This document shows, one piece after another, positions 1-64,000 of a DNA stretch of 64,000 bases; within the stretch, counting starts at the first letter, position 1; each line of letters begins with the position of its first letter. A program made the translations under genes and the position numbers. The notes under the pieces were generated by a model. The model made no database searches. It saw only the letters and a program-made list of their open reading frames with translations, and was not told the origin of the DNA. Origin of the DNA: Methanohalobium evestigatum Z-7303 (GTDB taxonomy: Archaea; Halobacteriota; Methanosarcinia; Methanosarcinales; Methanosarcinaceae); contig NC_014253.1 in assembly GCF_000196655.1 (NCBI RefSeq), positions 1,505,423 to 1,569,422 of the forward strand, read 5' to 3'.

Positions 1-60
1 TAACAGGATGAAAGCGATGATACAAATCTTTAAACGTTTAAAATCCACTTTATCAAACAT
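1..60 (-). CDS. 5' end of a membrane protein gene (partial)
   Basis: The first 20 codons of a minus-strand gene that runs off the left edge. The ATG at 58-60 follows a clear ribosome site (GGAGGA at 68-73, seven bases upstream). The peptide starts with a short charged stretch (MFDKVDFKRLK) and then turns hydrophobic (ICIIAFILL), as in an N-terminal membrane anchor. It lies 16 bp after the two ABC-2 permease genes in the same direction, so it is probably the next gene of that operon. Too little is visible to name a family. Confidence 0.6.
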   Translation of the reverse strand, partial: MFDKVDFKRLKICIIAFILL

Positions 61-76
61 CAACAAATCCTCCATA

Positions 77-1006
77 TTATAGTGTTATATCCTGTCTCAT
101 GAACATGATGAAAGATGCGAACAGGAGAATAATCGGTATTATCAGTATGGCTGTAATATCGGTCCAGAACGTGTTGAACCACTGGGCAAGTGTAAATTGT
201 GCATCAAGAATTCCATCTATCTCATATTGAACTCCTACTCCCAAGAAACTCATATCTGCTGTACCCTGAGTTATTTTACTGTAGTAGTGAAGGGGTGAAA
301 TCATAATCAGTTCAGAAGCCTTCAGATCGATGCCAGCCTTTGTCAATAGGTCAGAGAGTGTTTCCATAATCGAACCTGTAAATATACAGGTCAAAATCCA
401 AATAGCAACATTGTAAATAAGCGAATTTGTAGCTTCATACACTACTGTGGATATCAGAACAGCAATACCGGCATAGATAAGAGCATAAAACAGTGTGAAA
501 ACGGAAAACAATGCAATCCTTGTGATTTCCATTAAACTGACCTGGATACCCAGCATAGCAATCAATGTCCCGGACGATATAACAACTGTAGACATAATTA
601 CAAATGCAATCACGCCTGTTATTCCCAGTAATTTGCCTGCGATTATATTATCCCTAAAAACTGGATGAGTCAGTAAAACGTTCAAAGACCCTGATTTTCT
701 TTCCTTTATCACTGTATTGAATCCCAGTGCAATACCTATCAGTGGGATGAACCAGCCAACCTGTTCAATTAATCCTCCGAATACGGATAACAATATGAAA
801 TCTTCATACAGGCCATACTTCAGGCTAGTGTCCAGTATAACACTCCGATATGAAAATGTGAAAATGATTAGCAAGTAAGTTGCAGTCAGTAACAGAAACA
901 TGGAATTTGTGACGTTGTCTGCAAACTCTTTCTGTGCAACAAAGAGTATATTTCTTAGACCTATTCCTTTATTGTCTCCAGATTCGCTGTTCATATCATT
1001 CCCCAT
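77..1006 (-). CDS. ABC-2 type transporter permease (downstream sister)
   Basis: A 309-residue integral membrane protein with about six hydrophobic segments, of the ABC-2/NosY-like permease type. After a short cytoplasmic start it has the family-typical stretch VAQKEFADN (about residues 23-31) and a first membrane helix. The central loop KERKSGSLNVLLTHPVFRDNIIAGK is the usual ABC-2 'coupling' region before helix 3. The protein ends in a hydrophobic helix followed by FMRQDITL. It is a diverged duplicate of the gene just upstream, sharing the QKEFADN, LTHPV-RDNI and RQDI motifs. Its ATG overlaps the end of that gene by 11 bp, so the two are translationally coupled and may form a heterodimer. No ATPase gene is visible in the window; it may lie to the left. 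The substrate is unknown. Confidence 0.85.
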   Translation of the reverse strand: MGNDMNSESGDNKGIGLRNILFVAQKEFADNVTNSMFLLLTATYLLIIFTFSYRSVILDTSLKYGLYEDFILLSVFGGLIEQVGWFIPLIGIALGFNTVIKERKSGSLNVLLTHPVFRDNIIAGKLLGITGVIAFVIMSTVVISSGTLIAMLGIQVSLMEITRIALFSVFTLFYALIYAGIAVLISTVVYEATNSLIYNVAIWILTCIFTGSIMETLSDLLTKAGIDLKASELIMISPLHYYSKITQGTADMSFLGVGVQYEIDGILDAQFTLAQWFNTFWTDITAILIIPIILLFASFIMFMRQDITL

Positions 1007-1925
1007 TTATATCCTGACGTAAAAAACTGATATACGACATTATAAGCAAAATCAAGGGCGTGACAGTAAGAACCAGTATATTTTCCCAGTACTCTTCCAA
1101 CCACTGGATAAGTGTATAGCGGTTATCAAACAATTTAAGAGTATTTTTTACAATTTTACCTCTTGAAACACCACCCGTTGTTAAACCCGGTTGATCTTGA
1201 ACAGGCTTTGCATAATGGTAAACCGGTGATAATTTCGTCAATTGTTCATTAAGGTCCAATACTTCATCATTATTATTCAGGTACATCGGTGATTGACCGG
1301 TGACAGCACTTGCTATCATCACTACAATGGCGCTGTATATCACACATAGTACAAGCCATGTACAGATGCCGTAAATCAAAGATTTGATTTCACTGTTTAC
1401 AGATGTAGATATGAATATACCAAGTGCCAGGAAAATTGACATGTAGAGATACGTAAGAATCGCGAATATCAGTGTCCTCTCCAGTTCAAACCAGCCCACT
1501 TTCATTCCTGAAATTATAATATTCGTTCCTACCGAGGATACAACCGATATGAATACCACAAATAACAGTGTAATCATCGCACCTGATATCTTTCCTGTGA
1601 TAATGTTGTCCCTGTATACCGGGTGGGTCAGAAAGATGTTCAACGACGCAGATTTTTTTTCTTTAACAACACTGTCAAATCCAAGTGCAAATCCCAACAA
1701 CGGCAGGAAGATTGCTATAGTTTGTGTGACAGTTAGAAATCCTGCTAAAAATGAGAAGTTACTAACATTGATTACAGAGTTTACAGAGTTATAACTGGAT
1801 GAGAAAACAACCAGTGTGAACACAATGACCATCAGGATAAACCTTGGGCTCCACAGGTTATCTGCAAATTCTTTCTGTGCAATAACAAATGTATTTTTCA
1901 GATTTTGCACCATCATACCACTCAA
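996..1925 (-). CDS. ABC-2 type transporter permease (upstream sister)
   Basis: A 309-residue multi-span membrane protein paralogous to the following gene. Both carry an N-terminal AQKEFADN motif, a hydrophobic segment and the loop VKEKKSASLNIFLTHPVYRDNIITGK, and both end in RQDI. It has an insertion after helix 5 (about residues 210-265, polar, with YHYAKPVQDQ) that probably faces outside. The longest frame opens with TTG at 1925. Two ATG codons at 1914-1916 and 1911-1913 are equally good starts and would shorten the product by three or four residues. It begins only a few bases after the beta-propeller gene, so the order is propeller, permease, permease, further membrane protein. The coupling suggests an exporter working with the secreted propeller protein; this is inference. 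Confidence 0.85.
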   Translation of the reverse strand: MSGMMVQNLKNTFVIAQKEFADNLWSPRFILMVIVFTLVVFSSSYNSVNSVINVSNFSFLAGFLTVTQTIAIFLPLLGFALGFDSVVKEKKSASLNIFLTHPVYRDNIITGKISGAMITLLFVVFISVVSSVGTNIIISGMKVGWFELERTLIFAILTYLYMSIFLALGIFISTSVNSEIKSLIYGICTWLVLCVIYSAIVVMIASAVTGQSPMYLNNNDEVLDLNEQLTKLSPVYHYAKPVQDQPGLTTGGVSRGKIVKNTLKLFDNRYTLIQWLEEYWENILVLTVTPLILLIMSYISFLRQDINGE

Positions 1926-1932
1926 AATAAAG

Positions 1933-3819
1933 TTATTTTTTGAACTTCAGGTAGCCATAAAATGCTAAGAAGGTCAATCCCACAAGTACCACTATAAACA
2001 ATAGTTTACCATACAATCCGGGATTATCTGTTTCATTTTTATCAGACACTGAATTATCAATCCTACTTCCAACCTTATCCACTATACTTTTGCCGCCTAT
2101 TGACACCTTATGACTGGCGTTAATGTATCCAACTTTTACGGCTTTTAACCGGTAGCTTCCGTTATTTTTAAACTGATGGGATAATACTCCTTCTGAGTTC
2201 GTTCTTCCGATATTTTCTCCATTTGAATATACTGTAGCATTACCAACACTACCGGAAACTGCTTTAACTGAAATTTTAACCGAACTATTGGTTGTTAATT
2301 CATTATCAACATCTATTCGCATGGGTTTACCATAACCGGAAATTTCCATAATCTGGTTATGATATACTTGTTTGGACCTTTTTTGACTGTAAGTCCTTGT
2401 AAACAGATAACGACCCGTAGGGTTCCAGTTAATCTTTTCAATATGGCTGCCATTGACAGATGTATTGCTCTCTGATTTTGTAGATGCATTAACCATGACG
2501 AGCTTGTTGGTATCGTTTTCAGTTACAACTTCAAGAAGTAAATCATCACCGCACCATTCAAAACCTTGTGGATTTATTTTCCAGTCTTTTTTATTTGAAC
2601 CGTCAGTATCCATCAGTGTGAATTTATTTATATAACCATTCGTCTTATAATTAAGTCCTGTCTGTTCCTCTACAAATACAAACTCACCTGTAGGATCGAC
2701 AAAACTATGGTCACTATATGAGTAATCTATACCACTTTCATTGGTGCTGTTATACAATAGTGTTTTATTTCTACTGTTTACAGATATAGAATAGAGGTTA
2801 TCTTCAGGAGAATATTCAGTGTATAAAAGTTTCTCACTATCCAACCACTCCACCAAAATACCGCCATGGAGTGTGGTTAGTTTATATGGTCTGCCGTTTA
2901 CTACATTTATATCTATGACGTATACGTCTTTGACATTGTTATCTTCTATCTTACTAAAAGCAAGTTTTCTACCATCAGGACTCCATAGTGGGTTATGGAT
3001 GGATGAGTTTTTTGTGGAAAATATGTTTCTAAGGTTTCCATTATCCAGGTTATATACAAAAGCACTTTCGTTTCCCTTATCTTCACCTAAAAAAGCTATT
3101 TTATTTCCTTTAGGTGACCATGTGATATCTTCGGGGTTATATTGTGTAATGGGAAATCTTCGCGTAATATTTCGTGTCAAATCTAATAGATAACATTTTG
3201 GACCTTCACCTTTTTTGTATCCTCTGTATAACAAATAACTTCCATCAGGAGACCATTTTTTTATAAAATCTATTTTATTAGATATAAAAGATCCCTTCTC
3301 AATCGTATTCAAATTGTCTGCATCAACAATTAAAAATTCACCTAAGATATTTCCATTCTTAGCAAGTTCTTCTGATGTATAGGTAAATACATCTCCATCA
3401 GGGCTCCATGATGGGAGTCCTATTAATTTATCATTACCCACTTTACGTGTATAGGGTGTACATTCCCCCCATGCTATTCGTTTTATATCAAAACCGTCAG
3501 CCTCCATCAGGTATAATGCCTTTATTTCACTTCTTGTGGTTGCTTCAGGTTTATTTTTAGCATGCACTGTAAGTCTGGTAAGTAACAATGCACGAGTTCC
3601 GTCAGGAGACCAGTGAACATACATGTCTGGATCTCCATCCACCTCAAGACGACTCTCGTTTACAAGGTCAAGGGTGTCGTTGCCCAATGTCTCATCAAGG
3701 TCAGATTTTATCGATACATTCATCGAATCTGTATTATTACCTGCACAAACCGGCTGAATGAATGCTATTGACAAACTCAACACGATAACCAACAATGTTA
3801 ATTTCAACTTTTTACGCAT
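1933..3819 (-). CDS. Secreted, membrane-anchored TolB/WD40-like beta-propeller protein
   Basis: A 628-residue surface protein. It has an N-terminal signal peptide (charged MRKKLK, hydrophobic core, cleavage near CAG at about residue 27). Then come repeated propeller blades marked by W-S-P-D-G or close variants (VHWSPDGTR, PSWSPDGDV, KKWSPDGSY, ITWSPKGNK, PLWSPDGRK, INWNPTGRY), typical of TolB/PD40 repeats. An Ig-like or PEGA-type segment follows (about residues 500-575, with SVKAVSGSVGNATVYSNG). A single C-terminal membrane helix (LLFIVVLVGLTFLAFYGYL) ends in KFKK. The ATG at 3819 sits just after a GAGGGG ribosome site. It is the first gene of an operon with two ABC-2 permeases, which suggests a surface receptor or accessory protein. 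The binding partner is unknown. Confidence 0.82.
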   Translation of the reverse strand: MRKKLKLTLLVIVLSLSIAFIQPVCAGNNTDSMNVSIKSDLDETLGNDTLDLVNESRLEVDGDPDMYVHWSPDGTRALLLTRLTVHAKNKPEATTRSEIKALYLMEADGFDIKRIAWGECTPYTRKVGNDKLIGLPSWSPDGDVFTYTSEELAKNGNILGEFLIVDADNLNTIEKGSFISNKIDFIKKWSPDGSYLLYRGYKKGEGPKCYLLDLTRNITRRFPITQYNPEDITWSPKGNKIAFLGEDKGNESAFVYNLDNGNLRNIFSTKNSSIHNPLWSPDGRKLAFSKIEDNNVKDVYVIDINVVNGRPYKLTTLHGGILVEWLDSEKLLYTEYSPEDNLYSISVNSRNKTLLYNSTNESGIDYSYSDHSFVDPTGEFVFVEEQTGLNYKTNGYINKFTLMDTDGSNKKDWKINPQGFEWCGDDLLLEVVTENDTNKLVMVNASTKSESNTSVNGSHIEKINWNPTGRYLFTRTYSQKRSKQVYHNQIMEISGYGKPMRIDVDNELTTNSSVKISVKAVSGSVGNATVYSNGENIGRTNSEGVLSHQFKNNGSYRLKAVKVGYINASHKVSIGGKSIVDKVGSRIDNSVSDKNETDNPGLYGKLLFIVVLVGLTFLAFYGYLKFKK

Positions 3820-3847
3820 TCAACCCCTCTGATTGTAAAAAATAAAT

Positions 3848-3869
3848 GGGGTCTAAAAATTTAGACCCC
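3848..3869 (-). terminator. Hairpin terminator between secreted-protein gene and propeller operon
   Basis: A perfect 10-bp inverted repeat (GGGGTCTAAA at 3848-3857, TTTAGACCCC at 3860-3869) with a 2-base loop. On the minus strand it is followed by ATTTATTTTTT, as in an intrinsic terminator. It would end the transcript of the small secreted protein before the propeller operon begins. Confidence 0.7.
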
Positions 3870-3880
3870 TTCCTATAGGT

Positions 3881-4300
3881 TTAACTACATTTATCAGTGT
3901 CCATACCTGCAACAAATTCGTAGTTTGCACCCCAGTCTCCATTAATTTCAATTCTTGGCCAGGAGCCATCTAAACTGTTAGCATATCGGTCTGTGCTGCT
4001 ATCTGTAATATGTGCTTCGATATCACCTTCGTATTCGTCATGCAAATACATTTCACCGTTATAATCATTGGTGAATGTATAGTCCAGATCAATTTCTGCG
4101 CAATCTCCTCCAGATCCATCAAATTTGAACCAGTCGTCTCCTGTTCCTTTTTCGTACTCTCCGAAGTAACCTAAGCGGTCTTCAGGTACATTTATCTCTA
4201 CAGCACCTGAATATGTATCTCCTCCAGCAGCCATAGATGTTCCCATGGTCGCTAGCAATACGAACAGCACAGATATTCCTATTTTTGCTATACCTTTCAT
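3881..4300 (-). CDS. Small secreted protein, beta-rich
   Basis: About 139 residues. An N-terminal signal peptide (MKGIAKIGISVLFVLLATMGTSMAAG) is followed by an acidic, aromatic domain with the look of a secreted beta-sandwich: SGAVEINVPEDRLGYFGEYEKGTGDDWFKF resembles pre-peptidase C-terminal-like domains. It ends in a lone Cys-Ser, with a second Cys in the middle (GGDCAEID) that could form a disulfide. A GTG at 4309 would add three residues, but the ATG at 4298-4300 has the better distance to the GAGGTG ribosome site. It is divergent from a similar secreted-protein gene at 4612, across a palindrome. I do not recognise a named family. Confidence 0.7.
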   Translation of the reverse strand: MKGIAKIGISVLFVLLATMGTSMAAGGDTYSGAVEINVPEDRLGYFGEYEKGTGDDWFKFDGSGGDCAEIDLDYTFTNDYNGEMYLHDEYEGDIEAHITDSSTDRYANSLDGSWPRIEINGDWGANYEFVAGMDTDKCS

Positions 4301-4309
4301 ATTGTTCAC

Positions 4310-4611
4310 CTCTTGGTTTTACTTTTGTAGTCCAAGAGGCAAGATTAGGCAACGAATTATATGCCAAACCTTGCCCCCAGACAACCTTTTGTTGGTATAT
4401 ATTGATACAATAACTCGCCCCAGATTAGATTGTATCTTGAGAACATCTTTTTTCGATGTTCTCGAACCAATCTAATGCACTTACATTATAAATAATTTAT
4501 AACCAATCTGTCAAACTGTTACGAACTATTAGATACTCAGTTTGATGGAATGGTCAGAAAAAATAAATAAAGCGATTTTTATTTGTTTTATTAACAGATT
4601 AATTTGCGGGA
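4310..4611. promoter_or_regulatory. Divergent promoter region with a shared nested palindrome
   Basis: This 302-bp spacer separates two divergent secreted-protein genes. A nested inverted repeat spans 4424-4476. The outer arms are ATTAGATTG (4424-4432) and CAATCTAAT (4468-4476); the inner arms are GAGAACATC (4439-4447) and GATGTTCTC (4455-4463). TATA-like boxes flank it on both sides: TATATA around 4396-4402 for the leftward gene and TTATAAATAA around 4486-4496 for the rightward gene. No T-run follows either side, so it looks like an operator or structured site rather than a terminator. Confidence 0.6.
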
Positions 4612-5070
4612 GTGATGAAATTGTTTAGGAAGATATGTATACTCACACTTGTCTTGCTGTTAACTGTATCGTTTGCTACTGCAACAACAAATGGAGATAA
4701 TGAATCAATTATAACAAAAGAAGATGGTTATATTGTTAAACCAGCAGAGGACACCGAAACCAGTGTAGGTATTATGACAGTTTCTGATTCAATTTCACAG
4801 GGAGAAACTGATTGGCATAATAAATATGTAGAAGATGGGTCCACTATATTAAACGTTGATCTGAATTGGGGAGATGTGGATGATTCATTAAAACTCACTA
4901 TTTATACAGCCGATGGTCATAAACTAGGACCTTATTATGACAGCGATGACGGAACTATAGATGGCAGGATAAATCTTGATGTTGAAAATCCAAATGGATT
5001 AGCCTCTGGAAACTGGAAATATAAAGTGTATGGGCAACAAGTTGATGGAACAGAAGACTATACGATCTGA
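4612..5070 (+). CDS. Small secreted protein paired with a membrane-anchored HTH regulator
   Basis: 152 residues with a signal peptide (KLFRKICILTLVLLLTVSFATA, cleaved near residue 25). A beta-rich domain follows with the motif QGETDWHNKYV, a repeated NWGDVDDSLKLTIYTADG element and the ending GNWKYKVYG...DYTI. Similar small secreted proteins next to winged-helix genes are, from memory, common in Methanosarcina genomes. The stop codon at 5068-5070 is one base before the ATG of the regulator at 5072, so the two are almost certainly co-translated. It may be the extracellular sensor or cargo linked to that regulator; this is inference. Confidence 0.75.
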   Translation: MMKLFRKICILTLVLLLTVSFATATTNGDNESIITKEDGYIVKPAEDTETSVGIMTVSDSISQGETDWHNKYVEDGSTILNVDLNWGDVDDSLKLTIYTADGHKLGPYYDSDDGTIDGRINLDVENPNGLASGNWKYKVYGQQVDGTEDYTI

Positions 5071-5071
5071 T

Positions 5072-5800
5072 ATGATTATGCAAAAAGTAATACTAATTTT
5101 CATTTTTATTCTTATATTCACCAATCCAGCATTTGCAGAAGATGGGGGCTATGAAGTAACACCTCATGATGAAAACATCGAAGGTCAAGAAGGTGTGGAT
5201 ACGAGTGGTGCAGACAAAACTATTACGTTTTGGGATTTACCTTTATGGATCCAAATTGCCCACATTTCAGGGATTATAATTACTTTTTTGAGCGGAGTTA
5301 AACTGCTGCCGTTTATACTAAGTATAATAAAAGACCTGTTCAGCAACAAAAACCGTAGAAGAATCTACAACTATATAGTTAATAACCCTGGTTGTAGTAT
5401 AGCTGACATATCAAGTAATCTGGCTATAAGCAGGGGTACCGTGAGATATCATGTTAGACTGCTCGAAACCATGGAAAAAATCAGGTTGATAAAATCAGAC
5501 AAATACACACTGGCTATCCAAAATTCAGATACATTCAATGATATCGAAAAAACGATTATCCCACATCTTAAGAATGAAACAAGTAAACAGCTGTTGAAAT
5601 CGATAAAAGAACAACCCGGTATAACAAATCAGGAACTTTTACATAAACATTCATTGAACAAAGGAACCATAAATTGGCATATTAAGAAATTCCACAATGA
5701 TGATATAATTACTTTTGAAAGTAGTGGGAAGTACAAAAAATATTTTTTGAATCCATATATTGAGCAGGCTGTTCCTGATGATCTTATCAGATCATTATAA
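5072..5800 (+). CDS. Membrane-anchored winged-helix transcriptional regulator
   Basis: About 242 residues from the ATG at 5072, chosen because it directly follows the upstream stop; an in-frame ATG at 5030 would overlap that gene and spoil the signal peptide. The order is: signal peptide or first membrane segment (VILIFIFILIFTNPAFA), a short acidic outside segment, a membrane helix (about residues 58-85, WIQIAHISGIIITFLSGVKLLPF), then two cytoplasmic winged-helix units. The first has IYNYIVNNPGCSIADISSNLAISRGTVRYHVRLL; the second has PGITNQELLHKHSLNKGTINWHIKKF. This is the layout of archaeal one-component regulators that stay in the membrane while binding DNA. Its likely target is the palindrome at 4424-4476. 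Confidence 0.8.
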   Translation: MIMQKVILIFIFILIFTNPAFAEDGGYEVTPHDENIEGQEGVDTSGADKTITFWDLPLWIQIAHISGIIITFLSGVKLLPFILSIIKDLFSNKNRRRIYNYIVNNPGCSIADISSNLAISRGTVRYHVRLLETMEKIRLIKSDKYTLAIQNSDTFNDIEKTIIPHLKNETSKQLLKSIKEQPGITNQELLHKHSLNKGTINWHIKKFHNDDIITFESSGKYKKYFLNPYIEQAVPDDLIRSL

Positions 5801-5957
5801 TCATTTAGAGTCAAATGACACCAAACGGTATTGTCCAAAAAGTCCGTCTGCACAAAAAGTATAACATTAAATTTTCAATGATTAATCAATATATGGAAAC
5901 CAGATATAAGATAAAAATATTAAAAAGTTATTTTATAATTCCTATTGGTGGTACTGG

Positions 5958-6143
5958 ATGTATAAAATCAATGGTTACGAAGCGGAAAAAGTTGAGTCGG
6001 TTACATTTTCTAGCTTGAATCTGAGAGAGAATTATATTGAAGAAATACTAAGACTTAATATCGATATGCTCTGTGATGATGAAGAATTAAGGTTTTTTCA
6101 AAACAATGTTTCAATGAAGCGTAGACTTTTTATCTTGTTTTAA
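5958..6143 (+). pseudogene. N-terminal remnant, DUF91/NucS-like or related protein
   Basis: A 61-residue frame that starts MYKINGYEAEKVESVTFSSL and continues LRENYIEEILRLNIDMLCDDEE. From memory, this start resembles nuclease-like DUF91 proteins, whose N-terminus has a Tyr-Lys-Ile strand, a Thr-Phe-x-x-Leu turn and a Leu-Arg-Glu helix. After that the frame becomes basic and stops. A related reading frame (MTPNGIVQK...) lies just upstream at 5815 in another phase. I read this as gene debris beside the transposase, not a working protein. The family match is tentative. Confidence 0.35.
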
Positions 6144-6517
6144 TCTTAAATAGGATTTATTGTTACTGATTTTAAAGTTTGCATTAATATTTGTCCAACC
6201 GAACCTAATTTATTAAAATTCTAATAACTGATCTATGTATTAATTTGATCATAGTTTCGGAATACCGAAAAATCGTCCTGAAAATTTTTATATTAAACAT
6301 ATAGAATATATTTAGTGGAGAGGAGAGATTATTAAAAAAGCTTAGGAGGCAAAAAATAAGCTGGAGGTGATTAAACAAGCAAAGTAATAAACAAAAAGAC
6401 AGAAAGAGCCCAAATTTACTAGATTAAAATAGTCTAGTTGTATAGATAGACGAACATATAACCAGCAACAAAGAGACTGCTATAATAAAAAACAGCAGTA
6501 TTGAGGAGGAGAGAAAT

Positions 6518-6607
6518 ATGAACAAAAGAAACTATCGAGATAAATTCAAGGAGAAACGAATTAATGTTAGAAGATTCGAATATTTACGTATTAAACACAT
6601 GGAATAA
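6518..6607 (+). CDS. Short frame with strong ribosome site overlapping the transposase start
   Basis: 29 residues, MNKRNYRDKFKEKRINVRRF and on. It has the best ribosome site of the region (GAGGAGGAGAG at 6503-6513) and is highly basic. It ends at a TAA just before an A-rich run (6602-6635), where the transposase frame continues. The transposase frame's own ATG at 6564 lies inside this frame and has only GGAG about ten bases upstream. This may be the true N-terminus joined by frameshifting, a leader peptide that couples translation, or a mutation. Confidence 0.4.
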   Translation: MNKRNYRDKFKEKRINVRRFEYLRIKHME

Positions 6608-8018
6608 AAGAAAAAAAGAAAAAGAAAAGGATCAGGGAAAGATAACAACTGGTTCAAATAAACTCGATGAAGAAAGTTCAGCAAAATCAATCGAAAGTAA
6701 TGAACCAGAAAAGCAAAGTGTATCGGGTATAACTCTACCAAAGAGACTACCAGATCAAATAAGGAAACTACGTGGTTTGTTGATTGCAAAAAGGGGGAGT
6801 ATTAAGCGAAACCACAAGGTTTGGACAGTTAAAGGTGACCAGAATAAGGAGTATCAAGTCAAGTTTGATAAAATGAAAGGTTTCAGTTGTAACTGTCCTG
6901 ATTCTGAACACCGAATAACATGTTGTAAACATGTATACGCAGTAGAAGCTTTCGAAGATGGTTCTGAACTTCCACCTAAAGATGAACTGTCTAGTAAACT
7001 CAGAGAACTTGAAGAGCAGCATGAAGAGGCTTCAAAATTTACTCAGAATTGGTCTGCATATAACACATACCAATGCACAGAAAAAGAAGCGCTGTACAAA
7101 ATCCTTGATGAAATATGTGAATTTCTTCCAGAATATCAACAAGGAAATGGAAGGCCAAAAACACCGCCAAAAGATTCTACCTTTTGTTCGGTGGCAAAAG
7201 TATATAGTATGCTGTCTGGAAGGCGGTTTGACACAGATGTAAGATACCTTCATGAAAAAGGATACATCCAATCACACGTCCATTATAATACAATATTAAA
7301 TTGTATGAAAAGTAGTGAACTGGAGAGTTGGCTTCAGTACTTAATCGACATTACTGGCCTTCCTTTCGTCAATGTAGAAAACATATTTGCAGTCGATTCT
7401 AGCGGTTTTTCTACATCAGTCACAGATACCTGGTATGAACATAAATATCAGGTAAAAAAGGATGAAAGAATATGGATGAAATGTCACATAATGGCAGGTT
7501 TGGATTCAAAAATCATAACTGCCGCTAAAGTGACTCAACACAGAGTAAATGATAATATACCATTCAGTGATTTGATATATAGAACAGCAGAGCGTTTCAA
7601 TATTGAAGAGATTTCAGCTGACAAAGCCTATAGTTCTAAATCAAACATAGAACTGATACGCAAATTGGGTGCCGAACCATTCATCCCATTCAAAAATAAT
7701 CTTACAGGGAAATCAAGAGGCGTATCTGAATGGGCTGAAGAATATCGGAAATTCGTTAATAACAAAGCTGAATTCTCTAAGCATTTCGGGAACCGTAACA
7801 AGGTAGAATCCGTTTTTAATATGATGAAATCGAAATTTGGTGTTCAACTAAAAAGTAGAGATGAGCAAGCATTGATAAACGAAGTGCTTTGTAAAGTTCT
7901 CTGTCACAACATCTGTGTACTGATACATGAAGTTAATGAAAACAATGTCGAACTCCAACCAATGTATCAGTATGGAATTATGGACAATAAAGAAGGAGGT
8001 GTTTGTGCAAGTGATTAA
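6564..8018 (+). CDS. DDE transposase with N-terminal SWIM zinc finger
   Basis: 484 residues. A lysine-rich start is followed by a SWIM-type zinc finger (about residues 100-130, FSCNCPDSEHRITCCKHVYAV, pattern C-x-C...C-x-H). An IS4/IS5-like DDE catalytic core follows: first Asp in IFAVDSSGFS (about residue 275), second in ISADKAYSS (about 352) and Glu in NRNKVESVFNMMKSKFG (about 420). The catalytic triad is present and the frame is open, so it could be active. The N-terminal frame arrangement is unusual (see the entry at 6518). The ends of the element could not be set: no long terminal inverted repeat was found by eye. Confidence 0.8.
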   Translation: MLEDSNIYVLNTWNKRKKEKEKDQGKITTGSNKLDEESSAKSIESNEPEKQSVSGITLPKRLPDQIRKLRGLLIAKRGSIKRNHKVWTVKGDQNKEYQVKFDKMKGFSCNCPDSEHRITCCKHVYAVEAFEDGSELPPKDELSSKLRELEEQHEEASKFTQNWSAYNTYQCTEKEALYKILDEICEFLPEYQQGNGRPKTPPKDSTFCSVAKVYSMLSGRRFDTDVRYLHEKGYIQSHVHYNTILNCMKSSELESWLQYLIDITGLPFVNVENIFAVDSSGFSTSVTDTWYEHKYQVKKDERIWMKCHIMAGLDSKIITAAKVTQHRVNDNIPFSDLIYRTAERFNIEEISADKAYSSKSNIELIRKLGAEPFIPFKNNLTGKSRGVSEWAEEYRKFVNNKAEFSKHFGNRNKVESVFNMMKSKFGVQLKSRDEQALINEVLCKVLCHNICVLIHEVNENNVELQPMYQYGIMDNKEGGVCASD

Positions 8019-8427
8019 ATAGTAAATAAACATAAAAAGAATCTTCAGGTTATCCATTACTATATAATTAATTTTTTTATTTTTTAATTATTTTCTAAAG
8101 ATTAAGGTTGATAACTACTTTTTATATAATTAGTTAAAAATTAGATTTTAAGGCTATGTGTCAGGGTTATTCATTTGACATTTTTTTGTGCAAATAGTAC
8201 ATGAAACGGAAGCCTAATTCCTTAGAGCAAATGCACAAAAAGTGATTAGTTTGCACAAAAAATATAGGGGTTTTTGGGCAAAGCCTTATGAAATTTATTA
8301 TATTATATAATATGATAAAAAATAAAAAGGTAACCTATTAACAAATTCAAAAATAAAAAATTAAAAACAATGCTTGAGTAAAGACATTGAAACTAATAAA
8401 TTAGTAGTTAGTTTTATTCCATTGAAT
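8019..8427. other. AT-rich spacer, probable right flank of the transposase element
   Basis: No gene seen. The spacer is very AT-rich with T-runs at 8069-8090. It holds several copies of TGCACAAAAA (8232, 8252, and inverted near 8183); the same 12-mer TGCACAAAAAGT also occurs left of the transposase at 5849. GTCAAATGA at 5812 recurs in inverted form at 8171-8179. These may be remnants of element ends. Confidence 0.3.
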
Positions 8428-8613
8428 TTACATTCTTTTCCAGATAGCGGTTATTTTTTCAACTTCTATATGGGTGTATTCGTCTTCAACATCCCACTTC
8501 AGGCTTAGTACGCCATCATTACATTCAGCAACTGTGCCATGATATGTTTTACCTTCAGCATCAAGTGATACTTTTTTTCCTATATAATATTTAGTTATAA
8601 ATGCTTCTTCCAA
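8428..8613 (-). CDS. Small conserved protein with a beta-barrel look
   Basis: 61 residues, MEEAFITKYYIGKKVSLDAE onward. It alternates short strands with glycine and acidic turns (GKTYHGTVAECNDGVLSLKWD), a pattern like small Sm- or SH3-like barrels. The start is TTG at 8611-8613, eight bases after a GGGGG ribosome site; no ATG is available in frame. It is divergent from glutamate synthase and stands alone. I do not recognise a named family. The sequence is lysine- and glutamate-rich but not membrane-bound. Confidence 0.6.
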   Translation of the reverse strand: MEEAFITKYYIGKKVSLDAEGKTYHGTVAECNDGVLSLKWDVEDEYTHIEVEKITAIWKRM

Positions 8614-8774
8614 TTTTAAACCCCCTATTATTAAATAATTTAGGCAATTAAACTATCATCTTTCATCTTTAATTAATTTATAGAAACAACGTTTCTTAAT
8701 ATTAATACTAAGTAAATCAAATGAACTCGCTAAAAAACAATGGACATTTTAAGCAAAGCCTATTAACAATAAAA

Positions 8775-8783
8775 TTTATATAA
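8775..8783 (+). promoter_or_regulatory. TATA box for glutamate synthase
   Basis: TTTATATAA about 92 bp before the ATG at 8875, giving a leader of about 65-70 bases. The only other signal is an AAAGGGAT ribosome site just before the start. No copy of a GGTA-N6-TACC-type nitrogen operator was seen here. Confidence 0.5.
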
Positions 8784-8874
8784 GATTACACCCCAGTTAA
8801 TTGCCGTTTACTGTGTAGATGATAATCGCAGTGATATAAGATAACTATAATTATAAACACACAAAAGGGATTAT

Positions 8875-10470
8875 ATGGGAAATCTAAGACAACCAAATGC
8901 AAATGAAGCAACAAGAACATTCAACCGTTCTAAAAGTGTAGCACCGATGTCTGGTATATGCACTCGCTGTGTAGACGGATGCCGTGGAAACTGTGAAATT
9001 TTTAAATCATCATTTAGAGGGCGAGAAGTACTTTATCCAGGTCCTTTTGGAGAAATAACTGCTGGTGCAGACAAAGATTATCCTGTAGATTATTCACATC
9101 TTAACATACAGGGATATGCAGTCGGTGCCCATGGGCTTCCTGAAGGAATGGAAGCAAGCCCTGAAACAGCAAGATTCCCAAATGTTGATACTGAAACTGA
9201 ATATGGATGGAACAAAAAAGTAAGAATGTCAGTACCGATGTTTACCGGTGCACTTGGTTCCACTGATATAGCAAGAAAGAACTGGGAACACTTTGCTGTA
9301 GGTGCTGCAATCTCCGGTATTACCCTCGTATGTGGAGAAAACGTCTGCGGTGTAGACCCTGAACTCAAATTCGATGGTGAAGGAAAAGTCAAAGAATCAC
9401 CAGAAATGGACCGCAGAATCGAAGCCTATAATAGGTATCATGAAGGCTATGGAGAAATGCTTGTCCAGCTTAACGTGGAAGATACAAACCTTGGTGTTGC
9501 AGAATATCTTGCAAGTAAACACAACATGGAAACCATTGAGATAAAATGGGGACAGGGTGCCAAATGTATCGGTGGAGAAATTAAAGTCAAAACACTTGAT
9601 CGTGCACTTGAACTGAAAAGACGTGGATACATTGTAACACCTGACCCTGAACTGTCATCGGTACAGGAAGCTTATAAAGTCGGTGCAATAAGAGAATTCG
9701 AGAGACACTCAAGACTTGGTTTTGTAGATAAAGAAGAATTCCTCGAACAAATAGATTATCTGCATTCCATCGGATTTGACCGTGTAACTCTAAAAACCGG
9801 TGCATATTCAATGACCGAAGCCGCAATGGCTATGAAATACGGATCTGAAGCAAAAGTCGACCTTCTTACCTATGATGGTGCACCCGGTGGTACAGGAATG
9901 AGTCCATGGCCAATGATGGAAGAATGGGGAATTCCAGCATTCTATTTACAGTCCCTTGTTAATGATTTTGCAGACAAATTGAATAACAAAGGTGAAAAAG
10001 TTCCTGACCTTGCAATGGCTGGTGGGTTCTCCAGTGAAGACGGTATCTATAAAGCTCTTGCTATGGGTTCACCATACTTCAAAGCAGTATGCATGGGCCG
10101 TGCACTAATGATACCAGGCATGGTAGGCAAGAATATCGGAAACTGGCTTGAAGAAGAAAACCTGCCAAAGACTGTAGCAGAGTACGGTCACAGGATAGAT
10201 GAAATATTCCCCCACTATGAAGAACTTGAAGAACGCTATGGCGAGAATGAAATGCAGAACATGCCACTTGGTGCACTTGGTATTTATTCCTATGCACAAA
10301 AGACCAAAGTCGGTCTGCAACAACTGATGGCAGGTTCAAGAAAATTCAACATCTCAAAACTCGACCGCAAGGACCTCATGGCACTCACCGAAGAATCCGC
10401 AAAGGTCTCAGGCATAGATTATGTAATGGACGCATATAGGGATGTTGCAGAACAGATACTGGAAGAATAA
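8875..10470 (+). CDS. Archaeal-type glutamate synthase, FMN-binding core subunit
   Basis: 531 residues, matching the stand-alone synthase domain found in methanogens rather than the 1500-residue bacterial enzyme. It is expected to make glutamate from 2-oxoglutarate and ammonia supplied by a separate amidotransferase subunit. A four-Cys cluster lies at residues 29-40 (C-x2-C-x3-C-x3-C), suggesting an Fe-S site. The TIM-barrel FMN region has YDGAPGGTGMSPWPMMEEWG (about 335-354) and AGGFSSEDGIYKALAMG (about 380-396), ending in AVCMGRALM. NrpR, the nitrogen repressor, lies 0.5 kb downstream on the other strand, which fits a nitrogen-assimilation locus. An intrinsic hairpin overlaps the stop codon. 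Confidence 0.9.
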   Translation: MGNLRQPNANEATRTFNRSKSVAPMSGICTRCVDGCRGNCEIFKSSFRGREVLYPGPFGEITAGADKDYPVDYSHLNIQGYAVGAHGLPEGMEASPETARFPNVDTETEYGWNKKVRMSVPMFTGALGSTDIARKNWEHFAVGAAISGITLVCGENVCGVDPELKFDGEGKVKESPEMDRRIEAYNRYHEGYGEMLVQLNVEDTNLGVAEYLASKHNMETIEIKWGQGAKCIGGEIKVKTLDRALELKRRGYIVTPDPELSSVQEAYKVGAIREFERHSRLGFVDKEEFLEQIDYLHSIGFDRVTLKTGAYSMTEAAMAMKYGSEAKVDLLTYDGAPGGTGMSPWPMMEEWGIPAFYLQSLVNDFADKLNNKGEKVPDLAMAGGFSSEDGIYKALAMGSPYFKAVCMGRALMIPGMVGKNIGNWLEEENLPKTVAEYGHRIDEIFPHYEELEERYGENEMQNMPLGALGIYSYAQKTKVGLQQLMAGSRKFNISKLDRKDLMALTEESAKVSGIDYVMDAYRDVAEQILEE

Positions 10471-10479
10471 TCTTCCAGT
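10458..10479 (+). terminator. Hairpin terminator of glutamate synthase gene
   Basis: Perfect 9-bp arms ACTGGAAGA (10458-10466) and TCTTCCAGT (10471-10479) with the loop ATAA, which includes the stop codon. It is followed by TACTTTTCT on the plus strand. Confidence 0.65.
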
Positions 10480-10487
10480 TACTTTTC

Positions 10488-10547
10488 TATTCTATGTCTC
10501 TTGAAAGGTACCTACTTTTTTTTATTCTATGTCTCTTGAAAGGTACC
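10488..10547. repeat. 25-bp direct repeat, duplicated end of the DUF1284 gene
   Basis: Two perfect copies (10488-10512 and 10523-10547) of a 25-mer that begins TATTCTATGTC and ends GAAAGGTACC, at a 35-bp period. The right copy encodes the last residues of the DUF1284 protein (LWYLSRDIE). The left copy lies past its stop. This is a recent local duplication of the gene's 3' end. Confidence 0.85.
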
Positions 10548-10923
10548 AGAGACATTTCTCTTTCCAGATACATCCACCACACACTTCATCTGCATCGAGA
10601 GTTTTTTGCAGTTTTTTGTTTACAAGTGAAAACGCATATTCTGGTGATATCACCATATGTTCTTCCAAACCAAGTTTATCGATTACCAGTTCATCCATTT
10701 TTTTTAAATCTGATGCAGAATTCAATTTACATATTCCGTTTTTGTTGTAAGGGCAGAAAGAACAAATAACATCACAATCTGTTATTATATCTATCAAGGA
10801 ACCGTGGGAATTCAAACAGTTTATAATATATTTCATGTTCTTTATAAAATCTTGGCTGTATCCATATCCTTGAAAGCCTTGAATACAAAGCAGATGATGT
10901 GCTCGAAGTTTTATCGGAAACAT
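10522..10923 (-). CDS. DUF1284 family cysteine-rich protein
   Basis: 133 residues. The start KLRAHHLLCIQGFQGYGYSQDF (from residue 5) is the family signature: two His, a Cys and an aromatic-glycine loop. Further Cys pairs lie in CDVICSFCPYNKNGIC (about residues 50-65) and CGGCIWKEKCLWY (about 114-126), arranged like an Fe-S cluster site. The family's function is not established. It starts 9 bp after nrpR on the same strand, so it is probably co-transcribed with the nitrogen repressor. The 3' end has been duplicated in place (25-bp repeat). Confidence 0.8.
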   Translation of the reverse strand: MFPIKLRAHHLLCIQGFQGYGYSQDFIKNMKYIINCLNSHGSLIDIITDCDVICSFCPYNKNGICKLNSASDLKKMDELVIDKLGLEEHMVISPEYAFSLVNKKLQKTLDADEVCGGCIWKEKCLWYLSRDIE

Positions 10924-10932
10924 CTTGAAAAA

Positions 10933-11907
10933 TTAAAGTTTTGACATGTTACTGTATTCAAGTACTGTAGAAACAGGATACGTAGCCACATCTATTCCAG
11001 CTTCCTCAACTGCACAGATAACATTGGTTCCTACATAAACTGGCACACCAGACATACCAAAATCAACTGGAGCTCCGAATACATATTCACCGGATTCACC
11101 GGTTCTTATGACACCCCCGATTTCTGAAGCATTAATCCTATTTATAACATCAAGAGCTTTTTCAGAGGCTGATGCAGGTATAGTCCTCATATTGGCAAGT
11201 ATTTTTCCTGTGCCTGTATCCAGAACATCCAGAACAGATGTTGTTTTTCTGCTCATGAATATCTTAATCGGGTCTATAGAAGTTCCGCTGTATGATATAA
11301 GGTCTTGGAAATTAACAGGTTCATTGTTTTTAATATTCAATGTACCGCCATATGCAGGTTCAACAGGAACACCCTGATTTAGTAAAATACCGTCAATTGT
11401 TATACTACAAACAGTCGCAATAGCTGTTTTCCCCTCCGGTACATCGATTTTTGAATCAGAATTCTCATCAAATATCTGTATTCTCGGACTTATTGTAATA
11501 CCATTTGCTGTTACAATTTTAATAATTTCCAGTGCATCCTCAAGGTCATTATTATCAACCAGAGAAATATTTACAATAACATTGCCTTCTTCTGTTTCAG
11601 GATCGAAATTCATCCTATACATTAGTTCTTCTATTCTTGTACTTACAAAACTTAAACGGTCACCTATAAGAGCATCCCTGAGTTCCTTTTCCCCCAGTTC
11701 TGTAATTACACGTCCCGAATATCCTTCTTTTTTAGTAAATCCCCTTTCGTCCAGTATCCTTAAATGATAGCGAACTGCACGCTCTCCTATTCCATAACCT
11801 CTGTTGTTTAATTCATCAGCTATGGATCTTGCACCTACTGGTTTATCACTTTCACTTATGATACGCATTATTTCAATAAGTTTCCTCTCAATCAGTGCAT
11901 CTGTCAT
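10933..11907 (-). CDS. nrpR: NrpR-type nitrogen repressor, one regulatory domain
   Basis: About 324 residues from the ATG at 11907; the frame stays open to 11976, but the extra 23 residues lack a ribosome site and do not look like the family. A winged helix (MTDALIERKLIEIMRIISES...RAVRYHLRILDERGFTKK, residues 1-60) is followed by a single NrpR/DUF128 regulatory domain (about 105-320), including YGGTLNIKNNEPVNFQDLISYSGTSIDP and EIGGVIRTGESGEY. NrpR represses nitrogen-assimilation genes in methanogens and is released by 2-oxoglutarate. One-domain plus HTH matches the NrpRI form of Methanosarcina, which acts with a separate NrpRII; no NrpRII is seen here. The neighbouring glutamate synthase is a plausible target. 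Confidence 0.88.
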   Translation of the reverse strand: MTDALIERKLIEIMRIISESDKPVGARSIADELNNRGYGIGERAVRYHLRILDERGFTKKEGYSGRVITELGEKELRDALIGDRLSFVSTRIEELMYRMNFDPETEEGNVIVNISLVDNNDLEDALEIIKIVTANGITISPRIQIFDENSDSKIDVPEGKTAIATVCSITIDGILLNQGVPVEPAYGGTLNIKNNEPVNFQDLISYSGTSIDPIKIFMSRKTTSVLDVLDTGTGKILANMRTIPASASEKALDVINRINASEIGGVIRTGESGEYVFGAPVDFGMSGVPVYVGTNVICAVEEAGIDVATYPVSTVLEYSNMSKL

Positions 11908-12076
11908 TTTGAAACATCCAGAAAGATTATTCTCCACATCAATATATAACCCAAAGCAATATAAACATACATACAATCTATATTTATAAATTGAAAATAT
12001 TGGTTAATACACAGTTTTGCCAGTTAATATTTGTATTTATTTTTTTTCTAATTATAGATTTTTACAGTAGACGATA

Positions 12077-13756
12077 TTAAAAACTACCACTTCTGATAAT
12101 ATATATCACAAGTCCCATACCAAATATTCCCGCTATTACAAATCCTGCAAGACCAAGCAACGGAATGCCCCCTATAACCGGACCCATGCCAGTTTGGATT
12201 ACAAGTGACGAACCGATAATTATTGATGCAATGATAAGACTAAACGACAAACGATTGCTTGCAGCGTTTATCTCTGAGACGACAGGCTCTATCCCTTCAT
12301 GTTTAAAAACAATCCTTGCTTCACCATCCTGTACAGATGTAAGAATATTTGACATTTGTTTGGGCAATTTGTGAAAAAACCTTCCAAACTCCCAGATGTC
12401 TTTAAAAGCTGTTTTTGATAGGTTTTTTGGGCTTAATCTTTCATGCATTAATTTTTTGGCGTAAGGCTCTGCAATCTGTATTATATTAAAACCGGGAGCC
12501 ATCATAGTCCCAAAACCAGCAATTGTCATCATTCCCTTTATCAACATTGCCAGATTGTTAGGAATTGTAACCCAGTTTCTTCTAAGTACTGCAACGATAT
12601 CTTCAATCATGGCAGCACCATCAATATGATACATTGGTCTTCCATAATACTTATTCAAAATGTATTCAATATCCAGTGTTAATTTTGATGTGTCTACATC
12701 ATAACCTACCATACCAAATTCTCTAAGTATTTCGATATACTTTGATGTGTCACGTTCCACAATTGCAATTAGTGTGTCTACAAGACCCTTTCTGATATAA
12801 TCCGGTAAATAGCCCACCATTCCAAAATCAAGAAGAGCTATTTTCCCGTCCCACATTATAAGAACATTTCCTGAATGAGCGTCAGCATGAAAAACACCGT
12901 CTTCAAAGACTTGTTTCATAAATGATTGTCCGCCGTTTTCAGCTATTTTGTACCTGTTAAACCCATATTCATCGATTTTTTCAAAATCATCTCCTTTAAT
13001 ACCCCTGATATATTCTGTTGTAAGCACATATTCGCCACAAAAATCCCAGAATACTTTGTGGACATAGATATTTGGGTCATCTTTTAGGTTATTAGAAAAG
13101 CGCTCTATGTTTGTGGCTTCCCTTACATAGTCCATTTCAGCATGAATCGATTTTGAAAATTCATCAACAATGTCGGTAGGTTTGTATAACTCAGCACCTT
13201 CTATATGCTGTTCAGCAAAACCAGCAAGACTATACATGATGTCAAGGTCTGATTCTATAACTTTTCTTATACCCGGTCTCTGTACTTTAACCGCAACCTC
13301 ATCCCCGTTAAGCAGTTTAGCATAATGAACTTGTCCGATAGATGCAGATGCTATAGGTTCTTCTCTAAATTCTGAAAAAAACTCAGAAACATCCTTACCA
13401 AGGTCGTTTTTTATAATGCGTTTTACTGATTCAAAATCAAATGGTGGAACATTATCCTGAAGCCTTGCAAATTCATTGGCATATTTTGCAGGTATCAGGT
13501 CATGGCGCATACTAAGTATCTGCCCCAGTTTTACATATGTGGGACCGAGTTCTTCAAGAGCCATACGTGCCCTTTCAGGACCGGTTAAATACCGGTATTC
13601 TTTTTTTACACTTTTTCCAACTCTTGATTTAAAAGAACCAAACGGTCTAAGACCCATTCGGTCTACTATATGCCCAAATTCATATTTTATGAGGACATCA
13701 ACGATATCTTTATACCTTTTCAACATTCGGTATTTGCGAAATGTTCCGGGAGCCAT
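12077..13756 (-). CDS. AarF/UbiB (ABC1/ADCK) family atypical kinase
   Basis: 559 residues, soluble kinase-like fold with a membrane tail. Family landmarks are KLGQ at residues 76-79, ASIGQVH at 138-144 (a nucleotide loop with Ala-rich replacement), AVKVQRPG at 155-162 with the catalytic-type Lys, HADAHSGN at 290-297 and LLDFGMVG at 308-315. Two hydrophobic helices at the C-terminus (about 498-515 and 522-550) anchor it. Bacterial and mitochondrial relatives support ubiquinone synthesis by ATPase action. In methanogens the partner lipid could be methanophenazine, but that is inference. It is monocistronic, with a long 5' spacer shared with the divergent gene at 13960. Confidence 0.88.
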   Translation of the reverse strand: MAPGTFRKYRMLKRYKDIVDVLIKYEFGHIVDRMGLRPFGSFKSRVGKSVKKEYRYLTGPERARMALEELGPTYVKLGQILSMRHDLIPAKYANEFARLQDNVPPFDFESVKRIIKNDLGKDVSEFFSEFREEPIASASIGQVHYAKLLNGDEVAVKVQRPGIRKVIESDLDIMYSLAGFAEQHIEGAELYKPTDIVDEFSKSIHAEMDYVREATNIERFSNNLKDDPNIYVHKVFWDFCGEYVLTTEYIRGIKGDDFEKIDEYGFNRYKIAENGGQSFMKQVFEDGVFHADAHSGNVLIMWDGKIALLDFGMVGYLPDYIRKGLVDTLIAIVERDTSKYIEILREFGMVGYDVDTSKLTLDIEYILNKYYGRPMYHIDGAAMIEDIVAVLRRNWVTIPNNLAMLIKGMMTIAGFGTMMAPGFNIIQIAEPYAKKLMHERLSPKNLSKTAFKDIWEFGRFFHKLPKQMSNILTSVQDGEARIVFKHEGIEPVVSEINAASNRLSFSLIIASIIIGSSLVIQTGMGPVIGGIPLLGLAGFVIAGIFGMGLVIYIIRSGSF

Positions 13757-13959
13757 ATTCTCAGTTATAGTGGTTGGTTAATGTTAGATGATTAATGATT
13801 TACAGTTATAAAAATTAATGTTATCTCTTACTACATAAATATCAGGTTATAATGCTTAAGAATAAAAGCCGATAAATAGAAAAAAATATATGCGTTAAAA
13901 GTCTAATTAATTATGTAAGTGTTTGTGTTATATAACACAAATATGGGAGAGTGAATTAA

Positions 13960-14226
13960 ATGTTATTTATGGCAATAAGTACATGGAAACCTGAAAATAG
14001 AGACGACATTATGGAACATTTTAAAGAATTAAAGGTTCCATCAGGAATTACCATCAAAAACCAGTGGGTTGATTTGACAGGGGGAAGATATTTTATACTC
14101 TTTGAAACCGATGATCCAGAATCTTATGGAGCATTCAACCTGCCGTGGAGCGATGTATGTGAAATAGACTGCGTTCCAGTAATGGAATCAGCAGAATTCA
14201 TGAAACTCATGAACAAACACCAATAA
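13960..14226 (+). CDS. DUF3303 family protein
   Basis: 88 residues, small ferredoxin-like alpha/beta fold. The signature is MLFMAISTWKPENRDDIMEH at the start, then GITIKNQWVDLTGGRYFILFETDDPESYGAFNLPW, and ending CVPVMESAEFMK. This is the DUF3303 pattern (stress-response-like A/B barrel relatives). The function is unknown. The start is an ATG after GGGAGAG. It is divergent from the aarF-like gene and followed by its own hairpin. Confidence 0.8.
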   Translation: MLFMAISTWKPENRDDIMEHFKELKVPSGITIKNQWVDLTGGRYFILFETDDPESYGAFNLPWSDVCEIDCVPVMESAEFMKLMNKHQ

Positions 14227-14242
14227 TATAATAATGTTTAAT

Positions 14243-14265
14243 GGGTATTAATATACCCTTTATTT
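14243..14265 (+). terminator. Hairpin terminator after the DUF3303 gene
   Basis: GGGTAT (14243-14248) and ATACCC (14253-14258) with a TAAT loop, followed by TTTATTTATT. Confidence 0.6.
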
Positions 14266-14318
14266 ATTATTACACTTTAAAATTTTTTGACAATTAAAAT
14301 TTAAGAACTCTTTTCATA

Positions 14319-14840
14319 TTATTTATTTGGATATAAAGTTACATTTACAGCTGAGTCATTAACCTTCAAAGTAAAATCTCCGGGCGGCAGGGCAGAAGTA
14401 TCATAACTGAAACTAAAATTACCATCAGAATCTGCTTTTATTTTTTGTAATGCCTGAATATTCAGACGAACACTGGACTCACCCGAATTGGCTTTACCGT
14501 GTATTTTTGTATCATAAGTCCCGGGAGGAACATTTGAATCCTCAAAAACCGCTACTCCTGACGAAGATTTTCTTTTCCGGGTAAACCAGAATAATAATTT
14601 TACGCTGAATTTGACATTTTCTACATTTTTGGCTGTAACTGTATAACGGTTTGGTGGAGATGGTATATCCACGTTATTAAATATATACTCATACATCCCA
14701 TCTTTAACAGGTACATCTTTTTCAAAAGAGATTACAATATTTACTTCAGATTTAGGGATATTTTTCCCATTTATTTTTAAAACATCACCTACTACCGGCT
14801 GCGATGGGGAAAAATCCCAAGAAGATTCAGCATTTTGCAA
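14319..14840 (-). CDS. Uncharacterised beta-rich (Ig-like) protein
   Basis: 173 residues made of two or three beta-sandwich-like segments: PVVGDVLKINGKNIPKSEVNIVISFE, YTVTAKNVENVKFSVKL and VPPGTYDTKIHGKANSG, ending LPPGDFTLKVNDSAVNVTLYPNK. The start is TTG at 14838-14840, seven bases after GAGGA. An in-frame stop upstream rules out a longer form, so no signal peptide is encoded despite the extracellular look. It follows the small coiled-coil gene by 14 bp. I do not recognise a family name. Confidence 0.65.
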   Translation of the reverse strand: MQNAESSWDFSPSQPVVGDVLKINGKNIPKSEVNIVISFEKDVPVKDGMYEYIFNNVDIPSPPNRYTVTAKNVENVKFSVKLLFWFTRKRKSSSGVAVFEDSNVPPGTYDTKIHGKANSGESSVRLNIQALQKIKADSDGNFSFSYDTSALPPGDFTLKVNDSAVNVTLYPNK

Positions 14841-14854
14841 ATATAAATCCTCTT

Positions 14855-15166
14855 TTACTTTTTTTCCTTTAATTCTTCCAGTGTGTTTTGAATCTGGTCT
14901 ATCTTCTCTTCAAGGTTATTGTAATCCTCTTTTGTTGCAATATTGGATTGTTCAAATGTTTCCTGAACCTTTTCAGAAATCTTGTTTTCAATATCTTCCT
15001 TCTGCTTCCTTCGTTCAGCAATCATTTCATTTACTAAATTTTTGCCTTCTTCCCTGCTCAATTCCCCTTTCTGTACGAGTTCTTCAACTGTTTCATTTAT
15101 TTTTTCTTCGGTAAGTGCCCATGCACCAATTCCCATAAGTGCTAATTTTTTCACATTTTCAATCAT
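14855..15166 (-). CDS. Small coiled-coil, phasin-like protein
   Basis: About 103 residues. A short hydrophobic start (IENVKKLALMGIGAWALTEE) is followed by a continuous charged helix (residues 22-103, rich in Glu, Lys and Gln) ending LEEKIDQIQNTLEELKEKK. The layout is like polyhydroxyalkanoate granule-associated (phasin-like) proteins, but the call is structural only. The ATG at 15164-15166 is eight bases from GGGAGG; a TTG two codons upstream is too close to it. It is co-directional with the Ig-like gene and may form a two-gene unit with it. Confidence 0.65.
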   Translation of the reverse strand: MIENVKKLALMGIGAWALTEEKINETVEELVQKGELSREEGKNLVNEMIAERRKQKEDIENKISEKVQETFEQSNIATKEDYNNLEEKIDQIQNTLEELKEKK

Positions 15167-15300
15167 AAACAAAACCTCCCATAATAAGAAGAAACGTTTT
15201 ACAATATGTAGTATTTGTATCCCCTATAAAATAATTATTTGTCATCAGGTAAATATGTATCGAAAAATAAACCAAAAAATAAATTATAATTTTGGGATGT

Positions 15301-17019
15301 TTATTTTGCCAAGTCTTTAATTGACTGATTAAGGTATACAGCATTACTCTGGTTTATAAGATACCGGCAAACTTTATTAGGTTCTCCGTCCATTTCAATA
15401 CCGCCGTTGTTAACCAGTATAGCCCTATGTGCAACTTCATTTACAAAATCCATATGGTGGCTTACAAGAACAATTGTTGTTCCAAAATTTTTGTTGATTG
15501 ATTTTAGAGAATTTGTCACATCTCTAAGAGTTATAGGATCAAGGTCACCAAATGGCTCATCAAGCATTAAAATTTCAGGTGAAGTTGACATTGAAAGTGC
15601 TATAAAAGCCCTTACATGCTCTCCTCCACTCATCTGATAGGTTGTTTTATCAAGTACATCCATTGATAGGTCAAGAGCATCAAATATCTCTCTGGCGTAT
15701 GATTCAACATCTTCCTGTTCTATTTCAGGGAACAGTTCATAATAGATATTTTCTGTTACACCAAGTTTTTGTAAAATATCTGATTTTTCATCCTCTGACA
15801 TATCAGGTAGTTTATAGATAAGGTCAAGCAATTCATCTGAAATACCAAGTTCATCAGCCTTTTTTCTTGCATAGCCGATAGCACCCTCTCTCTTAATTTT
15901 GAGTTTAAAAGCTATCTGTTCACGCAGAGTCGAATGAGGAGGAAGGATGAATTCCTGATGCATCAGGCTGATTTTGCGGCGGAGTTCCATGCGCTGTAAA
16001 CTGTAATGGGAGATATCCACCCAGTCACCATTATGGAGATAACATATTTTACCATTGTCTGGCTCATGCAGACCTTCTATCATTTTTAGCAGTGTGGTTT
16101 TACCCGCACCCGATGAGCCTACAAATGCTGTTATTTCACCTTCATTGATATCCAGTGATAGGTTTTTGATGCTTAAGACTTCTCCGACACGTATCAGTGA
16201 TAATCTTCTGGAAAGATTTTGCACTTTTATACAGGGCTTTTTATTATGGACATCTGAGAGTTCAATACTTGGTTGCAATTTTTTGAGGAAATTTTTGAGC
16301 ACCTTTTCAGGTTCACCCTCATCAATAATCTTCTGGTTTTCAAGATATATAACACGGTCAGAGAGGTACATATGTATTTCTGGAAGATGTGATATTACAA
16401 GAATTGGTATATTCAGGCGGTTTTTCAGGGATTTAATAACATCAAGTATCTCCTGCTTGGTATCGGGTCCGGTCATTGTCACCGGTTCATCAAGGAGTAA
16501 AGCTCTGGGTTTTGCCGAGAGCTGTCGGGCAAGTATTAATCTCTGCTTTTCACCGCCACTTAAAAAATTGGATGAATGAAGAGCTTTATTCTCAAGTCCG
16601 ACAAGTTTTAAATATGACAGCGCAGTGTTATACAACTCTTCATAATACGGAGAATCCTCTGAGGGAAGCGATTCGTCACCAGAGTAAAAAAAGTTTAGCT
16701 TTCTGATTATATTTTCGATGGCAGGTCCTGCCCATAATCCAAAAGAACGTTGAAGATGGATAGCAGTATTAAGGTTTAAAAACCTTTTTCCTTCATAACC
16801 AGATTCAGGTGTTATTACGTTTCCATCCAAATCGATTATACCGCCATCAAAATTTTCGACACCACGTATAATTCTAAGTAATGTTGTTTTTCCACTACCA
16901 CTTCTTCCGGTGATTCCAAGGATTTCACCATCATTTACTGCTAAATTTATACCATCAAGGATGCGTTTTTTTTCAGAACCTATCTCATAATCTTTAACAA
17001 CATTACTCAATCTCAGCAT
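15301..17019 (-). CDS. AtwA-type double ABC ATPase (methyl-CoM reductase component A2-like)
   Basis: About 572 residues with two ABC ATPase domains in one chain and no membrane part. Domain 1 has Walker A GRSGSGKTT (about residues 38-46), signature LSGGEKQRL and Walker B ALLLDEPV. Domain 2 has Walker A GSSGAGKTT (about 300), signature MSGGEHVRA, Walker B ILMLDEPFGDLD and the switch His in VLVSHH. The segment inserted before the second signature is long, as in the methanogen A2 proteins that help activate methyl-coenzyme M reductase with ATP. It could be A2 itself or a paralogue; several occur per genome. The ATG at 17019 (GAGG eight bases upstream) is preferred over TTG at 17025. It follows GGGP synthase by about 31 bp. 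Confidence 0.85.
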   Translation of the reverse strand: MLRLSNVVKDYEIGSEKKRILDGINLAVNDGEILGITGRSGSGKTTLLRIIRGVENFDGGIIDLDGNVITPESGYEGKRFLNLNTAIHLQRSFGLWAGPAIENIIRKLNFFYSGDESLPSEDSPYYEELYNTALSYLKLVGLENKALHSSNFLSGGEKQRLILARQLSAKPRALLLDEPVTMTGPDTKQEILDVIKSLKNRLNIPILVISHLPEIHMYLSDRVIYLENQKIIDEGEPEKVLKNFLKKLQPSIELSDVHNKKPCIKVQNLSRRLSLIRVGEVLSIKNLSLDINEGEITAFVGSSGAGKTTLLKMIEGLHEPDNGKICYLHNGDWVDISHYSLQRMELRRKISLMHQEFILPPHSTLREQIAFKLKIKREGAIGYARKKADELGISDELLDLIYKLPDMSEDEKSDILQKLGVTENIYYELFPEIEQEDVESYAREIFDALDLSMDVLDKTTYQMSGGEHVRAFIALSMSTSPEILMLDEPFGDLDPITLRDVTNSLKSINKNFGTTIVLVSHHMDFVNEVAHRAILVNNGGIEMDGEPNKVCRYLINQSNAVYLNQSIKDLAK

Positions 17020-17050
17020 AAGCAAACCTCAAAAACAAAAAAATAAATTT

Positions 17051-17797
17051 TTATTCATTTTTGATAGCCGAAACAATTTCCTCAATCTTGGCGGCAACAT
17101 CAGAAGTTTCTTCTACAACTGTTCCGGTAACAATCATATCAGCACCGGCTTTAACACATACTCTTGCAGTTTCAGGGTCACGTATTCCCCCACCTACTAT
17201 CAGTTTATTATCTCCAAGTACTTTTTTGACAGCTTTTATCATTTCGGGAGAAGCCGGTTCATCAGCCCCTGATCCTGCTTCAAGGTAGGTATAATGCATC
17301 CCCAGATATTTGCCCGCCAGTGAATATGATACTGCTATTTCTGGTTTGTTTTTCGGAATTAATTTTGCATCCCCCACCCATCCTACAGTACCACCGGGTT
17401 CTATTATAAGATATGCCATAGATATGGATTCAATACCGAATTTATAAACAAGTGGAGCACCCATTGCCTGATTTGTGGTTATATAATTTATATCCCGGGA
17501 GTTTAACAGACTCATGAAAAATATTGCATCTGAATAAGCACTTACACCACCCGCATTGGCAGGGAAAAGTATGGTAGGAATACTGGTTTTTTCCCTGATT
17601 TTTATCAGGGTCTGGTCCAAAAGTGCTCCACCTGCTTCAATTGAACCACCCACCATGATAGCATCAGACCCACCATTAGCTGCTGCAAATGCTATTTCTG
17701 CAGCTTCATCAGGAGACTGGGATGCAGGGTCTATGAGTGTTAAATGAACTGTACCTTGATTTTTTGATATATCATTAAGGTACTTTTCAACCTGCAT
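17051..17797 (-). CDS. Geranylgeranylglyceryl phosphate synthase
   Basis: 248 residues, TIM-barrel prenyltransferase making the first ether bond of archaeal lipids from sn-glycerol-1-phosphate and GGPP. Visible family marks are HLTLIDPASQ (residues 18-27), ANGGSDAIMVGGS (about 40-52), ILFPANAGGVS (about 76-86), YLEAGSGADEP (about 170-180) and the phosphate-binding VGGGIRDPETA (about 200-210) with ADMIVTGT. The length is normal. Its ATG lies 8 bp after the stop of the L40e gene, so the order is L40e, GGGPS, AtwA-like. Confidence 0.93.
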   Translation of the reverse strand: MQVEKYLNDISKNQGTVHLTLIDPASQSPDEAAEIAFAAANGGSDAIMVGGSIEAGGALLDQTLIKIREKTSIPTILFPANAGGVSAYSDAIFFMSLLNSRDINYITTNQAMGAPLVYKFGIESISMAYLIIEPGGTVGWVGDAKLIPKNKPEIAVSYSLAGKYLGMHYTYLEAGSGADEPASPEMIKAVKKVLGDNKLIVGGGIRDPETARVCVKAGADMIVTGTVVEETSDVAAKIEEIVSAIKNE

Positions 17798-17805
17798 TGA
17801 TTAAA

Positions 17806-17952
17806 TCAGCCTCTTGAGTCTTTGGATTTACCACGTAGATGTTTATAGCCGCATTTTCTGCAGCGTTCTGCTTTCGGAGCGTTTCTTGCATTACAATCCA
17901 TACAGATTGTTTTATTGAGTATCCTCTCTTCCGCTTCTGGAAATCTTGCCAT
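17806..17952 (-). CDS. rpl40e: 50S ribosomal protein L40e
   Basis: A 48-residue protein that short-gene cutoffs miss. It starts [20 protein letters not shown], with four zinc-binding cysteines as C-x2-C...C-x2-C ([10 protein letters not shown] and ERCRKCGY), and ends in a basic tail [12 protein letters not shown]. This is the archaeal L40e pattern. The ribosome site GGTGA is six bases before the ATG. It leads the unit with GGGP synthase and the AtwA-like ATPase. Confidence 0.93.
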
Positions 17953-18063
17953 TGTTTTCACCTGATATTAATGATTGTACTTAAATTTAAGTAGGTTATA
18001 TGGATAGCTACATTTATTTTCAAGCATATAATTGTTTTGGATTTTTGTCATCAACAAACACAA

Positions 18064-19368
18064 GTGAACTACCACTTGGCTAAAAACCAAGTGGCTTCCT
18101 GTTTCATCCTTTTCCCTTATGGGAACAAGTCCACAGGCTCTACCCCTCATCCCAAAGGTGAAATTAGATTCTGTTTATCCAGTGCGAATTTTTTAATGTT
18201 AACTGATGCGTTGATGTCCCTATCATGTATCGTTTTACAGTCAGGACATTCCCATTCTCTGTCTTTAAGTTCTAAATCCTGATGATAATATCCACATACA
18301 TGACAGATTTTGCTTGATGGGTCGAATCGTCCTATCTTGATAATATTTTTACCGTACCATTCTGCTTTATACTCTAATTTCTGTACAAAACTACTCCATG
18401 AAGCATCGGTTATATGCTGTGCCAGATTATGATTTCTCAGCAGTCCTTTTACATTCAAACATTCCAGTGCTACAGCTTGGTTCTCGCTTATCAGTTTATT
18501 ACTTAACTTATGCTGGAAATCTTCTCTCTGATTAGCAATTTTCTCATGATATTTTGCTATTTGATGTTTCAGTTTCTTGTAATTGTTAGAACCTTTCTTT
18601 TTTCTGCTGAGCCTTTTCTGTAATACCTTCAATCTTTCAATTGAATTTTTCAGGTATCTTGGATTATCGATTTTTTCACCATCGGATGTGACAGCGAAAT
18701 CTTTGATTCCTACATCGACTCCTACTGTATTAACTTCGTAGAATGTCTGTTTTTGTGGTAATTGTTTGTCGTCATCGACTAAAATACTGATATAATATTT
18801 TCCTGTCGGTGTTCTTGTTATAGTCGCAGTCCTTTGTTTACCATCAAAACTTCTATGGAGCCTTGTTTTTATCCAGCCGATTTTAGGTATGTATACTTTA
18901 TTATTACCAAAATCGACTTTATAATACTGAGGAACAGAAAACGATTGTACTGGGTTTTTCTTGGATTTAAACTTTGGAAAACCTGATTTTTCTCTGAAAA
19001 TTTTGGTAAAAGCATTTTCCAGGTTAAGAGTAGCTCCCTGTAATGATTGAGAGTTAATTTCATTCAACCATTCATGATCTTGTTTTAATACCCTTATCTG
19101 TTTGTTCAATTCAAATCTTGATATTGCTTTACCATCCTGCTCATAAGATTTGAGTTTGTTCTCCAATGCCCAGTTGTATATGAACCTACAAGCTCCTATA
19201 TGTTTTGCGATTAACTCCTGTTGGATTTGGTTTGGATACATACGATACTTGTAAGCTTTTAACATACCATAATTATTATGATTTAACATTATTTATATGT
19301 TACGTTATATATTGGACGGTATTCAGCCCTGATGCTGAAGACATCAGGGTTTTCTACCTTCCATTATT
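18064..19368 (-). mobile_element. IS200/IS605-type element with intact TnpB (copy A)
   Basis: About 1.3 kb. The left end (high coordinate) has the hairpin CCCTGATGCTGAAGACATCAGGG and abuts ATAAA on the plus strand (19369-19373), i.e. TTTAT on the element strand. The right end has the hairpin CCACTTGGCTAAAAACCAAGTGG and stops at GTGAAC (18064), i.e. GTTCAC on the element strand. The sequence just outside, TTGTGTTTGTTGATGACAAA, would be the guide carried by the omega RNA. The ends were set by comparing five copies; no TnpA gene is inside. Confidence 0.7.
18147..19265 (-). CDS. tnpB: TnpB RNA-guided nuclease, intact (family 1)
   Basis: About 372 residues from the internal ATG (MLKAYKYRMYP); the frame is open eight residues further upstream to 19289. 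TnpB is the IS605-family ancestor of Cas12: it uses an RNA from the element's right end to cut a matching target next to a short motif. RuvC residues are present: Asp in VGVDVGIKDFA (about residue 188), Glu in ALECLNVKGL (about 274) and Asp in DRDINAS (about 355). The zinc ribbon is intact (ICHVCGYYH...WECPDC). Length and order are normal, so it should be functional. It is distant from the four copies at 28-59 kb. Confidence 0.9.
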   Translation of the reverse strand: MLKAYKYRMYPNQIQQELIAKHIGACRFIYNWALENKLKSYEQDGKAISRFELNKQIRVLKQDHEWLNEINSQSLQGATLNLENAFTKIFREKSGFPKFKSKKNPVQSFSVPQYYKVDFGNNKVYIPKIGWIKTRLHRSFDGKQRTATITRTPTGKYYISILVDDDKQLPQKQTFYEVNTVGVDVGIKDFAVTSDGEKIDNPRYLKNSIERLKVLQKRLSRKKKGSNNYKKLKHQIAKYHEKIANQREDFQHKLSNKLISENQAVALECLNVKGLLRNHNLAQHITDASWSSFVQKLEYKAEWYGKNIIKIGRFDPSSKICHVCGYYHQDLELKDREWECPDCKTIHDRDINASVNIKKFALDKQNLISPLG

Positions 19369-19386
19369 ATAAAACAGGACAACATT

Positions 19387-19455
19387 AGAGAGAGCTGTAA
19401 AAAAATGATTGACATCTTTGGGGGGTTTCATATGGATGCCTTAACAGCTCTCTCT
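19387..19455. repeat. 12-bp inverted repeat around a 45-base loop
   Basis: Perfect arms AGAGAGAGCTGT (19387-19398) and ACAGCTCTCTCT (19444-19455). The loop holds a G-run (GGGGGG) seven bases before an ATG that opens a short frame, MDALTALSIRTIALSTKNFR and on, to 19504. It lies between TnpB copy A and the ATP-grasp gene's end. Function unknown: a folded leader, a terminator or an element remnant. Confidence 0.5.
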
Positions 19456-19612
19456 ATTCGTACTATAGCATTATCTACTAAAAATTTTCGATATTTATTA
19501 TTATAGTCGATAACTCAATATTTGTTGCTTATAATTATAATTATACCAACAAAAGATGAAATATATTGCAAATTAATAACAAATAATCTGTGTTCAACTA
19601 TAGAATAAAATA

Positions 19613-20911
19613 TCAAAAACTTTGTCCTTGCAGAGGGTATTCAGTTTCTTCAATATCCATAAAACGATAATTCAACATCGCTTTGATATCTTCTAATTTA
19701 TCCATTATTTCCTCTTTGTTGTTACCCGGAATATCAAGTATACAGTACCTGTAACTTTCAGGGTTGTGTTTGTAATCGGATAACTTACCCCCATTTAAAA
19801 TGAGGTTTCGTATTTCAACTCCTGGATAGATTTTTTTTATCCGGGCTATATTTCTTGCATCCGGTATTTTTGTTACCAGTTTGTCTGAAAATTTGCGTAG
19901 TTCAAAATTGTAACACATCGAATATTCAGGAGCAAACTCAGGATAAATATCAGGTTCATCTCCAGATGCCAGATCACAGATTAAATGGAGTGGATCAAAT
20001 CCTTTGACAGTTTCAATGGTTTTTGCAAACTGGAAAGCAATACGTGCATTAACTTCGATAATAGATACATTACCGGTTTTTTCATCAATTTTTAATTCTA
20101 CATTGATGAAAGTGTTGTCAAGTTTTAGATTCTTTGCCAGTTTATCAATCATATTATAGATTTTTTGTTCTGTTTCAGGCGAAACCTGATAAGGAAACTC
20201 ATGATGGGAAAAACTTATTTTATCATCAAAAAAAGCTGCTTTTGTAAGCGCAAAAACATGTGCTTTCTGGTTGTACACATAACAATCAGCAGTTACCTGT
20301 GTACCAAAAATTAGTTCTTCACATAAAAACTTGTTACATGTATACAGGTTTTCAGGATTATCATAACTTGACAATGATAGTGAGTCCACATAATACTGGT
20401 TGTAATCCTTGATATACTCTCCAAAATCATTAATTAATTGCTGTAGGTCTTTGGTAGTATCAATTTTTTGAGCCGCAAATGATACATTGGATCGTACAGG
20501 TTTGGCAAATGCCGGTAAAGATTTTTCCAAATTGCTGAGATACTCTTCATCCAAACAAAAGTTAGGAATGTATTCAGGGACAATTTTTTCCTGTAATTGC
20601 CGTGATATATATTTGTTCTGACAGTTAACTACACCTTCTACAGAAATACCAGGCATACCTGTATGTTCACATATAACCGATGCAAAAACTGCAGATGAAT
20701 CATGGGTTCCCACCACTCCGTCATACATATCAGGATTATTGTTGATTTGCTGGATGATGTCTTTTAGAGCGTTTGTGACACCTCTCCCAAGAATATCTTC
20801 TGTGGTTTCTATACTAATCTGATAGTTATCAGTATGGTTGAAGCTTTCCATAATCAGATGGATATCACTTTGCTCACATATTATGAGTATTTTCTTTTTA
20901 TTGTCAGTCAA
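19613..20911 (-). CDS. ATP-grasp ligase, substrate unknown
   Basis: 432 residues. An N-terminal pre-ATP-grasp domain (residues 1-115: KKILIICEQSD, GVVGTHDSSAVFASVICEHTGMPG) is followed by the ATP-grasp fold, with PAFAKPVRSNVSFAAQKI (nucleotide Lys), FLCEELIFGTQVTADCYV and the metal site INVELKIDE...IIEVNARIAFQFA. It would activate a carboxylate as acyl phosphate and join it to an amine or similar nucleophile. The start is TTG, seven bases after GGGGT. It lies 40 bp after an amidohydrolase gene on the same strand, so ligase and hydrolase may act on one amide compound. Confidence 0.8.
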   Translation of the reverse strand: MTDNKKKILIICEQSDIHLIMESFNHTDNYQISIETTEDILGRGVTNALKDIIQQINNNPDMYDGVVGTHDSSAVFASVICEHTGMPGISVEGVVNCQNKYISRQLQEKIVPEYIPNFCLDEEYLSNLEKSLPAFAKPVRSNVSFAAQKIDTTKDLQQLINDFGEYIKDYNQYYVDSLSLSSYDNPENLYTCNKFLCEELIFGTQVTADCYVYNQKAHVFALTKAAFFDDKISFSHHEFPYQVSPETEQKIYNMIDKLAKNLKLDNTFINVELKIDEKTGNVSIIEVNARIAFQFAKTIETVKGFDPLHLICDLASGDEPDIYPEFAPEYSMCYNFELRKFSDKLVTKIPDARNIARIKKIYPGVEIRNLILNGGKLSDYKHNPESYRYCILDIPGNNKEEIMDKLEDIKAMLNYRFMDIEETEYPLQGQSF

Positions 20912-20950
20912 TAACTTTACCCCATATTGTTTTTAATTTATATGAAAATA

Positions 20951-22192
20951 TTATATGTTCCATTCACACAAACACTTTTGTGGATTACCTTCCTTAAAAG
21001 TCATAATGATATTTTGAGTTTCCAGAAGGCAGGATATATCTTCCATTGGATTTTTATTAAGGATTACACAATCTGCGGATTTCCCAACTTCAAGTGTCCC
21101 TGTAACATCACCCAGACCAATAGCCTCTGCAGCTGTACGGGTTGATGCAATAATAGCTTGTTCAGGTGTCATCAGGTTTTCTCTAACATATCTAACAAGT
21201 TCCATACTATTGTTTCCATGATAATTGAATGGTGTACCGGCATCAGTACCCATAATAACCTTTACCCCTATTTCCAACGCCTTGCGAATAACATTTTTAC
21301 GCATCTGGGCTACTTCTTCAGCCTTTTCACGCATAAAATCTGGAATCAAAGCTTCATTTTCCTTTCGTACCATGAAATAATTTGATGACAGAGTAGATAC
21401 TAAATATACATTGTTATTTTTCATCATCTTCAGCGTTTGTTCATCCGCCAGTGTTCCATGTTCAATCGTTCTGACACCTGCTTTAATAGCGTTTTTAATA
21501 CCCTCTGAACCATGTGCATGGGCTGCTGTATATATACCCAGTTTTAAACCCTCATCTACAACTGCACTTATTTCTTCGACATCAAGCTGTGGTGCACCTG
21601 GTATCCCTCCGGGATTCATTATTGCTCCTGTTGCCATGACTTTAAGAAAATCTACACCTTCTTTAAGTTGCTCACGTGCAGCTTTTCGGTTTTCATCCAC
21701 CCCATCCGCTTCGCGATACATACCGGAAAAATACTCACTTCCAGCAGATTGCATACAGATTATTTTACCACTTGTCAATATACGTGGACCTGCAATAAGC
21801 CCATCTTCGACAGCCTTTTTTACAGCAATATCTATATAATTTACAGAACCCACGTTTCTGACTGTAGTAAACCCTGAATTTACAGTCTTTTCCATATCTA
21901 TAGCTGCACGAATAGCCCTGTATTTATCATCCAGAAGGTTTTCCTGATAAGTATCTGGAAAACCATGTAAATCCAGATGAACATGGGTATCTATAAGACC
22001 CGGTATTATAAATTGACCAGATACATCATAAAACAATGATTCATCATCTATTTTTATATCACAATCTTTTTGTGAACCAATATATACAATTTCATCATCC
22101 TGAAATACCAACAAAGCATCAGTATGAAAACCATTATCTGTCCCATCAAAGATAGTAGCACCTTTTAGAACAGTTTGCACAGAATTCTCCAT
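20951..22192 (-). CDS. Amidohydrolase, Xaa-Pro dipeptidase/imidazolonepropionase-like
   Basis: About 413 residues of the metal-dependent amidohydrolase superfamily. Metal ligands are DTHVHLD (about residues 68-74), a Lys in LKVMATGA (about 192) that is carboxylated in relatives, His in AAHAHG and IEHGT, and Asp in IMGTDAGTP (about 320). The C-terminal beta domain has GTLEVGKSADCVILNKNPMEDI. Relatives cut dipeptides or cyclic amides. A TTG at 22201 gives three more residues; the ATG at 22192 is preferred. It is first in a two-gene unit with the ATP-grasp ligase. Confidence 0.82.
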   Translation of the reverse strand: MENSVQTVLKGATIFDGTDNGFHTDALLVFQDDEIVYIGSQKDCDIKIDDESLFYDVSGQFIIPGLIDTHVHLDLHGFPDTYQENLLDDKYRAIRAAIDMEKTVNSGFTTVRNVGSVNYIDIAVKKAVEDGLIAGPRILTSGKIICMQSAGSEYFSGMYREADGVDENRKAAREQLKEGVDFLKVMATGAIMNPGGIPGAPQLDVEEISAVVDEGLKLGIYTAAHAHGSEGIKNAIKAGVRTIEHGTLADEQTLKMMKNNNVYLVSTLSSNYFMVRKENEALIPDFMREKAEEVAQMRKNVIRKALEIGVKVIMGTDAGTPFNYHGNNSMELVRYVRENLMTPEQAIIASTRTAAEAIGLGDVTGTLEVGKSADCVILNKNPMEDISCLLETQNIIMTFKEGNPQKCLCEWNI

Positions 22193-22404
22193 ATTATCCA
22201 AACCCTTATCTCATCAAAGTTAAAACGCAGAAAATATAATCGATATCAATTTTAGAAACAGTATCATAAATTATTCAATTCAATATCTGCAGTATATAAA
22301 ACCACTATACACAAATTAACTTTTCGGTAGGAAATTTTTTAGGTTATATAATAAAAAGGACAAGTTTTTTATTAGCTTTTTATTATTTACAATTTGGTGT
22401 TTTA

Positions 22405-22593
22405 ATGGGTACTGTACAAACAGGTATGTTATTTTTTATGATTGCATTTGCTATATTGTTCGGGCTATTAATGCTTAACAATATTCCCTCTATGGAAAAT
22501 CAGGTTTTGTTACCTAATCTGGCAGGTTTGCTTGTTGTTGCCGGTTTCATTATTGCTGGAATATATAACCTGTTTACTGGAAAATATTCCTGA
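22405..22593 (+). CDS. Small two-helix membrane protein
   Basis: 62 residues with two membrane segments: MLFFMIAFAILFGLLMLN (about 8-25) and LAGLLVVAGFIIAGIYNLF (about 39-57), joined by a short polar loop (NIPSMENQVL). The TATA-like stretch TTATATAATA lies about 60 bases upstream. It stands 50 bp before the deacetylase gene on the same strand. No family recognised. Confidence 0.6.
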   Translation: MGTVQTGMLFFMIAFAILFGLLMLNNIPSMENQVLLPNLAGLLVVAGFIIAGIYNLFTGKYS

Positions 22594-22644
22594 ACATAAT
22601 GGGAAAATTAAAATCTACAAAATTCATAACAATTATACACTACT

Positions 22645-23658
22645 ATGACATCCATCATATACCATCCGGATTATCTCAAACACAATACTGGCAACCACCC
22701 TGAATCATCCATACGTCTCAGCCATGCTGTAGAGTATCTGGAAAAGCAAGATGTTTTTAAAAACCATCCTTTAGTAGAACCTAATACCGCTGAAATATCC
22801 CAGATTCAAACTATCCACACACCAGATTATATTAAAAAAGTTGAATATCATTGCAACAATGAAATACCTCTTGACCCTGATACTGTTGTATCAAAGGATT
22901 CATATCGTGCAGCTCTTCTTGCTGCCGGTGGGTCTATCAGAGCAGTAAATGAAACATATACCAATAATTCCGCTTTTGCACTGGTACGACCTCCCGGACA
23001 TCACGCTGAATCCGATAGAGCAAAAGGGTTCTGTCTTTTTAATAATATAGCCATTGCTGCAAAATATGCTCAATCACAGGGAATGAAACGTGTTCTTATA
23101 ATCGACTGGGACGTCCATCACGGAAACGGTACCCAGCATTCATTTTATTCAGATTCCACTGTAATGTATATGTCTACTCACCGCTATCCATGGTTTCCGG
23201 GTACCGGATGGATGGATGAAACCGGATCTGGAGAAGGTGAAGGATACAACATCAACGTTCCATTATTTGCCGGTTCAACCGATGACGAGTATGCCTATGT
23301 TTTTGATAAAATATTTATGCCTGTAGCATTGCAGTTTCAGCCCGACATAATTATGGTATCTGCAGGGATGGATGCACAGGAAAATGATATGCTTGGCGGC
23401 ATGAAGTTAACTTCTGAAGGATTTGCTACACTGGCAGGATATATCAAAAGAATTGCCGACCTTACCTGCAAACAGTTTATATTGGTATTGGAAGGCGGAT
23501 ATCAACATGAAAAACTGGCTGAATCTATCTATCAGGTTATAACGGCTATAAATTCTGAGCCTCATTTAATAGAAATTCAGAAAAACAATGTTTCAGAAAA
23601 TGTATTAAAAAGGGTGGACGAGGTTATCGGGATACAAAGGCAATGGTGGAATATTTAA
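22645..23658 (+). CDS. HDAC-family deacetylase (AcuC/acetylpolyamine amidohydrolase-like)
   Basis: 337 residues of the zinc-dependent arginase/deacetylase fold. The active site is RPPGHHAE (residues 115-122, His-His dyad), zinc ligands DWDVHHGNGTQ (154-164) and SAGMDAQ (about 240-246), with a catalytic region ending VLEGGYQHE. These enzymes remove acetyl groups from lysine or small amines. Possible archaeal targets include acetylated proteins such as Alba or small N-acetylated solutes; this cannot be decided from sequence. The gene runs with the LarA-family gene, 43 bp apart. Confidence 0.9.
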   Translation: MTSIIYHPDYLKHNTGNHPESSIRLSHAVEYLEKQDVFKNHPLVEPNTAEISQIQTIHTPDYIKKVEYHCNNEIPLDPDTVVSKDSYRAALLAAGGSIRAVNETYTNNSAFALVRPPGHHAESDRAKGFCLFNNIAIAAKYAQSQGMKRVLIIDWDVHHGNGTQHSFYSDSTVMYMSTHRYPWFPGTGWMDETGSGEGEGYNINVPLFAGSTDDEYAYVFDKIFMPVALQFQPDIIMVSAGMDAQENDMLGGMKLTSEGFATLAGYIKRIADLTCKQFILVLEGGYQHEKLAESIYQVITAINSEPHLIEIQKNNVSENVLKRVDEVIGIQRQWWNI

Positions 23659-23701
23659 AAATCAAAAAATAATATATAGCATTAATCTCCTCTTTTTCTG
23701 C

Positions 23702-24943
23702 ATGAGTTCGATAAAACTGCCGTATGGGCACGACAGTTTAACTCTGGATATACCAGACAAAAATTTATCACGTGTCATAGTTCCAGAAGAACCGGAAATT
23801 ACAGAAGATGAATCATCTTTAATGCAAAAAGCTCTGGAAAATCCGGTAAAAAGTAAACGACTTTCAGAGATTGTAGATGATGAATCAACCGTAGCAGTGC
23901 TTGTAAGCGATACTACTCGTCCTGCTCCTACATCAAAGATGTTACCACCCCTTTTAAATGAACTGTATCGCGGAGGAATCAAGGATGAAAATATAACAAT
24001 TGTATTTGGTCTTGGTCTCCACCGCAATCAGACTGAAGAAGAAATGGAAAAGCTTGTGGGTTCAGACATATACAATCGTGTCAGATGTATCGAGCATGAC
24101 AGAGAACGCTGCAGACATATTGGTGATACAAGCAACGGAACTCCGGTAGAGATTTTTGAAGAAGTGCTTGATTCTGATATGATTGTCTGCACCGGTAATA
24201 TAGAATTTCATTATTATGCCGGATATAGTGGCGGTGGAAAAGCAATCCTTCCAGCAGTAAGTTCTGAAAAAACCGTCATGACAAACCACGAAATGATGAG
24301 AGATGACAAGGCTACCACCGGTGTGATAGAAAGCCCTGTAAGAACCGATATAGAGGAAGCTGCACAGATGGTAGGGGCTGACTTTTTGTTTAATGTTGTA
24401 TTAAGCAGTCAAAAAGATATAATTTATGCGACCGCTGGTGACGTGATTGAAGCCCATAGAAAGGGTGTAAAATATCTTGACAGCATTTATAAGGTTAAAG
24501 TCGAACCATCGGATATAGTAGTGGTAAGCCCCGGTGGATATCCAAAAGACCTGAATCTTTATCAGGCAGTTAAAGGTCTCGAAAATGCAAAAAATGCAGC
24601 TGTTGAAGGCGGCTCGATAATCCTTTCAGCTAAATGTCAGGAATGTCTCGGAAATGCTGTATTTGAAAAATGGACAAGAGAACTTGAAACTCCTGAAGAA
24701 ACCATTGAAAAATTCAACTGTTCGTTTGAACTTGGTGGTCATAAAGCTGCAAATATTGCTAAAATGGCAAAAAAGTTCAATCTTTATCTGGTGTCCAATA
24801 TGCCGGAAGAAGATGCTAAAAATGCGTTCTTCAAACCGGCAAAAAGCATACAGGAAACACTGGACAATATACTGGCAGAAAACCCCGATGCCAGTATACA
24901 GGTTATGCCTTATGGAGTTTTAACACTGCCAATGAACCAGTAA
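23702..24943 (+). CDS. LarA-family (nickel-pincer lactate racemase-like) protein
   Basis: 413 residues (DUF2088/LarA). Residues matching the LarA active site are SDTTRP (69-74), His107 (GLGLHR), His170 (EFHYYAGYSGGGK), Lys180 (GGGKAILPA) and His196 (TNHEMM), then PKDLNLYQAVKG (about 279-290). LarA uses a nickel-pyridinium pincer cofactor to racemise 2-hydroxyacids; relatives act on other 2-hydroxyacids, so the substrate is open. No larB, larC or larE is visible in the window. Confidence 0.85.
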   Translation: MSSIKLPYGHDSLTLDIPDKNLSRVIVPEEPEITEDESSLMQKALENPVKSKRLSEIVDDESTVAVLVSDTTRPAPTSKMLPPLLNELYRGGIKDENITIVFGLGLHRNQTEEEMEKLVGSDIYNRVRCIEHDRERCRHIGDTSNGTPVEIFEEVLDSDMIVCTGNIEFHYYAGYSGGGKAILPAVSSEKTVMTNHEMMRDDKATTGVIESPVRTDIEEAAQMVGADFLFNVVLSSQKDIIYATAGDVIEAHRKGVKYLDSIYKVKVEPSDIVVVSPGGYPKDLNLYQAVKGLENAKNAAVEGGSIILSAKCQECLGNAVFEKWTRELETPEETIEKFNCSFELGGHKAANIAKMAKKFNLYLVSNMPEEDAKNAFFKPAKSIQETLDNILAENPDASIQVMPYGVLTLPMNQ

Positions 24944-24960
24944 TTTCCTGTTTTTATTTC

Positions 24961-26556
24961 TCATTTTATTTTGTTGAAACACTTTTTCAAATGTTTGTTT
25001 GAGGGTGGTTTTGTTTTAAGGCTTACAACTACTGCTGTTATCAAAGAAATTGGTGTTGCTACCAATATCGGATCGACTACTGTCCATACACCAGATAGCA
25101 GAGTAGCATTTCCAAACAGTGCCTGACTTATACCGAGCGGAACTGCTTCTTTTTCATGAACAAATATAAGCCAGGAAAGACTGGAGAAAGTACCGATTAT
25201 AAGGCTTGATATAGCCCCCTCTTTTGTCATACCCTTCCAGAAAAGTGCACCCATATACATTGGCAAAAAAGCTGCAGTACACAGACCCATAAATATAGCC
25301 GTTGCTCTTGCAATAATACTTATTGGAAGCACATAGGCAAGCACTACACTTACAACAATGGTAACCGCAATACCTATTTTTGTAACAACATCTGAAGTGG
25401 TTTTTCCTTTACCTTTCTTGAGGAATTCTTTATAAAAATCGTGACCTATAGAAGTACCCATTATATGGAACTGTGAACTTAAAGTAGACATTGCCGCTGA
25501 TAACAGTGTCAGCATGAACAATACTACAAAAAGGTCAGGCATTGCAGAGTTGATGTATTCCGGCATTATTAGGTCGGTATTACCATTTGCAACCTCAAGT
25601 GCAATCTTTCCAAAGTTATCAAAGAAGTAAACATTGGAAAGAGAACCAACAATATATGCCACTCCTGCCATCATCAGTATAAAAGGACCACCTACAAGAA
25701 CTGCCTTGTTCAGAGAACTGCTGCTTCTTACCGTCATGAACCTGACTGCAAGTTGTGGTTGTGCAAGAACGCCTATCCCTACACCGAGTATAAAAGTGGA
25801 TACAACCGTCCACCATATTTGGGAACCTAATTCAGGCATAGCAGTCCAACCCATGTGTCCGCTGGCAACCAACTTTTCAGGCACAAGATATGCCATATTA
25901 GTTAGTGCCTGATGAGCTTCAGTAACACCACCAAGTTTTATGTAGGTAAAAATAAGCAGTAGACCCATACCGATAAACATAAGGGTACCCTGAAGAGCAT
26001 CGGTATACATTACCGCAATTAAACCCCCTGTTATAACATATGCTGCAATAATAATAGCCAGTATTAAAACAGCAACATCGTAGTTAATTGAGAGAGCAGT
26101 TTCAACAAACCTTGCTCCACCAATCAGTACTATACCGGCATAAAGTGGCATGAATATACCGACCAGTGCTCCTGAAAATCCCTGAATAAAACGTGACTGG
26201 AAGCGTTTACCAAGAAATTCAGGAAATGTTACAGCATCTAAGTTAACACCCATCCTGCGGGTGCGTGAACCAAACACAACAAATGCGATAAATATTCCAA
26301 AAACTATATTCATAAAAGTAAGCCACAAAAGACCCATTCCATAGGCACCAGCTGCTCCACCGAAACCTACTATAGCGGATGTGCTTATAAATGTAGCTCC
26401 ATAGGACAGCGCAAGAATATAGGGGTTTATTTTTCGACCAGCCACCATATAATCTTCAGTTTCATTCGTCCGTCTGTATCCCAGTAATCCCAAATAAAAT
26501 ATTACTATTAGATAAATCAGTACAACTACTGCCAGAACAGGGGTACTTACAGCCAT
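24961..26556 (-). CDS. Sodium:solute symporter (SSS family)
   Basis: 531 residues with about 13 membrane helices. SSS landmarks are LGYRRTNETEDYMVAGRKINPYILALSYGATFISTSAIVGFGGAAGAYGMG (residues 25-75) in the sodium-site region, and the motif RFMTVRSSSSLNKAVL. The acceptor could be a carboxylate, proline or betaine-like solute. A 36-residue membrane partner lies 22 bp upstream in the same direction, as is known for archaeal members of this family. Confidence 0.88.
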   Translation of the reverse strand: MAVSTPVLAVVVLIYLIVIFYLGLLGYRRTNETEDYMVAGRKINPYILALSYGATFISTSAIVGFGGAAGAYGMGLLWLTFMNIVFGIFIAFVVFGSRTRRMGVNLDAVTFPEFLGKRFQSRFIQGFSGALVGIFMPLYAGIVLIGGARFVETALSINYDVAVLILAIIIAAYVITGGLIAVMYTDALQGTLMFIGMGLLLIFTYIKLGGVTEAHQALTNMAYLVPEKLVASGHMGWTAMPELGSQIWWTVVSTFILGVGIGVLAQPQLAVRFMTVRSSSSLNKAVLVGGPFILMMAGVAYIVGSLSNVYFFDNFGKIALEVANGNTDLIMPEYINSAMPDLFVVLFMLTLLSAAMSTLSSQFHIMGTSIGHDFYKEFLKKGKGKTTSDVVTKIGIAVTIVVSVVLAYVLPISIIARATAIFMGLCTAAFLPMYMGALFWKGMTKEGAISSLIIGTFSSLSWLIFVHEKEAVPLGISQALFGNATLLSGVWTVVDPILVATPISLITAVVVSLKTKPPSNKHLKKCFNKIK

Positions 26557-26578
26557 TTTTAAACTCCTTTAACTACTA

Positions 26579-26689
26579 TTAATCTTCCTCTTTATTCCAA
26601 TTAAAAATACCGTAGATAACACATCCAATAGCACTCAGAAATGAAAGAATATAAGCCAACAATATATACGGATCTTCAATCCCCAGCAT
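26579..26689 (-). CDS. Symporter small accessory protein
   Basis: 36 residues, found by reading the spacer upstream of the symporter. MLGIEDPYILLAYILSFLSA opens a single membrane helix and the tail is CVIYGIFNWNKEED. The ribosome site GGAG is eight bases upstream of the ATG. Such one-helix proteins precede SSS symporter genes in archaea (the PYILLAYILSFLSA...YG..NW pattern). Probably a transport or assembly subunit. Confidence 0.8.
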   Translation of the reverse strand: MLGIEDPYILLAYILSFLSAIGCVIYGIFNWNKEED

Positions 26690-26931
26690 AGTTCTTGCTC
26701 CTTTTTCTATTAATGATTGGTGTGTGGTAGCATGTGACACGCATTCTTTAATCTTTCGAAAATATAAACCTTGAATAACACAAATTTATTCCAAAGTATT
26801 ACCAAAACTTATTTAGATAAGGTAGACCAATAATTACAGAGTGTTACTTAAAAAAACAAAAGTAACACTAAAACCGCAATTCCAGTTACTTATTTTAAAA
26901 AGTCCCTCTGGAGTAGAAATATCAGCCATGA

Positions 26932-26956
26932 AGGACGCAATTGTTGTTTGCGTCCT
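26932..26956 (-). terminator. Hairpin downstream of the methyltransferase gene
   Basis: Arms AGGACGCAA (26932-26940) and TTGCGTCCT (26948-26956), loop of seven bases, in the 3' spacer of the minus-strand gene that ends at 26974. There is no T-run on either side, so it is a likely transcript-end hairpin but not a classic terminator. Confidence 0.45.
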
Positions 26957-26973
26957 CTCAATAGTTTAAATGA

Positions 26974-27834
26974 TTATTTTAATGTTGCAAAAGTAACCAG
27001 TGCGTTACCTATTTTTTCGATATTTGTAGAAAAACCAGCGTTTTCGAAGTGATTTTTCCAGTTCTCTTCTGTTATTTCAGGTCCATGATGGTGTCCAAAT
27101 GGATCAGTTGTGATTAAATGACCGCCTCCGCTTAAAACTCTTTTTATTTCCTCAAGACCTGCAGGAATATCATCCAGATGATGCAGCATAAAGAAACAAG
27201 TCACTGTATCCACTGCATCATTTTCAAATGGCAGGTCGTAGATATCACCGGTTTTAAAATTCACATTTGAAATTTCCAGAATCTCTGAATTCATCTTACA
27301 CTGGTTTATCAAATTTTCCTCGATTTCTATACCATAAACACTGGAATCTGGGTTTTGTTCTGCTATATCCATCGTGATAGAACCCACTCCACATCCAATG
27401 TCAAGTATATAATTCCCGTCTATATTAGGAAGTATCTGACCAAGAACTTTTGTCCGTAATTCTTTCATTGCTGGGTGTGGATAAGTAGCATTTAATGAAT
27501 CAAAAGAGGTGTATGGCAAAACCTCATAAACGTTTGAATTATTTTCTGCAAACAGGCCCTTTACATATACACCATTATCATCGGATTTTAAAAATTCCAC
27601 AACAGAAACACCGATATCACCGGTAAACCTCAGGTTCCATTCTTCCTGCTTTTCTGAAAATTTAAAATCAAAAGAATCATGGACTACTATAAAATGAGAA
27701 TACCTGTTATCAAATTTTGATTGCAAGTTATTATAAGATTCTATTTTACTAATACTGTCCTTCCACAATGTGAGAATATGCAGAGATTTTTCATCTGCAT
27801 AATTTGAAACTGTACCTATTGGATTATAAGACAT
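26974..27834 (-). CDS. TrmO-like N-terminus fused to a SAM-dependent methyltransferase
   Basis: 286 residues. The first 130 start MSYNPIGTVSNYADE, reminiscent of TsaA/TrmO (a PIG-x-V/I start) but weakly conserved. The rest is a class I methyltransferase: motif I LDIGCGVGSITMDIAEQ (about 143-160), acidic SAM ligand GIEIEEN, motif FKTGDIYDLPFENDAVDTVTCFFMLHHLDD and a GGHLITTDP strand. The substrate is unknown. The high His count near GHHHGPEI may be a metal site. Confidence 0.75.
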   Translation of the reverse strand: MSYNPIGTVSNYADEKSLHILTLWKDSISKIESYNNLQSKFDNRYSHFIVVHDSFDFKFSEKQEEWNLRFTGDIGVSVVEFLKSDDNGVYVKGLFAENNSNVYEVLPYTSFDSLNATYPHPAMKELRTKVLGQILPNIDGNYILDIGCGVGSITMDIAEQNPDSSVYGIEIEENLINQCKMNSEILEISNVNFKTGDIYDLPFENDAVDTVTCFFMLHHLDDIPAGLEEIKRVLSGGGHLITTDPFGHHHGPEITEENWKNHFENAGFSTNIEKIGNALVTFATLK

Positions 27835-27927
27835 ATCTGGTACATAGAATCAGTGCTATAAATATCTTGCAATTAACAGAGTTAACCCGCAAAATTCTAA
27901 ATTCTGACTGTTACAATAGGTTAGTCA

Positions 27928-29344
27928 GTGAACTACCGCTGAGCTAAAGACTCAGCGGCTTCGGAAGAAATTTACCTTGAAAGCCTTACTCTTTAAATCA
28001 AAGATTTAAAGATATTTGTAAATTTTCAATTTACAAAGTTCTTCCCGGGGAGTTCACATCCCCACTATCGGTTATCCCTGCGAGGGAATCACCGATTACC
28101 TTTCTTAAGATATTCAGTGCACCGTTGATATCGGCGTTAATCAGTCTACCTGTAGATGACTGGAAGATTCCTCTTTTATGTCACTTACCGAGATATTTCT
28201 TATGTTTCCTGATAGGTTCTAAAGCCAGTGCATCAACCTTGCTAGTGTAAGCTTCATTCAATTCATGGTAGTTTATACCGTGGTACTCGCATTTTGAAAC
28301 TAATTTTTGTTTAAATCTAGCAAATGGTATCGTCTGGAAGTTCTGGTTATTTTTCTTGCCGATATTCTGTTCCTGTTTGATTTCTTTCATCTCTCCAATC
28401 ACGATGTTGCCGATTCTATTTTCCAGACAGTGTTTAACGATATGATTAACGCACTGGTTCATGAAATCGTTTATCTTCCAGAACCTTTTATTAGAGAATC
28501 TATCCAGCTTGATTCCATCATTTACATCCTGTTTATCGTAGACTGACTGCAACCTGCTCTTCTCCTTGTTCCACCAACGGTTATAAGATTTGATAACCCT
28601 GCCGTCTAATATGAATGCAGTCCCACTGGTCGTCACGCAGGTTGCAAAATTGTCTACTCCAAGATCTATCGATAGATGGCTATTATAATCAAGTTCAGCA
28701 ATCTCCCCGTCTTCATGATATACGTATTCTATCTCGAACCATCTACCTTTGTATTTCGGTACGATCCTGACCTGATTGATGTATTGACCTATTATATTGT
28801 CAGGTATCTTGAAATACAAGAATCTGGTTCCATATGTTCTACCATATTCAGGACCCAATGATAGTCTGATTTTATCGTCGATAACCTTCAGTTGATATTT
28901 CTTGAATGTACAGATGAAGTTTCCGTCTTTATCCAGATACTTTGGAAGTGAAACTGGTTTTTCATATTCTCCTTTTATTTTCTTATCCAGAAGTTTGAAG
29001 AACGATTTCATACTGCCATCTACAGTTTCCACAGTATTCTGGGCTACCTGAGATGGCATTAATCTGTAATTTTCGTTCTCTTTGACCGTATGATAAGCGG
29101 TATTCTTATTAAGGTATTTGCCATAGTTGAAGAAGTACTGTCTAATCGTATACAATGTAAAATTGTACAGGTTCTTGGACAGTTTGGTCAACCTCTTCAA
29201 GGTCTCATACGTCTGTTTATCAGTACGGAGATGGTTCTTCTGGGTTAAATACATTCATCATACAATCATTTAGCAAAATACTTATCTTTTTTTGACTATT
29301 TATCATACCACGATGCTAAAGACATCGTGGTTTTCTTCATCTTT
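27928..29344 (-). mobile_element. TnpB element, copy B (1.4 kb)
   Basis: The left-end hairpin CCACGATGCTAAAGACATCGTGG (around 29309-29331) abuts ATAAA at 29345-29349 (TTTAT on the element strand). The right-end hairpin CCGCTGAGCTAAAGACTCAGCGG is followed by GTAGTTCAC. The adjacent guide would start TGACTAACCTATTGTAAC. The right end has the 47-bp insert also seen in copy D. Confidence 0.75.
28031..29254 (-). pseudogene. tnpB: tnpB copy B, broken by one TGA codon (family 2)
   Basis: A 408-codon frame open from ATG to the true stop at 28031, except for TGA at 28181-28183 after LEPIRKHKKYLGK (residue 357). Homologous copies have Arg there (AGA). The stop cuts off the last RuvC Asp (ADINGALNIL), so the truncated product should not cut DNA. 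The other two catalytic residues (SIDLGVDNFA, IVIGEMKEI) are present. Family 2 has no zinc-ribbon cysteines. UGA is not the pyrrolysine codon, so readthrough by that route is not expected. Confidence 0.88.
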
Positions 29345-29377
29345 ATAAAAAATGTGTATAAAAAAATCCAGAACAAT

Positions 29378-29425
29378 ATGCCATATCCAGACCAGCTTAT
29401 CGAAATACTTGAAAGGGGGTACTAA
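29378..29425 (+). other. Short gene-like fragment beside TnpB copy B
   Basis: A 15-residue frame MPYPDQLIEILERGY then TAA. With the preceding in-frame codons it reads IQNNMPYPDQLIEILERGY. It has protein-like composition but no ribosome site. It sits between the left end of copy B and the phosphodiesterase gene, so it may be the tail of a gene destroyed by the insertion. Confidence 0.25.
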
Positions 29426-29431
29426 AAAATA

Positions 29432-29923
29432 TCAGATTTCTACAAACTCTACATCCAAAGTATCTGTATCAAGAAGTGCTATTGACCTGTTGCCGGTAAG
29501 AACGCCGGCAGATTCTCCAGGATTTATAATCAATGTCCCTTTAATGTATTCTGTCCCTCTGTTATGGGTGTGACCACGAACAACTACATCATAATCTCCA
29601 GAACCGGCAATCGCTTTTACCATTGAATTATTGACACCATGTACCAAAGCTATATGCCGATCTTCAATTGTCAGGTCTCCAAAATCACCACAGTTTTCAG
29701 CTCCTATCTCATCAAACCATTTTTTAATGGTCAAAATGTCGCCGTCATTGTTACCGAAAACATAATACAGTTTCGATTCAAGGTTTTTCAGTGCTTTACC
29801 AGTAAAAGGAGATACAATATCACCGGCATGTAATATAGAATTCACTTTCTTTTCATTAAATACGGATACTGCTTTATATATCGCATCCATATTGTCATGG
29901 GAATCCGACATTATACCTATCAT
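29432..29923 (-). CDS. YfcE/MJ0936-type metallophosphodiesterase
   Basis: 163 residues, two-metal calcineurin-like fold. Metal ligands are SDSHDN (residues 6-11), HAGDIVS (about 32-38), FGNNDGD (about 56-62), LVHG (about 93-96) and RGHTHNRG (about 115-122). The family hydrolyses phosphodiesters; the biological substrate is not known. It is adjacent to the macro-domain gene (17 bp). Confidence 0.88.
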   Translation of the reverse strand: MIGIMSDSHDNMDAIYKAVSVFNEKKVNSILHAGDIVSPFTGKALKNLESKLYYVFGNNDGDILTIKKWFDEIGAENCGDFGDLTIEDRHIALVHGVNNSMVKAIAGSGDYDVVVRGHTHNRGTEYIKGTLIINPGESAGVLTGNRSIALLDTDTLDVEFVEI

Positions 29924-29940
29924 AATATACCTCTTTTGTT

Positions 29941-30459
29941 TTATGTTAATTCAGACAAAGCTTTTTGGTAATGTTCATAATCCTTTTCACTGAAGCAGAC
30001 AAGGATTACTTTTTCCATGGTTGAATCATTTTCAAGAAAATCAATTATCTGTTTTATTGCAATCCTTGAAGCCCTTTCAACTGGAAATCCATAAACTCCT
30101 GTACTTATAGCAGGGAAAGCTATGGTCTTTATATTGTACTGTTTAGCTAAGGTCAGTGAATTTATATAGCATTTTGCAAGCAGTTCATCTTCATGGTGGC
30201 CGCCACCTTTCCACACTGGTCCAACAGTATGGATAACCCAGTTAGCAGGAAGTTTGTAGGCGTTTGTTATTTTTGCCTCACCTGTCTCACATCCACCAAG
30301 GTTTTTGCATTCTTCAAGTAACTGTGGTCCTGCAGCACGATGGATAGCACCGTCAACACCTCCCCCTCCATGAAGCGATTTATTTGCAGCATTTACAACA
30401 GCATCTACATTCTGTTTCGTGATGTCACCCTGTATTATTTCAATCCTGTCCAGTTTCAT
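29941..30459 (-). CDS. Macro-domain ADP-ribose hydrolase
   Basis: 172 residues, complete macro domain of the YmdB/MacroD type: [34 protein letters not shown] (residues 11-44) and [20 protein letters not shown] (about 114-133). Members remove ADP-ribose from proteins or deacetylate O-acetyl-ADP-ribose. It is upstream of the phosphodiesterase in a two-gene unit. Confidence 0.9.
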
Positions 30460-30702
30460 CTAAAACTCCTTTATACAAGTTATGGATAAAAAGGATTTAA
30501 GTTCTGAAAAGATATATTTATTTATTGACTGATAATTTTTTTCTATTTTTTAATCGAAAAGATTGGTAGTTACAGATTACCATATATTTCTATGCTAAAA
30601 ATAATACTAATACATAACTATAACAAATTTTAGAATAAACAAGTATACCGATGTTTATAAAGTAAACTTATTACAGATTTATACTTCATAGGCGGTTATA
30701 TC

Positions 30703-31114
30703 ATGAAAATGCTACTATTTGATACCGAAAAATTTTGGTATGACACTTACAGCAAAACTCTTGAAAATGTAGAAGATATAGAAAAAGAAGAAGAAATAGG
30801 TGATACTGCCGTGGTTTTTATTCATGCAGAAATGGAAGATGAGAATAGAAAAAACAAGGTGTTAAAAAAAGCTCTAAAAAAATATCAAGTGGTATCTTAA
30901 TAAAGTGGATAAAGAAAAAATTGTTTTGCATTCATTTGCACATCTGTCTTCAAGCGTTTCATCTCCCGAATTTGCAGAAGAAATCATATTTGATATTGAA
31001 GAAAAACTGAAAGATAAAGAGATTGAGGTTCATACTACTCCTTTTGGATACTTTTCTGAATTTTCGATCCATGTGAATGGGGAATCCATCGCAAAAACAT
31101 TTAAAGAAATTTAA
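30703..31114 (+). pseudogene. Stand-alone archaeal ThrRS-type editing domain, interrupted by a +1 shift
   Basis: Two frames that together make one domain of about 137 residues. The first (30703-30900) starts MKMLLFDTEKFWYDTYSKTL. The second (GTG at 30905 to 31114) has the conserved VLHSFAHLSSSVSSPEFAEE and VHTTPFGYFSEFSIHVNGE of the N-terminal editing domain of archaeal threonyl-tRNA synthetase, which clears mischarged Ser-tRNA(Thr). At 30876-30882 lies a run of seven A. With one A fewer the frame reads on as KNIKWYLNKVDKEKIVLHSF, which fits the family. It could be a mutation, a sequencing error, or a slippage site. Confidence 0.75.
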
Positions 31115-31510
31115 AATAAAAAAATAACGTATTTTAAAGTCCAGAGTGAAAAAATGAAAATCATAGAAAGTGGAATGCCTGATGTAACTCTTAAATCATG
31201 ATATTACGGGATTGTTCTTGGTTAGGGTTTCTACACTACCAATCCACGATTGATTTATAGTATTTTGTTTATTCTTGCAGGAAAAAATTGAGAGTTTATT
31301 AGTTATAATATAAAAGTAAATAACTTTTATTATAATCATTAAAATGTGCCTAATATATAGGTATTAACACGTTGACAAACAAACTCTGTTGATAAGTTTA
31401 AGTCGTTTCATTGGGCTGTTGGGTTTATTATATATAAATTCAGAATAAATAGGTTAATTCCTATAAACCTTTTTTACTACATATTATATAATTAACATTC
31501 GGGTAACAAT
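31115..31510. other. Spacer with a methyltransferase-like N-terminal scrap
   Basis: No full gene. An ATG at 31154-31156 opens MKIIESGMPDVTLKS then TGA (31199-31201). The MKIIESGMP start resembles that of some class I methyltransferases, so this may be a leftover. The rest is AT-rich, including a TATA-like run (TATTATATAA, 31485-31494) before the Fe-S protein gene. Confidence 0.3.
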
Positions 31511-32596
31511 ATGAGAGATTACAAACAGGCAGTTGATTCATGTATAGACTGCAAAAAGTGCTGGGACGTATGCCCGGTTACAAAAGTTAAAGGTGAAGAA
31601 TATACACCACAGGGAAAGATACAATTACTATCGAAAGTAGAATCTGGTGAAACTCTTGAAAAAGCGGAATTTGATAATATTTACCTATCTACAAGATGCG
31701 GTGCATGTGATGATGTCTGCCCTGTAAACATACCAATAAAAGATATTATACAGTATGAGAGGTATTTACTCGCGGAGCAGAATAGGGAACCAGAGAAAAC
31801 AAAAGGCATTGTAAATAATATACTGGTGCATAACAATCCTGGTGGAAAGGATAACTCAAAAAGGTTTGACTGGATTACAGATGATTTAAAATTATCAGAT
31901 GATTCAGAAATAGGTTACATGGCTGGATGCTGGATTTCATATGCTCAACCAGAAATCGCCCGCTCTACAATCCGGGTATTAAATTCAGCAGGCATCGAAC
32001 CAAGAATATTAAAAGATGAAAAATGCTGCGGGATATTCCTCGTTGATAACGGGCATTTTGATGAGATGAAATCTCATGCTAAAAATTATGTTGATTATAT
32101 CGAATCACTCGAAATTAAAAAATTAATTGTATCCTGTCCCGGTTGTTACAAAACTTTAAATGAAAGCTACCCTCAACTGTATAGAGACCTTAATTTTGAA
32201 GTTGTCCCATCCATAGAATTGTTTGACCTGCTTATTAAAGAAGGTAAACTCCAAACAAAAGACCTGAATTTATCTGTTGCCTTAAAGGACTCATGTCATC
32301 TAAAAAATAATATCGATACACCACGAAACATTCTCAACAACATGGGAGTTGAAGTAATTGAAATATTTGATAGGGATGTTGTATGCTGTGGTGCACCTGC
32401 TGGGTTAAAACCAAATTTTCCTGAAACATCCTCTAACATCGCCGGGCTGTCACTGAGAAAATCAAATGATGTATCAGATTTGATGGTTGCGTACTGTCCG
32501 TTCTGCATCTATCATATGAACAGCGTCAACAATTACAATCTTCAGATAAAAGATATATCCCAGCTTCTTGAAGATAGTATTCAAAAAAATAAATGA
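31511..32596 (+). CDS. HdrD/GlcF-like Fe-S oxidoreductase with two CCG domains
   Basis: 361 residues. The first Fe-S motif is C11-x2-C14-x2-C17-x3-C21-P. The second is C63-x2-C66-x3-C70-P, with Ser60 where the first Cys is expected. Two CCG domains follow, each with KCCG or VCCG and CPGC or CPFC, as in HdrB/HdrD that carry the noncubane cluster which cleaves heterodisulfides. It could reduce a disulfide or oxidise a 2-hydroxyacid via a partner. No cytochrome (HdrE) or partner gene is adjacent. It ends 5 bp from the convergent pyruvate kinase. Confidence 0.85.
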   Translation: MRDYKQAVDSCIDCKKCWDVCPVTKVKGEEYTPQGKIQLLSKVESGETLEKAEFDNIYLSTRCGACDDVCPVNIPIKDIIQYERYLLAEQNREPEKTKGIVNNILVHNNPGGKDNSKRFDWITDDLKLSDDSEIGYMAGCWISYAQPEIARSTIRVLNSAGIEPRILKDEKCCGIFLVDNGHFDEMKSHAKNYVDYIESLEIKKLIVSCPGCYKTLNESYPQLYRDLNFEVVPSIELFDLLIKEGKLQTKDLNLSVALKDSCHLKNNIDTPRNILNNMGVEVIEIFDRDVVCCGAPAGLKPNFPETSSNIAGLSLRKSNDVSDLMVAYCPFCIYHMNSVNNYNLQIKDISQLLEDSIQKNK

Positions 32597-32600
32597 AAGA

Positions 32601-34034
32601 TTATGTTATGGAGATGATTTTCAACAGATTGGTACCACCGGGTTTTCCGGGAGACTGACCCTGTGTCAATACTATATAATCACCGTTTCTAACAAGCTCC
32701 CATTGTTTCAATTTTTCAACTACTATCGTTTCCCAGCTGTCAGTTTTGTTTCCTACATATATCGGATATACTCCATAGGAGAATGCAAGGTTTCTACCAG
32801 TATTAAGATAGCGGCTAAAAGCAAGTATCCATGTACCTGATTTAAACCGGGATATATGTCTTGAAGACTCGCCTGATACAGTTGGTGTCACTACATATTT
32901 TATAGGAAGTTTCTGGAGAGCATCATTGACCTGAAGAGATATCACATCATCCACATCCATTTTAATATTATCAAGGTTTCTGACGATTGTATCAGTTCTG
33001 TCTTTATTTTTACTTCGCCAGAATTCTATTTCTCTTGCTATTTTTGTCATCATAGATACGGTTTCTACAGGGTACTTTCCTGCTGCGGTTTCACCCGAAA
33101 GCATTACTGCATCTGTACCATCAAGTATGGCGTTGGCTACATCTGTTACTTCAGCCCTTGTCGGTCTGATGTTTTCGGTCATTGATTCAAGCATCTGGGT
33201 TGCAGTGATTACTGGTATACTCAAAAGATTGGCTTTATGTGTCAACTCTTTCTGAACGTTTGGAACGTTTTGTATTGGTATTTCTACTCCAAGGTCACCT
33301 CTGGCAATCATGAGACCGTCTGTAACATTAAGGATTTCATTGATGTTTTTAACTGCCTCTTCTCTTTCGATTTTTGATACGATAAAAACAGATTTGCCTT
33401 TAACTTTTGCATGGTTCCTTATCTTCTGGATGTCATCCGCCTTTTCTATAAAAGACACGCTGAATATATCCACTCCTTCATTCAACGCAAAATCAACAAT
33501 ATTAAGGTCTGTTTCTGTTACTGGTTCGAGGAACACTCTGGAACCCGGAAGATTCATACCCTTATTAGATGAGAGAGGCCCACCTACTACAACTGTACAA
33601 TCCACACTTTTGTCGGATACTTCCAGACAGTTTAATTGTATAAAACCATCATTTAAATAAACAGGTCTCCCCGGTTTAACACTTTCAGAGAGTTTGCTAT
33701 AATTAACAGGTATTACTGATTCGTCTCCTTCTATGTTTTCAGTAGTCAGTGTTACTTTATCATCCTTTTTAAGGTGTATAGGTTCATTTTTAAGCTTACC
33801 TATTCTAATTTTTGGACCCGGAAGGTCGGCCATGATAGAAACAACTACATCCAGTTCAGAAGACAACTTTCGTATTTTATGTATAACCTCCCTGTGACCT
33901 TCCAAATCACCGTGGGAAAAATTGAGCCGGGCAACATTCATACCATAAAGAATCAAATCCTTAAGCATTGCTTCAGAGGATGATGCAGGTCCTATGGTAC
34001 AGACGATTTTTGTTTTGTGGTCTGGTAGCAGCAT
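32601..34034 (-). CDS. pyk: Pyruvate kinase
   Basis: 477 residues, full length. Landmarks are KTKIVCTIGPASSS (8-21), MNVARLNFSHG (32-42), ADLPGPKIRIG, FIEKADD, the active-site Lys in VSKIEREEAVKN, GLMIARGDLGVEIP and TATQMLESM, then the regulatory tail. It converts phosphoenolpyruvate and ADP to pyruvate and ATP. It is convergent with the Fe-S protein gene and leads no operon. Confidence 0.95.
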   Translation of the reverse strand: MLLPDHKTKIVCTIGPASSSEAMLKDLILYGMNVARLNFSHGDLEGHREVIHKIRKLSSELDVVVSIMADLPGPKIRIGKLKNEPIHLKKDDKVTLTTENIEGDESVIPVNYSKLSESVKPGRPVYLNDGFIQLNCLEVSDKSVDCTVVVGGPLSSNKGMNLPGSRVFLEPVTETDLNIVDFALNEGVDIFSVSFIEKADDIQKIRNHAKVKGKSVFIVSKIEREEAVKNINEILNVTDGLMIARGDLGVEIPIQNVPNVQKELTHKANLLSIPVITATQMLESMTENIRPTRAEVTDVANAILDGTDAVMLSGETAAGKYPVETVSMMTKIAREIEFWRSKNKDRTDTIVRNLDNIKMDVDDVISLQVNDALQKLPIKYVVTPTVSGESSRHISRFKSGTWILAFSRYLNTGRNLAFSYGVYPIYVGNKTDSWETIVVEKLKQWELVRNGDYIVLTQGQSPGKPGGTNLLKIISIT

Positions 34035-34278
34035 ATTAGTTCTGGGTTTTATTGATACAATTATAATTGGATACTTTGTTCATAAAAATCATGGTGTAGA
34101 CGGTTTAAAATTGTAACGGTGTTTTGGTTACGGATGATGCAAATATTTATATGGGTTTAAACTACTTATAAAAACATAACTTTTATATTTTTTAAAAAAT
34201 TAAATTGTTATATTGATCACCAAAGAGTTTAATACACCATTATAATTTATACAGGTAATTACATGGGAGAGTCAATTC

Positions 34279-36876
34279 ATTAGATGGAAAAACATACCTC
34301 TAAAACCTAAACTGATACTATTGATTTTTCTCGGTGTTTTTCTGGTTCTGGCATCATCTTCTGCAGTAATTATCTCAACTGTAACCGAACAGCAGGAAGA
34401 TTTGGCATATAAACAATCAAGCCGGATGGCTCAATCATATGCCAATGAAATCGATGCTGATATGCGCAGTTATATGACAATCGCTAAAACGTTATCCAAG
34501 ACGATGGAAAACTATGAGTCAAGCAACAGAACTGAAGTAAACCAGATGCTTAAAGACACCCTCATCAATAATCCAAAACTGGTGGGTACTTATGTAGCGT
34601 TTGAACCCAATGCTTTTGACAACAATGATTCATATTATGCCAACAAAACCGGTCATGACTCCACTGGAAGGTTTATCCCCTATTGGAACAAGTTACATGG
34701 AAACGTCACCCTCGACCCTCTGCAAGATTATGACACATTAAACTATTATCAACTACCAAAAATTACCAAATCAGAGGTTGTTACTGAACCATATATGTAT
34801 CAGGGGAAAATGATTGTAAGTTTTGTTTCCCCTATAATAGAAGATGGTGAATTTATAGGAATCGCAGGTACAGATGCCACTATCAAATATATAGAGAAAA
34901 TGCTTGGTAAAGTGGAAGTTTTCGACTCCGGATACGCATTTATGGTCAGCAGATCCGGTACAATAATGACACATCCAGATAAAAAAGAGTGGACTGGCAA
35001 AAAAAACATAGGCGTGATTGACTCACCGCGATTTTCAAAAATGAAAAACGATATTCAAAACGGTACACCCGGTCATATCGAAACTTTAGACCCATCAACA
35101 GGTAATAAAGTAGTTATGTTTTATGAGCCGATAAAAACCGGAAATTTTGCTGTTGTGCTCACTGTTCCAAAGAATGAAATGCTGGCTGGTGTATTTGCTC
35201 TGGGAGACAGGCTGATAATCATATCAATTATATCTATTATTTTTATGAGCGGTATCGCCTATCTGATTGCAAGGTCTGTATCTTCACCTATAGACAAAAT
35301 CGTTGACGATTTCAAGAATATAACAGAAGATGTCATTAACGGTAAACTCGATACAAGAGCAGAGACAGACATACAAATCGATTTTAGACCGATACCTGAA
35401 GGACTTAACAAGATAATGCGTACCGTTTCATCACCTGTACAAGAAACAGTGAATGTAACAAAACAGCTTTCAAACGGAAATTTAGGTGCCCGCTACAATC
35501 TGGATGTTAAAGGTGACTTCAAGCAATTTAGTGATTCCCTGAATATGTTTGCTGAATCGCTTGAAAACATTATCGATGATTCAAATACTGTACTTACTGC
35601 TATACAGAATGAGGATTTTACACGCAGAGTACGGGTTTATGGAAACGGAGACTTCAAAACATTAACCTGTGGTATTGAAAATACACGTCAATCATTATAT
35701 GAAATAACCAGCAAATACAAAAAAGTTAGTGAAGATTTAAGAGAATATACAAAGGAATTAAAAAAATCTAACCAGCTAAGGAACGAATTGGCGAAAATTA
35801 TTGAATCGAGTCCTGTTATTGCGTTTTTGTGGAACAAAGATGACAGTTGTTCAGTAAATTATGTATCAAACAATGTTGACCAGTTTGGCTATGATCCAGA
35901 TGATTTCTTATCCGGGTCATTGAATTATGCTGATATTATACATCCGGATGATCTGGAAAATGTAAAGGAAAAAACAGTAGAAACAATTACAAATTGTTTA
36001 GAAGAATTCAACCACGAATATAGGATATTAACAAAAAACGGTGAAGTTAGATGGGTGGATGAGAGAACATCATCTGATTTTGATGAAAACGGTAATGTTA
36101 CATATTTACGCGGTATCGTGATTGATGTTACCGATAAGAAACAGGCAGAACATGCTCTGATTGAAGCCAAAATGATTGCTGAATCCGCAAACCGCACCAA
36201 AAACGAATTCCTTGCTAACGTAAGCCATGAACTAAGAACCCCGCTGAACTCCATTATCGGTTTTTCAGAATTGATGCTTACTGAAAGAAGAGGTGAATTG
36301 AATGAATACCAGAAACACTACCTCAACAATGTCAAAAACAGTGGATACCATCTTCTCAGTCTAATAAACAAGATACTGGACATCTCTAAAATAGAAGCAG
36401 GAAAAATGGACTATAACCCTCAGAATTTACCCATCATTGATTTGGTCAATGATGTAAGCAATACAATGCATCCGCAAGCATTGAACAAAAACATAGAACT
36501 GGAAACTATTACCGATAAATATCTGGGTAATATTTACGCGGATGAAAATAAATTAAAAGAAGCACTCTATAACCTTGTAACCAACGCCATAAAATTTACA
36601 CCTGAAAGAGGAAAAGTTACACTGCAGGTGAATAAATTGGATGGAAATATTCGGTTTGCTGTCAAGGATACTGGAATTGGAATTCCTGAAGACAAACAAT
36701 CGGATTTGTTCAAACCGTTTACACAAATAGATACATCGGCAAGCCGTGAATATGGGGGTGCAGGTCTGGGGCTTGCTCTGGTGAAAAAATTTGTTGAAAT
36801 GCACAATGGCAGGATATGGATTGAAAGTGAAGTTAACAAAGGAACTGCTATTTATTTCACCATACCGGTAAAATAA
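34279..36876 (+). CDS. Sensor histidine kinase: Cache, HAMP, PAS, HisKA, HATPase
   Basis: About 865 residues. The annotated TTG at 34321 lies inside the first membrane helix. The in-frame stretch before it reads IRWKNIPLKPKLILLIF with no ATG, GTG or TTG, but the ATT at 34279 is 8-9 bases after GGGAGAG, so ATT is probably the start. Order: TM1 (about 10-35), a periplasmic double-Cache sensor (about 40-300), TM2 (about 306-332), HAMP, PAS (about 515-620, DDFLSGSLNYADIIHPDDL), HisKA phospho-acceptor NVSHELRTPLNSIIGFSEL and an HATPase with NLVTNAIKF, DTGIGIP and GAGLGLALVKK. No response regulator is nearby. Confidence 0.85.
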   Translation: MRWKNIPLKPKLILLIFLGVFLVLASSSAVIISTVTEQQEDLAYKQSSRMAQSYANEIDADMRSYMTIAKTLSKTMENYESSNRTEVNQMLKDTLINNPKLVGTYVAFEPNAFDNNDSYYANKTGHDSTGRFIPYWNKLHGNVTLDPLQDYDTLNYYQLPKITKSEVVTEPYMYQGKMIVSFVSPIIEDGEFIGIAGTDATIKYIEKMLGKVEVFDSGYAFMVSRSGTIMTHPDKKEWTGKKNIGVIDSPRFSKMKNDIQNGTPGHIETLDPSTGNKVVMFYEPIKTGNFAVVLTVPKNEMLAGVFALGDRLIIISIISIIFMSGIAYLIARSVSSPIDKIVDDFKNITEDVINGKLDTRAETDIQIDFRPIPEGLNKIMRTVSSPVQETVNVTKQLSNGNLGARYNLDVKGDFKQFSDSLNMFAESLENIIDDSNTVLTAIQNEDFTRRVRVYGNGDFKTLTCGIENTRQSLYEITSKYKKVSEDLREYTKELKKSNQLRNELAKIIESSPVIAFLWNKDDSCSVNYVSNNVDQFGYDPDDFLSGSLNYADIIHPDDLENVKEKTVETITNCLEEFNHEYRILTKNGEVRWVDERTSSDFDENGNVTYLRGIVIDVTDKKQAEHALIEAKMIAESANRTKNEFLANVSHELRTPLNSIIGFSELMLTERRGELNEYQKHYLNNVKNSGYHLLSLINKILDISKIEAGKMDYNPQNLPIIDLVNDVSNTMHPQALNKNIELETITDKYLGNIYADENKLKEALYNLVTNAIKFTPERGKVTLQVNKLDGNIRFAVKDTGIGIPEDKQSDLFKPFTQIDTSASREYGGAGLGLALVKKFVEMHNGRIWIESEVNKGTAIYFTIPVK

Positions 36877-36966
36877 ATCTGGATAAACAGCCCATAAGTG
36901 TAATATTATCCAAGACCATATTTATTGTTAAAACGGATTAATGAAAAATTGAATTGGAGACTAAAT

Positions 36967-37437
36967 ATGGAAAAAGCAACATTTGCAGCTGGTTGTTTCT
37001 GGGGAGTGGAAGCCGCATTTCGACAAATCGAAGGATTGTTGTCCACAAGAGTTGGTTATACAGGTGGAACATGGGAAAACCCTACCTATAAAGATGTATG
37101 TACAGGTAAAACTGGTCATGCTGAAGCAGTTGAGGTTACCTTTGAGCCTTCAATCGTATCCTATGAAAAATTGCTGGATGTTTTCTGGAAAATCCATGAC
37201 CCAACTACACTCAACCGTCAGGGACCGGATATTGGAACACAATATAGGTCTGCTATTTTCTACCACAATGAAGAGCAGAAAAAGAAAGCTATTGAATCCA
37301 GAGACAAATTACAACAATCCGGAAAGTACAAAAAAGATATAGTTACCGATATTGTGCCTGCATCTGAATTTTACGAAGCTGAAGAATACCATCAAAGATA
37401 CTTCGAGAAACATGGATATTCAGCATGCAGGATTTAA
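36967..37437 (+). CDS. msrA: Peptide methionine sulfoxide reductase MsrA
   Basis: 156 residues from the ATG at 36967, which follows TTGGAG at the right distance; the frame opens further upstream at 36925 but the extra part is not family-like. It repairs methionine-S-sulfoxide. The active site is GCFWGVE (residues 9-15, Cys10); [24 protein letters not shown] and [11 protein letters not shown] are also seen. No msrB follows. Confidence 0.95.
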
Positions 37438-37442
37438 ATTTT

Positions 37443-38144
37443 TTATTTTTCCACATGTTCGGCATCCTTTATTATAAGATGAGCTGTATATTCATCTCTT
37501 TCCACGATTTCATAATCCTTTATCTCTATCCTTTTGTTGTACATCGGAGAATCAATTACAAAACTTTCAAATTCACCACCTTCTCCTGCAACATTCAGAC
37601 CCACCTTTTCATTTAAACGAACAAGTTTATCGATTTGTTTATCTGTGATTATTTTACCGAGCCAGTCTTTATTTAAACCATAGGCTGCCACGCTACTGAA
37701 TATAAATTCAAAACCAAGCTCCAACAATTTTCTCATTTCAGCTTCCTGATCGATATGCCAGAGAGGGCTAAACACTTCAAGTCCAAGTTCATTACATATC
37801 CTTTCGATACGGTCTTTTTGATAACTGGAATAGAGTGCTCCTGTGACCACCCCGTCAATTAAGTATCTCTCCTGAGCCTTTTTAATGGCTCGCTTCATAT
37901 CCTCTATCTCTACCTCTTCCTCACCTTCGCTTATCTCTTCTATAAGTGCTATATCCATAGCTTCGGACTGCATACGGGAAAAATCAATATTTGGCGTATG
38001 GAACATGTATGAGTCCTGATTATTGCTCTTTACAGTAATTAGACATTCAATGGAATGACCCTCTTGCTGCATGAGATAGGTGGCATAGTTACTGTCTTTA
38101 CCCGAGCTGTACAAAACACCAAGTTTTAATTTAGGATTTTTCAT
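37443..38144 (-). CDS. Dph6-like PP-loop ATP-binding protein (diphthine-ammonia ligase family)
   Basis: About 233 residues from the ATG at 38144 (GGAG seven bases upstream). The PP-loop is YSSGKDSNYAT (about 11-21), followed by EEISEGEEE, VVTGALYSSYQKDRIERIC and GEGGEFESFVIDSPMY, typical of the DUF71/TIGR00289 group. The eukaryotic relative amidates diphthine on elongation factor 2, the last diphthamide step; the archaeal proteins are thought to do the same. The start overlaps the end of asnB by 14 bp. Confidence 0.82.
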   Translation of the reverse strand: MKNPKLKLGVLYSSGKDSNYATYLMQQEGHSIECLITVKSNNQDSYMFHTPNIDFSRMQSEAMDIALIEEISEGEEEVEIEDMKRAIKKAQERYLIDGVVTGALYSSYQKDRIERICNELGLEVFSPLWHIDQEAEMRKLLELGFEFIFSSVAAYGLNKDWLGKIITDKQIDKLVRLNEKVGLNVAGEGGEFESFVIDSPMYNKRIEIKDYEIVERDEYTAHLIIKDAEHVEK

Positions 38145-39621
38145 GGAACTGCTCCAGATATTGTGTTTTTGTTTTAAAACCTGATTTTTTGGCAAGTTTT
38201 GTTATTGCTTTATCAAAACGACTCCCGTATTGTGCAGCTTTTTTATTTCGATGTACAAAATCATCATGAAGACCGAGTTTTTTGCCCACATTTCTTAAAG
38301 TCAGTTTATTCTGACCTTGTTTATTATCGATTTTACAATGTGCCGGTATTTTTAAACCATAATCAACAAGGTTGCTGTCAAGATAGGGTACTCTTAATTC
38401 TATGTTATTGTTCATGGACACTACATCGTCTCTATAGGTGTTTTTCTGGTAAATGTTTAAAATGTCCTGATAGCACTCATAGTTTACATCTTCTGAATGC
38501 CAGTGTCGGTTATAACCTGCAAGTAGTTCATCAGCACCCGAACCGGAAAACATTACTCTGATACCATCTTCTCTTGCAGCCACACAGGCAGCGTACATGG
38601 TTAAAGCAACTCCAACTTTTGGGACACTGGTATCTTCAATCAGTGAAACAACTGTTTTAAGATAATCTTCAACTTCCCGATATGTTATCTGTTTTATTTT
38701 GAGCTCCAGTCCAAGCTCATCAGCCACTTTTTTTGCATAGGACACATCAGGTGAATAACCAGAATCATTTCCTTTAAAACCAGCCACATAACAGGTAAAA
38801 TCGATACCCGGTTGTTTGCCCAATTTTTTACAGATATAGGCTATAATTGTGGAATCTATACCACCGGAAAACAATATACCAAACGGTTCATCAGGAAAAC
38901 GGATGGATACTGCATCTTCCAGAATGTTACCAAATTCTTTCTGGATTGTATGCAGCTGTTTTTTATGCTCTGGTTTTGTATCGAAAAAATTTCTGGTATA
39001 GAAATGAGAAATATTATTTGCTATATCATAACAGATGGATTCTCTCGGATTGAGTTCATAAACATTCTGATATCCGGTTTTCATCAGGGCTTTTTTTTCT
39101 GAAGCAAATGCGAAACCACTTGAGTTGCTGTACCAGAGGGGTTTAACTCCTATTATATCCCGGAATACATATACATAACCACCAAGCATATAGGCAAAAG
39201 AATAAACTCCGATTATTTTATTCAGTGCCTTCTCTATATTATCCTTTATCCTTACCGGGTTGGAACTATCAGTTTTAGAGATTTGATATTCGATGAATTT
39301 TATTAAAAAATCGGAATCGTTTTCTGCATCCAGATTATAGGTATTGGACAACATTTTCCAGTTGTATATTTCACAATTTGCAACCATTTTACCGGTGTAA
39401 GCAATGGGTTGTGGAACATATTTGACAAGTGAATGAAGATTATGACCCAGGATATTGTTATCTTGTAACAACTCAAGGGTATTTATATCATATGAATGCG
39501 TCACCCAATCCAAACCACATGCACCCGACCCGTCTCTACCCCTGTTTTTAAGTTCCGAGAGAGCCTTATAAGTGTTTGAAAACGCGTTTTGAGTATTGAA
39601 AAATCCTGTAATCGCACACAT
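38131..39621 (-). CDS. asnB: Asparagine synthetase, glutamine-hydrolysing (AsnB-like)
   Basis: About 496 residues from the ATG at 39621, chosen so that the nucleophile Cys2 follows Met1 (MCAITGFFN). An N-terminal Ntn glutaminase (1-190) is followed by the synthetase PP-loop FSGGIDSTI (about 245-253) and the family motif FSGSGADELLAGYNRHW. It makes asparagine or an amide of a related acid. It is coupled to the Dph6-like gene, which also amidates, so glutamine-derived amide transfer may link the pair; this is inference. Confidence 0.88.
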   Translation of the reverse strand: MCAITGFFNTQNAFSNTYKALSELKNRGRDGSGACGLDWVTHSYDINTLELLQDNNILGHNLHSLVKYVPQPIAYTGKMVANCEIYNWKMLSNTYNLDAENDSDFLIKFIEYQISKTDSSNPVRIKDNIEKALNKIIGVYSFAYMLGGYVYVFRDIIGVKPLWYSNSSGFAFASEKKALMKTGYQNVYELNPRESICYDIANNISHFYTRNFFDTKPEHKKQLHTIQKEFGNILEDAVSIRFPDEPFGILFSGGIDSTIIAYICKKLGKQPGIDFTCYVAGFKGNDSGYSPDVSYAKKVADELGLELKIKQITYREVEDYLKTVVSLIEDTSVPKVGVALTMYAACVAAREDGIRVMFSGSGADELLAGYNRHWHSEDVNYECYQDILNIYQKNTYRDDVVSMNNNIELRVPYLDSNLVDYGLKIPAHCKIDNKQGQNKLTLRNVGKKLGLHDDFVHRNKKAAQYGSRFDKAITKLAKKSGFKTKTQYLEQFHEKS

Positions 39622-39669
39622 TGTTTTAAAACACAATAAAATTGTAATTATAAAACCGAATTGGTTATA

Positions 39670-41035
39670 GTGAACTACCGCTGAGCTAAAGACTCAGCGG
39701 CTTCGGAAGAAGTTTACCTTGAAAGCCTTATTATTCCCGGGGAGTTCACGTCCCCACTATCGGTTATCCCTGCAAGGGAATCACCGATTACCTTTCTTAA
39801 GATATTCAGTGCACCGTTGATATCGGCGTTAATCAGTCTACCTGTAGATGACTGGAAGATTCCTCTCTTATGTCTCTTACGAGATATTTATTATGTTTCC
39901 TGATAGGTTCTAAAGCCAGTGCATCGACTTTACTGGTATAAGCTTCATCTACTTCTTGATACTTTAGACCATGGTATTCACATTTTGAAGCTAATTTCTG
40001 TTTGAACCTAGCAAATGGTATTGTCTGGAAGTTCTGATTATTCTGCTTTCCGATATTCTGCTCCTGTTTTATCTCTTTCATCTCTCCAATCACAATATTG
40101 CCGATTCTATTTTCCAGACAATGTTTTACTATATGATTAACGCACTGGTTCATGAAATCATTTATCTTCCAGAACCTTTTATTAGAGAATCTATCCATTT
40201 TGATTCCATCATCTACATTCTGTTTGTCGTAGACCGACTGCAACCTGCTCTTCTCCTTGTTCCACCAGCGGTTATAAGATTTGATAACCCTGCCGTCTAA
40301 TATGAAGGCAGTCCCGCTGGTCGTCACGCAGGTTGCAAAGTTGTCTACTCCAAGATCTATCGATTGATGGCTGTTATAATCTAGATCAGCCATCTCTCCG
40401 TCTTCATGATAGATAAATTCTATCTCGAACCATCTACCTTTGTATTTCGGTACGATCCTGACCTGATTGATGTATTGACCTATTATATTGTCAGGTATCT
40501 TGAAATACAAGAATCTGGTTCCATATGTTCTACCATATTCAGGACCCAATGATAGTCTGATTTTATCGTCGATAACCTTCAGTTGATCTTTCTTGAATGT
40601 ACAGATGAAGTTTCCGTCTTTATCCAGATACTTTGGAAGTGAAACTGGTTTTTCATATTCTCCTTTTATTTTCTTATCCAGAAGTTTGAAGAACGATTTC
40701 ATACTGCCATCTACAGTTTCCACAGTATTCTGGGCTACCTGAGATGGCATTAATCTGTAATTTTCGTTCTCTTTGACCGTATGATAAGCGGTATTCTTAT
40801 TAAGGTATTTGCCATAGTTGAAGAAGTACTGTCTAATCGTATACAATGTAAAATTGTACAGGTTCTTGGACAGTTTGGTCAACCTCTTCAAGGTCTCATA
40901 CGTCTGTTTATCAGTACGGAGATGGTTCTTCTGGGTTAAATACATTCATCATACAATCATTTAGCAAAATACTTATCTTTTTTTGACTATTTATCATACC
41001 ACGATGCTAAAGACATCGTGGTTTTCTTCATCTTT
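39670..41035 (-). mobile_element. TnpB element, copy C (1.37 kb)
   Basis: The left-end hairpin is identical to copy B's. It abuts ATAAA at 41036-41040 (TTTAT on the element strand), six bases past the stop of recQ (TGA at 41047-41049). The right end is GTAGTTCAC at 39670; the guide would start TATAACCAATTCGGT. The right end lacks the 47-bp insert of copies B and D. Confidence 0.75.
39714..40945 (-). pseudogene. tnpB: tnpB copy C, one-base deletion (family 2)
   Basis: Open from ATG to about residue 357 (LEPIRKHNKYL), then shifted by loss of one base near 39880: CTCGTAAG where other copies read CTCGGTAA. The shifted reading ends VRDIREESSSHLQVD at 39833. Restoring the base gives the family tail with ADINGALNIL to a stop at 39714. 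The lesion is within a few bases of the TGA in copy B, in the linker before the last catalytic Asp. Otherwise it is nearly identical to copy B. Confidence 0.88.
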
Positions 41036-41046
41036 ATAAAAAACAT

Positions 41047-42837
41047 TCATGAATCAGCATAACTGGATTGACAGTGGTCGATGATTTCTGACAGAAACAT
41101 ATCTCCATACTTTTCCAGTTTATACTCACCTACACCAGATATTTTTAAAAATTCATCATAGGTTTTCGGGCAAATGGATGCCATCTGTCTTAAACTGGTG
41201 TCAGCAAAAATAATGTATGGTGCTTTGTTTTCACTATCAGCCAATTTTTTCCTGAGCCTTCTCAATTTTTCAAAAAGCTGGTTATCAGTTTCATTTGCAG
41301 AATTATCCTGTTTACTGGTAGATGGATACTCCGATAATTTTGTAAGCTGAACATTTTCCTGACCCGATAATATATTCTGGCTTTTCTGATTCAATTTTAA
41401 TACTGGATATTTTCCTTTTACCTCAAGATAACCCTTATGCAACAACTCCTTACCTATATCAAGCCATTGGTTTTTTTTATAATTATAACCTGCCCCATAA
41501 CTTTCAAGCAAATCATGCTGTTTATCGGTTATTTTTTTGGTTTTGGAACCAGTCAATACATCAACCACATGATTGAGTCCGTATTTTTGGTTTAGTTCAT
41601 CCACACAACTGAGGAATGTTTTTGCTGTTGCTGTTCCATCTGTCATCTCTTTTGGTTCAAGACATACATCACATTTACCACAATTTTGCACATCAAAATC
41701 TTCGCCAAAATAATTCAGCAATAATTTCCTGCGGCAGACATTGCTCTCACAATAATCTATCATCATATTCAATTTAGATAATGCTATATCCCGCTCTGAT
41801 TTTCTGGATTTTTGATTTATGAAGTATTCTATTTTGTACCTGTCCCCGTAACTGAAAAAAAGGATGCAGTCACAATCCAGACCGTCTCTTCCGCCTCTAC
41901 CTGTCTGTTGATAGTAATTTTCCAGATTTTTCGGAAGGTCGTAATGAATCACAAAACGAACATTGGGTTTGTTTATGCCCATACCAAAAGCAATAGTAGC
42001 CACAATAATCTGTACATCATCCCTAATAAAGCTCTCCTGGTTTTCTTCACGGATTTTTGCAGGCAAACCTGCATGATAGGGTAAAACACGGAAACCTTCC
42101 TTTTTAAGTTTATTATAAAGGTCTTCTACCGCGCGACGGCTCTGACAGTAGATAATACCATTATATTTTCTGTGGGTTTTCAGGTATCTAACCATCTGTT
42201 TATAGGCATCCTTTTTGTGTCTGACCTCATAATAGAGGTTATCACGGTTAAAACTTGATATGTATCTTCTACAATCTTCAAGTTCAAGCAATGATATGAC
42301 ATCATTCTGCACTCTGGGTGTAGCGGTTGCAGTAAGTGCGATTAATGGTATATCAGGAAATTTTTTTTTCAGCATGTTCAACCGAAGGTATTCAGGTCTG
42401 AAATCCTGTCCCCATTCAGAAATACAATGAGCCTCATCAATAGCAAACAGGTTGATATTTACAGATTCAAGAAAATCGAGAGTTTTTGACATAGTCAAAC
42501 GTTCAGGTGTGATATATAAAACGTCTATTCTATTGTACAAAAGGTCATTACATATCTGATTCGATTCCTGATATCCAAGCGTACTGTTAAGACATGCAGC
42601 AGATATGCCGTTAGACCTCAACTCATCCACCTGGTCTTTCATAAGCGATATAAGCGGTGATACCACTATTGTTACTCCTTCCATAAGGAGTGCAGGTAAT
42701 TGATAGCATAATGATTTGCCTCCACCAGTGGGCATTACTACGAAAGTGTCTTTTTTATCCAAAATATCAGTTATAATATCCTTCTGATGAGAGCGGAATT
42801 CTTCATAGCCAAAGTATTTATGCAAAATTTTGTACAT
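41047..42837 (-). CDS. recQ: ATP-dependent DNA helicase RecQ
   Basis: 596 residues, complete. Helicase motifs are MPTGGGKSLCYQLP (Walker A, about 35-48), FAIDEAHCISEWGQDFRPEY (DExH) and TGRGGRDGL; zinc cysteines sit in CESNVCRRKLLLNYF...CGKCDVC; a winged-helix RQC region follows. An HRDC domain at the C-terminus (about 510-590) has ADTSLRQMASICPKTYDEFLKISGVGEYKLEKYG. It unwinds 3'-5' DNA in repair and recombination. The TnpB copy C sits six bases after its stop and may have removed its terminator. Confidence 0.93.
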   Translation of the reverse strand: MYKILHKYFGYEEFRSHQKDIITDILDKKDTFVVMPTGGGKSLCYQLPALLMEGVTIVVSPLISLMKDQVDELRSNGISAACLNSTLGYQESNQICNDLLYNRIDVLYITPERLTMSKTLDFLESVNINLFAIDEAHCISEWGQDFRPEYLRLNMLKKKFPDIPLIALTATATPRVQNDVISLLELEDCRRYISSFNRDNLYYEVRHKKDAYKQMVRYLKTHRKYNGIIYCQSRRAVEDLYNKLKKEGFRVLPYHAGLPAKIREENQESFIRDDVQIIVATIAFGMGINKPNVRFVIHYDLPKNLENYYQQTGRGGRDGLDCDCILFFSYGDRYKIEYFINQKSRKSERDIALSKLNMMIDYCESNVCRRKLLLNYFGEDFDVQNCGKCDVCLEPKEMTDGTATAKTFLSCVDELNQKYGLNHVVDVLTGSKTKKITDKQHDLLESYGAGYNYKKNQWLDIGKELLHKGYLEVKGKYPVLKLNQKSQNILSGQENVQLTKLSEYPSTSKQDNSANETDNQLFEKLRRLRKKLADSENKAPYIIFADTSLRQMASICPKTYDEFLKISGVGEYKLEKYGDMFLSEIIDHCQSSYADS

Positions 42838-43039
42838 AGGTATATCTTAATCCTGCTTTAATGGATAATTTGATTTTTATAGTGTAGATGTTACATTAAT
42901 ATATAATTTTCATCCAATTAATGTTAAACTAAATTATAGTAATGGTCACATCCAGATAATGATTTATAAATCTTGAGTTTTATGAACCTATTAAGAAAAA
43001 ACTGGTTGATTATAATAACACCTCATGGAGCTTGTTCTT

Positions 43040-43954
43040 ATGGTAAAAGTTGACAAATTCATTCAGAAAAGTACAGAAAAGATTAAAGAACAAATCGACG
43101 GGAAGGCAATCATTGCTCTCTCGGGTGGTGTAGACAGCTCGGTATGCACAGTGCTTGCACATAATGCAATAGGGGACAATCTGGTACCCATATACATCGA
43201 AACCGGTCTGATGAGAAAAGGAGAAACCGAGAGGATTAAAGAAACATTTGCCGATATGAATCTCAGGGTAGTTAACATGAAAAACCGGTTTCTGAATGCT
43301 CTGGAAGGTGTTGAAGATCCTGAAGAAAAACGAAGAGCAGTGGGTGAAACCTTCATAAGAGTGTTTGAAGAGATAGCAAAAGAAGAACAGGCTGAATATC
43401 TTATACAGGGGACTATCTATCCGGACAGGATTGAATCTGATGGCGGTATTAAATCCCACCACAATGTAGGGGGATTACCCGATGTTGTTGATTTTAAAGA
43501 TATTGTAGAGCCCATATCTGACCTGTATAAGGATGAAGTTAGAGAGGTAGCCAAAGCACTGGATTTACCAGAGGAACTCTCCGAACGTATGCCGTTCCCA
43601 GGACCCGGACTTGCAGTAAGAATTATTGATGAGGTAACAGAAGAAAAACTGGAAGTAGTTCGTGAGGCAAATGCCATTGTAGAAGAGGAACTTGTTGAAA
43701 AATATCATCCATGGCAGACATTTGCTGCACTTCTTGGAAAAGGTACCGGTGTAAAAGGAGATGTAAGAGTACATGGATGGATTATTGCCGTTCGTGCTGT
43801 TAGTTCCAGAGATGGTATGACTGCTGAAGCGATGCAACTGCCCTGGGACGTCCTTAACAGAATCGAATCCAGAATTAACAGCGAAATCAAATCAGTTTCC
43901 AGAGTTGTGTATGATTTAACACCCAAACCACCTGCAACTATTGAATTTGAATAA
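43040..43954 (+). CDS. guaAB: GMP synthase subunit B (PP-loop, archaeal split form)
   Basis: About 304 residues from ATG 43040 (GGAG at the proper distance, inside the longer frame from 43025). ATP-pyrophosphatase core with [10 protein letters not shown] (about 29-38) and the dimerisation domain with [11 protein letters not shown] and [18 protein letters not shown]. It converts XMP to GMP using ammonia from a separate amidotransferase subunit (GuaAA), not seen in the window. It is followed 11 bp later by the RaSEA gene. Confidence 0.92.
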
Positions 43955-43965
43955 AGGTTAATACT

Positions 43966-45024
43966 ATGCCATTAAACCAGATAATATCAGAAATTAGAAA
44001 CAGACAACGTATAAAACCATCTGCACCTGATGTACCTACTGCTGTCTGGACAGGTTATGACAACCACAAAGGTAAGAGAATCGATACTCTTACTATTATT
44101 TTCAAAACATCCGGATGCTGGTGGGGTAATCAGGGTGGATGTTCCATGTGTGGATATGTATATGACAGTTCACAGAACCCTCCAAGTTACGAAGACCTCA
44201 AATCCCAGCTTCAAAAAGCTATGGAAAAAGCATCCAGCCTTGAAGAGTTTATGGTAAAAATCTATACATCCGGAAGTTTTCTGGATGAAAATGAAGTTTC
44301 TACAGACGTTTTAAAATATATACTGCAGGCATTGAATCAAGATAAAAGGGTACTCAAGGTTGTTGCAGAAACTCGCCCTGAATTTGTAACTGATGACACA
44401 ATTGTAAAATGCAGAAATATGCTAAAAGATACAGAATTTGAGATTGCTATAGGACTGGAAACCAGTTCCGACATTATTCGCAGGGATTCTATAAATAAGG
44501 GTTTTAAGTTTTCAGATTTTATTAAAGCCGCACAAATAGCCGAAGAAAATGATGTTACCACCAAAGCCTACCTGCTTCTTAAACCCCCTTTTATAACTGA
44601 AGGTACAGCAATAGATGATATGGAACAATCTATTGATGATATAGTACCTTATGCAAACAATATTTCAATAAACCTGTGTAACGTTCAAAAGGGTACATTT
44701 GTTGAATGGATGTGGCAAAAAGGTCAATACAGACCTCCCTGGCTCTATAGCATTGTGGATGTTCTTAAAAAATCAAAACAAAAACATCCTGAAACTATTA
44801 TTACCTCTGACCCAGTTGGTGCCGGTTCCAAACGCGGTCCTCATAACTGTTACAAATGTGACCAGGATATTGCCAATGCCGTCCGCAGATTTTCCATAAC
44901 CCAGAACATTAATGACCTGGATTTTAAAGGACAAACATGTGGATGTTTCCAATTATGGAAAAAAGTAGTAAAACTGGATGAATATACATACGGTGCTTTT
45001 ATTGTAGACAGGATGATGCAATAA
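43966..45024 (+). CDS. RaSEA, archaeosine-biosynthesis radical SAM enzyme
   Basis: 352 residues. The Fe-S motif is C51-x7-C59-x2-C62 (CWWGNQGGCSMCGY), an unusual long spacing that marks this family. The barrel continues with KIYTSGSFLDENE, ETRPEFV and GLETSSD. Near the end are further cysteines (CYKCDQD and CGCF). RaSEA acts with ArcS to turn a preQ0-lysine adduct into archaeosine at tRNA position 15. It is co-transcribed with guaAB. Confidence 0.85.
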   Translation: MPLNQIISEIRNRQRIKPSAPDVPTAVWTGYDNHKGKRIDTLTIIFKTSGCWWGNQGGCSMCGYVYDSSQNPPSYEDLKSQLQKAMEKASSLEEFMVKIYTSGSFLDENEVSTDVLKYILQALNQDKRVLKVVAETRPEFVTDDTIVKCRNMLKDTEFEIAIGLETSSDIIRRDSINKGFKFSDFIKAAQIAEENDVTTKAYLLLKPPFITEGTAIDDMEQSIDDIVPYANNISINLCNVQKGTFVEWMWQKGQYRPPWLYSIVDVLKKSKQKHPETIITSDPVGAGSKRGPHNCYKCDQDIANAVRRFSITQNINDLDFKGQTCGCFQLWKKVVKLDEYTYGAFIVDRMMQ

Positions 45025-45032
45025 TATCAGAC

Positions 45033-45059
45033 AAACAGGGCTTACCTGTTTCTATTTTT
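45033..45059 (+). terminator. Hairpin terminator after the RaSEA gene
   Basis: AAACAGG (45033-45039) and CCTGTTT (45045-45051), followed by CTATTTTTA. It lies between convergent gene ends, so it may serve both strands. Confidence 0.6.
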
Positions 45060-45954
45060 ACTTATTATTTTCCGCTTCATAAACCATTGTTCCTATGCCA
45101 GTATCTGTAAACAGTTCAAGTAACAATGAATGAGATACACTGCCGTTTATAATATGCACTCTATCAACTCCGCTTATAACAGCAGATGCTGCACTTCTAA
45201 CTTTTGGAATCATACCACTTGAGATTACATCTTCCTCTATTAACTGTTCCACTTCCTCTACTGCTATCTGGGATATGCGCGTTGAAGGGTCGTCTTTATC
45301 CCTCAAAACACCTGTTACATCCGTAAGAAGTATCAATTTTTCAGCATTCAAAGATACTGCAATATCACTTGCCACAACATCGGCATTTATATTTAAGGTG
45401 TTTCCTTTTGTATCCATTGCAATCGGTGATATTACCGGTATGTAGCTCTTATTAGTTAATATGTGGATAAGTTCTGGATTGATAATTTCAGTATCTCCGA
45501 CCCATCCGAGGTCTACATCATGTTCCATCTCTTTGATTCTTACCTTTTGAGGGGGTTTCTTCCTTGCCAGTATCATTTTACCGTCTTTACCGGATAACCC
45601 TACTGCATGTCCCCCATGATGCCCTATCAGAGACACTATCTTGGTATTGATATTTCCGACAAGAACCATTCTGGCTATTTCCAGTGTTTCATCATCAGTA
45701 ATCCGGATGCCACCGATAAATTCTGATTTTTTACCCATGCGTTCCATTTTTTCTGTTATTTCAGGCCCGCCGCCGTGAACTATTACTGGATGAATTCCTA
45801 CAAAACGAAGAAGTACAATATCCCTGATGATATCGTTCATTATTTCAGAATCTACCATGGCATGCCCGCCAAGTTTTATTACCATGATAGAATTGTAGAA
45901 TTTTTGAATATACGGCAGGGCTTCTATCAACACATTTTCCCTTTTAAGTTCCAT
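45058..45954 (-). CDS. argB: Acetylglutamate kinase
   Basis: 298 residues, amino acid kinase fold. Landmarks are VIKLGGHAM (about residues 25-33), IVHGGGPEI (about 59-67), FIGGIRITD and MVLVGNINTKI, then GDLGWVGDTEIIN and LLTDVTGVLRDKDDPST, ending SGMIPKVRSA. It phosphorylates N-acetylglutamate in arginine synthesis. It stands alone and convergent with RaSEA. Confidence 0.93.
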   Translation of the reverse strand: MELKRENVLIEALPYIQKFYNSIMVIKLGGHAMVDSEIMNDIIRDIVLLRFVGIHPVIVHGGGPEITEKMERMGKKSEFIGGIRITDDETLEIARMVLVGNINTKIVSLIGHHGGHAVGLSGKDGKMILARKKPPQKVRIKEMEHDVDLGWVGDTEIINPELIHILTNKSYIPVISPIAMDTKGNTLNINADVVASDIAVSLNAEKLILLTDVTGVLRDKDDPSTRISQIAVEEVEQLIEEDVISSGMIPKVRSAASAVISGVDRVHIINGSVSHSLLLELFTDTGIGTMVYEAENNK

Positions 45955-46063
45955 ATATAAATCCAGATGAGTTTAAATTTTTAAACTTTTGCGTTAAATA
46001 TAACCAGATTAGTATCTAAAGCAAAAAAAAGAATTATAAAAAATAGTTTATATTTGACGGGAT

Positions 46064-46094
46064 AAAAAAAGTTTTACCCATAGCCAATGGGTAA
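46064..46094 (-). terminator. Intrinsic terminator of the MC1 gene
   Basis: TTACCCA (46074-46080) and TGGGTAA (46088-46094) with a 7-base loop; on the minus strand a T-run follows (plus-strand A-run 46064-46070). It is positioned 23 bp past the stop. Confidence 0.75.
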
Positions 46095-46116
46095 CTATAA
46101 ATAAAAACATTAAGTT

Positions 46117-46413
46117 TTAGGCTTTTTCTAATTTTTCGATTCCCTGTTTTTTCACAAATGGTTTGTTTATCTTGTCAGGCATCCATTCTGGTTTGTTCTT
46201 TGGTGCATCTACTTTATCTTTCCAGCCCTTGAATACATGTACTTTGTTTGTTCCACGTTCTCTGAGTCTGATTGTGTCAGGTTTGGATTTTGTTCCTTTA
46301 CCTCTGTTTGCTACTTTTAATGCTGCCTGTCTTGGTTGTTTACCGGTAAATACACCGTGTTCTTTTCCGTTTTTATCTCTAACTACAAAGTTTCTTGTTT
46401 CATTTTCTGCCAT
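46117..46413 (-). CDS. Non-histone chromosomal protein MC1
   Basis: 98 residues, abundant DNA-bending chromatin protein of Methanosarcinales. MC1 signature: RNFVVRDKNGKEHGVFTGKQPRQAALKVANRG (7-38), IRLRERGTNKVHVFKGWKDKV and PEWMPDKINKPFVKKQG. The pI is basic. The leader is GC-rich (GCGCCATTAAGGCG, 46433-46446) and the ribosome site is GAGGTG. It has its own T-run terminator, consistent with a highly expressed single gene. Confidence 0.95.
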   Translation of the reverse strand: MAENETRNFVVRDKNGKEHGVFTGKQPRQAALKVANRGKGTKSKPDTIRLRERGTNKVHVFKGWKDKVDAPKNKPEWMPDKINKPFVKKQGIEKLEKA

Positions 46414-46862
46414 AATGTCACCTCGCTCCGTCGCCTTAATGGCGCTGTTATAACCTTTGCATATAAATTATATATATTTTTCTTCTAAAGTTGGCTTTTG
46501 ATTATGATTTGTTCGATTTATTTGCATTAAACACTGATAACTAAGAAAATTAATTTATTTGTATTCTACTAAATTTTGGCATCTGAAATGTAAAATTATA
46601 AAAACCTTTCCCAAATTGATTTAAGAGTACTTGAAAATTAGAATAAGTTAACAGTGAAAAAATATACATTAAATAAAAACATTTACCGATAACTTAATAC
46701 AGTATTATACAAATGGTAAATTATACATAAATAGGTTCAAACCGTTGAAAACTTAACCATGTCGAGATTCGATTATTATCGAAAACTTAATATTAAATAC
46801 AAATAATTGAACCGTAAATTAATACTCTATTCTGATTAACATTTAATTTTGAGGTTAATATA
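46414..46862. other. AT-rich divergent promoter region (MC1 and mptA)
   Basis: No gene seen. 449 bp of AT-rich DNA with TATA-like boxes at both ends (ATAAATTATATATA near 46461-46474 for MC1). GAAAACTTAA occurs twice (46746 and 46780), once near each of two GAxxTCGA-like stretches, but no clear operator stands out. Confidence 0.4.
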
Positions 46863-47816
46863 ATGGAACTTCCTATTGTACAATTACCAGATGTTCAGGC
46901 AGGCAAACCCAAAGTCCCGATAAATCTCACACGCGTTGGTGTTACTGATGTCAAAAAACTTGTAGAGATTAAAAGAAAGGATAAACGCCCTATCGTCCTT
47001 GTTTCAACATTTGATATCTTTGTAGACCTACCATCCAGTCTTAAAGGGGCTAACCTTTCACGCAATTTTGAAGCAATCGATGAAGTGCTTGAAAAAGTAA
47101 TCAATATGCCTGTATACGAAATAGAACAGCTTTGTGGAGATGTGTCAAAAAACCTGCTTGACCGCCATGAATATGCAAGGCGTGCAGAAGTAAGAATGAA
47201 AAGTGAATATGTAATAAAAAGACAATCACCTGCAACAGAATTAGAATGCCAAGAAGTAGTGGATATTTTTGCTGAATCTACTGCATTCAGGTCAGAGTCC
47301 AATGAAATCAATGTTAAAAAACTTATCGGAGCAGAAGTTGTGGGATTAACAGCATGCCCATGTGCACAGGAGATTATGAGAGACGAAGCCCATAATGAAC
47401 TTGAATCACTGGGTGTGGACGAGAAAACTATTGCAAAATTCCTGCATGAAGTTCCTATGGCTACCCATAACCAGCGGGGACGTGGAATTATCTCTATAGA
47501 AGTAGAAGATGAAGAAGATGCATCACTTGAAGATGTCATAGAAATAATTGAAAACTCCATGAGTTCAAGTGTATATGAACTTTTAAAACGGGCAGATGAA
47601 GCAGAAATTGTTAAAAACGCTCACAAAAGACCAAAATTTGTTGAGGATTGTGTTCGTACAATGGCTAAAAACGTAGTTCATAAGTTTGGCTACCTTCCCG
47701 ACAATTCTGTAGTCACAATAAAACAGATAAACGAGGAAAGTATCCACAGGCATAATGCATTTGCTGAAAGAATTGCAACACTTGGAGAGTTAAAATCCGA
47801 AATTAGTCAGGGTTAA
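46863..47816 (+). CDS. mptA: GTP cyclohydrolase IV (MptA)
   Basis: 317 residues. Opens GTP to 7,8-dihydroneopterin 2',3'-cyclic phosphate, first step of tetrahydromethanopterin synthesis. Family marks are [19 protein letters not shown] (8-26), the Cys-rich metal site [12 protein letters not shown] (about 162-173), and [14 protein letters not shown] (about 196-209). Full length. It leads a plus-strand run with a zinc-ribbon protein, an unnamed protein and a DUF2098 protein. Confidence 0.93.
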
Positions 47817-47881
47817 ATTCCAGGCGGAAAACTTTTGAATTATAAACAGAAGATATATACAGTGTTAACGGGGTGAACAAT

Positions 47882-48034
47882 ATGTGTACCTGCGGCGAAT
47901 CCTATGATGTAGATGCAGATGAAGACCTTCCCACAAAAGATTATATATGCAATGAGTGTGAGAACAAATTCAAAGGGCTGGGAAAAAACGTTAAATGTCC
48001 CTCCTGCAAATCCAAAAATGTAACAGAAAAATAA
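47882..48034 (+). CDS. Small zinc-ribbon protein in the MptA operon
   Basis: 50 residues, too short for most callers. It starts MCTCGESYDVDADED, with C-x-C at 2-4, C-x2-C in YICNECENKF and C-x2-C in VKCPSCKSKN, so it binds at least one metal. The ribosome site GGGGTG is six bases before the ATG. It lies 65 bp after mptA and 17 bp before the next gene. The function is unknown; a small metal-binding helper is possible. Confidence 0.82.
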   Translation: MCTCGESYDVDADEDLPTKDYICNECENKFKGLGKNVKCPSCKSKNVTEK

Positions 48035-48051
48035 ACATTTAATTTTTTAAA

Positions 48052-48537
48052 ATGGATAAAACAGAAGATATCACCTTAAAAGAAAATGAATTACTTTTTT
48101 TAAGTGGTGAGAATGGAACAGTAGCTGTAGTAAAAGCAGGTCATGAAGGGCAGTATTTTCTTGAAACTCAAAATGAAGAAATAATACTGGGACTTGAACC
48201 TCATGACCTGATAGTTGCATCTGCTTTCTCTACCGGTGATGTTATCAAAAAGGGTCTCAAGAGTATATTATACACTATCAGGGAATTGAAATCCCCCTTA
48301 GTAGTACTTCCAAAAAACCATCCGGCTTCAAAAAGAATGAAAGCCGCCGTATCTGCAGGAAATAAAACTTTTATAAGCTGTGATATAACACCAGGAACTC
48401 ATCCGGAACAGGACATTGTCTGTGGTTCCACTGAATTTAATAACCTTGAAATCAGTGGTACATATAAAGGTGTACGGTTCTCTAAAACACCACAATGTGA
48501 AATATCAAAAGTATTATTTGACATCAATATCCAGTAA
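48052..48537 (+). CDS. Conserved methanogen-type protein of unknown function
   Basis: 161 residues, no signal or membrane segment. Two notable stretches are KSPLVVLPKNHPASKRMKAAVSAG (about 83-106) and CDITPGTHPEQDIVCGSTEF (about 114-133). The second pair of Cys with a His may form an active site. It sits in the mptA run and starts 17 bp after the zinc-ribbon gene. I do not recognise the family with certainty. Confidence 0.6.
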   Translation: MDKTEDITLKENELLFLSGENGTVAVVKAGHEGQYFLETQNEEIILGLEPHDLIVASAFSTGDVIKKGLKSILYTIRELKSPLVVLPKNHPASKRMKAAVSAGNKTFISCDITPGTHPEQDIVCGSTEFNNLEISGTYKGVRFSKTPQCEISKVLFDINIQ

Positions 48538-48571
48538 GTTTTATTAATAATATACTTAAAGGGGTCACAGT

Positions 48572-48874
48572 TTGACAGAGACAGAAAATGAGACAACAGT
48601 TAAAGCCACTGATATCAATGGTTCTTTAATAGAAATCGGTTCAACTGTCGGATACATAAATACCGGTACTGTCGGTAAAGTGGTTGATATAAAAGATGAT
48701 GATGGTTTATGGGTGCTTATAGACGAAAAAGAATTGTATTACAAACCTGAATTATTGGAAATAACCGAAACTACTACTAAAAAAAGCAAGGAAAAACCTG
48801 CCGAGAAAAAGAAGCCGGGTGAAGAAGGAACAGAAGCCCCTGAAGATATATCACACATCACAGGCGGTGGATAA
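48572..48874 (+). CDS. DUF2098 family protein
   Basis: 100 residues. The conserved core ATDINGSLIEIGSTVGYINTGTVGKVVDIKDDDGLWVLID (12-51) is the DUF2098 pattern, a short beta-barrel-like domain. A Lys/Glu/Pro-rich tail (KKSKEKPAEKKKPGEEG) ends in HITGGG. The start is TTG at 48572 after GGGG. Last gene of the mptA run; function unknown. Confidence 0.78.
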   Translation: MTETENETTVKATDINGSLIEIGSTVGYINTGTVGKVVDIKDDDGLWVLIDEKELYYKPELLEITETTTKKSKEKPAEKKKPGEEGTEAPEDISHITGGG

Positions 48875-48893
48875 TCAGCAGGTTGATATCAAA

Positions 48894-49835
48894 TTAGATA
48901 TAACCATTTTTTTCAAGAAGTGTAAGTGACCGTATCCATTCTCCTTTAGGCTCACGCGAGGTACCAACAACCAGACGTTTTGTATCTCCCAGATCTTCAA
49001 CAACCCCCTGAGCTTCCATGATTTCTCCTTCAACCACCTGACCTGCATAGGTATGGGTATATGAAAATACATGGTCTATTGTATCGTGGTCTATCTCAAA
49101 AACGGCAGGATTGTCAAATGCAAATTCCGAGCTGGTTACAGGCGCTTCAATTTTCATTCTTTTTGTGTCCTCACCCCTTTGTAATGGCTGATATATTTGA
49201 CTCCAGTCGCGCACAAAAAGCAGGTCAAAATACGTACCATCTACCATACCTCTGTTACCTTTTCTTTTTTCATGTAGTTTGAATTCATCAAAAGATATAT
49301 CCGGTACGCGTTTATTGTAGATTTTCAACCACATTTCCTCGTTTATTTCTTGTATAGACCCACCCTTTGATTTTGCCCGGAATATTGCATCACGGGCATC
49401 AAACCATGAACTACCATAAACAATAAAATCAATATCTGATCCATCCTTTTCAAGACCGGGCAAAAGTGAACCGGTCACCCCCATTTTATCTCTCGGGATT
49501 CCAGCTTCATCCAGTGTTTCCACGATTGATGCAACTTTTTTGTTTGTCTTTACGAGTTCAGGTATACGTTCATCTGGATAAAGAACCTTTTTCAATTTAT
49601 TTTTGGGGACTATGTGTACATCATTTACCCATAAAGGGCGATTGTCACGCATGAATTTAAAAGCGTCATTAAAATCGTATTTACTGTAACGGGTTCCATT
49701 CAGTTCACGGTCGCCGTTTTTATCAGGTACGTACCTGAGAATTGACCTTATACCGTTTGGATGAAAATAATCCGCCACTGCAAAAATCCAGTCATCTTCT
49801 GTTACTATAAAATCTCTAAGACGAGTTTTAACCAT
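48894..49835 (-). CDS. Archaeal nucleotidyltransferase-domain protein
   Basis: 313 residues. A pol-beta type nucleotidyltransferase motif is visible: MGVTGSLLPGLEKDGSDIDFIVYG (about 118-141), with GS and paired acidic residues DxD (SDIDF). Flanking parts are archaea-specific: an N-terminal RLRDFIVTEDDWIFAVADYFHP and a C-terminal domain with GEIMEAQGVVEDLG. It is likely to add nucleotides to an unknown acceptor. It convergently faces the DUF2098 gene, 19 bp apart. Confidence 0.75.
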   Translation of the reverse strand: MVKTRLRDFIVTEDDWIFAVADYFHPNGIRSILRYVPDKNGDRELNGTRYSKYDFNDAFKFMRDNRPLWVNDVHIVPKNKLKKVLYPDERIPELVKTNKKVASIVETLDEAGIPRDKMGVTGSLLPGLEKDGSDIDFIVYGSSWFDARDAIFRAKSKGGSIQEINEEMWLKIYNKRVPDISFDEFKLHEKRKGNRGMVDGTYFDLLFVRDWSQIYQPLQRGEDTKRMKIEAPVTSSEFAFDNPAVFEIDHDTIDHVFSYTHTYAGQVVEGEIMEAQGVVEDLGDTKRLVVGTSREPKGEWIRSLTLLEKNGYI

Positions 49836-49977
49836 TGTATCAACCTGATAACAATTTCCTTTTTTACAATAAATATGATAAATGATGTTGAAACCAATAA
49901 AATAAAAATTTATACCTCTGCCATGTTGGTGGCAGTTATAACTGGGTAAATCTAATAGTACCTTTTTTGTTGAAAAT

Positions 49978-50078
49978 GTAGAAAAAGTAGGGGACGAGCG
50001 GGTTGGGGAGTGGGGGTTTGTTGTAGGGGGAGTGTGGGTAAAAAAGTAGTCTTTGACCCGCTCGTTTCTAACCCTACC
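49978..50078 (-). ncRNA. Candidate structured small RNA (about 100 nt)
   Basis: A GC-rich island in AT-rich DNA. Paired arms are CCCTAC (50072-50077) with GTAGGG (49987-49992), then ACCCGCTCGT (50056-50065) with ACGAGCGGGT (49994-50003), 10 bp perfect. On the minus strand the loop is C-rich (CCCCCTAC, CCCCCACTCCCC). A TATA-like stretch (AAATATTTATATC, plus coordinates 50091-50104) lies about 20-27 bases upstream of the first arm, and CCCTACTTTTTC follows the last arm, so the minus strand is preferred. No ORF explains it; C-rich loops could pair with ribosome-binding sites. No known RNA family was matched. Confidence 0.6.
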
Positions 50079-50188
50079 ATAGTAATTTATGATATAAATA
50101 TTTATCCCTTATCATCGTATTTTAAATAAAATTTGGCAAATGAAAACAAATGTTCATCATCCATTATTTTCAATATCTGGATATTATC

Positions 50189-50218
50189 AAAAAAAAGGTG
50201 GATGGTAAAAGCCATCCA
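50189..50218 (-). terminator. Intrinsic terminator of the pyrophosphatase gene
   Basis: Arms TGGATGG (50199-50205) and CCATCCA (50212-50218), followed on the minus strand by CCTTTTTTTT (plus A-run 50189-50196). A classic hairpin with a U-tract just after the stop. Confidence 0.8.
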
Positions 50219-50219
50219 G

Positions 50220-52238
50220 TTAGAAAATCCCAGCACCTATAAAGATGGCTGAGAAAAGAATGGATACCATATTTACAACCTTAATCAAAGCGTTAAGTGC
50301 CGGACCTGCCGTATCTTTGAATGGGTCTCCCACTGTATCCCCTACTACAGCTGCTTTATGGGCATCTGAACCTTTACCACCGTGTTCTCCGTCTTCAATC
50401 AGTTTTTTGGCATTGTCCCATGCACCTCCACCGTTGTCCATGGTCAGTGCAAGGAGAAATCCGGAAACAATGATACCCAACAAAAGACCCCCTAAAGCCA
50501 GAGGTCCTAGTACTAAACCTACAGCAAGGGGCACAACTACTGCCATTGCACCGGGTATAGCCATCTCACGGATGGCAGCCCTTGTTGCTATATCAACACA
50601 TTCACTGTATCCGGGTTTCGCCGTCCCTTCAAGGATACCGGGAATTTCCCTGAATTGTCGGCGGACTTCATTTACAACTTCAAAAGCTGCTTTTCCAACT
50701 GCTCTCATGGTGACCGCACTGAATATAAATGGCAGCAATCCACCTATAAATAGTCCGACAAGCACTACAGGGTTATCAAGGCTTAAACTCCCTGCACTTA
50801 GGTCGACCTTGTGTCGGTAATCAGCAAACAATGCCAGTGCACCAAGTGCAGCCGAACCTATTGCATAACCCTTAGTAACTGCTTTTGTAGTATTACCGAC
50901 TGCATCAAGTGCATCAGTAACGTTACGGACGTTTTCAGGTAAATCCGCCATTTCTGCTATACCACCAGCATTATCTGTAACCGGTCCAAATGAATCCATA
51001 GTTACAATCATACCGGTTGTTGAAAGCATTGCTGATGCTGCTATCGCAATACCATATAATCCTATTGCCGGTGCAGCAACCCCGCCAACAACAAAGTATG
51101 CGGCCAAGATACCTATTACAACAATTACTACTGGAAGTGCTGTACTTTCGAGTCCGATTGCAAGACCTGATATTACGTTTGTTCCTGCTCCTGTTTCGGA
51201 CGATTTGGCTATAGTTTTTACAGGTCTGAAACTTGTTGAGGTATAGTATTCGGTAAATACAACCATAAGAACCATTATAACTATACCGACAAGAGCCGCG
51301 TAAAAGAATTCTATATCACCCATCAGGAAATCCGTTACAAAGTAAAATGCCACAATGGATAATATCGCTGAAAGGGCTACACCTTTATAAAGTGCTTTCA
51401 TAATCTTTCCATCATCACCGACTTTTACAAAGAATATCGATATAATTGATGCAAAAATAGCCGTAGCTCCCAGTACAAGAGGATACAATATTGCATTTGG
51501 ATAGGTTTCCAGAATTACTGAACCGAGCAACATTGCCGCAAGCACTGTTACAACATAGGTTTCAAAAAGGTCTGCACCCATACCTGCACAGTCACCGACG
51601 TTATCACCGACGTTATCAGCAATTACTGCTGCATTACGTGGGTCGTCTTCTGGAATACCTGCCTCTATTTTACCTACAAGGTCTCCACCGACATCAGCAG
51701 CCTTTGTATAAATACCTCCACCAACTCTGGCAAAAAGACTGATAAGACTTGCACCAAATCCAAAACCTATTACAAGGTTTACGTCTCCATAAATTATGTA
51801 AAAACCACTCACACCAAGTAGCGCAAGACCTACAACCGCCAGACCTGTGACAGCACCACCGCGGAATGCAATAGCCATTGCCTCTTTCAATCCCTGTGAA
51901 GCAGCATTGGTGGTTCTGACATTTGCTCTGACAGATACATTCATCCCCAAATACCCTGCAGCTGCAGAACTTAAAGCTCCTGCTATAAATCCGATTGTTA
52001 TTTTACCACTGTCATCTCCAAGCAAAGCAAAAATCAGCAATGCAAGTACAATCGCAACAGCAGTAATAGTTTTATATTGACGGTTTAAATATGCCATTGC
52101 CCCTTCTTGTATAGCTCCTGCTATTTGCTGCATAGTTTCCGTTCCCGGGCTTTTTTTCATAATATTTTGTATAAAAAATGCAGAAAATACCAGGCTTACA
52201 ATACCTGCAATAGGGGCTATATATATTAGGCTATCCAT
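50220..52238 (-). CDS. hppA: Membrane-bound H+-translocating pyrophosphatase (K+-independent type)
   Basis: 672 residues, 15-17 membrane helices. It hydrolyses pyrophosphate and pumps protons. Diagnostic stretches are [47 protein letters not shown] (about 171-216), the second acidic site ([12 protein letters not shown], about 602) and the third ([14 protein letters not shown], about 630). The residue in GNTTKA (about 452) is Lys, the type that does not need potassium. Strong terminator downstream; single gene. Confidence 0.93.
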
Positions 52239-52398
52239 ATTGCTATTCCTCTCCTTTTTGTTCTTTTAGATGTTAGGACATTAAATGTTAGTTGTAGTTA
52301 ATGCAACCTATTACATAAAACCTATAGATTTTTTTCAAATATAAATCCAGTATCAAACTTGTATAAAGCAAGGTTTACGTATAATCCAATAATATAGA

Positions 52399-52869
52399 TT
52401 ATAACTGAGAGATTTCAAACGCTACCTCATCTGGTACTTGCATGTTAAATTCATAAATTTTATATTGTGATTTTCTAGCAATATCAATTGCATTCTTTTG
52501 ATCTGAAGAAAGTTCACTGTTATCGCTTATTATACAGAAAAATTTTTCATCACCGTTCTTGACCATAAAATCAAAATGCTGAGCATATGATTCCAAGAAC
52601 CCCATCAACTCTTTTAATTCATTCCATTTTTCACACATATGAATATTCTTGGTTGCTGAATTTGCAACATACCAGTCCCTGCTCATATAGGGGTAAGCAT
52701 TGTACTGCTCATTCAGTTCATCATATGCTTTATAAATTTTATTTATTTCAGATTTTAAATTAATCCATTTCCAGTTCTGGTTTGTAAAATAGCGTGCCGC
52801 AACAATTTTCATTATTGATTCTTTATCTGTTTGTTCAAGTTTCACATTATCACCTGTATCAAAATTCAT
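52399..52869 (-). CDS. Uncharacterised cytoplasmic protein
   Basis: Up to 156 residues, no membrane segment. It overlaps the end of the upstream gene by 11 bp if the ATG at 52869 is used. A GTG at 52843-52845, five bases after AGGTGAT, and an ATG at 52812 are alternative starts. Aromatic-rich middle (ARYFTNQNWKWINLKSEINKIYKAYDELNEQYNAYPYMSRDWYV), two further lines of helix. The ending CIISDNSELSSDQKNAIDIARKSQYKIYEFNM looks like a small alpha/beta domain. No family recognised. Confidence 0.6.
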   Translation of the reverse strand: MNFDTGDNVKLEQTDKESIMKIVAARYFTNQNWKWINLKSEINKIYKAYDELNEQYNAYPYMSRDWYVANSATKNIHMCEKWNELKELMGFLESYAQHFDFMVKNGDEKFFCIISDNSELSSDQKNAIDIARKSQYKIYEFNMQVPDEVAFEISQL

Positions 52870-54349
52870 CGTCCTGTGAATAACTTCTGTTAAATTTAAG
52901 AGCCAGTTCAGCTTTTTTCAATTCCCGCCCCAGATAACCCGCATGTTCAAGAGTTGATACAAGTTCCATGTCAAGTATTGTATCAAGAATCTCATTTGCA
53001 GTTTTACCTACTATACAGGTTTTTTCATGCTCTACAACTATACATCTTTCAGAATAATTTAAATTTGTTGCAATTTTTATTCTAAAACACCCGACAGGAT
53101 CAAGTTGCCATGAACCTGATTCCTTAGCCTGTAAAAAATTGTCCGGAACCGTAGAATCTGGATGTCTGCGTTTTTCTTTTAATACAAGCAAATCAAGGCC
53201 AAGGTCTTTTGGAGGTGTTTTTCGCTCTGAGGCAAGTGCCATCATATAAGATGATGTTTTTAATTCACTTATAGAGTCCTGTGTTTTATCACTAAGTTCA
53301 GGTGTAAAAAGTATACTTGCTCCAAGGTCGTTTGCAATTCCTGTAAGAGATGCATTAATACCCACTGAATCTGCATCTATTAGTTCTGTTACATTTCCTG
53401 CCCCGAAAAACAGAGGAACTTCCGGGTACATATCACAAACCTTTTTGTAACGGTTTATAGATTTATCTATACCATAACCTATTGAATCAAGCACAGGGTC
53501 TGCAATTACATGGGTTACCCCCATCTCCATCACAGATTTGATGTTTTTAATCAAGCTCTCTAACCTTCTATCCTCATCAACACCCACGTCAGGAATTACA
53601 ACTGCGGAAACATCATTTTCAGCTACTTTGTATCCTACGTCTTCAATGTTGCTACCGTCAAGGCTTAAAACTATATCTATTCCAGAATCAAGTGCACTAC
53701 TTATTAATTCCGAATCAAGTGTATCAATACTTAAAGGTACAGATGATATGCCCTTTGCGATTTCAACTGCATTTATTACCTCTTCAGGGGTTGCATCCAT
53801 CGAAACCCCGATGTCAATAATGTCAGCACCTTTGTCTATAAAAGAAAGTATTCTATTTTTAAGCGTTAATCCGTCCATACCGGTTGCATTTACAACCTCT
53901 CCCATCACTTTCATACGGGAGTTGCCACCTATTTTTAACTCTCCTACCTTAAATGCAGAGGTCGAATTATCCTCGATATTCTGTATCTGTTCAATCGCTT
54001 TTTTGCGTCGCACATCAGATAATAATTCACAAGCAGGCTTTACTTTAGAAAATTTGAAGTTTTCTGCAGAAGGGATAACAAAATCCAAGTCATAGGCATG
54101 TTTGGGACCAAGGTATACACTGCATCCCATCTCCATTTCAACCTTTGTAAAATCACCAGATACAATACCCGGTACAAAAACAATATCATATTTGTCTTTC
54201 AATTTTCGTTTTTCCATTACCTGAAGCAATTTATTGGGTGTGATAAAAGCAGCAATATCTGTATCAAGTACCAGAACATCTGCCCCAGAGTTTACTGCAT
54301 TTTTTACAGTTTGTTCTGCAAGATATCCTGTGACTACTAAGATTTTCAT
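52859..54349 (-). CDS. Dihydropteroate synthase-like protein (archaeal, TIGR00284 type)
   Basis: 496 residues: an archaeal N-terminal domain (1-145) followed by a pterin-binding TIM barrel (150-410) with KVMGEVVNATGMDGLTLKNRILSFIDKGADIIDIGVSMDATPEEV, PLSIDTLDSELISSALDSGIDIVLSLDGSN and VIADPVLDSIGYGIDKSINRYK, and a C-terminal part. This group is a candidate for methanopterin synthesis, where an aminobenzoyl-type acceptor joins the pterin; the step has not been settled here. It is coupled to the small gene at 52399. Confidence 0.82.
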   Translation of the reverse strand: MKILVVTGYLAEQTVKNAVNSGADVLVLDTDIAAFITPNKLLQVMEKRKLKDKYDIVFVPGIVSGDFTKVEMEMGCSVYLGPKHAYDLDFVIPSAENFKFSKVKPACELLSDVRRKKAIEQIQNIEDNSTSAFKVGELKIGGNSRMKVMGEVVNATGMDGLTLKNRILSFIDKGADIIDIGVSMDATPEEVINAVEIAKGISSVPLSIDTLDSELISSALDSGIDIVLSLDGSNIEDVGYKVAENDVSAVVIPDVGVDEDRRLESLIKNIKSVMEMGVTHVIADPVLDSIGYGIDKSINRYKKVCDMYPEVPLFFGAGNVTELIDADSVGINASLTGIANDLGASILFTPELSDKTQDSISELKTSSYMMALASERKTPPKDLGLDLLVLKEKRRHPDSTVPDNFLQAKESGSWQLDPVGCFRIKIATNLNYSERCIVVEHEKTCIVGKTANEILDTILDMELVSTLEHAGYLGRELKKAELALKFNRSYSQDDEF

Positions 54350-54433
54350 ATGCTTTTGTAGGCTGGTCTTGTATTAAAAACTTTATAAAAAATAGAGATA
54401 CAGAATCCAATTTCAATTTGGAATTGAAACTGG

Positions 54434-55848
54434 GTGAACTACCGCTGAGCTAAAGACTCAGCGGCTTTGAGAGAAGTTTACCAGGAAAGCCTTACTCTTT
54501 AAATCAAAGATTTAAAGATATTTGTAAATTTTCAATTTACAAAGTTCTCTCCGGGGAGTTCACGTCCCCACTATCGGTTATCCCTGTAAGGGAATCACCG
54601 ATTACCTTTTTCAAGATGTTCAATGCTCCATTGATATCGGCATTGATCAGTCTACCTATTGACGACTGGAAGATGCCTCTTTTAGGTCTTTTACCGAGAT
54701 ACTTTTTATGTTTTTTGATGGGTTCCAACGTCAGTGCATCAACCTTGCTAGTGTAAGCTTCATCTACTTCGTGATACTTTATACCGTGGTATTCGCATTT
54801 AGAAACTAATTTCTGTTTGAACTTGGCAAACGGTATCGTCTGGAAGTTTTGGGTGTTTTTTTTACCGATGTTCTGCTCCTGTTTAATCTCTTTCATCTCT
54901 CCAATCATAATATTACCGATTTGATTTTCCAGACAGTGTTTAACGATATGATTGACACACTGGTTCATGAAATCATTTATCTTCCAGAATCTTTTATTAG
55001 AGAATCTATCCAGCTTGATACCATTATCTACATCCTGTTTATCGTAGACTGACTGCAACCTGCTCTTCTCCTTGTTCCACCAGCGGTTGTAAGATTTGAT
55101 ACACCTGCCATCTAATATGAATGCAGTCCCGCTGGTCGTTACACAGGTTGCAAAATTGTCCACACCAAGATCTATCGATAGATGACTATTGTAATCAAGT
55201 TCAGCTATCTCCCCTTCTTCATGATAGACAAATTCTATCTCAAACCATCTACCCTTGTATTTCGGGACAATCCTGACCTGATTGATGTATTGACCTATTA
55301 TGTTGTCAGGTATCTTGAAATACAGATATTTGATCCCATAAGTCCTGTAATAATCTAAACCCATAGATAATCTGATTTTATCGTCGATAACCTTCAGTTG
55401 ATCTTTCTTGAATGTACAGATGAAGTTGTCGTCTTTATCCAGATACTTTGGAAGGGACTGGTTTCTCATATTCTCCTTTTCTTTTCTTATCCAGAAGTTT
55501 GAAGAACGATTTCATACCACCATCTACAGTTTCTATGGTATTCTGGGCAACCTGAGATGGCATTAATCTGTAATTTTCGTTCTCTTTAACCGTGTGATAA
55601 GCAGTATTCTTATTGAGATATTTCCCGTAGTTGAAGAAATACTGTCTAATTGTGTACAATGTGAAATTGTACAAGTTCTTGGACAGTTTGGTCAACCTCT
55701 TCAAAGTTTCATAGGTCTGCTTATCAGCACGGAGATGATTCTTCTGGGTCAGATACATACATTATACAATCGTTTAGCAAACTGCTTATATTTTTTTGAC
55801 TATTTATCATACCACGATGCTAAAGACATCGTGGTTTTCTTCATCTTT
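54434..55848 (-). mobile_element. TnpB element, copy D (1.4 kb)
   Basis: Left-end hairpin identical to copy B's; the left edge abuts ATAAA at 55849-55853 (TTTAT on the element strand). The right end is GTAGTTCAC at 54434, preceded by the 47-bp insert shared with copy B. The guide would start CCAGTTTCAATTCCAAA. Confidence 0.75.
54537..55758 (-). pseudogene. tnpB: tnpB copy D, two-base deletion (family 2)
   Basis: The N-terminal part (55758 to 55435) runs to GEYEKPVPSKVSG, then the frame is lost by a two-base deletion near 55455: other copies read GTTTCCCTCCCAAAA, this one GTCCCTTCCAAAG. The remainder is open from 55469 (MRNQSLPKYLDKD...) to 54537. That C-terminal part keeps all three RuvC residues (SIDLGVDNFA, IMIGEMKEI, ADINGALNIL). 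The total is 1222 bp, two short of copy B's 1224. A 310-residue fragment alone would lack the N-terminal domain. Confidence 0.88.
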
Positions 55849-55871
55849 ATAAAGTCTGGGTATAGATTTTA

Positions 55872-57038
55872 TTAATTAATTATGTCTATAATGGAACCAT
55901 TGTCATTTTTATTTGGACCGGCTGTGTTCCGTTTCGGGTTGCTACCACTGGTAGAAGCTCTGTTTGGTTCTTTCTTTTCCACTATATTTGGATCGTATTC
56001 ATTGGGTCCAAGTATCTGTGAAGATTGCACACCAGTCATTATAGCCATAACACGGACTTTTCCTTCAAAATCATCCCGTATCCTTGCACCCCATATTACA
56101 TTGGCATCGGGTGAAAGTTCATAGGTTAGAGATCCAGCTATTTCTTCGGCTTCTTTTAGACTTAAATCAGGTCCGCCTGTTATGTGTACAAGACTTCCTG
56201 TTGCACCTCTGTAATCAACATCCAACAATGGATGGTTTAATGCAGAACGTACAACATCGTCGCTCTTGTTCTGGTTCTTGCTATCAGCAAACAACATTAC
56301 TGCTACTCCACCACAACCCATAATCGACCTTATATCAGCATAATCCAGATTGATGAGGGAAGGTTGGGTGATTGTTTCTGTAATTCCTTTGACGGTTTCT
56401 GATATCAATTGATCCATAACTGAAAAAGCCTGATCAATTGGCAGGTTTGGTACATATTCAAGTAACCTGTTGTTGTCGAGAACGATAACTGTATCTCCTG
56501 CACGTCTGAGTTCTTCAAGTCCTTCTTCGGATTTCACAGTTCTTGCTCTTTCAACTCTGAAAGGACTGGATACCATTCCTACTACAATCGCTCCCTGCTC
56601 TTTTGCAATATCTGCTACTACAGGTGCTACACCTGTACCGGTGCCTCCACCCATACCTGCAGTTACAAATACAAGGTCAGAATCTTTGAATACCTCTTCA
56701 AGTGTACCGCGTGCAAGTTCTGCTGCTTTCTTACCCATTTCCGGGTATCCACCAGCACCCAGTCCACGTGTCAGGGTTTTACCGACCAATATCTTCTTGT
56801 CAGCATGTACGTTATCCAAATGTTGTTTATCTGTATTTATTGCTACGGTTTCTGCACCTTCAATACCGATGTTATATAAACGGTTCACAGTATTGTTACC
56901 AGCACCACCACATCCTACAATAGTGATTCTGGGCATCCCAAAACCTTCAAAATCATCTTCCGATTCTATCGATTCACTTTCTGATGTTTCTTTTTCTTTT
57001 TGTTTTAACGCTTCCTGTACCAAAGATTGCAAATTCAT
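55872..57038 (-). CDS. ftsZ: Cell division protein FtsZ
   Basis: 388 residues, tubulin-like GTPase that forms the division ring. The GTP loop is [10 protein letters not shown] (about 127-136); [14 protein letters not shown] (about 41-54) and the catalytic T7 loop [11 protein letters not shown] (about 255-265) are present. It has an acidic N-terminal extension ([18 protein letters not shown]) and a Ser/Asn/Pro-rich tail ending [11 protein letters not shown], a candidate partner-binding peptide. TnpB copy D lies just past its stop. Confidence 0.95.
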
Positions 57039-57560
57039 CCCCTCTCTTAGATTATGAAGCCTATTCGTTTTTTACTGTTAGCTGTCATTCCTCTATACCA
57101 CTATAATCATCATTATCATGATAGTTACACATATCATGAATCATTCTTATAGATTATATATGAATACTGTTTTTATAACATATTATATTATTTTATCGCT
57201 TTTATTCAGATATAGTCATATTTGTAAATAACTTATAAATAAGTATATGACTATAGCCTGGTTAAATTGTCAGTATATAGACGTATATAAGGTTATCGCA
57301 AATCTAATTCAGGATAAAAATTACAAATTTTATACTTATCACTATCAATCAAACTTATAATTAAATGATACTAATTACATATATTAATGTTGCATATAAA
57401 ATTTACTGATAAGTTTTTAAAGTATAAACCTGTGAAAGATATAATTTAGAATAAATTTAATATACCAGAAAACATGTAAAAATTTATAAAAACAATAAAA
57501 TAGATTTAATAGATTCCTTTCAATCAAAATAATATAGAGTAAAAAACATAGTCCTATATT
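57039..57560. other. AT-rich divergent spacer between ftsZ and the JAMM gene
   Basis: 522 bp, no gene and no clear structured element seen. It holds multiple TATA-like stretches (for example TATATTATTTTAT at about 57181-57193) that could serve either flanking gene. Confidence 0.4.
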
Positions 57561-57947
57561 ATGGAGATTAAAGGAATTGAACGTGATGCCCTCAATTTTA
57601 TTTTAAAAGTAAGTGAATCCACTGCTCCTCTTGAATTTGCTGGACTTTTACATGTAGATAATGGAATTATTACAGAGGTCATCATACTCCCGGGTACTGA
57701 ATCAAGCAACCGTAGTGCTATCATGAAACTGTTTATGATGCCAAATGTTAAATCAGTGGGGTCTGTCCACAGCCATCCATCACCAAATATTAAACCATCA
57801 AAAGCAGACCTTCAAATGTTCTCAAAAACCGGTTCTCATCATATAATTGTAGGTGAACCGTTTGATGAGGACAGCTGGAGATGTTATGACAGGAACGGAT
57901 ATGTACAGAATCTTCCAGTTCTGGAATCGGAAGTGAACGACCGCTAA
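57561..57947 (+). CDS. JAMM/MPN metalloprotease, 3' end replaced by a TnpB element
   Basis: 128 residues, JAMM (Rpn11-like) protease with Glu25 (LEFAGLL), the zinc motif H70-S-H72-P73 (VHSHPSPNIKPS) and Asp83. Archaeal members cut ubiquitin-like SAMP conjugates. The last five codons, VNDR and TAA, lie in the right end of TnpB copy E, which starts at 57933. The native end was near ESE, so the enzyme core is intact but its last residues come from the insertion. Confidence 0.85.
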   Translation: MEIKGIERDALNFILKVSESTAPLEFAGLLHVDNGIITEVIILPGTESSNRSAIMKLFMMPNVKSVGSVHSHPSPNIKPSKADLQMFSKTGSHHIIVGEPFDEDSWRCYDRNGYVQNLPVLESEVNDR

Positions 57948-59308
57948 TCTAAAGACTCAACGGCTTCGGAAGAAGTTTACCTTGAAAGTCTTATTCTCTC
58001 AGGGGAGTTCACGTCCCCACTATCGACTATCCCTGTAAGGGAATCGCCGATTACCTTTCTCAAGATATTCAATGCACCGTTGATATCGGCATTAATCAGT
58101 CTACCTGTAGATGACTGGAAGATACCTCGTTTCGGTCTCCTCCCGAGATATTTCTTATGTTTTTTGATGGATTCTAAAGCCAGTGCATCAACCTTGCTGG
58201 TGTAAGCTTCGTCTACTTCATGGTATTTTATACCGTGATACTCGCATTTAGAAGCCAATTTCTGTTTAAACCTCGCGAATGGTATAGTCTGGAAGTTTTG
58301 ATTATTTTCTTTACCGATGTTCTGTTCCTGTTTTATCTCTTTCAGTTCTCCGATAACTATATTACCAATCCTATTCTCCAGACAGTGTTTCACAATATAG
58401 TTAACAAACTGGTTCATGAAATCGTTCATCTTCCAGAACCTTTTATTCGAGAACTGGCTTATCTTAATTCCATCATCAAGATTCTGTTTATCGTAGACCG
58501 ACTGCAACCTGCTCTTCTCCTTATTCCACCAGCGGTTGTAAGATTTGATAACCCTGCCGTCTAATATGAAGGCTGTCCCACTGGTCGTCACGCAGGTTGC
58601 AAAGTTGTCTACTCCAAGATCTATCGATAGATGGCTGTTATAATCCAGATTAGCCATCTCTCCGTCTTCATGATAGACATATTCAATTTCGAACCATTTT
58701 CCCTTATACTTCGGGATAATCCTGACTTCTTTAATGTATTTTCCTAAAATATTGTCAGGTATCTTGAAATACAGGAATCTGGTTCCATAGGTTCTGCGAT
58801 ACTCAGGACCTAAAGACAGTCTGATTTTGTCATCGATAACCTTTAAATGATCTTTCTTGAAAGTACATATGAAGTTACCATCTTTATCCAGATATTTTGG
58901 GAGGGAAACTGGTTTTTCATATTCACCCTTTCTTTTCTTATCCAGAAGCTTAAAGAACGATTTCATACTCCTATCCACAGTTTCCACAGTTTCCACAGTA
59001 TTCTGGGCGACTTAAGATGGCAGTAAGCTGTAATTCTCGTTCTCCTTAAACGTGTGATAAGCAGTATTTTTATTGAGATATCTACCGTAGTTGAAGAAAT
59101 ACTGCCTGATAGTGTACAATGTGAAATTGTACAGGTTCTTGGACAGCTTGGTCAACCTCTTCAAGGTTTCATACGTCTGCTTATCAGCACGAAGATGGTT
59201 CTTCTGGGTTAGATACATGCATTATACAATCATTTAGCAAAATACTTATCTTTTTTTGACTGCTTCCTATACCCCGGTGCTAAATACATCAGGGATTTCT
59301 CAACCTTT
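57933..59308 (-). mobile_element. TnpB element, copy E (1.38 kb)
   Basis: The most diverged of the four. The left-end hairpin is degraded (CCCCGGTGCTAAATACATCAGGG) but still abuts ATAAA at 59309-59313. The right-end hairpin also has changes (CCGCTAATCTAAAGACTCAACGG). The right end overlaps the JAMM gene's stop. The guide would start TTCCGATTCCAGAACTGG. It lacks the 47-bp insert. Confidence 0.7.
57977..59218 (-). pseudogene. tnpB: tnpB copy E, one TAA nonsense codon (family 2)
   Basis: A 414-codon frame broken only by TAA at 59012-59014, where the other copies have Gln (PSQVAQNTV). A 9-bp repeat nearby (GTTTCCACA twice) adds ETV. The rest (58996-57977) is open, with SIDLGVDNFA, IVIGELKEI and ADINGALNIL intact. 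The tail reads VNSPERIRLSR. Without the N-terminal 68 residues the protein should not bind its RNA. Confidence 0.88.
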
Positions 59309-59346
59309 ATAAAAAATGATGATATAGTATAAACCATCTAATAATT

Positions 59347-60186
59347 TTATTTTGGCTGTTTCTCTTCTGGAAGTTCTGGTAATTCAGTAGTATTAACAAG
59401 TATTGGCTTTTCTACTTCTTTGGCACGCTCAAGCATAATTTCTTTACCCCTTTGTGTGATTCCAAAGAGCGGTACTGCAGTTCCCACCTGCACCAAAGGT
59501 TTGATGACATCACGGATGTTTTTCGATGCGCAGGCTGTTGTTATATCCAGATATTCTATAAGTTGCAGTGCTTTATCTCTCTCGATTCCGGTTATATGAA
59601 CCCCTATAAGGATTAATTCAAGTCCAAGTTCTGATTCCAAATCTCTGAGCTTTTTAGCTTCATCAACACCAGGAACTGTTACTGCAATTCTTTTATATCC
59701 AAGCTCATGTGCTTTCCTAACTCCCTCTATAGGATCAATTTTTGCAGTGTACGGGTCAAGAACAACACCATCACTTTTCTGTATTCTTTCAATCAGACCT
59801 TCTATAGGTTCAGTTTCTACCAACCCGGAAATCCTTGCTCCCATTCCTTGTACAAGTTTAGGGTTACTGGTTATTACTGTACCTGCACCATCGCAGACTG
59901 TAACTGTGCTATCCAAGACATTTCTTCTGAGACCGGTCATCATTATTTCCGATGCACCAAAGCCCACAAACACTTCCTGTTCAATCTCTCTTTTGTCAGT
60001 AAACATGCCAAAATCATTAATCCTGAATTCCATGTTTTTTTTGACATCTTCAGGTGTTATTTTTTTGATACCATGAACCTTATCAAAAATGGGACACCAG
60101 CTTATTACCGGCTCACTAACATCCACTACTTTACCATCTTTTACCGTTACTTTGGTTTTACCCAACATTTCCATTTTATGTGGCAT
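59347..60186 (-). CDS. Methanogenesis marker 8 protein (DUF2099)
   Basis: 279 residues. The start GKTKVTVKDGKVVDVSEPVISWCPIFDKVHGIKKITPE (9-46) and the middle RINDFGMFT, VCDGAGTVITSNPKLVQGMGARISGLVETEPIEG and VLDPYTAKIDPIEGVRKAHELGYKRIAVTVPG are typical for this family, found only in methanogens and relatives. Its role is unproven; it co-occurs with methyl-CoM reductase. It follows the ligase gene by 33 bp. A Cys pair (Cys31 and Cys near 213) may be functional. Confidence 0.88.
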   Translation of the reverse strand: MPHKMEMLGKTKVTVKDGKVVDVSEPVISWCPIFDKVHGIKKITPEDVKKNMEFRINDFGMFTDKREIEQEVFVGFGASEIMMTGLRRNVLDSTVTVCDGAGTVITSNPKLVQGMGARISGLVETEPIEGLIERIQKSDGVVLDPYTAKIDPIEGVRKAHELGYKRIAVTVPGVDEAKKLRDLESELGLELILIGVHITGIERDKALQLIEYLDITTACASKNIRDVIKPLVQVGTAVPLFGITQRGKEIMLERAKEVEKPILVNTTELPELPEEKQPK

Positions 60187-60219
60187 ATAATCCCTATTGT
60201 TAAATAATCAATATAGTGT

Positions 60220-61521
60220 TTAAAGTCCATTACGCCTGTCTATTATCCTCTGTGATTTACCAGAAGTTCTGGGGATTGAACCTTTTTCTACAAGTTCAAC
60301 ATTTGTCCGTATGTTTAAGATAGATTTTAATTCATTTTCAACATGTTTTCTGACAGCAGATAGATCTTGAAGTTCTCCTGTAAACGCATCATCTTCCAGT
60401 TCAACCCTGACTGTAATTTCATCCAGTTTATTTTGGCTTCTATCAAGAACCACCTGGAACTGGTCGGTGATTTCTGATATATCCGCTATGACATTTTCTA
60501 TCTGGGATGGGAATATATTGATACCTCTAACAATCAACATGTCATCGGCTCTGCCGAGCACTCTGGATATACGAGGTGTTGTTCTACCACAGCCACATTC
60601 ACTTTCAAGCAGACGGGTGATATCTCCTGTTCGGTATCTTATAAGTGGTAAAGCCTCTTTTGTAAGTGATGTCAACACGAGTTCACCTTTTTCACCTTCT
60701 GAAACCTGTTCTCCGTTCTCATCCAGTACTTCTACAAAGAAATGGTCACCCCAGACATGCAATCCGTCCTGCTCTTCACATTCAAACGCCACACCCGGAC
60801 CCATCATTTCAGAAAGACCGTATGAATCGTAGGCACTTATATTAAGTGCATCCTCCAGTTGTCTGCGGGTATTTGACGACCAGGGTTCACCACCGAAACA
60901 TCCAGTTTTCAATGACAGTTTATCAAGCATATCCATCTGTTCAGCGGTTTCTGCAAGATAAAGTGCATAAGATGGTGTGCAATGGATTGCAGTAACCCCA
61001 TAATCAACCATCATCTCAAGTTGTCTGGCAGTGTTACCAGTTCCACTGGGTACAGTCATGGCACCAAGCTTCTCGATTCCATAATGATATCCAAGTCCAC
61101 CTGTAAAAAGACCGTAATTTACAGAATTTTGAAATACATCATCATCACGAACACCGGCCATTACCAAGTTCCTTGCCATTATATTGGACCATGTGTCGAT
61201 ATCATTGGTCGTGTAACCTACAACAGTAGGTTTTCCGCCTGTACCAGAAGAAGCGTGTATCCGCACAATATCTTTTTTTGGAACTGCAAAAAGTCCAAAA
61301 GGATAAGTATCACGAAGGTCTTTTTTTATCGTCATTGGCAGTTTCTGTAATGAATCCAGTGATTTTACATCATCAGGACCTATTCCAAGCTGGTCAAATC
61401 TATCCTTAGAGGATGGTACATTGTTATAAACCTGTGAAACTGTCCTTTTCAATCTTTTAAACTGCAGGTCTCTGAGTTCTTCTGGTGCCATTGTTTCATA
61501 TTTTGGCTGCCAGTATTTCAT
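60220..61521 (-). CDS. Phenylacetate-CoA ligase-like enzyme
   Basis: About 433 residues from the ATG at 61521 (GGAG upstream; a TTG one codon earlier also fits). An adenylate-forming ligase: A3 motif HASSGTGGKPTVVG (about 90-103), YDSYGLSEMMGPG (about 233-245), YRTGDITRLL (about 298-307) and the C-terminal GRADDMLIVRGINIFPSQIE. It joins CoA to an aryl or aliphatic acid via an acyl-AMP. In methanogens the true substrate is uncertain. It leads a unit with methanogenesis marker 8. Confidence 0.88.
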   Translation of the reverse strand: MKYWQPKYETMAPEELRDLQFKRLKRTVSQVYNNVPSSKDRFDQLGIGPDDVKSLDSLQKLPMTIKKDLRDTYPFGLFAVPKKDIVRIHASSGTGGKPTVVGYTTNDIDTWSNIMARNLVMAGVRDDDVFQNSVNYGLFTGGLGYHYGIEKLGAMTVPSGTGNTARQLEMMVDYGVTAIHCTPSYALYLAETAEQMDMLDKLSLKTGCFGGEPWSSNTRRQLEDALNISAYDSYGLSEMMGPGVAFECEEQDGLHVWGDHFFVEVLDENGEQVSEGEKGELVLTSLTKEALPLIRYRTGDITRLLESECGCGRTTPRISRVLGRADDMLIVRGINIFPSQIENVIADISEITDQFQVVLDRSQNKLDEITVRVELEDDAFTGELQDLSAVRKHVENELKSILNIRTNVELVEKGSIPRTSGKSQRIIDRRNGL

Positions 61522-61582
61522 CAATAAAAATCTCCGTATATGTTTTTTTGTTCTAAATATGTTGGATGATAGACATCAATGT

Positions 61583-62970
61583 TTGAACTACACCACGCTT
61601 ACACATGGAAATTCCTACGAGTGTTCATATCATCCATTGGATGTATTTTATAAACATCGAATGTCAATAAACCTGTTTGTCGTAGATTACAGGCGAATTG
61701 CCTGTAGCCTGTCCAAATGGCATTCTGTGATAGGTAACTGATCATGATATTTATCGCACTGTTTCTATCTCTATCGATCTCATTACCACAATCACATGAT
61801 AGGTTACGTTTGTAGAGAGGCATATCGTGTACCTTACCGCAAACGTAACAGATTTTTGAAGTGTAACTTTCATCAATTTTTGTTAATTGTTTACCTGCAA
61901 ATTCTGATTTGTAGGTCAAAAATTCGATGAAACGTGATATGTATCCGTTGTTCTGTGTGGAACGGTTCAAGGATTTCTGTCGGGATTTTGGTAGCTTTTT
62001 TGAGTTTTTCATGTTCTTGACATCTAGATCTCCCACAATTATAGTGTTTGATCTGGTATTCTCGGCCATTTTCCTGGATAATTTGTGCTGCCAATCTTTA
62101 ATCTGATTATTTTTCTTTTTAGTCATCACTCGTATCGCATCATTTATCCTGAACCATCTGCGGCTGTATTTTTTGCAGTGGTCTCTCCTTGATTTTGCAT
62201 GGTTTATCTTTTTGTCCCAATATTTGTCAAACCGTGGGTTTGTGATTTCAAGGATTTTTCCATCAGTGTTTACAGCAGTGATGGTTTTTGTAATACCTAT
62301 ATCAATTGCTTGATATTTTTCGTTGTCTTTGTAATTCGTTTGTGGAAATGTTTCATAAACTACTGATACGAAGAAATCACCTTTGCCTTTGTATGGCTCG
62401 GAATTGAAAATTTCGGTGTGTTTTACGTCATAATTTTCGAGTTCTTGTGGAATATCGAAAGAAAGAGGTCTATTATTATATTTATGGCTGAATGTTACTT
62501 TTCCATTTTCTATTTTGAATCCACTCTGGTTATATGGAATAGTGAAAAAATACACGCTTTTCTTGAATCTAGGTGGTTTTGCATTCTTATCACCGTTTTT
62601 TCTTAATCCAAAAAACGATTTGTAGTTTGCATCCAATTTTTGCAGTACACCCTGACAGGTCTTTGAATAAAGTGAATAAATAGATGGATATTGGTCTTTT
62701 AATGATGGGAGATTGTCCTGTTGATGGCTATATTTTATACTTTTACGTTTATGCATCCATGCTTCTTTCCTTTCAGACAACGATAAGTTGTAAAGCAAGG
62801 TGCATTGTTTTGATAAGCTCCAGAGTACATCCAATTGTTCATTGGTCGGTTTTATCTTATATTTCTTTGTCAGAAGCACTTTTTACACCTTGATTACCTA
62901 TATATCTAATATTAGAGAGTTTTATCAGAATAGGATTTCTACAGAACCATCTATATTTCTTTTTGATATA
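61583..62970 (-). mobile_element. TnpB element, copy F (approximate left edge)
   Basis: The right end at about 61583 carries GTAGTTCAA on the element strand, close to the GTAGTTCAC of the other five copies. The left edge is uncertain; ATAAA near 62970-62974 is a candidate for the same TTTAT motif, at a distance (about 90 bases) from the start codon like that in the other copies. No paired hairpin of the A-E type was found. Confidence 0.5.
61599..62879 (-). CDS. tnpB: TnpB RNA-guided nuclease, intact (family 3)
   Basis: 426 residues, start GTG at 62879. RuvC residues are AIDIGITKTIT (about 191), VGDLDVKNM (Asp-x-Asp at the Glu position; NTIIVGDLDV, about 282) and DRDRNSAINI (about 373). The zinc ribbon is intact (CYVCGKVHDMPLYKRNLSCDCG). 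Family 3 differs from both A and the four broken copies. The Glu of the catalytic triad appears as Asp in VGDLDV, which could lower or alter activity. The last 50 residues (RRNFHV end) go beyond the usual C-terminus and run into the right end. Confidence 0.82.
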   Translation of the reverse strand: MLLTKKYKIKPTNEQLDVLWSLSKQCTLLYNLSLSERKEAWMHKRKSIKYSHQQDNLPSLKDQYPSIYSLYSKTCQGVLQKLDANYKSFFGLRKNGDKNAKPPRFKKSVYFFTIPYNQSGFKIENGKVTFSHKYNNRPLSFDIPQELENYDVKHTEIFNSEPYKGKGDFFVSVVYETFPQTNYKDNEKYQAIDIGITKTITAVNTDGKILEITNPRFDKYWDKKINHAKSRRDHCKKYSRRWFRINDAIRVMTKKKNNQIKDWQHKLSRKMAENTRSNTIIVGDLDVKNMKNSKKLPKSRQKSLNRSTQNNGYISRFIEFLTYKSEFAGKQLTKIDESYTSKICYVCGKVHDMPLYKRNLSCDCGNEIDRDRNSAINIMISYLSQNAIWTGYRQFACNLRQTGLLTFDVYKIHPMDDMNTRRNFHV

Positions 62971-63151
62971 AATGTAGACATAAATAGTTTTAAAGTTTTT
63001 CCTTTTAAATTTTAATTAAATAGACGTTTTTATCTACCCTTTTAGCTGTCAGAAATTACCTAATTTCTACTAATTGGTTACTATGCCGAACACTTATAGG
63101 AAGAGAAGGATTTACACCTTCATGTTAAATGATTTGTTATTGGATAACACA

Positions 63152-63261
63152 TTACTGTTCAGTTAATGGAACATATTAATTTACTTTAGATATTTACTAT
63201 TTCTAAGCATAACGATTTAGATTTGTAAATTATATTAAAGATTGTTTTAACTGAACAGTAA
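63152..63261. repeat. 15-bp inverted repeat, 110 bp overall (MITE-like)
   Basis: Perfect arms TTACTGTTCAGTTAA (63152-63166) and TTAACTGAACAGTAA (63247-63261) around 80 bases of AT-rich DNA with no ORF. No matching target duplication was found. It could be a small non-autonomous element or a large hairpin in the 5' region of the gene at 63366. Confidence 0.5.
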
Positions 63262-63365
63262 CAGACAACACACCATTATTAAATTGTTTATGGTGTTTAT
63301 GTCGATAACTTCAATTTGTGTCTACATAACCCTTAGATACATGTTCACAAAATTTGATACATGAA

Positions 63366-64000
63366 ATGAAAAATATAAAAAAGAAGATATTTTTTAGATG
63401 TCTTTTTTCATTTATAGTTGTTGCAATGTTTATCACACCCGTGTCAGCAGGTTGGAATGAAACAAATAAAGAAATTGAAAGCTTTTATAAGTTAAATCCT
63501 GACGAAAAAATAGTGAATGTTTTTAAAAAGATACATTTTACAAATTATGATTCTGATACAAAATACTGGCAGGGATATTACAGCCACCTGCACCATAAAA
63601 TACCGGAAAATGCTATAAATGTAGATATGTGGAACAGTAAAAATCAGAAAATAAAAATCCAGAATTCTTCACATAATGATTTTTATGTCTCTGATTTAAA
63701 CCAAAAAATATGGTATGGCCAAAGTTGTAATTTATACTTGGAATACGCTATACCAATAAACAAAAACACTGCTGATTTTAAATTATACGAAAATGCAGAC
63801 ATTATCAATGCGACCGTTATCGTACCTGATGATTATGAAACGTATATTGATAAATCCGAATATACTGTAAAACATTCCAGTAACATTGATATGTATAAAT
63901 TTAAAGGAATAAAGAATCAACTGGAATGTTCAATTGATGCTGTTAATCTTACAGATTATAAGGTATTAAATAAATCGGTAAGCCTTGGTAATAAAAATGT
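63366..64000 (+). CDS. Secreted protein, partial (runs off the right end)
   Basis: 211 codons open to the window edge. A signal peptide (KNIKKKIFFRCLFSFIVVAMFITPVSAG, cleaved near residue 29) is followed by an Asn/Lys/Tyr-rich extracellular domain: WNETNKEIESFYKLNPDEKIVNVFKK, TKYWQGYYSHLHHKIPENAINVD and LYLEYAIPINKN. The composition suits a beta-rich surface protein of this organism. The start ATG lies after two out-of-frame ATGs, and there is no strong ribosome site. Family not recognised. Confidence 0.7.
   Translation, partial: MKNIKKKIFFRCLFSFIVVAMFITPVSAGWNETNKEIESFYKLNPDEKIVNVFKKIHFTNYDSDTKYWQGYYSHLHHKIPENAINVDMWNSKNQKIKIQNSSHNDFYVSDLNQKIWYGQSCNLYLEYAIPINKNTADFKLYENADIINATVIVPDDYETYIDKSEYTVKHSSNIDMYKFKGIKNQLECSIDAVNLTDYKVLNKSVSLGNKN

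Follow-up and report, generated by a model that had tools for sequence, protein, structure and literature searches.

A multicopy family of predicted small RNA genes with C-rich loops in the archaeal class Methanosarcinia

We found that a hairpin locus on the minus strand of the analysed window, a stretch of 64,000 nucleotides from the genome of Methanohalobium evestigatum Z-7303 (contig NC_014253.1, positions 1,505,423 to 1,569,422), is probably the gene for a non-coding RNA of about 87 nt and one member of a multicopy family of small RNA genes. The family is real and old, it is absent from Rfam and, judging from the genome sequences, it is confined to the class Methanosarcinia among the sampled genomes and nearly universal there. 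A preliminary description of the locus had proposed a structured RNA gene with its own promoter on this strand, and the spacing of the TATA-like sequence, together with the homologous copies across the class, points to the same interpretation; what that description missed is that the gene belongs to a multicopy family represented in nearly all genomes of the class. Because homologous copies recur in nearly every one of these genomes, the pattern at the locus lies far beyond chance.

The predicted RNA extends over 49982..50068 of the window (minus strand), with its start placed by the spacing from the TATA box and its end by a run of five T. The 5' arm of the closing stem, ACGAGCGGGT (ACGAGCGGGU in RNA notation; 50056..50065), pairs and covaries with the 3' arm, ACCCGCTCGT (ACCCGCUCGU; 49994..50003), and these are the ten perfect base pairs noted earlier (50065..50056 with 50003..49994). 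The arms enclose a 52-nt loop (50004..50055) that has a single G, a T6 run, and two C-rich blocks, of which the first, CCCACACTCCCCC (CCCACACUCCCCC in RNA notation; 50026..50038), is accompanied in many copies by extra ACTCC units, and the second, CCCCCACTCCCCA (CCCCCACUCCCCA; 50004..50016), is near-invariant. The loop had been described as almost all C and A with two C-runs; the two blocks are present, but the loop also includes the T6 run, a conserved feature of the family. A TATA-like box, TTTATATC (50098..50091), precedes the stem and a T5 run (49986..49982) follows it on the minus strand, as had been seen before. A putative BRE/TATA promoter element, GATAAATATTTATATC, at 50091..50106 agrees with the family-wide TATA spacing in 137 copies, and the run at 49982..49986 is a possible transcription terminator, T5 being about two-fold enriched downstream of family copies. 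The earlier extension of the stem by six base pairs, GTAGGG (50072..50077) with CCCTAC (49992..49987), exists in the sequence, but its 5' strand falls before the start predicted from the TATA spacing and the pairing is absent from the second copy in the same genome, so this outer stem is probably incidental and outside the RNA.

The minus strand of the locus folds at -23.7 kcal/mol, as compared to -14.6 ± 2.5 kcal/mol in dinucleotide shuffles (z = -3.7), none of the 200 shuffles being as good. In agreement with the preliminary description, no open reading frame of at least 50 amino acids overlaps the hairpin, and the common RNAs give no match: a search of the locus against all 4227 Rfam families returned zero matches at the gathering score and nothing relevant at a relaxed score, and ARAGORN found no tRNA or tmRNA. 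The locus lies between a gene for a membrane H+-pyrophosphatase upstream (50220..52238, minus strand; PF03030, E = 7e-271) and a gene downstream whose product has a weakly matching nucleotidyltransferase domain (48894..49835, minus strand; PF01909, E = 1e-4).

In a DNA search, the same genome yielded two further copies, and 34 of 60 relatives gave matches. The extracted copies share a common layout of GAGCGGG, a U run, an A-rich spacer, CCCCCACUCCCCA, and CCCGCUC. An alignment of 49 sequences, from which the covariance model was built, shows the stem core GAGCGGG/CCCGCUC and the loop core to be near-invariant. Changes on both sides were found in 6 of the 12 stem pairs, and such changes fill 58 cells of the alignment as compared to 20 ± 6 in shuffles, where the sequences are related and the events are not independent. 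The signal was mostly lost in slid controls, the covarying changes fall mostly in outer pairs that were not used for choosing the 5' arm, and an unsupervised consensus fold gave the identical stem. The conservation in relatives that the preliminary description had named as a test of its own proposal is therefore borne out by compensatory changes. The stem sequence is more conserved than base pairing alone demands, and recognition by a protein could account for this.

Across 137 copies, the loops consist of 45% C and 2% G. They contain one to three C-rich blocks with the core CCCCACUCCCC; a U run of at least five is found in 110 of the 137 copies (about 10 in shuffles), and an extra ACUCC occurs in 31 tails where 4 are expected. 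Diverged copies in Methanosarcina keep the stem and several C runs, whereas the exact loop core is not kept. Some of these diverged copies in Methanosarcina genomes (L275-L280) lie in pairs about 0.4-1.5 kb apart and have longer loops with at least four C runs.

The covariance model matched 175 of 186 genomes of the order and 225 of 238 genomes of the class. In a sample of the phylum, all 84 matching genomes were members of the class, with no match in the 309 others. The matching contigs are named as Methanosarcina, Methanolobus, Methanococcoides, Methanohalophilus, Methanomethylovorans, Methanosalsum, Methanohalobium, ANME-2, and Methanoperedens. Genomes carry from 1 to 14 copies, with 1-6 in most genera and 2 to 5 in Methanolobus; genus g19 (G105, G083, G102, and G108) shows an expansion to 10-14 copies per genome. 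Four copies were found in the genome of M. evestigatum, at 661848-661924 (minus), 1087639-1087699 (plus), 1383999-1384062 (minus), and 1555412-1555491 (minus) of contig C1, the last being the copy in the window. Genera g9 and g10 lack the RNA, as does family f6, and when the genomes without it were searched more sensitively, no hit was better than E = 0.09; an exact-pattern search of viral contigs returned zero copies.

Since the family is found in 150 of the 151 class genomes of high quality, has several promoter-bearing copies and is absent from Rfam, it makes a strong candidate for a core regulator at the post-transcriptional level among methane-cycling archaea. Acetate-using methanogens, ANME-2, and Methanoperedens all belong to the class, and a natural contrast is offered by the few lineages that lack the RNA. 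Archaeal small RNAs with a known function are, to our knowledge, very few, and few of them are conserved beyond the genus. Methanosarcina is genetically tractable, so the family is directly testable.

TATA-like hexamers peak sharply at 30-36 nt before GAGCGGG in the 137 copies, and BRE/TATA-like elements appear in nearly all of 85 non-redundant copies in an aligned listing. With the usual archaeal spacing between the TATA box and the start, the RNA would begin a few bases before the stem, and each copy would be transcribed from its own promoter with its 5' end at the short GC stem or a few bases ahead of it; for the copy in the window this spacing puts the predicted start near 50068. A T5 run within 60 nt downstream was seen in 68 of 136 copies, as compared to 37 in shuffles, and the 3' end is uncertain because this enrichment is only about two-fold.

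The neighbours of the copies differ in identity, and all orientations are seen. Some loci recur between genera, namely those at replication factor C (27 copies), an antiporter-subunit gene (17), a cofD-like gene (15), the pyrophosphatase gene (13, including the window and Methanosarcina), and an NADH-oxidase-like gene (13), where all names except the pyrophosphatase were read from translations. Since these old loci share no common cis gene and the neighbours vary, the RNA presumably acts in trans. The window would fit a cis-acting leader or riboswitch that serves the next gene downstream, which is co-directional there and starts about 150 nt further on; across the copies, however, the first gene downstream is often encoded on the opposite strand and its identity differs, and for want of a constant co-directional downstream gene we rejected this reading as very improbable. 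Even harder to credit is the idea that the RNA encodes a peptide, either as a small leaderless mRNA or as a dual-function RNA. Many copies do start with AUGAGCGGG or GUGAGCGGG, and putative dual-function small RNAs exist in Methanosarcina mazei (PMC11456600), but other copies, including the one in the window, start with ACGAG or AAGAG. The hairpin lengths are spread over all three frames (56, 43, and 38 copies), and with such varied starts no reading frame is conserved; a coding function was rejected by the frame distribution.

For the trans-acting RNA, we consider the masking of ribosome sites by the C-rich loop somewhat better supported than its denial. The loop, which would stay single-stranded because it has almost no G, would pair with the purine-rich Shine-Dalgarno regions of several mRNAs and lower their translation, and the U run would be a likely site for an archaeal Sm/Lsm protein. 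We compared loop pairing at 447 sampled genes of the M. evestigatum genome, about a fifth of the genome. The mean energy is -8.7 kcal/mol at ribosome sites and -6.0 kcal/mol in internal gene windows, the direction that the pairing to ribosome-binding sites suggested earlier would predict; however, 40 composition-matched shuffles of the loop reach a mean of -9.3 kcal/mol at ribosome sites, equal to or better than the real loop, and the reversed loop pairs with these sites as well as the real one. The pairing potential is real and comes from the richness in C. Because shuffled loops do as well, general pairing to ribosome sites does not explain the conserved order of bases; this order must have some other cause, for instance specific targets, a protein, or a stem-loop that is itself recognised. 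Long complements of the loop with up to two mismatches gave 44 matches in the own genome as compared to 35 in the control. In eight genomes searched for long complements of the loop core with up to one mismatch, exact matches were largely family copies, and no recurrent outside target was identified, the weak matches having been inspected in part. The sequence GTTGAGTGGGGG occurs exactly at five places on contig C1 of M. evestigatum (near 83893, 464057, 756357, 1588766, and 1720417) and is perhaps part of a repeated element.

Masking by C-rich loops is known from bacteria. In Listeria, LhrC uses three UCCC sites to bind a G-rich stretch before lapB (PMC4132741), the C-rich regions of IsrR act in the same way, and such Gram-positive RNAs serve AT-rich genomes in which few G runs exist apart from those in Shine-Dalgarno sites (PMC9410917). 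The family likewise has a C-rich, G-poor loop, a predicted promoter of its own, a trans location, and several copies, but its loop does not fit ribosome sites better than its composition predicts. LhrC and the other Gram-positive RNAs with UCCC or C-rich loops (RsaE, IsrR, and FsrA) share with the family the several near-identical copies per genome and the C-rich single-stranded loops. These RNAs are bacterial, however, and have no sequence relation to it; they are built of several stem-loops with a Rho-independent terminator, whereas the family has one 5'-terminal hairpin and a large loop with an internal U run.

We consider it rather unlikely, though worth weighing, that the RNA is a protein-binding decoy or a component of a ribonucleoprotein, with its loop core and stem sequence as the recognition site of a C-rich-binding or Sm/Lsm-type protein; the same limited credence goes to the part of this reading in which multiple copies titrate or guide the protein in the manner of CsrB/RsmZ. 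The near-invariance of both the stem core and the loop core, the conserved U run, and the repetition of CACUCC units within one RNA speak for binding of a protein, as does the finding that no pairing target stands out against shuffled loops. On the other hand, some Methanosarcina copies keep the C runs and not the exact core, which fits flexible base pairing at least equally, and no candidate protein was identified. CsrB/RsmZ-type RNAs similarly repeat a short motif in one RNA and occur in several copies, but their motif is GGA, whereas that of the family is C-rich, and we know of no CsrA-like partner. A doubtful variant is that a near-universal, multicopy RNA of the Methanosarcinia binds a dedicated protein or the translation apparatus, as a global factor in methanogens and ANME, rather than acting target by target as a small RNA; this would explain a stem sequence and loop core that are near-invariant across several families with no evident specific mRNA target.

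The masking of ribosome sites also agrees with what has been reported for M. mazei, where sRNA154 and sRNA41 are described as masking ribosome sites, sRNA41 on the mRNAs of ACDS (PMC5867862), and where deletion of sRNA41 is reported to raise 36 proteins (PMC6560208). It is plausible, although we place it somewhat short of an even chance, that the family comprises the published sRNA41, which entered our comparison by its description only, and its unrecognised homologues, which would mask ribosome sites in the mRNAs of the ACDS operon and of other genes. This identity is compatible with the masking mechanism and overlaps with it, so the confidences that we attach to the two do not sum to one. 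Toward the ACDS operon we calculated moderate pairing energies for the loop, -12 to -17 kcal/mol against the ribosome site of cdhE in four genomes and -13.5 to -17.7 kcal/mol against cdhB in three genomes (Methanosarcina and Methanolobus-type), with the strongest cdhB value in Methanolobus. In two Methanosarcina genomes about 20 kb separate the best copy from cdhC, and genera g9 and g10, which are without the RNA, are also without cdhC above the curated cut-off. In contrast, family f6 lacks the RNA yet keeps cdhC, and pairing energies of the size seen for cdh genes are common among the sampled genes. Published accounts describe sRNA41 and sRNA154 as intergenic trans-acting small RNAs of the same order, as the family is predicted to be, which mask ribosome sites, and as single regulators, whereas the family is multicopy across the class. 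In g10 (G010, G023, G033, and G114) and g9 (G009 and G022), no cdhC-like match scores higher than about 310-350 bits, which is short of the curated cut-off; in the genera that bear the RNA the scores are about 620-750 bits.

RNAs with C-rich loops that act in trans are a known kind, and this family appears to be unreported as a family; a full-text literature search with the loop sequence gave, among the matches listed, unrelated ones only. Single copies from Methanosarcina or Methanolobus may already stand in published RNA-seq lists. Nine conserved, cold-induced small RNAs with a "cold box" are described from Methanolobus psychrophilus (PMC5378194). They are a set of similar intergenic RNAs in the same archaeal family whose promoters are preceded by a common motif, and some copies of our family have a palindrome in that position; Methanolobus genomes, however, show only 2 to 5 copies of our family. 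This palindrome, CTCATCAT-N-ATGATGAG of the form ATCAT..ATGAT, lies about 60 nt before the stem and upstream of the TATA box in 10 of the 85 non-redundant copies, where 0.15 are expected. It is carried by the copy at 1383999-1384062 on contig C1 of M. evestigatum (L003), by L044, L086, and L088, and by others, several of them at the replication-factor-C locus, and it is absent from the copy in the window. The palindrome looks operator-like and suggests that the promoter of these copies may be regulated. At some Methanolobus loci, the neighbouring gene in divergent orientation seems to encode a protein of the Lrp/AsnC type. A similar palindrome, ATCATTATCATGAT, lies between two genes elsewhere in the window, at 57109-57122.
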